Below are positions 1 through 20,105 of a stretch of DNA of 20,105 nt, piece by piece. The notes under the pieces are model-generated. The model was not told the origin of the DNA, searched no databases, and worked only from the letters and a program-made list of their open reading frames with translations. Position 1 is the first letter of the stretch, and each line of letters begins with the position of its first letter. The translations under genes were made by a program, and so were the position numbers. The stretch covers positions 1 through 20,105 of the IMG/VR virus record IMGVR_UViG_3300005515_000068. One strand, 5' to 3'. The DNA comes from a virus.

Positions 1-1
1 G

Positions 2-436
2 GCTGTTGCCGCGCGTCACGCTCAAACGCGGGGCGCATCTCTTGCGGGTGCGGGGGAAGGGGAAGGCCCCGAAATTGATCCCGAAGACCTGGACCCAGAG
101 GCGGAGCAGGACAACGCCGCGCCAGCGACCCCGGACGCGAAGCGAAAGGCCAAAGCTCTGGCGGACAAGGCCGAGATCGACGCCAAGGCCGCAGCTCGTG
201 ACTACGAAGTCAGCATGGGCAAGCTGCTCGACGCCGGGCAGGTCGAACACGTGCTGGCCGAAGCGGCCACCGCGATCCGGGTTGAGCTGGAGCGCATGGC
301 AGACGCCTTGGCACCGCAGCTGGCGGCAACTGCCGACGAGGCCCGCTGCCGGGAGCTGATCTGGAACGAGGTCAGTCACGCACTGGAAGAAATGAGCCGG
401 GGCTTCCGTACCGCCTCGACGGCGGTGGTTGAATGA
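2..436 (+). CDS. Phage terminase small subunit, C-terminal part
   Basis: This frame is open from the left edge of the window and stops at 436, so the start lies outside. The visible 144 residues begin with an acidic, Ala/Pro-rich stretch followed by a charged helical segment (AKRKAKALADKAEIDAKAA) and end in a helical region with RDYEVSMGKLLDAGQVEHVL and the pattern LIWNEVSHALEEMSRGF. This resembles the C-terminal, large-subunit-binding half of small terminase (Nu1/DUF1441-like) proteins, which recognise the packaging site and recruit the large subunit. The N-terminal DNA-binding domain is not visible. The identification rests mainly on position: the stop codon overlaps the start of the large terminase by four bases (ATGA), which is the usual arrangement. 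A Met codon at 215 exists, but the frame runs open well upstream of it with a coherent protein, so I treat the gene as 5'-truncated by the window. Confidence 0.72.
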   Translation, partial: AVAARHAQTRGASLAGAGEGEGPEIDPEDLDPEAEQDNAAPATPDAKRKAKALADKAEIDAKAAARDYEVSMGKLLDAGQVEHVLAEAATAIRVELERMADALAPQLAATADEARCRELIWNEVSHALEEMSRGFRTASTAVVE

Positions 437-2367
437 CCGCTCTGGCTCGCCTGCATTCCGTCCTGGCGCGCTCGCTGCAACCCCGTCGTCCGCTGACCGT
501 CTCCCAATGGAATGACGAGCACATGCGACTTTCCAGTAAGGGCAGCAGCAAGCCCGGCCGCTGGGTCACCAGTCGCAATCCGCCGTTGCGCGAGCCGATG
601 GACAACATGTCCGCGCGCAGCCCCGTCCACGACCAGGCTTGCATGTTCCCCATCCAGTTCGGCAAGAGCCAGATCGCCACCAACTCCATCGCGTACTGGA
701 TGGACTATGCGCCGGCCCCGATCATGTACGCGCTGCCGGGCGAAGCGTCCATGAACAAGTGGGTGAACCAGAAGCTCAACCCGATGATCGAAGTGTGCAA
801 GGCCGTGCGCCGGGCGCTAAGCAGTACCGCCAGCCGCGACAGCTCCAATCAGCGCACCTTCAAGGACTTTGCAGGTGGCCAGCTCTACGTGGAACACATG
901 GGTAGTCCCCAGCGCTTGAAGTCGACGACGGTCAAGAACCTGGTGGTGGATGAGATCGATGAAGCTCCGCAGGTGCTGCTGACTGGCGATGACCCGGTCA
1001 AGATGCTGGATGGCCGCACCTCGTCCTTCCCCACCACCTACAAGCGGCTGTACATCAGTACGCCGGGTATCTCGGGTTTGAGCCGCATAGCCAAGCTCTA
1101 TGAGAAATCGGACCAGCGTCGTTACCACGTCCCGTGCCCTCATTGCGGACACTTCCAGCACCTGCAGTGGAGCGGACTGCATTGGTCACCCGACGCCAAG
1201 CATGCCTGGTATGCCTGCAACGACTGCGGCGCCTGTATCGAAGAGCACCACAAGGCGGACATGATCGCAGCCGGCCGCTGGGTGCCGGCCAACCCGGATT
1301 CGCTCGTCCGCGGTTACCACATCAACTGCCTGTACTACCAGTTCGGGCTAGGGCCGCGCTGGGTTGACCTGGTGCGCGAATGGCTGGATGCGCAGAACGA
1401 TCCTGCCTCGCTGAAGACCTTCGTAAACGACCGTCTGGCTGAGACGTGGGAAGATCCGAAGATGCGCGCGGTCAAGCACAACGTGATCGCAGATCGCGTG
1501 GAACCGTACCGGCTTCGCTGTGCGCCGCGTGGGGTGCTGGCCATCACCGTGGGTGTGGATACCCAGGACAACCGGCTTGCGGTCCACGTGGTTGGGTGGG
1601 GGCGGGGGATGACCGCTTGGACTCTCGACTACGTCGAACTTGCCGGTGACCCGGCAGAGGAGGAGGTGTGGGTGGCGCTGACGGATCTGCTCAATCGGCC
1701 CATAGAGCGGGAGGACGGCGTACAGCTGCGAGCCTCCGCCACCGCCATCGACGCGGGTGGCCACCGCACCGAGGCGGTGAAGAACTACGTACGGCAGCGC
1801 AAGATCACCCGCGTCATGTGCATCTTTGGCGCGGTGCCGAACAACGCGCCCATTCTGTCCAAGGGAAAGCTTGCCGACGTGACCTGGAAAGAACGCACGG
1901 ATAAGCGAGGAATCACCATCCACCATGTCGGAACTGTGGCGGCCAAGCACTACCTCTACAGTCGGCTGGCAGCCGACGCCGAGCGGCAGGCGGAGGCGCG
2001 ACTGGTGCGTTTCAGCGACGAGCTGTCCCCGGAGTTCTTCCCCGGGCTCGTCTCGGAGGTCTACAACCCTGTCAAAAATAGATTCGAGAAGCGCGTGACC
2101 CGCAACGAGCCATTGGACACGTGGGTGTATGCCTACGCCGCAGCCCACCACGCGGAGGTGCGCCTGCATCGTTTCACCAAGTCTGACTGGGATGCCTTGG
2201 AGGGAAGGCTGGCCGGATCGGGCGGAGTGCCAGCACCGGATTCCCGTGAAACATCGGCGGGTGGGGAAGCGGCCCTTGGCGTCCACGTGGGAGTGGCTGC
2301 GGGCCAAGTTGCGCCGGCGGGCCGAGCGCGTAGCTCGGGTTTTGCCCGCGACGGCTGGGGACTGTGA
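433..2367 (+). CDS. Phage terminase large subunit, lambda gpA type
   Basis: This is the ATP-driven packaging motor and cos-type nuclease that cuts concatemeric DNA and pumps it into the prohead. The length of 644 residues is normal for the gpA family. The N-terminal ATPase part holds a divergent Walker A region near residues 73-84 (PIQFGKSQIATN) and a Walker B strand with acidic end at 170-176 (LVVDEID). A four-cysteine zinc-ribbon-like element follows at C235, C238, C262 and C265, typical of this family. The nuclease part starts at about 367 with GVDTQDN (D376), then AIDAGG (D440) and LDTW (D562) as likely metal-binding acidic residues. The last 40 or so residues are low-complexity and end FARDGWGL. 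The start ATG overlaps the previous stop, indicating coupling. Family assignment is firm; the exact catalytic residues are inferred by pattern. Confidence 0.96.
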   Translation: MTALARLHSVLARSLQPRRPLTVSQWNDEHMRLSSKGSSKPGRWVTSRNPPLREPMDNMSARSPVHDQACMFPIQFGKSQIATNSIAYWMDYAPAPIMYALPGEASMNKWVNQKLNPMIEVCKAVRRALSSTASRDSSNQRTFKDFAGGQLYVEHMGSPQRLKSTTVKNLVVDEIDEAPQVLLTGDDPVKMLDGRTSSFPTTYKRLYISTPGISGLSRIAKLYEKSDQRRYHVPCPHCGHFQHLQWSGLHWSPDAKHAWYACNDCGACIEEHHKADMIAAGRWVPANPDSLVRGYHINCLYYQFGLGPRWVDLVREWLDAQNDPASLKTFVNDRLAETWEDPKMRAVKHNVIADRVEPYRLRCAPRGVLAITVGVDTQDNRLAVHVVGWGRGMTAWTLDYVELAGDPAEEEVWVALTDLLNRPIEREDGVQLRASATAIDAGGHRTEAVKNYVRQRKITRVMCIFGAVPNNAPILSKGKLADVTWKERTDKRGITIHHVGTVAAKHYLYSRLAADAERQAEARLVRFSDELSPEFFPGLVSEVYNPVKNRFEKRVTRNEPLDTWVYAYAAAHHAEVRLHRFTKSDWDALEGRLAGSGGVPAPDSRETSAGGEAALGVHVGVAAGQVAPAGRARSSGFARDGWGL

Positions 2368-2699
2368 TGGCAAAGCGAAGAGAGACGACCGAACAACTTC
2401 GGGAACGAATTCTGGCGGCGATGCTGGCGGACATCGGGATAAGCGAACGGATGGCGCAACCCTTCGTGGATTCGGTGATGCACTGCTTCGCGGGTGAACA
2501 GCCCTACTTTCCGGCGGTTGCCAAGACATATGCGGTCGAGGAAATCCGTGCCGCGCTCAAGAATGGGATTCCCGTGAAACAAGTGATGCGGCAGTTCGAT
2601 GTTTCCCGTTCCAAGCTTCATGAATTGTTCCCCGGCGGTCTGCCAAAGCGTGAGGAAAGCGAGGTGTCCACGCTTTCAATGAAAGTGGCGACAAATTAG
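2367..2699 (+). CDS. Mor-like helix-turn-helix regulator in the packaging gene block
   Basis: The product is a 110-residue basic protein. An N-terminal helical half (about 8-42) leads to a short strand-like turn GEQPYFP (43-49), and then a helix-turn-helix is predicted at about 67-88 (IPVKQVMRQFDVSRSKLHEL). This order of dimerisation helices, short strand and C-terminal helix-turn-helix matches the Mor/C family of Mu-like late activators, but I cannot confirm it by alignment. The ATG at 2367 overlaps the large terminase stop (TGATG), and GTG at 2364 is an alternative start one codon earlier. The gene sits between the terminase and gpW genes, which are adjacent in lambda, and its 3' end and downstream spacer have lower GC than the flanks and carry repeated TGTCCACG sites. 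It may regulate the downstream genes or itself, or be an acquired accessory gene; its target is not shown by the sequence. Confidence 0.68.
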   Translation: MAKRRETTEQLRERILAAMLADIGISERMAQPFVDSVMHCFAGEQPYFPAVAKTYAVEEIRAALKNGIPVKQVMRQFDVSRSKLHELFPGGLPKREESEVSTLSMKVATN

Positions 2700-2708
2700 T
2701 TTTTCGCC
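2687..2708 (+). other. Short hairpin spanning the regulator stop codon
   Basis: GGCGA (2687-2691) can pair with TCGCC (2704-2708), and the neighbouring AAA/TTT bases add pairs with one mismatch between. The T-rich run lies inside the loop and right arm, not after the stem, so this does not fit a standard intrinsic terminator. It may slow decay or affect read-through at the end of the Mor-like gene, but the evidence is weak. Confidence 0.3.
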
Positions 2709-2738
2709 CCTTCCAAATCAGTGACTTGCGAGCAGTGA

Positions 2739-2767
2739 TGTCCACGAGTTTATTGAGTTCGTGGACA
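2739..2767. promoter_or_regulatory. Perfect 9-bp palindrome, candidate operator upstream of gpW
   Basis: TGTCCACGA (2739-2747) and TCGTGGACA (2759-2767) are exact reverse complements separated by 11 bases, about one DNA turn, as expected for a dimeric DNA-binding protein. It lies in the only real spacer of the packaging block (2700-2791), where 45 of the 100 bases at 2691-2790 are G or C. A weak sigma70-like pair, TTGCGA at 2726-2731 and TTTATT at 2749-2754 with 17 bases between, overlaps the left arm, each hexamer matching consensus at four of six positions. As RNA it could also form a hairpin ahead of the gpW start. An operator is my inference. Confidence 0.5.
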
Positions 2768-2791
2768 CCTAAGTCCCTAGCCTATGTAGTC

Positions 2792-3007
2792 ATGAAGACT
2801 GCTCAGGAAATGCTGGATCTGTACATCGCCGCCGAACAGGCTGTCCTGCTTGGACAGTCAGTTCGCTTCGGAGAGCGTCAGCTGACCAGGGCAGACCTTG
2901 CGGAGATCCGCAACGGACGTAAGGAATGGCAAGCTGTCGTGGATCGCGCGGCAAGCGGCGGCCGTCGCGCTCGTTGGGCGAACGCTGATTTTGGCGGTGT
3001 CACCTGA
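2792..3007 (+). CDS. gpW-type head-tail connector (head completion) protein
   Basis: The 71-residue product fits the gpW family (lambda W has 68 residues). gpW proteins plug the portal after packaging and create the site for the next connector ring. The pattern of an N-terminal helix (TAQEMLDLYIAAEQAVLLG), a short strand pair around SVRFGERQ (23-30), and a second helix starting LTRADLAEIRNGRKEW (31-46) is characteristic. The frame is open further upstream, but an earlier start would add 18-22 residues foreign to the family and would include the palindrome, so I chose ATG 2792. No clear Shine-Dalgarno sequence precedes it, which is unusual next to its neighbours. The stop overlaps the portal start (TGATG). 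Position between terminase and portal is as in lambda. Confidence 0.85.
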   Translation: MKTAQEMLDLYIAAEQAVLLGQSVRFGERQLTRADLAEIRNGRKEWQAVVDRAASGGRRARWANADFGGVT

Positions 3008-4539
3008 TGTCCTCCGCGCTCACCGCCAAGACACGCCTGGTCGCAGCACTCGGCACTGATCGTGCCATCGCCACAGCGCGGGCCCAGCTCGCTCCGGTGT
3101 TGGCGCGCGCCCATGAGGTCACTCGTCCCTCGCGCAATCGCAAGCTCGCTCGTGACTGGGGCAGTGGCAATGCCATCGCGGGAATGGACGCACGTCAGCT
3201 TCGTGACCAGGCACGCCACCTCGAACGCGATCTGGACCTGGCAGACAATGCCCTCAACGTGTTGGTGCAAAACACGGTCGGGTCTGGGATCGATGTGCTT
3301 TCCGCTCCACGCCTGCCGGGCCAGCCAATCGACCGCGCTCTGGCGCTGCAACTGGACGACCTGTGGGACGCATGGTGGGACGCGCCGGAAGTGACCGGTT
3401 CCCACGACTACGGTATGTGCCAGCAGTTGCTGGCTCGCAGCTGGTTCCGGGACGGCGACGCGTTCTACCAGGACCTGATTGGGCCCGTGTCGTATCTGCA
3501 GCACGGATCGGTCGTGCCCTACAGCTTTGAGATGCTCGAAGCGGACTTGGTGCCGCATGATTTCAACGATCCGGCGCGCAACATCAGCCAAGGCGTTGAA
3601 TGCAATGCGTGGGGAAGGCCGGTGGCCTACCACGTATTTAAGCGCCACCCGGGTGACCCGATGGGATCGCGCACCGAGACCAAACGTGTTTCGGCCGATT
3701 TCATGCACCGAATCGCGTTGGTGAAGCGGTTGCACCAGCTGCGTGGATTGAGCGTCTTCGCCAGTTCCATGTCGCGCTTCGAGGATGTCAAGGATTACGA
3801 GGAGTCCGAGCGCATCGCTGCGAAGGTTGCAGCGTCGATGACGTTCCAAATCAAGAAGGGCTCGGGCGAGCAATATGGCAATGATCTGGGCGGCAATGTG
3901 CTGATCCAGGACGACATGCCAATCCGTGAGCTGCGCTTGGCGCCGGGGGCGATCTTCGATGATCTGCTGCCGGGCGAGTCCATCGAAAGTCTGGGCACTG
4001 ACCGGCCCAATCCAAACGCGGCCACGTGGCGCAAGGAACAGCTGCGAGCGGCTGCAGGTGGTATTGGGGTGAGCTATTCCAGCCTGTCGCTGGACTACAA
4101 CGGCACCTACTCGGCGCAGCGCCAGGAGCTGGTAGAGAAGTGGGGCAGCTACCTGATGCTCGCCGAGCGCTTTATCGCGCTCTGTGTCCGGCCCCAGCGC
4201 ATGCGCTTTGTCGAAGCCTGCGTCCTTTCCGGTCGCGTGAAGATGCCGCGAGGCTGGACCCTGCGCGACTTGGCCGCATCGACCTACGTGCGTCCCGTCA
4301 TGCCCTGGATCGATCCGCTGAAAGAGGCTTACGCGCGTGGCGAGGCTGAAGATCGCGGCTGGGTATCGCCGCAGCAAAACACCCTGCAGTACGGCAACAA
4401 CCCGGCCGAGGTCCTGCGCCAACGCCAGGACTGGCAGCAACAGAACAAAGACCTGATGCCGCCGGCATCCAACACCAGCGCTGAAGCCCGTGCCCGCGTG
4501 GTGGGCTCGCTGCAGCACGATCTCTCCAGGAGCGAATGA
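3007..4539 (+). CDS. Phage portal protein, lambda gpB type
   Basis: The portal forms the dodecameric channel at one capsid vertex through which DNA enters and leaves, and it nucleates prohead assembly. The 510 residues match the lambda gpB family length. A hallmark is the segment LADNALNVLVQNTVGSGI at about 78-95, which follows the basic region RNRKLARDWGSGNA. Downstream are the expected FEMLEADLVPHDF segment (around 174-186), HVFKRHPGD (around 210-218) and the C-terminal WVSPQQNTLQYGNNPAEVLRQR-like stretch around 452-473, typical of the family's end. The start overlaps the gpW stop and its own stop overlaps the next start (ATGA at 4536). In lambda the gene order W-B-C is the same. No truncation or frameshift is visible. 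Confidence 0.95.
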   Translation: MSSALTAKTRLVAALGTDRAIATARAQLAPVLARAHEVTRPSRNRKLARDWGSGNAIAGMDARQLRDQARHLERDLDLADNALNVLVQNTVGSGIDVLSAPRLPGQPIDRALALQLDDLWDAWWDAPEVTGSHDYGMCQQLLARSWFRDGDAFYQDLIGPVSYLQHGSVVPYSFEMLEADLVPHDFNDPARNISQGVECNAWGRPVAYHVFKRHPGDPMGSRTETKRVSADFMHRIALVKRLHQLRGLSVFASSMSRFEDVKDYEESERIAAKVAASMTFQIKKGSGEQYGNDLGGNVLIQDDMPIRELRLAPGAIFDDLLPGESIESLGTDRPNPNAATWRKEQLRAAAGGIGVSYSSLSLDYNGTYSAQRQELVEKWGSYLMLAERFIALCVRPQRMRFVEACVLSGRVKMPRGWTLRDLAASTYVRPVMPWIDPLKEAYARGEAEDRGWVSPQQNTLQYGNNPAEVLRQRQDWQQQNKDLMPPASNTSAEARARVVGSLQHDLSRSE

Positions 4540-6779
4540 CCATGCGTGCATGCCTGTTGGCCGCCGCCATCCAAATCACCATCCGGGCCGACGCTGGCCA
4601 TGAGCCCGAGCTGGGTCCCGCGCTGTATCAGATTCGCGCCGACGCCGACACGGCCGAAGTCATGATCTACGGCGCAATCGGCGGATTTCTCTTCGAAGAA
4701 TCGGTCTCAGCCAGCGACCTGGTCGATCAGATCGGACAGATCACTGCCTCCACGATTCATGTGCGCCTGAACAGCGTGGGCGGCATCGTTGCTGATGGAC
4801 TGGCCATCCACAACGCACTCAAGTCCCACACCGCGCGCAAGATCATCACCGTGGAAGGACAGGCGGCGTCCATCGCTTCGCTGATCCTGCAGGCCGGCGA
4901 TGAGCGGCAGGTCTACGCCAGCTCGCTGGTGATGGTGCACGCCCCGCGCACGGTGGCTGCCGGTAGCGCAACTGCCTTCCGCCAGAACGCGGATGCCCTG
5001 GACGCTCATGCGGCGGCGATGTTGGAAGCGTACGCGGCCCGCTCGGGTCGCCGCGAGGACATGGAGCGCCTGCTTACCGACGACGTGGACCACTGGTACT
5101 CCGGCCCGCAGGCCGTAGAGGCCGGCTTGGCCGACACCGTCGTGGGCGCCGAGCCGGGCGCCAGCGCCCGCTGGCAGGGGGCATCGGCCGTGGCCATCAG
5201 CGGCTACCTGCAGTCCATCGACGGCGCGGCCTCTCCGGTCACCGCCCAGCTTCGCCGCCACATCACGGCGTGCCTGTCCCCACAAGTTTTCGCCTCTCTC
5301 CCTGAGGTCAGCCAGTCGGCCGTCATCGGCCATATCGAGGATCCCACCATGAACCAGCAGTACCGTCACATCCTCGCCAATGCCGGCCGCACCAGTGCGA
5401 CTCCGGCAGGCGCAACCGCCACCCCCGCCTCGGTCGCCGCGCCCGTAGCCGCACCGCCGGTGACGGCCGCGGCCGATCCGGTCCAGGCCGCGATGGTGGC
5501 ACTGCGCGAGCGCAATTCGCAGATCCAAGCGATGGCCACTCCGCATATGGGCAACGCCCAGGTAAGCGAGTACGTGAACAGCGTGATCGCGCAGGCTGAC
5601 TCCAATGTCACCGCCGATGCGGTGGGCCGCCACATCCTGGCGCTGCTGGCCACCAACGCGGGTCCGCTCAACGGTGGGGCCAACTTCACCGCTGGCACCG
5701 ACCAGCGTGACCTGACCCGCTCGGCGATGGCCAATGCAATCCAGGCCCGTGCCGGTCTGGTGCAGCCGACCGACGGCAACCCCTATCGCGGAATGACCAT
5801 GGGTGAGATCGCTCGCGCGTGCGTCCAGGCTACTGGCACCAGCGTAGCCGGCATGGATCGGATGCAGATTGTGGGTCTTGCCTTCACCCACAGCACCTCC
5901 GATTTCCCTTCGCTGCTGGGCGACGCCTCGCGCCGGGCCGTGCTGCAGGGGTATCAGGAAGCGGAGGAGAACTTCGACCAGTTCACCCGCGCCGTCAACG
6001 TGCCGGACTTCAAGCCCACCAACCTGGTCGGACTGGGCGCCTTCTCGGATCTGGACATCGTGCCGGAAGGTGGCGAGTACAAGCACGGCACCTTCAGCGA
6101 ACAATCGCAGGCGATGAAGATCGTCACCTACGGCAAGCTCTTCACCATCACCCGTCAGGCCATCATCAACGATGACCTGGGCATCTTCAGCGACGTGCCG
6201 CGCAAGATGGGCCAGGCTGCTCGACGCACGCTTGCAAAGGCGGTTTTCGAGCTGATCAACGGCAATCCGATTCTGGCCGATGGCAAGCCGCTGTTCCACG
6301 CCGATCACGGCAACCTCCTGCCGGCGGCGTTGATCAGTACCTCCAGCGTTGGCGGCATGCAGGCCCGGATGCGCCGTCAGAAGGACAAGGACGGCAACCT
6401 GATCCAGGTGCCGATGAAGGGGCTGCTGACCCCCGTTGCGCTGGGCGAACGCGCCCGCGCCGTACGCACTGCGGAGTTCGCTGTGGGGAGCGGCGGCGAG
6501 CGTGACCCGAACACCGTGCGTAACACCTTCGAAGTGTGGGACCACGGCCGGCTTGATGAAAAGAGCGCAGAAGCCTGGTACGGCGTGGCCAACCCCGCAT
6601 TCGTGGACGGAATCGTGGTGGGTTACCTGGACGGTAACCAGTCCCCGTATCTCGAACAGGAACAGGGCTTCACCGTCGACGGTGTTGCCTGGAAGGTTCG
6701 CCTCGATGCTGCGCCGGCTATTGCCGACTACCGAGGCATCTACAAGAACCCGGGCAAGCCTGAACCCGCCGAAGCCTGA
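4536..6779 (+). CDS. ClpP-like prohead protease fused to Mu gpT-like major capsid protein
   Basis: A single 747-residue frame joins two head functions. Residues 1-230 form a ClpP/S14-like serine protease: Ser112 in GQAASIAS, His135 in VMVHAP and Asp185 before HWYSG give a plausible triad with ClpP-like spacing. Residues 284-315 are an Ala/Pro/Thr linker. About 316-385 is helical and may act as an internal scaffold or delta domain. From about 389 to the end is a capsid domain resembling Mu gpT, with PLFHADHGNL (585-594) and the terminal GFTVDGVAWKVRLD...DYRGIYKNPG pattern. The protease would cut scaffold and capsid precursors during maturation. The start overlaps the portal stop (ATGA). AGGAG at 4528-4532 is only three bases from ATG 4536 but nine from ATG 4542, so 4542 may be the true start. 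Protease-capsid fusions of this type are known in other phages, to my recollection. Confidence 0.9.
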   Translation: MTMRACLLAAAIQITIRADAGHEPELGPALYQIRADADTAEVMIYGAIGGFLFEESVSASDLVDQIGQITASTIHVRLNSVGGIVADGLAIHNALKSHTARKIITVEGQAASIASLILQAGDERQVYASSLVMVHAPRTVAAGSATAFRQNADALDAHAAAMLEAYAARSGRREDMERLLTDDVDHWYSGPQAVEAGLADTVVGAEPGASARWQGASAVAISGYLQSIDGAASPVTAQLRRHITACLSPQVFASLPEVSQSAVIGHIEDPTMNQQYRHILANAGRTSATPAGATATPASVAAPVAAPPVTAAADPVQAAMVALRERNSQIQAMATPHMGNAQVSEYVNSVIAQADSNVTADAVGRHILALLATNAGPLNGGANFTAGTDQRDLTRSAMANAIQARAGLVQPTDGNPYRGMTMGEIARACVQATGTSVAGMDRMQIVGLAFTHSTSDFPSLLGDASRRAVLQGYQEAEENFDQFTRAVNVPDFKPTNLVGLGAFSDLDIVPEGGEYKHGTFSEQSQAMKIVTYGKLFTITRQAIINDDLGIFSDVPRKMGQAARRTLAKAVFELINGNPILADGKPLFHADHGNLLPAALISTSSVGGMQARMRRQKDKDGNLIQVPMKGLLTPVALGERARAVRTAEFAVGSGGERDPNTVRNTFEVWDHGRLDEKSAEAWYGVANPAFVDGIVVGYLDGNQSPYLEQEQGFTVDGVAWKVRLDAAPAIADYRGIYKNPGKPEPAEA
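5349..6779 (+). CDS. Possible internally started capsid protein (scaffold plus capsid, no protease)
   Basis: Inside the fusion gene, in the same frame, ATG 5349 (Met272, start of MNQQYRHIL) is preceded by GAGG about nine bases upstream (cgaggatcccacc). Initiation here would give a 476-residue protein lacking the protease but containing the linker, helical domain and entire capsid domain. A capsid needs hundreds of coat subunits but few proteases, and in lambda the scaffold Nu3 is likewise made from an internal start in the protease gene C. The position, exactly after the protease domain, fits this. No experimental support is available from sequence alone, and the alternative is that all capsid subunits come from autocleavage of the fusion. 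Confidence 0.5.
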   Translation: MNQQYRHILANAGRTSATPAGATATPASVAAPVAAPPVTAAADPVQAAMVALRERNSQIQAMATPHMGNAQVSEYVNSVIAQADSNVTADAVGRHILALLATNAGPLNGGANFTAGTDQRDLTRSAMANAIQARAGLVQPTDGNPYRGMTMGEIARACVQATGTSVAGMDRMQIVGLAFTHSTSDFPSLLGDASRRAVLQGYQEAEENFDQFTRAVNVPDFKPTNLVGLGAFSDLDIVPEGGEYKHGTFSEQSQAMKIVTYGKLFTITRQAIINDDLGIFSDVPRKMGQAARRTLAKAVFELINGNPILADGKPLFHADHGNLLPAALISTSSVGGMQARMRRQKDKDGNLIQVPMKGLLTPVALGERARAVRTAEFAVGSGGERDPNTVRNTFEVWDHGRLDEKSAEAWYGVANPAFVDGIVVGYLDGNQSPYLEQEQGFTVDGVAWKVRLDAAPAIADYRGIYKNPGKPEPAEA

Positions 6780-6791
6780 TCCGAACCTCGG

Positions 6792-6819
6792 TCAGGCGCG
6801 GCCATCCCGCCGCGCCTGA
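6792..6819 (+). other. Strong hairpin after the capsid gene
   Basis: TCAGGCGCGG (6792-6801) pairs perfectly with CCGCGCCTGA (6810-6819) around an eight-base loop, and a G-T(U) pair can extend it outward. It starts 13 bases after the capsid stop. There is no following T-run, so it does not fit a classic intrinsic terminator. It may protect the capsid message from 3' decay, act as a partial or Rho-assisted terminator, or be a processing site. Confidence 0.6.
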
Positions 6820-6851
6820 TTGCCATTCATATCGAAAGTGAGGACTGAACC

Positions 6852-7217
6852 ATGAAGAACGCACATCAGGACGGCCGTGTGCTGGATGTGACCCTGACCA
6901 GCGACGCCAAGAGCGGTGAGCTGGTGGTCGAGGGCAAGTTGGTCGGTGCTGCCGTCACGGACGGCAAGGTCGGCGAGATCATCGCTGTCCATGTGGAAGG
7001 CGTGTTCGAGCTGCCCAAGCTGGCTGCAGCGGTCTTCGCCGTGGGCGCGCCTGTCAACTGGGACGGCACTGCCAAGCACGCCATCGCGGCGGCGGCGGGT
7101 GCAGACCAGGTCGGTGACATCGGCTTTGCCGTGTACGCGGCGGCCGCAGGCGCAGCGACGGTGTACGTGCGCCTGACGCCGGGCACTGCTGCGGCTGGCG
7201 AGGCCGGCGGCGCTTAA
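6852..7217 (+). CDS. DUF2190 family capsid decoration-like protein
   Basis: The product has 121 residues, close to the family norm of 110-120. The body reads as a small beta-rich protein with the DUF2190 pattern: GEIIAVHVEGVFELPKLAAA at about 38-57, VGAPVNWDGTAKHAI at about 64-78, then VGDIGFAVYAAAAGAATVYV at about 87-106. The tail is Ala/Gly-rich. Members lie directly beside the capsid gene and are thought to trimerise on the capsid surface as decoration or stabilising proteins, similar in role to lambda D; some databases call them RecA/RadA-related, which I do not think is supported. GTGAGGAC sits eight to nine bases before the ATG, a good ribosome site for a high-copy protein. It stands in its own short segment between two strong hairpins. 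Confidence 0.85.
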   Translation: MKNAHQDGRVLDVTLTSDAKSGELVVEGKLVGAAVTDGKVGEIIAVHVEGVFELPKLAAAVFAVGAPVNWDGTAKHAIAAAAGADQVGDIGFAVYAAAAGAATVYVRLTPGTAAAGEAGGA

Positions 7218-7224
7218 AAGCTTG

Positions 7225-7269
7225 GCCGGTATCGCCCACATGCGCCGGGATGGCGTGGGCGATATCGGC
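7225..7269 (+). other. Very strong hairpin between decoration and lysis genes
   Basis: GCCGGTATCGCCCAC (7225-7239) pairs with GTGGGCGATATCGGC (7255-7269). This gives 15 base pairs, one of them a G-U wobble in RNA, around a 15-base loop that is itself GC-rich. It begins eight bases after the decoration protein stop and ends before the ribosome site of the endolysin gene. Only a short ATTT follows, so a canonical intrinsic terminator is not evident. It may limit read-through into, or separate message stability from, the lysis genes. Confidence 0.65.
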
Positions 7270-7295
7270 ATTTCACCACGGGCAAGGGGAACCTC

Positions 7296-7727
7296 ATGAA
7301 CACCACCACCACGCCGCGCGGCGTTCGCAACAACAATCCGGGCAACATCGACCGCACCAGCGTGGCTTGGCAGGGCGAAGACCGTTCCGCGACCGCCGTG
7401 GCCCGCGAGCGTCGCTTCTGTGTGTTCACCACGCCGGAGGCCGGCTTTCGCGCCCTTGCCAAGACCCTGCTGACTTACCAGCGGAAGCATGGGCTGCGGA
7501 CGGTAAAGGAGATTATCAACCGCTGGGCCCCGCCGGTGGAAAACAACACGGCCGCCTACGTCCACCGAGTGGCGGACGAAGTCGGCGTCGGAGGGACCGA
7601 GATCATTTCGTTGAACCGGCCCGTGACGCTGTTTCGCCTTGTGCGGGCCATTGCCCGGCACGAGAACGGCCGCCTGTACTGGGACGACGCTGTGATCGAG
7701 CGCGGCGTCACCGAGGCCTTGCAGTAA
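7296..7727 (+). CDS. Endolysin-like peptidoglycan hydrolase
   Basis: The 143-residue protein begins with the RGVRNNNPGNIDR signature (residues 8-20), which is shared by a lysozyme-like family of phage muralytic enzymes; some relatives are labelled virion structural proteins. A conserved FTTPEAGFRALAKTLLTYQ stretch (44-62), then TVKEIINRWAPPVENNT (69-85) and an AYVHRVADEVGV segment follow. No signal peptide or membrane segment is visible, so export would need a holin, consistent with the next gene. The likely role is cutting the cell wall for lysis; a role as a virion-borne wall-opening enzyme is possible. The ribosome site AAGGGGAA lies just before the ATG, and the stop overlaps the next start by one base (TAATG). 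The position between head and tail genes is discussed separately. Confidence 0.75.
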   Translation: MNTTTTPRGVRNNNPGNIDRTSVAWQGEDRSATAVARERRFCVFTTPEAGFRALAKTLLTYQRKHGLRTVKEIINRWAPPVENNTAAYVHRVADEVGVGGTEIISLNRPVTLFRLVRAIARHENGRLYWDDAVIERGVTEALQ

Positions 7728-8065
7728 TGGCCGGGCCGGACATCGGCGACGGCGCGCCTTGGTGGCTAGCTGGGAGCGTGGTGGCTTTCTGGCTGCTGCG
7801 GGAAACTTGGGGCGCGGTGCTGTCTCGCAAGAAGGAACGCACCGAGACCGATGCCAACATCAGCTTGATCGACGGCCTTGCCAGGCGCATCGAAACGCTG
7901 GAGAACCGCCTGTCTACTCAGGACGTGCGGCTCCAGCAAGAGGTGGATCTGCGCCTTCGCGCTCAAGAAGAAGCCAGCGCGCTGCGGACCCGGATCCGGC
8001 AGCTGGAGTCGGTCCTGCGCCAGCTGGGCGCCGTCATACCCGAAACCGATGGGGTGTCGGCATGA
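7727..8065 (+). CDS. Single-pass membrane coiled-coil protein, putative holin
   Basis: The 112-residue protein has one membrane segment at about 12-31 (WWLAGSVVAFWLLRETWGAV), a basic stop-transfer RKK at 34-36, and then a long heptad-like coiled coil from about 45 to 101 (RRIETLENRLSTQDVRLQQ and onwards). No family name can be given with certainty; the layout resembles Mu gp25-like DUF2730 proteins. Being directly after the endolysin and before the spanin genes puts it in the holin position, so a membrane-permeabilising or lysis-timing role is the natural guess. A single transmembrane segment with a large cytoplasmic coiled coil is not the classical holin design, so it could be another lysis accessory factor. 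The frame is open upstream to 7250, but that part overlaps the endolysin and has no real start signal. ATG 7727 overlaps the endolysin stop. Confidence 0.6.
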   Translation: MAGPDIGDGAPWWLAGSVVAFWLLRETWGAVLSRKKERTETDANISLIDGLARRIETLENRLSTQDVRLQQEVDLRLRAQEEASALRTRIRQLESVLRQLGAVIPETDGVSA

Positions 8066-8550
8066 TCCGCGCCCTGGCCATTGTCTTGGCCATCCTTCTC
8101 GGCGTCATCGTCTGGCAGCGAGGAAGCGTCTGGAAGTCCGACGCCGCAGCGGCGGCCGCCATCGCTGCCCGAGACGACGCGAACACCAAGTTGTCCGCAG
8201 CCAAGGCCGAGATTGGCGAGCTGGGCAGCGCCATTGCAATCGAGCGCGGCAACGTCAGAGCAGCAAATGCATTGGCTGCGCGCTATGAACAGGAGAAGAA
8301 GCATGCGCAGGATGAGTCTGATCGCCTTGTCGATGATCTGCGTGCTGGCCAGCGTCAGTTGCACCAGCGCTGGCAAGCGGCCCTCCACACCGCTGAACTG
8401 TCCCAGGCCGTCTCCGCCGCCAGCCAACCTGATGGTGGCGCCGACGACCGGTTCCAAAGTGCGGGCCGAATTATTGGCGCCGCCGACCAGTGCGACGCCC
8501 AGATAAGCGCGCTGCAGGCCTATGCCATTCAGTGTGGAGGTGAGCCGTGA
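8062..8550 (+). CDS. Rz-like inner-membrane spanin
   Basis: The 162-residue protein starts with an uncleaved signal-anchor helix (IRALAIVLAILLGVIVWQ, residues 2-19), followed by a long Ala/Glu/Gln-rich helical periplasmic stretch (about 28-118) of coiled-coil character. This is the design of inner-membrane spanins (Rz), which pair with an outer-membrane lipoprotein (Rz1) to fuse the two membranes in the last step of lysis. A second reading frame inside it encodes that partner. The ATGA overlap at 8062 couples it to the putative holin gene, and its stop overlaps a following small gene (GTGA). Two cysteines near the C terminus (in QCDA and IQCG) could form disulfides. It is distant from lambda Rz in sequence; the call rests on topology, context and the nested partner. 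Confidence 0.8.
   Translation: MIRALAIVLAILLGVIVWQRGSVWKSDAAAAAAIAARDDANTKLSAAKAEIGELGSAIAIERGNVRAANALAARYEQEKKHAQDESDRLVDDLRAGQRQLHQRWQAALHTAELSQAVSAASQPDGGADDRFQSAGRIIGAADQCDAQISALQAYAIQCGGEP
8303..8506 (+). CDS. Rz1-like outer-membrane spanin lipoprotein, nested in Rz
   Basis: A 67-residue product is read in the +1 frame wholly inside the Rz-like gene. It has an arginine-led signal peptide (MRRMSLIALSMICVLASVSC) ending at Cys20, then a proline-rich mature part of 48 residues containing PLNCPRPSPPP. These are the hallmarks of Rz1: short, lipoprotein signal, high proline, embedded in Rz in the +1 register. The ATG at 8303 is preceded by AGGAG at 8290-8294 with eight bases spacing, a strong ribosome site located inside the Rz frame; ATG 8285 would add six residues but lacks this. 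The lipobox is imperfect: SVSC has serine instead of leucine at -3. The call is strong by architecture, but lipidation should be regarded as predicted. Confidence 0.8.
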   Translation: MRRMSLIALSMICVLASVSCTSAGKRPSTPLNCPRPSPPPANLMVAPTTGSKVRAELLAPPTSATPR

Positions 8551-8642
8551 TCCTCATGCTGCATCTGATCGCGTTGGCAACATCGGCGGCTGGGCTGTAC
8601 CTGGCGCGGGAAAACCGGCGTGTAGACGGTGGACGCCGATGA
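8547..8642 (+). CDS. 31-residue membrane peptide gene at end of lysis cassette
   Basis: A GTG-started frame of 31 codons encodes MILMLHLIALATSAAGLYLA followed by the basic tail RENRRVDGGRR. It has a single hydrophobic helix and a positively charged C terminus. GGAGGTGA lies about five bases before the GTG, one of the best ribosome sites in this region. The start overlaps the Rz-like stop (GTGA) and the stop overlaps the start of the head-tail joining gene (ATGA), so it fits the coupled operon exactly. I do not recognise the family. A role as an antiholin, holin fragment or lysis regulator is conceivable from location and topology; a leader peptide for coupling the next gene is also possible. 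Confidence 0.6.
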   Translation: MILMLHLIALATSAAGLYLARENRRVDGGRR

Positions 8643-8980
8643 ATCAGCGTGAGTTCCTCTCCCAGCTGGATGCCGACCTGCATGCCAGCTTCGCCACCGC
8701 TGGCATGGCCGATCACGCCTTCTACACCGCCCCGGGCGGCTCCTCAGCGCTGCCATGCCAGGTCTACGTCACTCGCGATGTGGAGACTGTCGGGGATCTC
8801 CGCCAGTTCAAGGCGCTCAGCGTTGAGGTCGACTATGTGCTCGGCAGCCTGGCGCTGGTCGGGCTGCAGCCGGCGCAGAAAGGCCGTCTGCTGGTCGATG
8901 GCGACTTGTATGAGAACGCCACGGAGCTCTCCAACGACGGCTCTTTAAGCCGTTGGAAGGTGCGCCGTGTCCAGCCCTGA
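8639..8980 (+). CDS. Head-tail joining protein, gpFII-like
   Basis: The 113-residue protein fits the size and gene position of lambda FII-type attachment proteins, which form the ring joining the packaged head to the tail. Visible features are an N-terminal helix (NQREFLSQLDADLHASFATA), ADHAFYTAPG at 24-33, and beta-strand-like blocks: LPCQVYVTRD, LSVEVDYVLGSL, GRLLVDGDLYENATEL and LSRWKVRRV at the end. The pattern of a short N-terminal helix followed by a beta barrel that ends in a WKVRRV-like strand is common in this group. The ATG overlaps the stop of the upstream 31-codon gene. The assignment is moderate: it rests on this pattern and on lying just before a tail-terminator-like and tail tube gene. 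Confidence 0.62.
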   Translation: MNQREFLSQLDADLHASFATAGMADHAFYTAPGGSSALPCQVYVTRDVETVGDLRQFKALSVEVDYVLGSLALVGLQPAQKGRLLVDGDLYENATELSNDGSLSRWKVRRVQP

Positions 8981-9437
8981 TAACCAAGCTCCAGCCAGCT
9001 GGCAGCTGGTCGAGTTCCTCGCAGCCCGCGTGCGCTTGATCACCAAGGCTTCGGGCTATCGCACCGACATCGGGAATGGCTTGGTGGTGGTCGACGACTC
9101 GGATGTACCGGCTGAGTTCGAAGGCCCGTCCACCGTCATCGAGGTGGACCGAATCAGCGCCACTTCGTCGGGGCGCTCCCAGGCTTCCTCGGATGTCGGG
9201 GTCGTGATCGAGTTCAGCGTACCGCGCGGAGGTGACCAGGAGAACCCACGCCAACTAGTCCACTGCGCCCGGGCGGACCTGCGCAGGGCGCTGGTCTTCG
9301 ACCTCCGTGATCTGCCCAAGGGGGTCACTTCTTTTGAAGTGACCGAAGCAAACCTGGCCACCGTCGGCGACGACGCGGGCCATTCCAGTGTTGTCGCTCA
9401 GATCACCGCACGGGCCGGTCTGACCGAAGTTTTCTAG
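8967..9437 (+). CDS. Tail terminator-like (tail completion) protein
   Basis: The 156-residue protein starts at GTG 8967, overlapping the previous gene by 14 bases, with GGAAGGTG just upstream as ribosome site. The pattern RLITKASGYRTDIGNGLVVV (about 23-42) is the usual start of the alpha/beta fold of tail terminator/completion proteins, and the second half holds a helix LVHCARADLRRALVFDLRDL (about 97-116) and strands ending VVAQITARAGLTEVF. These proteins cap the tail tube at the end that joins the head (lambda gpU function). Its location between the head-tail joining gene and the tail tube gene agrees. A perfect hairpin (9323-9344) lies inside the coding region. No lambda-level sequence similarity is claimed. 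Confidence 0.62.
   Translation: MSSPDNQAPASWQLVEFLAARVRLITKASGYRTDIGNGLVVVDDSDVPAEFEGPSTVIEVDRISATSSGRSQASSDVGVVIEFSVPRGGDQENPRQLVHCARADLRRALVFDLRDLPKGVTSFEVTEANLATVGDDAGHSSVVAQITARAGLTEVF
9323..9344 (+). other. Perfect intragenic hairpin upstream of the tail tube gene
   Basis: GGTCACTTC (9323-9331) and GAAGTGACC (9336-9344) form a nine-base-pair stem closed by a TTTT loop, inside the tail-terminator-like gene and about 120 bases before the tail tube start. The same bases encode GVTSFEVTE. It may be chance in a coding region, or a processing or stability element defining the 5' side of the tail tube message. Confidence 0.4.
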
Positions 9438-9465
9438 CCCGTGTCCATTTCCCAGGAGAATCCCC

Positions 9466-10269
9466 ATGGCCACACAGCCCAAGGTCCGCAAGTTCGCAGG
9501 TGATCTTCGGTTCTATGAGATTGGCAGCGGTGCCAATCGCATCCCGCTGATCCCCGACCCCGACGATAAGTTCGGTAACAAGCCGCTCGAACAGAGCTCG
9601 CTGACGTTTGGCTATGAGGCCGGCGACACGACCGAAGTGAAGAGCAAGCGCCGCGATGATCGCTACGGCCAGATCATCCACCGCGACGCCAACCCGGGCA
9701 CGACCAACGTGACGGTGGGCGCGTTGGAAGTTCCGGTCGGCTTCCTGGCGCGCATGCTCTACGGCAGTGCGGTGACCAGCACGGTGGCCGAAGGCCAGGT
9801 GACCGATCAGGCGGTCACCGTCCATAGCAAGGATGCGCCTGTCGAGCTGGGCCACCGCTTCGTGCTGGCCTCGCCGGCACTGGTGGTCAAGAAGGCAAGC
9901 ACGACCTTGGAGGTCGGAACCGACTACACCATCGACAACCGGCAGGGCCTGCTGATCCCCACGGCAGGCGGCGCGATCCAGCACGGGGATGTGCTCACCC
10001 TGGACTATAGCTACGACGGTTACCGGGAAACGGCCATCAATGGCGGTGCGGTGCCGAATAAGTCCTTCATGATCCTGGGCGATGTCCAGGACCGCATCGG
10101 TGGTGATGAAGGCCTGCTGCGGATTCCGCAGGTCGATCTTACCGTGGACGGTGACGTGGACTGGTTCAGCGACGAGCCGATCCAGCTTACCCTGACCGGG
10201 CCGGTCGTGTTCCGCTCGGAAGAGACCGCCCTGTACACCTTCAAGGTGTACGAGCAGCAGGCCGGCTGA
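9466..10269 (+). CDS. Major tail tube protein
   Basis: The 267-residue protein is the likely repeating subunit of the tail tube (lambda V function). AGGAGAA followed by six bases precedes the ATG, a strong ribosome site suited to a high-copy product. The N-terminal part includes LRFYEIGSGANRIPLIPDP, then LTFGYEAGDTTEVKSKRRDD (about 45-64), and the TNVTVGALEVPVGFLARMLYG stretch (about 80-100). The second half has beta-rich blocks around SKDAPVELGHRFVL, YTIDNRQGLLIPTAGGAI and a long hairpin ending FRSEETALYTFKVYEQQAG. Tail tube proteins are beta-barrel folds, and this composition agrees. It lies between the tail-terminator-like gene and the gpZ-like/tape measure genes. No sheath gene accompanies it, which argues for a non-contractile tail. 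A strong hairpin follows its stop codon. Confidence 0.72.
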   Translation: MATQPKVRKFAGDLRFYEIGSGANRIPLIPDPDDKFGNKPLEQSSLTFGYEAGDTTEVKSKRRDDRYGQIIHRDANPGTTNVTVGALEVPVGFLARMLYGSAVTSTVAEGQVTDQAVTVHSKDAPVELGHRFVLASPALVVKKASTTLEVGTDYTIDNRQGLLIPTAGGAIQHGDVLTLDYSYDGYRETAINGGAVPNKSFMILGDVQDRIGGDEGLLRIPQVDLTVDGDVDWFSDEPIQLTLTGPVVFRSEETALYTFKVYEQQAG

Positions 10270-10298
10270 TGGCCCTCCAGGCCTCCTGCCGTCTGGAC

Positions 10299-10325
10299 GC
10301 GGCGGTGCCCCTTGGGTGCCGCCGC
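10299..10325 (+). other. Twelve-pair hairpin after the tail tube gene
   Basis: GCGGCGGTGCCC (10299-10310) and GGGTGCCGCCGC (10314-10325) pair over 12 positions in RNA, ten Watson-Crick pairs and two adjacent G-U wobbles, with the three-base loop CTT. It starts 30 bases after the tail tube stop and ends 20 bases before the next ATG. There is no T-run downstream. It resembles in placement the hairpins after the capsid and decoration genes, so it may stabilise the upstream message or reduce expression of the tail genes that follow. Confidence 0.55.
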
Positions 10326-10344
10326 TGTTGCGCACGGTGCGCTG

Positions 10345-10950
10345 ATGGCCCGTAGCTCCACGTTCGGGCGGACCAGCGCGGGCGCTCTGGCTCGCTTTGC
10401 CGCGTTGGTGGACGGTTTGAGCAAGACCGCCATCGCAAAAGCCGACTCACGTTCTATCGCGTCGGTGCGCCGGCGCTTTGAGCCAGCGGCGAAGAGAGCG
10501 ATCAGAGAGGTCTACACCGTCCGCGCGGGTGACCTGAGTGGACGCTTCAGCGTCCGCTCTGGCCTCGGTGAAGAGGGGGAGTACCTCTCCCTCAACGCGT
10601 CCACCAAAAAGCTGCCGCTGATCGGGTTCGGTGGGCGCTGGGGTGGTCGCAAGACTGCCGGTGCCACCGCAGGTATCCAAGTGGGCATGCGCAAGGTCTA
10701 CACCTCTGCGTTCATTGCGCGGATCGGTGGCCAGCGCCGGATGGTGGTGCGCCAGTTCTCCCGTGATGCCACGGCACCATCGGGACGCGATGGACGTCGC
10801 AAGCTGCGCACCCTCACGGGGGCAAGCGCCTTCCAGATGGTGATGGGCGAGGGCGAGGTTGTGGCCAGCAGGCTGGCCAGGGAAATGAATATGTATCGCA
10901 GTACCGAACTGATCCGCCAGCTCGCGCTGGCACGAAAGAGGAAGCGTTGA
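10345..10950 (+). CDS. Minor tail protein gpZ-like
   Basis: The 201-residue basic protein resembles the lambda gpZ (minor tail protein Z) family, which is thought to act at the end of tail assembly and head joining. The pattern is an N-terminal helix rich in Ala/Arg (SVRRRFEPAAKRAIREVYTV, about 41-60), followed by a short strand region DLSGRFSVRSG, LSLNASTKKLPLIGFGGRWG (about 82-101), the TSAFIARIGGQRRMVVRQF block (about 120-138), and a C-terminal helix with EMNMYRSTELIRQLALARKRKR. The frame is open to a TTG at 10312, but ATG 10345 gives a clean start that lies after the hairpin; the ribosome site before it is weak. In lambda Z comes before U and V, here it comes after the tail tube. Its stop overlaps the tape measure start (TGATG). 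Confidence 0.72.
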   Translation: MARSSTFGRTSAGALARFAALVDGLSKTAIAKADSRSIASVRRRFEPAAKRAIREVYTVRAGDLSGRFSVRSGLGEEGEYLSLNASTKKLPLIGFGGRWGGRKTAGATAGIQVGMRKVYTSAFIARIGGQRRMVVRQFSRDATAPSGRDGRRKLRTLTGASAFQMVMGEGEVVASRLAREMNMYRSTELIRQLALARKRKR

Positions 10951-13900
10951 TGGCGGGCACTGCTGCATTTGAAGAAGCCCTTAGGCTAGTCCTTGAGACC
11001 AGCGGCACCGAAGGCGTGGACGATCTGCGTCAGGCCCTGGTCGACATGGGGGTTGCAGCCGAAGACGTAGGCGCCGATACCGCGAAACTGGTCGACAAGC
11101 TCGCCGCCCTCAATGCCACCGCCGGGAAAGCGGAAGCGTTCGAGAGCATGATGCGGACGCTGGGCGAGCTGGAACAGCGGTTTGACGCCAACCAGCGTGC
11201 CGCACTGGAATTGGGCCTAAAGATCGGCGAGACGGTCACGCCCTCTAGGGATCTGCTTAATGCCCAGAAGGCACTCCGCGCCGAAGGCGACAAGCTGCAG
11301 GCCAGCCTGAGCAAACAGTGGCAGGCGGTGGCCAAGGCAGATGCCGAACTGCGCGAGCTTGGGGTTGACACGAGCCAGCTGGCAGCCGGCCAGCAGCGCT
11401 TGCGAACCGAGGCCACTCGCACCGCGCAGGCCTTCACCGAGCAGGCCAAGGCTTCGGCCCAGGCTGCGGCCGAGGCTCGCAAACGCAACGACCAGATTGA
11501 ACAGAGCGATGCAGGCTTCCGCGCGCAGGCCAAGGCAAGCACGGCCGCCGCGGAGGCCCTCAAGGCATACCGTGAGCGCGCTAACCAGGCTACGCGCGAC
11601 ACTGCGGAACTGGGTACCGCCGCCGAGGCCACCGGTTCGCTGATGAACGCGCTGAAGGGCGTGGCGGCCACGGCCTTGGGCTTCATCGGCTTCAGCAAGA
11701 TCGCCGATGGCATCAAAAGCATTATCACGGAGGGAAGCGACGCCGAGCAGGAGTTGGGCCAGCTAGAAGCGGCGCTGGCGGCCACTGGGCGGCAGAGCGA
11801 GTTCACCGCCGAGCAGCTGGCGCAGATGCGTCGCCAGCTTCAGGGCGGGCTGTTTGATGACGGTGAGATCTCCAAAGCCCAGGTTCGCCTGCTGTCGTAC
11901 ACGAATATCGTCGGCGAGCAGTTTCCTGCCGCCATGCAGATCACAATCGACCAGGCCCAGCGTCTGGGCATGAGCCTGGAACAGTCGGCAGAGGTTGTCG
12001 GCAAGGCGCTGCAGACGCCATCGAAGGCGATGGAATCGCTTAGCAAGCAAGGCTTCACGCTGGATGCGAGCCAGAAGCAGCTGATCACTCAACTGGAGGC
12101 GACCGGACAAGTCGCCCAGGCCCAAGCCATCATCCTGGACTTGTTGGCCGAGTCGTATGGTGGCGCCGCTGCCGCAGCAAAGGTGGGCACCATCGCCGGG
12201 CTGTGGAAGGCGGCGACCGAGCGGTTCAAGGACTGGAAGCAGGAGGTCGCCGACCAAGGCGTGTTGGTCTACTTCAAGTCGCAGCTCAGTGAGATGCTTG
12301 CGCTTGTCGACCGCCTCGCCAAAGACGGAACGTTGACCCGGTGGGCCAAGCAGACCGCCGATGGCATCGTGACCATGGCCAATGCTGCCCGTACGGCGAC
12401 CAGCTGGTTGGTCGAACATGCAGGCGCCTTGGCGACGCTGGGTAAGGCCTTCGCAACCTTCGCGATAGTGCGTGCAATCGTGCAGATGAATGCCTGGCGT
12501 ATTGCGCTGATCGCGTCTACTCGTGCGCAGATCGCCAACGTCGCCGCAATGGATGCGGCTGGTAAGGGCGCCCTGACCCTGGGCAACATTCTGAAGTCAT
12601 TGCCTCGCGCAGTACCCATCACGATCGCTCTGCTTGGGCTGGAGCTAGTCAGTAAGGGGCTTCAGTCGATGGGGCAAGCCCTCGGCGAAGAGATGGGCAA
12701 GTGGAGCCAGGCCAGCAAGGATGCCGGCGCCGCGCTCACACTGATGCGTGAGCAGATGTATCTGCAGGGCGTGGAGTACAAGAAGCTCGCCGTTACCGTG
12801 GCCTCGTACGGGCAGGTGTCAATCAAGACCTCGGCCGAGGTAGCGGCAATGGGCGAGGAGGAACGCAAGTCATATCAGGCCCGCCTTGACGGCCTCAAGA
12901 AATACCTCAATGCGCAATTCGGATTCCTGTTTACGCAGAAGGAACTGGGTCTAGCCACGGAGGAGCAGCTGGCCCAGTTGGAGCAGGTCAAGTCTCGGCT
13001 GACAGAAGTGGGTGCCGGCTACCAGGCGCTCTCGGCGGGGTCGCGTCTAGCGGGCGAGGCGCTCAAGACGGGTATCGGCGCGGGCGCACAGCTGGTCGTT
13101 GAGCAGCTCAAAGGGATAGGGGGCGACGCCAAGCTGGCAGTGACCGAGATCGGCAAGCTGTTCCAGAGCCTGAACTACTCCGACTCCAATTCCCTGGGCA
13201 ACGTCGGCCTGGCTCTGGCGTCGATAGCGGAACAAGGCGCGGGCGCCGCACGGAACGTGCGCGACGGGTTGATGGCCACCCTGCAGCAGCTCAGCGGCGA
13301 AGAGCTTTCCCGGTTCCAGGCCGCCGCCCAAGCTGCGTTCAGCCCGCTGCCCTCGGCGGCGGCGAACACGGCCGTCGTGCTCGAACAGACGCTCATGGCC
13401 GCGATGACGAAGCTTGGCGTATCGGCGGACCGCATGGGAGCGAGCTTCACGGCTGCCGGGCGAGACGCTAATGCTGCCTTCGGCACTGTGGTCGAGAACG
13501 CCTTGTCCACGAGCGCTCAGATCGAGGCGGCCTTCAAGTCTGCGCTGGGCAAGGTGGCCACCTTGGATGAGGCTAAGGCCCTGGGCGCGCAGCTACAGGC
13601 CGCCGGGCAGCAGGGGAAGGTTGGTTTTGACCAGGCTGAGCGTTCAGCGTCGGCCCTCAATGCCCGCATCCGCGAGATCACCAACGCGATGAACCCGCTG
13701 AACGATGAGTTCGGGCGGCTGGGTATCCAGTCACAAAGTTCGCTCAATGCTGCCCGGGACTCGGCGAAGGAGGCGTTTGAAGCTATCCGACGCGGGGCGG
13801 CTTCGGGCAAGGCGAGCGTGGAAGACGTTCGGCGGGCGTTCGCCGCGTATTCCAACACGGCCAGAGCGGCGGTCGCCAATAGTGATAAGTGGAAGCAGGA

Positions 13901-14711
13901 CCAAGTAAACGCTCAGCTGGAGATCCAGGGTGCGCTGTACTCAACGAATGTTGAGTTTGATAGGCAGGGGGCGAAGGGCGCTGCTGCCGCGCAAGCGGTG
14001 GTTCAAGGGAGCAGCGAAGCGGTCGCGTCTCTGCAGCAAGTACAACAGGCAGCTGCCGGTGCGGCCGATAGCGTGGCAGCAGTCGGGGACGCGGCGGGCG
14101 GCGCGGGTGGGAACCTCAAGTCCGCGTCGGCGGCTGCGAGCGGCTTCTCTATGGATATGGGGCAGATATCGGCGAAGACGCGGGAGCTGCTGAGTCAGAT
14201 GAACGGGCCGCAAGGCCTGCAGCAGTTCGCCAACATTTGGAACGGGCTGGCAAAGCAGCGGCGCGAGCTACAGGCCTACAAGGAAGAGCTCCAGGGAGTT
14301 GCGTTGGGAATGGATGAGATGTCCAAGAAGCGACGTGAACTAGCGTCGCGTTTTGACCTGGTCGGCGAAGGCGAGCTGGAAGAGCTGGTGCAGCTGGAAG
14401 CACAGATCGAGGCGAAACGGGCGGAGCGCCGGCGCGCGGCGCGCCAGGATACCCAGGATCGATTGGATGCGGCCAGACAAGAGGCGGAGCTGCAGGCAGC
14501 CGCAGACGCAAAGCGCATTGGTAATAACGCGGGGGATGGCGCGGCGGTGGTTCGAATAGAGTGGGTTGCCCCCGCGCGCTCCGTTGTGGCAAGCGCATCC
14601 GCTGCGGAGCGCGAGCAGGCAGAGCGCATTGCGGGGCTGGTTACACCGCTTGTGATTGAGAAAGTGTCTCGCAGCAAGAGTGTCTCAGTTCGTGGGGGTG
14701 CCCGCCGATGA
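10950..14711 (+). CDS. Tail tape measure protein
   Basis: At 1253 residues this is the longest gene here, as expected for the protein that sets tail length. ATG 10950 follows AGAGGAAG by eight bases. The first 220 residues are coiled coil (repeated Ala/Glu/Gln/Lys heptads). A short hydrophobic helix (ALGFIGFSKIADGI) then precedes the family-typical segment with QLEAALAATGRQSEFTAEQL, KAQVRLLSYTNIVGEQFPAA, GKALQTPSKAMESLSKQGF and LITQLEATGQVAQAQAIILD, found in the TMP_2-type tape measure group. A hydrophobic stretch around ALATLGKAFATFAIVRAIV could be membrane-active for DNA entry. The C-terminal third is again helical, and the very end is a short beta-like tail with RSVVASASAA. At about 1.5 angstrom per residue the tail would be near 190 nm, an estimate only. 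Confidence 0.92.
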   Translation: MAGTAAFEEALRLVLETSGTEGVDDLRQALVDMGVAAEDVGADTAKLVDKLAALNATAGKAEAFESMMRTLGELEQRFDANQRAALELGLKIGETVTPSRDLLNAQKALRAEGDKLQASLSKQWQAVAKADAELRELGVDTSQLAAGQQRLRTEATRTAQAFTEQAKASAQAAAEARKRNDQIEQSDAGFRAQAKASTAAAEALKAYRERANQATRDTAELGTAAEATGSLMNALKGVAATALGFIGFSKIADGIKSIITEGSDAEQELGQLEAALAATGRQSEFTAEQLAQMRRQLQGGLFDDGEISKAQVRLLSYTNIVGEQFPAAMQITIDQAQRLGMSLEQSAEVVGKALQTPSKAMESLSKQGFTLDASQKQLITQLEATGQVAQAQAIILDLLAESYGGAAAAAKVGTIAGLWKAATERFKDWKQEVADQGVLVYFKSQLSEMLALVDRLAKDGTLTRWAKQTADGIVTMANAARTATSWLVEHAGALATLGKAFATFAIVRAIVQMNAWRIALIASTRAQIANVAAMDAAGKGALTLGNILKSLPRAVPITIALLGLELVSKGLQSMGQALGEEMGKWSQASKDAGAALTLMREQMYLQGVEYKKLAVTVASYGQVSIKTSAEVAAMGEEERKSYQARLDGLKKYLNAQFGFLFTQKELGLATEEQLAQLEQVKSRLTEVGAGYQALSAGSRLAGEALKTGIGAGAQLVVEQLKGIGGDAKLAVTEIGKLFQSLNYSDSNSLGNVGLALASIAEQGAGAARNVRDGLMATLQQLSGEELSRFQAAAQAAFSPLPSAAANTAVVLEQTLMAAMTKLGVSADRMGASFTAAGRDANAAFGTVVENALSTSAQIEAAFKSALGKVATLDEAKALGAQLQAAGQQGKVGFDQAERSASALNARIREITNAMNPLNDEFGRLGIQSQSSLNAARDSAKEAFEAIRRGAASGKASVEDVRRAFAAYSNTARAAVANSDKWKQDQVNAQLEIQGALYSTNVEFDRQGAKGAAAAQAVVQGSSEAVASLQQVQQAAAGAADSVAAVGDAAGGAGGNLKSASAAASGFSMDMGQISAKTRELLSQMNGPQGLQQFANIWNGLAKQRRELQAYKEELQGVALGMDEMSKKRRELASRFDLVGEGELEELVQLEAQIEAKRAERRRAARQDTQDRLDAARQEAELQAAADAKRIGNNAGDGAAVVRIEWVAPARSVVASASAAEREQAERIAGLVTPLVIEKVSRSKSVSVRGGARR

Positions 14712-15124
14712 GCCGGATCATCCTGGCCGGGATAGAGCTGCCCGCAGACCTGCAATGGGCGGACGAGTTCACGTCCTGGCGAGTATGGCAGCAGGTAAAG
14801 ACTAGCTTGAAAGGCGCTCGCATCGTGCAGGAGTCCGCACTGCAGGCCGGTCGTCCCATCACGCTTCAGACCCAGCGCGACGGAACTTCCTTCGTCGCCC
14901 CCATATCGCTCGCCGTGCTCCGTGCCCTACAGGCCAGCGAAGAGCAGCCGCGCAATGACGCTCTGCCCTTGGTACTCCCTGCGCATAACGGGGGAGATCG
15001 ATCGTTCAATGTCCGTTGGCGCCGGACTGACGGCGCCGCCATAGAGGCGGAGCCTATCCGCTTCGCAGTGCCAGCGATGGACGGAGACTATTTCTCAATC
15101 ACTCTTAGACTGATGACGGTGTAA
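14708..15124 (+). CDS. Small tail protein of unknown function
   Basis: The 138-residue protein follows the tape measure gene with an ATGA overlap, the usual place of distal tail or tail-tip proteins. It begins MSRIILAGIELPADLQWADE and includes TSWRVWQQVKTSLKGARIVQ (about 22-41), then AGRPITLQTQRDG and a C-terminal beta-like end with FAVPAMDGDYFSITLRLMTV. The sequence looks like a small beta sandwich with one helix, suggesting a tail-tip ring component, but I do not recognise the family and there is no similarity that I can see to lambda gpM. Conserved neighbour order in related phages would be the best guide. Confidence 0.6.
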   Translation: MSRIILAGIELPADLQWADEFTSWRVWQQVKTSLKGARIVQESALQAGRPITLQTQRDGTSFVAPISLAVLRALQASEEQPRNDALPLVLPAHNGGDRSFNVRWRRTDGAAIEAEPIRFAVPAMDGDYFSITLRLMTV

Positions 15125-15127
15125 CTG

Positions 15128-18100
15128 ATGACGATTTCTGCGACAGACATCAAGATGCGCCAATCCCAGCGCCTGACCGACAACCCCGACGGCGGCGGAC
15201 GCATGGTGCAGGCCGAGATTGTGGACGGGCAGATGAACAATCTGTTCCCCGATATCGGTGACGAAGAGCGAACCACGGGGCGCGCTACTTTGCGCAAGAT
15301 GTTCGTGCACGTGGATACCCCTGGCACGGACGTGCTCAAAGACGCCATTGGGGTGCTGCTCGACCCGCCGACCGATCCGAAGGTGCAGGTAAGCATGTTC
15401 GCCACGGGGAGCTACAGCGACGTGCGCAGCGACGCGCGTAACCGCGTGGAAAGCTACATCACGCGGGGGGTGGAGTCGCGGTACGTGCTGCTGAGCAACC
15501 ATTTCATTGGGCAGCAGGCATTGCAGTTCTACTGCATGAAGGACGCGCCGAGCCCTGACATCAACGACAACCTGTGCCTTTTTGTGACAGCTGCGGGTTA
15601 TACCCCGAACGAACAGTATGTGCGGGTCAAGAGCGTCCTGTCGCGCTCGACGCGGACCTTCTACGACGACCTGGGCGCATTCGAGCGTGACGTGATTATC
15701 GTCGAGACGGTCACTGCACTGCTCTACGACTTCCCCGGCCAGGAGGCCGTGCGCTTGAGCAGCATCAAGCCGCCGACGCGCATCTATGAGACCAACGTGG
15801 TCGAGGCCACCAGCTACCACAGCGTGAAGCGCCTGACTGCGGCTGCCAAGCCTGGCGACCTGTCCGTGCAGGTGGACACGCCGTACGTCACCATCGTGCC
15901 GACATCCACCGCCGAGACTCCGGTAAGCGATGTCTTGGCTGGTCTGGGCACGATCAGCTACGTGCCATCCGGTCCGGCAGGTACCCTTGCGTTGAGCTTC
16001 AGCACCAACTTCCCGGCTGGAATTCCGGTCACGCGGTTCCTTGGCACTCCGATGGTACTGGGCTCAGTGAAGGTCTTGGCCGGCAGCGTTGAGCTGTCGG
16101 ACGATGGGGCGGGCAATCTTACCTCGTCCAGCGCGTCGCCATGGACCGGCTCAGTCGATTACCTGGCCGGATCGATCACCTTGATCAGCGCCAATGCGGT
16201 TGGATTTGCGAGTGTCAACGTTACCGCCAGGCCGGCCGGTGCCATTTCCGCGCAGGGCTTCTCGGATGAGATCACTGTTACCCAGAATAACCAGGGCTAC
16301 AACTGGCTCTTCCAGCTGACCCCACTCCCGGCGGCCGGGACCGTTGTGGTGGATTATCGCGCCTTGGGTAAGTGGATCCGCCTGCAGGACAATGGGCAGG
16401 GCCAGCTGGTGGGCAAGCCAGGGCAGGGCAGCGGCTCGGTGAACTACGCAACCGGCGCGGTCGTGCTGACTACCGGGGCCCTCCCAGACCTGGACAGTAG
16501 CGTAATCCCTAGTTGGGGCACCCCGGTACTCGCTGAGTCGCGCACAGGCGACGTGGCCATCGAGCCTCCAGCCCTGCACTTCATGCTGGAGAACACAGGT
16601 ATTGTCCCGGGCAGCAGCTCCTTTACGCTTCGCGTGGGCGGAAGCACCGTGGCCGTTTCAGACAACGGCGCTGGTGCGCTATTGATAGGCGGAGTCCCTC
16701 GCGGTTCGATCTCCTACGCCACGGGCGAGGTAGTAATTCGCCCGATAGCTCTCCCGGATGCGGACAGTCAGGTGGTGTGTGACTACGAGTACGGCGAAGC
16801 CCTAACTGCAACTGCGCAGCCTGTCCCGGATGCGGCGGGTGTTGTGTCGGTCCAGATCCCGAACGGTCCAGTGCGTGCCGGAAGCCTTCGACTTGACTGG
16901 TTGATCTCAGTCTCCAAGGACACTCAGGGGATGCCGAGTGCGCCGCAGGTGATGCGTGTCGTGGCAAAGGATGACGGCAAGGGCAACGTCGTTGGGGTAC
17001 AGCTTGGCTCGCAGGCGATGACGGCGACCTTGGGGTCGATCAATTACGCAACGGGCGCCCTGAACCTCCAGGCCGGTAAGTTCACGGTCCACGCGGTCTC
17101 GATTCCGCTTTACCAGGTCAATCCGGGCGGCACGCTCAAGATCACCGGCTACACCCGAAAGGACGTCGGCGCCGATTTCTCCGCAGGTACGATGATCTCA
17201 TTGGGATGGATGGTTGCGGGCGCGGCGCAGATGACGTCGACCGAAACGCTGCCCTTGCCGCCGGTGCAGCTGCTGCTCACTCCGACAATCAGTGACAGCA
17301 TTGTGCCGGGCAGTCTGCGCTTCACCTACAAGGGGCGCACGTACGTCGACCGCAATGGAGGGCTTTACTACAACATCGATCCAATGTCCGGTGCAGGTGT
17401 GTACGGCGGCGCCATCGACTATTCAAACGGCGCGGTGACCTTGACGCAATGGGTTCCCGGCGGGACAAATGTCGTAACGGTGCAATCCCTGCTCACGCGC
17501 ATCGCTGACCACGGCGTGGCAGGTGTTTACTTCCGTGCCCCGGGCTCGCCCCTGCGTCCGGGGGTGTTCACGCTGAGGGCGGTGGTGGTGGACGGCACCC
17601 AGCTGACGGCAACGGCGGACGTCAACGGTAACATCAGCGGCCCACAGGTGGCCGGCACGATTGATTGGGAAACGGGCGTGGCGAAAGTTGCCTTCGGTCA
17701 GCTTGTGCCGATGGCGGGTAATGAAGGCGCGCCGTGGTTCGATCCTGCAGCGGTGGTTGGCGATCAAGTTTGGAAGCCTACCCTGGTGCTGCCGGGTACG
17801 GTCTACATTGGCGCTGTGGTGTTCCGCTCCATCCCGCTGTCGGCGGTAGTGATCGGTCTGGAGTCGGTGCGCTTGCCGGCAGACGGCCGCGTGCCGGCCT
17901 TCAAGTCTGGACAGACGGTCCTGATCCACCATACCGCTAAGCACTCCATCGCATCGCCTCAGGCGAATCAGGTAGTGCCATTCGGTCGTACCAGTGTGGC
18001 TGCCGTGGAGGTGGTCGATGCTGCTGGAACGCCCGTGGACAGCGCCTGGTATGAGTATGACCTGCAGCAGGGGCAGCTCACTTTCAGTGACCCGCTCAAC

Positions 18101-18733
18101 CTGTCGGCTTACCAGCTGCCAATCGTCGTCTCTCATCGGGTGGAGGACCGCCGGTTGGTAGTCCAGCCGCAGATTACTGGTGAGATCGAGATCAACACTG
18201 GCCTCACCCATGACTATCCCCCAGGCGAGGCGCTGATCAGCACTGCGCTGCGGCTGGGTGAGGCAAATGGGTCGCTCGACCTGCAGGCCCGCGTGGTCAA
18301 CCTGTTCGATCAGAGCACGTGGACCAACAACTGGACCGACCAACTGGTTGGCAGCGCGGCGCCGGGTACCTACAACGACACGGATTTTCCTCTCCTGGTT
18401 ACCAACAGCGACACCATCACTGAGCGCTGGGCAATTCGATTCACCAACGCCACGCAGTTTGAGGTGATGGGTGAGACGGTGGGTGTGATCACCACTGGAA
18501 GCATCAGCGCGGACTGCGCACCTCTGAATCCGCGAACCAATCGCCCCTACTTCACGATTCGCCGCCAGGGTTGGGGAACTGGATGGGCTACCAACAACGT
18601 GGTGCGGTTCAACACTGTTGGTGGCCTGGCCCCGGTTTGGATGGTTCGTACGACCCTTCCTGGTGCACCCGAAGGGATCGTTGATTCCACCCGTTTCATG
18701 GTCGTTGGCAACATTTCAGGAGATAACGCATGA
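15128..18733 (+). CDS. Large repeat-containing tail/baseplate protein
   Basis: This is a 1201-residue, beta-rich, cysteine-poor protein. Three parts are visible. Residues 1-230 form a unique domain (MNNLFPDIGDEERTTGRATL, then SRYVLLSNHFIGQQALQFYC). Residues about 265-1000 contain a repeated module: an Asp/Gly turn such as DNGAGAL, a short variable stretch, then G-S-I/V-x-Y-A-T-G-x-V-x-L. Clear copies lie at about 325-355, 421-447, 512-538, 615-647, 741-772 and 831-855, with a faint one near 963-985. Residues about 1060-1201 form a C-terminal domain with FTNATQFEVMGE and GWGTGWATNNVVRFNTVGG, which I recall as recurrent in phage tail proteins. Its place after the tape measure indicates a tail-tip, baseplate or fibre-like role, perhaps host contact. 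No signal peptide or catalytic motif is seen. Confidence 0.78.
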   Translation: MTISATDIKMRQSQRLTDNPDGGGRMVQAEIVDGQMNNLFPDIGDEERTTGRATLRKMFVHVDTPGTDVLKDAIGVLLDPPTDPKVQVSMFATGSYSDVRSDARNRVESYITRGVESRYVLLSNHFIGQQALQFYCMKDAPSPDINDNLCLFVTAAGYTPNEQYVRVKSVLSRSTRTFYDDLGAFERDVIIVETVTALLYDFPGQEAVRLSSIKPPTRIYETNVVEATSYHSVKRLTAAAKPGDLSVQVDTPYVTIVPTSTAETPVSDVLAGLGTISYVPSGPAGTLALSFSTNFPAGIPVTRFLGTPMVLGSVKVLAGSVELSDDGAGNLTSSSASPWTGSVDYLAGSITLISANAVGFASVNVTARPAGAISAQGFSDEITVTQNNQGYNWLFQLTPLPAAGTVVVDYRALGKWIRLQDNGQGQLVGKPGQGSGSVNYATGAVVLTTGALPDLDSSVIPSWGTPVLAESRTGDVAIEPPALHFMLENTGIVPGSSSFTLRVGGSTVAVSDNGAGALLIGGVPRGSISYATGEVVIRPIALPDADSQVVCDYEYGEALTATAQPVPDAAGVVSVQIPNGPVRAGSLRLDWLISVSKDTQGMPSAPQVMRVVAKDDGKGNVVGVQLGSQAMTATLGSINYATGALNLQAGKFTVHAVSIPLYQVNPGGTLKITGYTRKDVGADFSAGTMISLGWMVAGAAQMTSTETLPLPPVQLLLTPTISDSIVPGSLRFTYKGRTYVDRNGGLYYNIDPMSGAGVYGGAIDYSNGAVTLTQWVPGGTNVVTVQSLLTRIADHGVAGVYFRAPGSPLRPGVFTLRAVVVDGTQLTATADVNGNISGPQVAGTIDWETGVAKVAFGQLVPMAGNEGAPWFDPAAVVGDQVWKPTLVLPGTVYIGAVVFRSIPLSAVVIGLESVRLPADGRVPAFKSGQTVLIHHTAKHSIASPQANQVVPFGRTSVAAVEVVDAAGTPVDSAWYEYDLQQGQLTFSDPLNLSAYQLPIVVSHRVEDRRLVVQPQITGEIEINTGLTHDYPPGEALISTALRLGEANGSLDLQARVVNLFDQSTWTNNWTDQLVGSAAPGTYNDTDFPLLVTNSDTITERWAIRFTNATQFEVMGETVGVITTGSISADCAPLNPRTNRPYFTIRRQGWGTGWATNNVVRFNTVGGLAPVWMVRTTLPGAPEGIVDSTRFMVVGNISGDNA
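16100..17692 (+). repeat. Six copies of a Gly-Ser-Ile-x-Tyr-Ala-Thr-Gly module inside the tail gene
   Basis: The encoded repeat centres lie at about 16100-16192, 16388-16468, 16661-16741, 16970-17068, 17348-17443 and 17618-17692, with spacing of about 90 to 125 codons. Each has a D-x-G-x-G turn, then GSVDYLAG, GSVNYATG, GSISYATG, GSINYATG, GAIDYSNG or GTIDWETG. The copies have diverged at DNA level, so this is protein repetition rather than recent DNA duplication. A seventh, degenerate copy may lie at 18014-18082. Confidence 0.75.
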
Positions 18734-19722
18734 GCTTGATCCCGAACGTATACAAGAGCACCGATTCGGGTGCACCCCAGCTTTCCGGCCAGCCCGGCGC
18801 GATGGCCATGCTGCTCGATGCGTTGCTGGTTGACGGCTACGGCAGTGGTGCCAATCAAAAGCCCGGTATGGGCTGGACCAAGGCCTTCACCGGCTCAAAC
18901 GTACGGGTCTTCCGAAACGCCTCCATTATCGGTACCGGATTTTTCCTGAGGCTGGACGATACCGCTCAGCGTTCAGCGTTGCTGCGCGGATTCGCCACCA
19001 TGTCGGATATCGATAACGGCTCGGATCCCACCCCGGCAACCTCACTTAAGCCGACTGGTTCACGCTGGGACAAGTCCTCAGCCGCAACGGCCGAGGCTAG
19101 GCCGTGGGTGGCTGTGGGTAATGAAAGGTTCTTCTATCTATTTGTGGATACCTCCGGGCAGTTCGCGCAGTACGGAGGCGGGGCGATGCATCCGCACTAC
19201 GCGGGCGATATTACTTCGCTGAAGCCCGGGGACAAGCACCACTATGTAGTGTCTTACAAGGGCTCGGATAATGAGCTGTCGAGCAGCATCGGATATGGTC
19301 TCAGGGGCCAGAGCGGTTGGAGCAACAGCTTCACTTCTGACACGTCCACCTCGTGCTTCATTGGCCGCAACTCAGCGGCAGTTCCGGGAGCTATACGATG
19401 CGGCCTGTCGGCAGATGGGTTGTATAGCTCGGGTTCCTTCGGTAGTTCGTCCCAATATCCCCCATATCCCTACGCGGCCAACAACGGACTGCTGTACGCA
19501 CCTGTGGTGGTGTTCGAGGGTCCCTACGCGCCGCGCGGGTTCCTGCCTGGGCTTTACGCTCCAGTCCATCGTCGACCCTTCCCAGAGATGACAGTGGTGA
19601 GCGATGTGGGTGGCTTGCCGGCCGGAACTCAGCTCTTGGCGAAGGGGTACATAATCGACACGACCGGCTACAGCGAGACGTACCACGGTCAGGTGCTGAT
19701 CGACATCGCAAACGCCTGGTGA
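18730..19722 (+). CDS. Tail-tip or baseplate protein of unknown family
   Basis: The 330-residue protein starts with an ATGA overlap to the preceding tail gene and has a ribosome site AGGAGA at 18718-18723, just before its ATG. The composition is rich in Gly, Ser, Tyr and Phe with few helices, as in phage tail tip or receptor-contact proteins. Notable blocks are GMGWTKAFTGSNVRVFRNAS (about 46-65), RPWVAVGNERFFYLFVDTS (about 123-141), SQYPPYPYAANNGLLYAPVV near 240-262, and a C-terminal PAGTQLLAKGYIIDTTGY followed by YHGQVLIDIANAW. I do not recognise a named family and assign only a structural role from location. The gene directly follows the repeat protein, suggesting both belong to one tail-tip complex. 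Confidence 0.65.
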   Translation: MSLIPNVYKSTDSGAPQLSGQPGAMAMLLDALLVDGYGSGANQKPGMGWTKAFTGSNVRVFRNASIIGTGFFLRLDDTAQRSALLRGFATMSDIDNGSDPTPATSLKPTGSRWDKSSAATAEARPWVAVGNERFFYLFVDTSGQFAQYGGGAMHPHYAGDITSLKPGDKHHYVVSYKGSDNELSSSIGYGLRGQSGWSNSFTSDTSTSCFIGRNSAAVPGAIRCGLSADGLYSSGSFGSSSQYPPYPYAANNGLLYAPVVVFEGPYAPRGFLPGLYAPVHRRPFPEMTVVSDVGGLPAGTQLLAKGYIIDTTGYSETYHGQVLIDIANAW

Positions 19723-19725
19723 ACC

Positions 19726-20105
19726 ATGAGCATCGTTGCGATCCAATTCGGGTTTCGGACGTCGCCGGTCAAATGGGCGACGCTGGGCGGTGGTGCTTGC
19801 TTTGGTGTGCTTGTGTCTAGCGCTCAGGCATACGCGGGCAAGGGATTCCTCGCCGGTGAGGCGCCCTCGGCCTCCGAGCCAGATGCGGTGGATGGCCGAT
19901 TCCGCATCCTGAACCAGCCTGCGCAGGGGCGCATACTGGTCTTTGACCGGGGCACCACAAACTGCATCGCGAGCTTGCTCAGCAAGCCGGATGGCACATG
20001 GCGGCTCGACCGACTCGATCCAGCTCTGGTGTTGACCGTGGTCGGCTATGACGACTCGAGTCAGCAGAACGCGGCTGTCCAAGATTGGGTGCGGCCGGCG
20101 GTGGA
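19726..20105 (+). CDS. Tail-region protein, N-terminal part, cut by window end
   Basis: An open frame starts at ATG 19726, three bases after the previous stop, and runs past the end of the window, giving 126 residues. After about 60 residues, which include an Ala/Gly-rich hydrophobic stretch (WATLGGGACFGVLVSSAQAY), there is a beta-sandwich-like unit: GRILVFDRGTTNCIASLLSK, then PDGTWRLDRLDPALVLTVVG and YDDSSQQNAAVQDWVRPAV. The order GxIxVFDR, then a dGtwr turn, then VxGYD and aaVqDxvxP is one I recall from phage tail and baseplate proteins resembling carboxypeptidase-regulatory-like domains. The hydrophobic part could be mistaken for a signal peptide; in this setting a structural role is more likely. 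The ribosome site is weak, so translational coupling to the upstream gene is expected. Confidence 0.6.
   Translation, partial: MSIVAIQFGFRTSPVKWATLGGGACFGVLVSSAQAYAGKGFLAGEAPSASEPDAVDGRFRILNQPAQGRILVFDRGTTNCIASLLSKPDGTWRLDRLDPALVLTVVGYDDSSQQNAAVQDWVRPAV

Follow-up and report, generated by a model that had tools for sequence, protein, structure and literature searches.

A conserved ATG and Shine-Dalgarno sequence at the protease-scaffold boundary of phage protease-scaffold-coat fusion genes, and the nested product that they may encode

A phage gene in which head maturation protease, scaffold and major capsid protein share one reading frame raises the question of whether every coat subunit is made with a protease attached. 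Such a gene lies in the window analysed here (i.e. the whole stretch of 20,105 nt). An initial annotation had proposed that an internal ATG of this gene, at position 5349, serves as a translation start that gives capsid protein without protease. We have examined this proposal by comparing the gene with its relatives.

The fusion gene and its internal ATG

The window, a virus record of 20 kb, is most closely related to phages and prophages of Stenotrophomonas, Xanthomonas, Pseudoxanthomonas and Luteimonas. The gene order is lambdoid; a terminase large subunit of the GpA type is followed by small genes, a portal of the lambda family, the fusion and a cement/decoration protein. The fusion matches the NCBIfam model NF045540 (ClpP-like prohead protease/major capsid protein fusion) over its full length (profile 1-652 of 652) with 577.9 bits (3.3e-173), above the curated cut-off of 475 bits. 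Taken separately, the N-terminus is a ClpP-related protease by NF045542 (143 bits; cut-off 120) and the C-terminus a major capsid protein by PF25209 (175 bits; cut-off 27). The protein is also assigned to phrog_133. The features are collected in Table 1.

Table 1. Coordinates of the fusion gene, its domains and its start sites in the window.
Feature	Position	Strand	Evidence or property
Fusion gene: ClpP-like head maturation protease, scaffold/delta region and HK97-fold major capsid protein	4536..6779	+	747 codons
Second ATG, likely true full-length start	4542..4544	+	SD energy -6.6 vs -3.4 at ATG 4536 (kcal/mol); both the SD and the openness of the mRNA conserved
ClpP-like protease domain, aa 40-207	4653..5156	+	NF045542 aa 40-202; PF00574 aa 71-204; Foldseek matches to ClpP
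Helical stretch from protease to internal start, aa 208-271	5157..5348	+	AlphaFold2 helices aa 211-228, 233-246, 249-254, 257-267
GAGG, putative Shine-Dalgarno (SD) sequence of internal start	5337..5340	+	Codons GAG in 15/15 and GAT in 14/15; SD strong throughout clade A (100%)
Internal in-frame candidate start codon ATG (Met272)	5349..5351	+	In frame, conserved; open mRNA z +4.2
Predicted nested product, scaffold/delta region and coat without protease	5349..6776	+	476 aa, 50.5 kDa; NF045540 profile 184-652
Putative scaffold/delta region, aa 273 to about 385	5352..5690	+	AlphaFold2: Ala/Pro-rich linker after a short helix, then three helices and a low-confidence linker
Major capsid protein domain, aa 425-738	5808..6749	+	PF25209 4.6e-51; PF10124 3.9e-07

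The first ATG of the longest reading frame, at 4536, overlaps the stop codon of the portal gene and lies 3 nt past AGGAG (region 4527-4544). ATG 4542 has the better SD spacing and is where the matches of many relatives start (residue 3), so the start of the longest reading frame is probably two codons too early.

Profile matches to ClpP stop at about aa 203-209. In an AlphaFold2 model of the fusion (mean pLDDT 71.5; aa = model residue + 2, i.e. model residues 209-265 are aa 211-267) the protease fold is followed by the helices of aa 211-267 and, past a break, by a short helix from about Met272. A low-confidence Ala/Pro-rich linker leads from there to three helices, and a second linker of low confidence leads to the coat. 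Met272 therefore sits between folded parts of the model, ~64 residues past the end of the protease homology. The initial annotation had placed ATG 5349 immediately after the protease domain; it does lie after that domain, but not immediately, since the helices intervene. The helical stretch is found in the clade of the window (clade A) and is missing from the other clades aligned. By analogy with the HK97 delta domain and lambda Nu3, we infer that the region from aa 273 to about 385 may have a scaffold/delta role. A search for solved structures similar in sequence to the scaffold-coat part gave nothing useful, the sole relevant match being a weak one to the phage GpT coat 8rkc (E 0.4).

Inspection of the sequence around ATG 5349 bears out its description as an in-frame codon with GAGG about nine bases upstream, the spacer between them being ATCCCACC (8 nt), and translation from this ATG begins MNQQYRHIL, as had been predicted. 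The gene of the window thus has an in-frame ATG with an SD sequence downstream of its protease domain, which is the arrangement of the lambda C/Nu3 type. We took the strength of an SD sequence as its duplex energy with the 3′ end of 16S rRNA. At ATG 5349 this is -5.9 kcal/mol, a value equalled or beaten at 12 of the 118 internal in-frame ATGs in the genes of the window, and reached by about 8-14% of all ATGs. Control sites scored -7.4 (the nested start of Mu Z, with AGGAG) and -6.4 (the annotated lambda Nu3 start), similar to the site in the window. The ATG at codon 309 of lambda C scored -9.7; we presume that this may be the Nu3 start found experimentally. In a single sequence the SD before ATG 5349 is ordinary, and not beyond chance. 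Its conservation is beyond chance.

Conservation of the site in related fusions

In clade A 45 related loci were found, of which 44 span the site, with the caution that one of the six search patterns overlapped it. Made non-redundant at 92% protein identity, the set comprises 15 full-length members including the window. Conservation of the GAGG and ATG in close homologues had been put forward as a check, and GAG-GA(T/C) with an ATG is kept in all 15, two of them having the ATG one codon earlier. In these Xanthomonas-type sequences (L022 and L023/L042) the site reads GAGGAT CC(C/T) ATG and the former ATG codon is ATC or ACC, so that the distance from GAGG to ATG becomes 5 nt instead of 8 nt. 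The Asp codon of the SD is GAT more often than at any other of the 25 conserved Asp columns (the next has 11/15), in genes that prefer GAC. A synonymous-shuffle test of SD strength gave a marginal result (z -1.7, p 0.043), and the third base is likewise invariant in 11 of 38 comparable columns; taken alone, the SD evidence from clade A is therefore moderate.

The marginal test, together with the high conservation of the clade A protein around the site, is what might be expected if there were no internal start at all, the gene encoding a polyprotein from which the protease domain is cut from every full-length subunit, with the Met and the GAGG reflecting conservation of the protein only. We regard this as quite unlikely, in part on the basis of a second group. 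Clade B comprises 32 non-redundant fusions that are about 32-40% identical to the protein of the window, from Salmonella Gifsy-2 and Fels-1, Pseudomonas F10, E. coli mEp043 and cdtI, Pasteurella, Providencia, Klebsiella and Citrobacter, and its search patterns excluded the internal-start site. The boundary Met is invariant in the pattern (E/Q/K)(E/D)(F/Y)xxMP, while neighbouring residues change 8-15 times. Codon -5 (i.e. the SD codon) is GAG, AAG or CAG in 32/32, where a G-ending codon would be expected in 49% from the genes' own codon usage. On the protein tree its first base changes about five times, exchanging Glu, Lys and Gln, and its third base not at all, whereas in 29 of 31 comparable columns the third base has undergone 4-11 changes. 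Conservation of the protein alone should not hold the third base of a codon fixed while its amino acid is exchanged, nor the Met invariant amid variable residues. The SD of clade B is stronger than in 300/300 synonymous shuffles (z -4.2), being strong in 100% of sequences compared with 46%. In Gifsy-2 itself GAGGAG lies 9 nt from an ATG at codon 221.

Among the comparable columns of clade B only one further third base is without change, that of codon -8 relative to the internal ATG (e.g. L048, L050), a hint that the conserved initiation region may extend further upstream. Column 279 of this clade has a strong SD-like site within the protease domain; its codons match the synonymous null and the mRNA is not open, and we rejected it as a start.

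These comparisons indicate that selection acts on the nucleotides at the internal start, beyond that on the protein. The indication is strongest in clade B, and the SD taken alone gives a weaker one in clade A.

The same layout is found with a second type of protease. Stenotrophomonas phage S1 matches NF045541, a model with a different N-terminal protease, and reached no ClpP model; its protease/scaffold boundary reads CAGGAG CACACC ATG. The S1-like fusions (clade C, 39 non-redundant sequences) have a ClpP-like N-terminus in some members and another protease in others. A strong SD, in several cases the full AAGGAGG, precedes the boundary-region ATG in 72% (about 28/39), and this ATG is typically 445-505 codons from the C-terminus. 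Pooled, the clade departs from synonymous shuffles (z -4.0), with weak tests for individual sequences. Recurrence of the site with a different protease again argues against the polyprotein explanation.

About 11 of the 39 have no strong SD before the boundary ATG (L244, L247, L248, L249, L251, L252, L253, L279, L281 and L292 among them). Several have A-rich sequence upstream of the ATG, as would suit hosts that initiate without SD pairing. Three distant coat relatives (L300, L302 and L303) are larger fusions, with open frames of about 790-850 codons. In these too an ATG with an SD (GGAGGAG in L300 and L302) lies some 500 codons short of the C-terminus. We also searched 369 host-class genomes for a natural split at the boundary. 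This gave two stand-alone genes for coat-like proteins of 348 and 361 aa (L301, 1312-2358, and L304, 1210-2295 (minus strand)), distant relatives of the coat domain of the fusion; they have neither scaffold nor protease part and do not test the boundary. Stops in the tblastn alignments of the relatives lay at the C-terminal end only, so that none of these fusions was broken.

Folding of the mRNA at the site

Genuine translation starts tend toward weaker folding of the mRNA. In clade A the predicted folding energy at the internal ATG is -8.7 kcal/mol compared with a gene average of -19.8 kcal/mol (z +4.2 against synonymous codons), and in clade B it is -6.4 kcal/mol compared with -14.5 kcal/mol (z +5.5). 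Among the conserved Met columns tested in clade A, a universal strong SD and unusually open mRNA coincide at two sites alone, the gene start (z +4.7) and Met272; in clade B the internal ATG alone has both. That folding is relaxed beyond the synonymous expectation at these starts only is a further point against a polyprotein with no second start. In clade C folding at the boundary ATG was not relaxed relative to the synonymous null (z 0.0).

Intragenic SD-like elements have been proposed to slow ribosomes, and the GAGG and ATG might on that basis cause a pause that allows the protease to fold ahead of the scaffold, without initiation. Pausing would need neither an ATG nor a fixed distance between SD and ATG, yet the ATG is invariant in clade B and stays within SD range where it has shifted, and open mRNA is a mark of initiation. 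We therefore consider pausing most improbable.

Proposed function and relation to known systems

We think it very likely, from the comparative evidence, that internal initiation gives a scaffold-coat protein as the bulk product, the full-length fusion being a minor, protease-bearing form. The initial suggestion of a capsid protein made without protease is thus well supported by conservation in homologues, selection at the nucleotide level and the open mRNA. It had been framed as scaffold plus coat made separately, with the coat itself as the internal product; the absence of the protease stands, and the prediction is refined to a single 476-aa protein comprising scaffold/delta region and coat.

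We infer a scheme of initiation, product ratio, co-assembly and processing in which the fusion gene would have two translation starts in one frame. Initiation at ATG 4542 (or 4536) would give the complete protease-scaffold-coat protein as a minor component, which would enter the procapsid by means of its own coat/scaffold part and so bring in the maturation protease. Initiation at ATG 5349 would provide most of the subunits as scaffold-coat protein. Following assembly, the protease would cleave off both itself and the scaffold region.

The internal start could instead be used for a minor or regulatory product (a scaffold helper), with the full-length fusion as the main subunit. The ratio of the products is not readable from sequence, and the SD at 4542 (-6.6) is slightly stronger than that at 5349 (-5.9). 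Against this, the mRNA of clade A is more open at the internal start (-8.7 kcal/mol) than at the gene start (-14.1 kcal/mol), and hundreds of ClpP-like domains inside the procapsid would probably carry a steric cost. On this evidence we judge such a minor role to be quite unlikely, and favour the scaffold-coat protein as the principal subunit.

On balance we lean slightly towards a more general rule, that protease-scaffold-coat fusions bear a second start at the boundary, so that two ribosome sites set the ratio of protease to coat. The boundary start is kept when the type of protease upstream is replaced, and it may therefore act as a joint between modules. If our interpretation is correct, it explains how phages with such a three-part gene avoid placing a protease on every subunit of the head, which would be built from a few tagged and many plain coat subunits. 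In the annotation of hundreds of records, from a large family of phages, the main structural protein would then be missing, and searches of mass spectra would be supplied with the wrong N-terminus.

The fusion itself is already known. The tripartite capsid gene of Gifsy-2 (Effantin et al. 2010, Virology 402:355, as cited in PMC3121763) joins a protease, a middle part resembling a scaffold and the major capsid protein in a single gene, as do members of NF045540, and is homologous to that of the window over almost its full length; known as a fusion, it also has the SD and ATG at the boundary. Pseudomonas phage MD8, among the best phage matches to the protein of the window, is described as encoding protease, scaffold and coat in the single gene of gp5 (PMC8508860); section 2.5 of that article discusses no internal start. 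We found no account of an internal start in these fusions in the literature searched, though one may already be suggested in the Gifsy-2 study. In HK97 gp4/gp5 the scaffold (delta domain) is fused to the coat protein (as described in PMC8508860), but unlike the gene of the window the protease is encoded by a separate upstream gene, so that no nested start is needed.

Nested starts are known too. By the annotation of their records, lambda C/Nu3 has, inside the gene of the maturation protease, an in-frame start for a protease-free product, and Mu I/Z has an internal start within its protease gene. In both the nested product is scaffold only and the coat (E in lambda, T in Mu) is a separate gene, whereas in the window the coat (aa 425-738) is in the same frame, which sets it apart from lambda C/Nu3 proper (i.e. 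scaffold without coat). What differs here is that the nested product would include the coat itself, from a site conserved across clades and types of protease. The principle of lambda C/Nu3 and Mu I/Z would then reach the coat protein itself.
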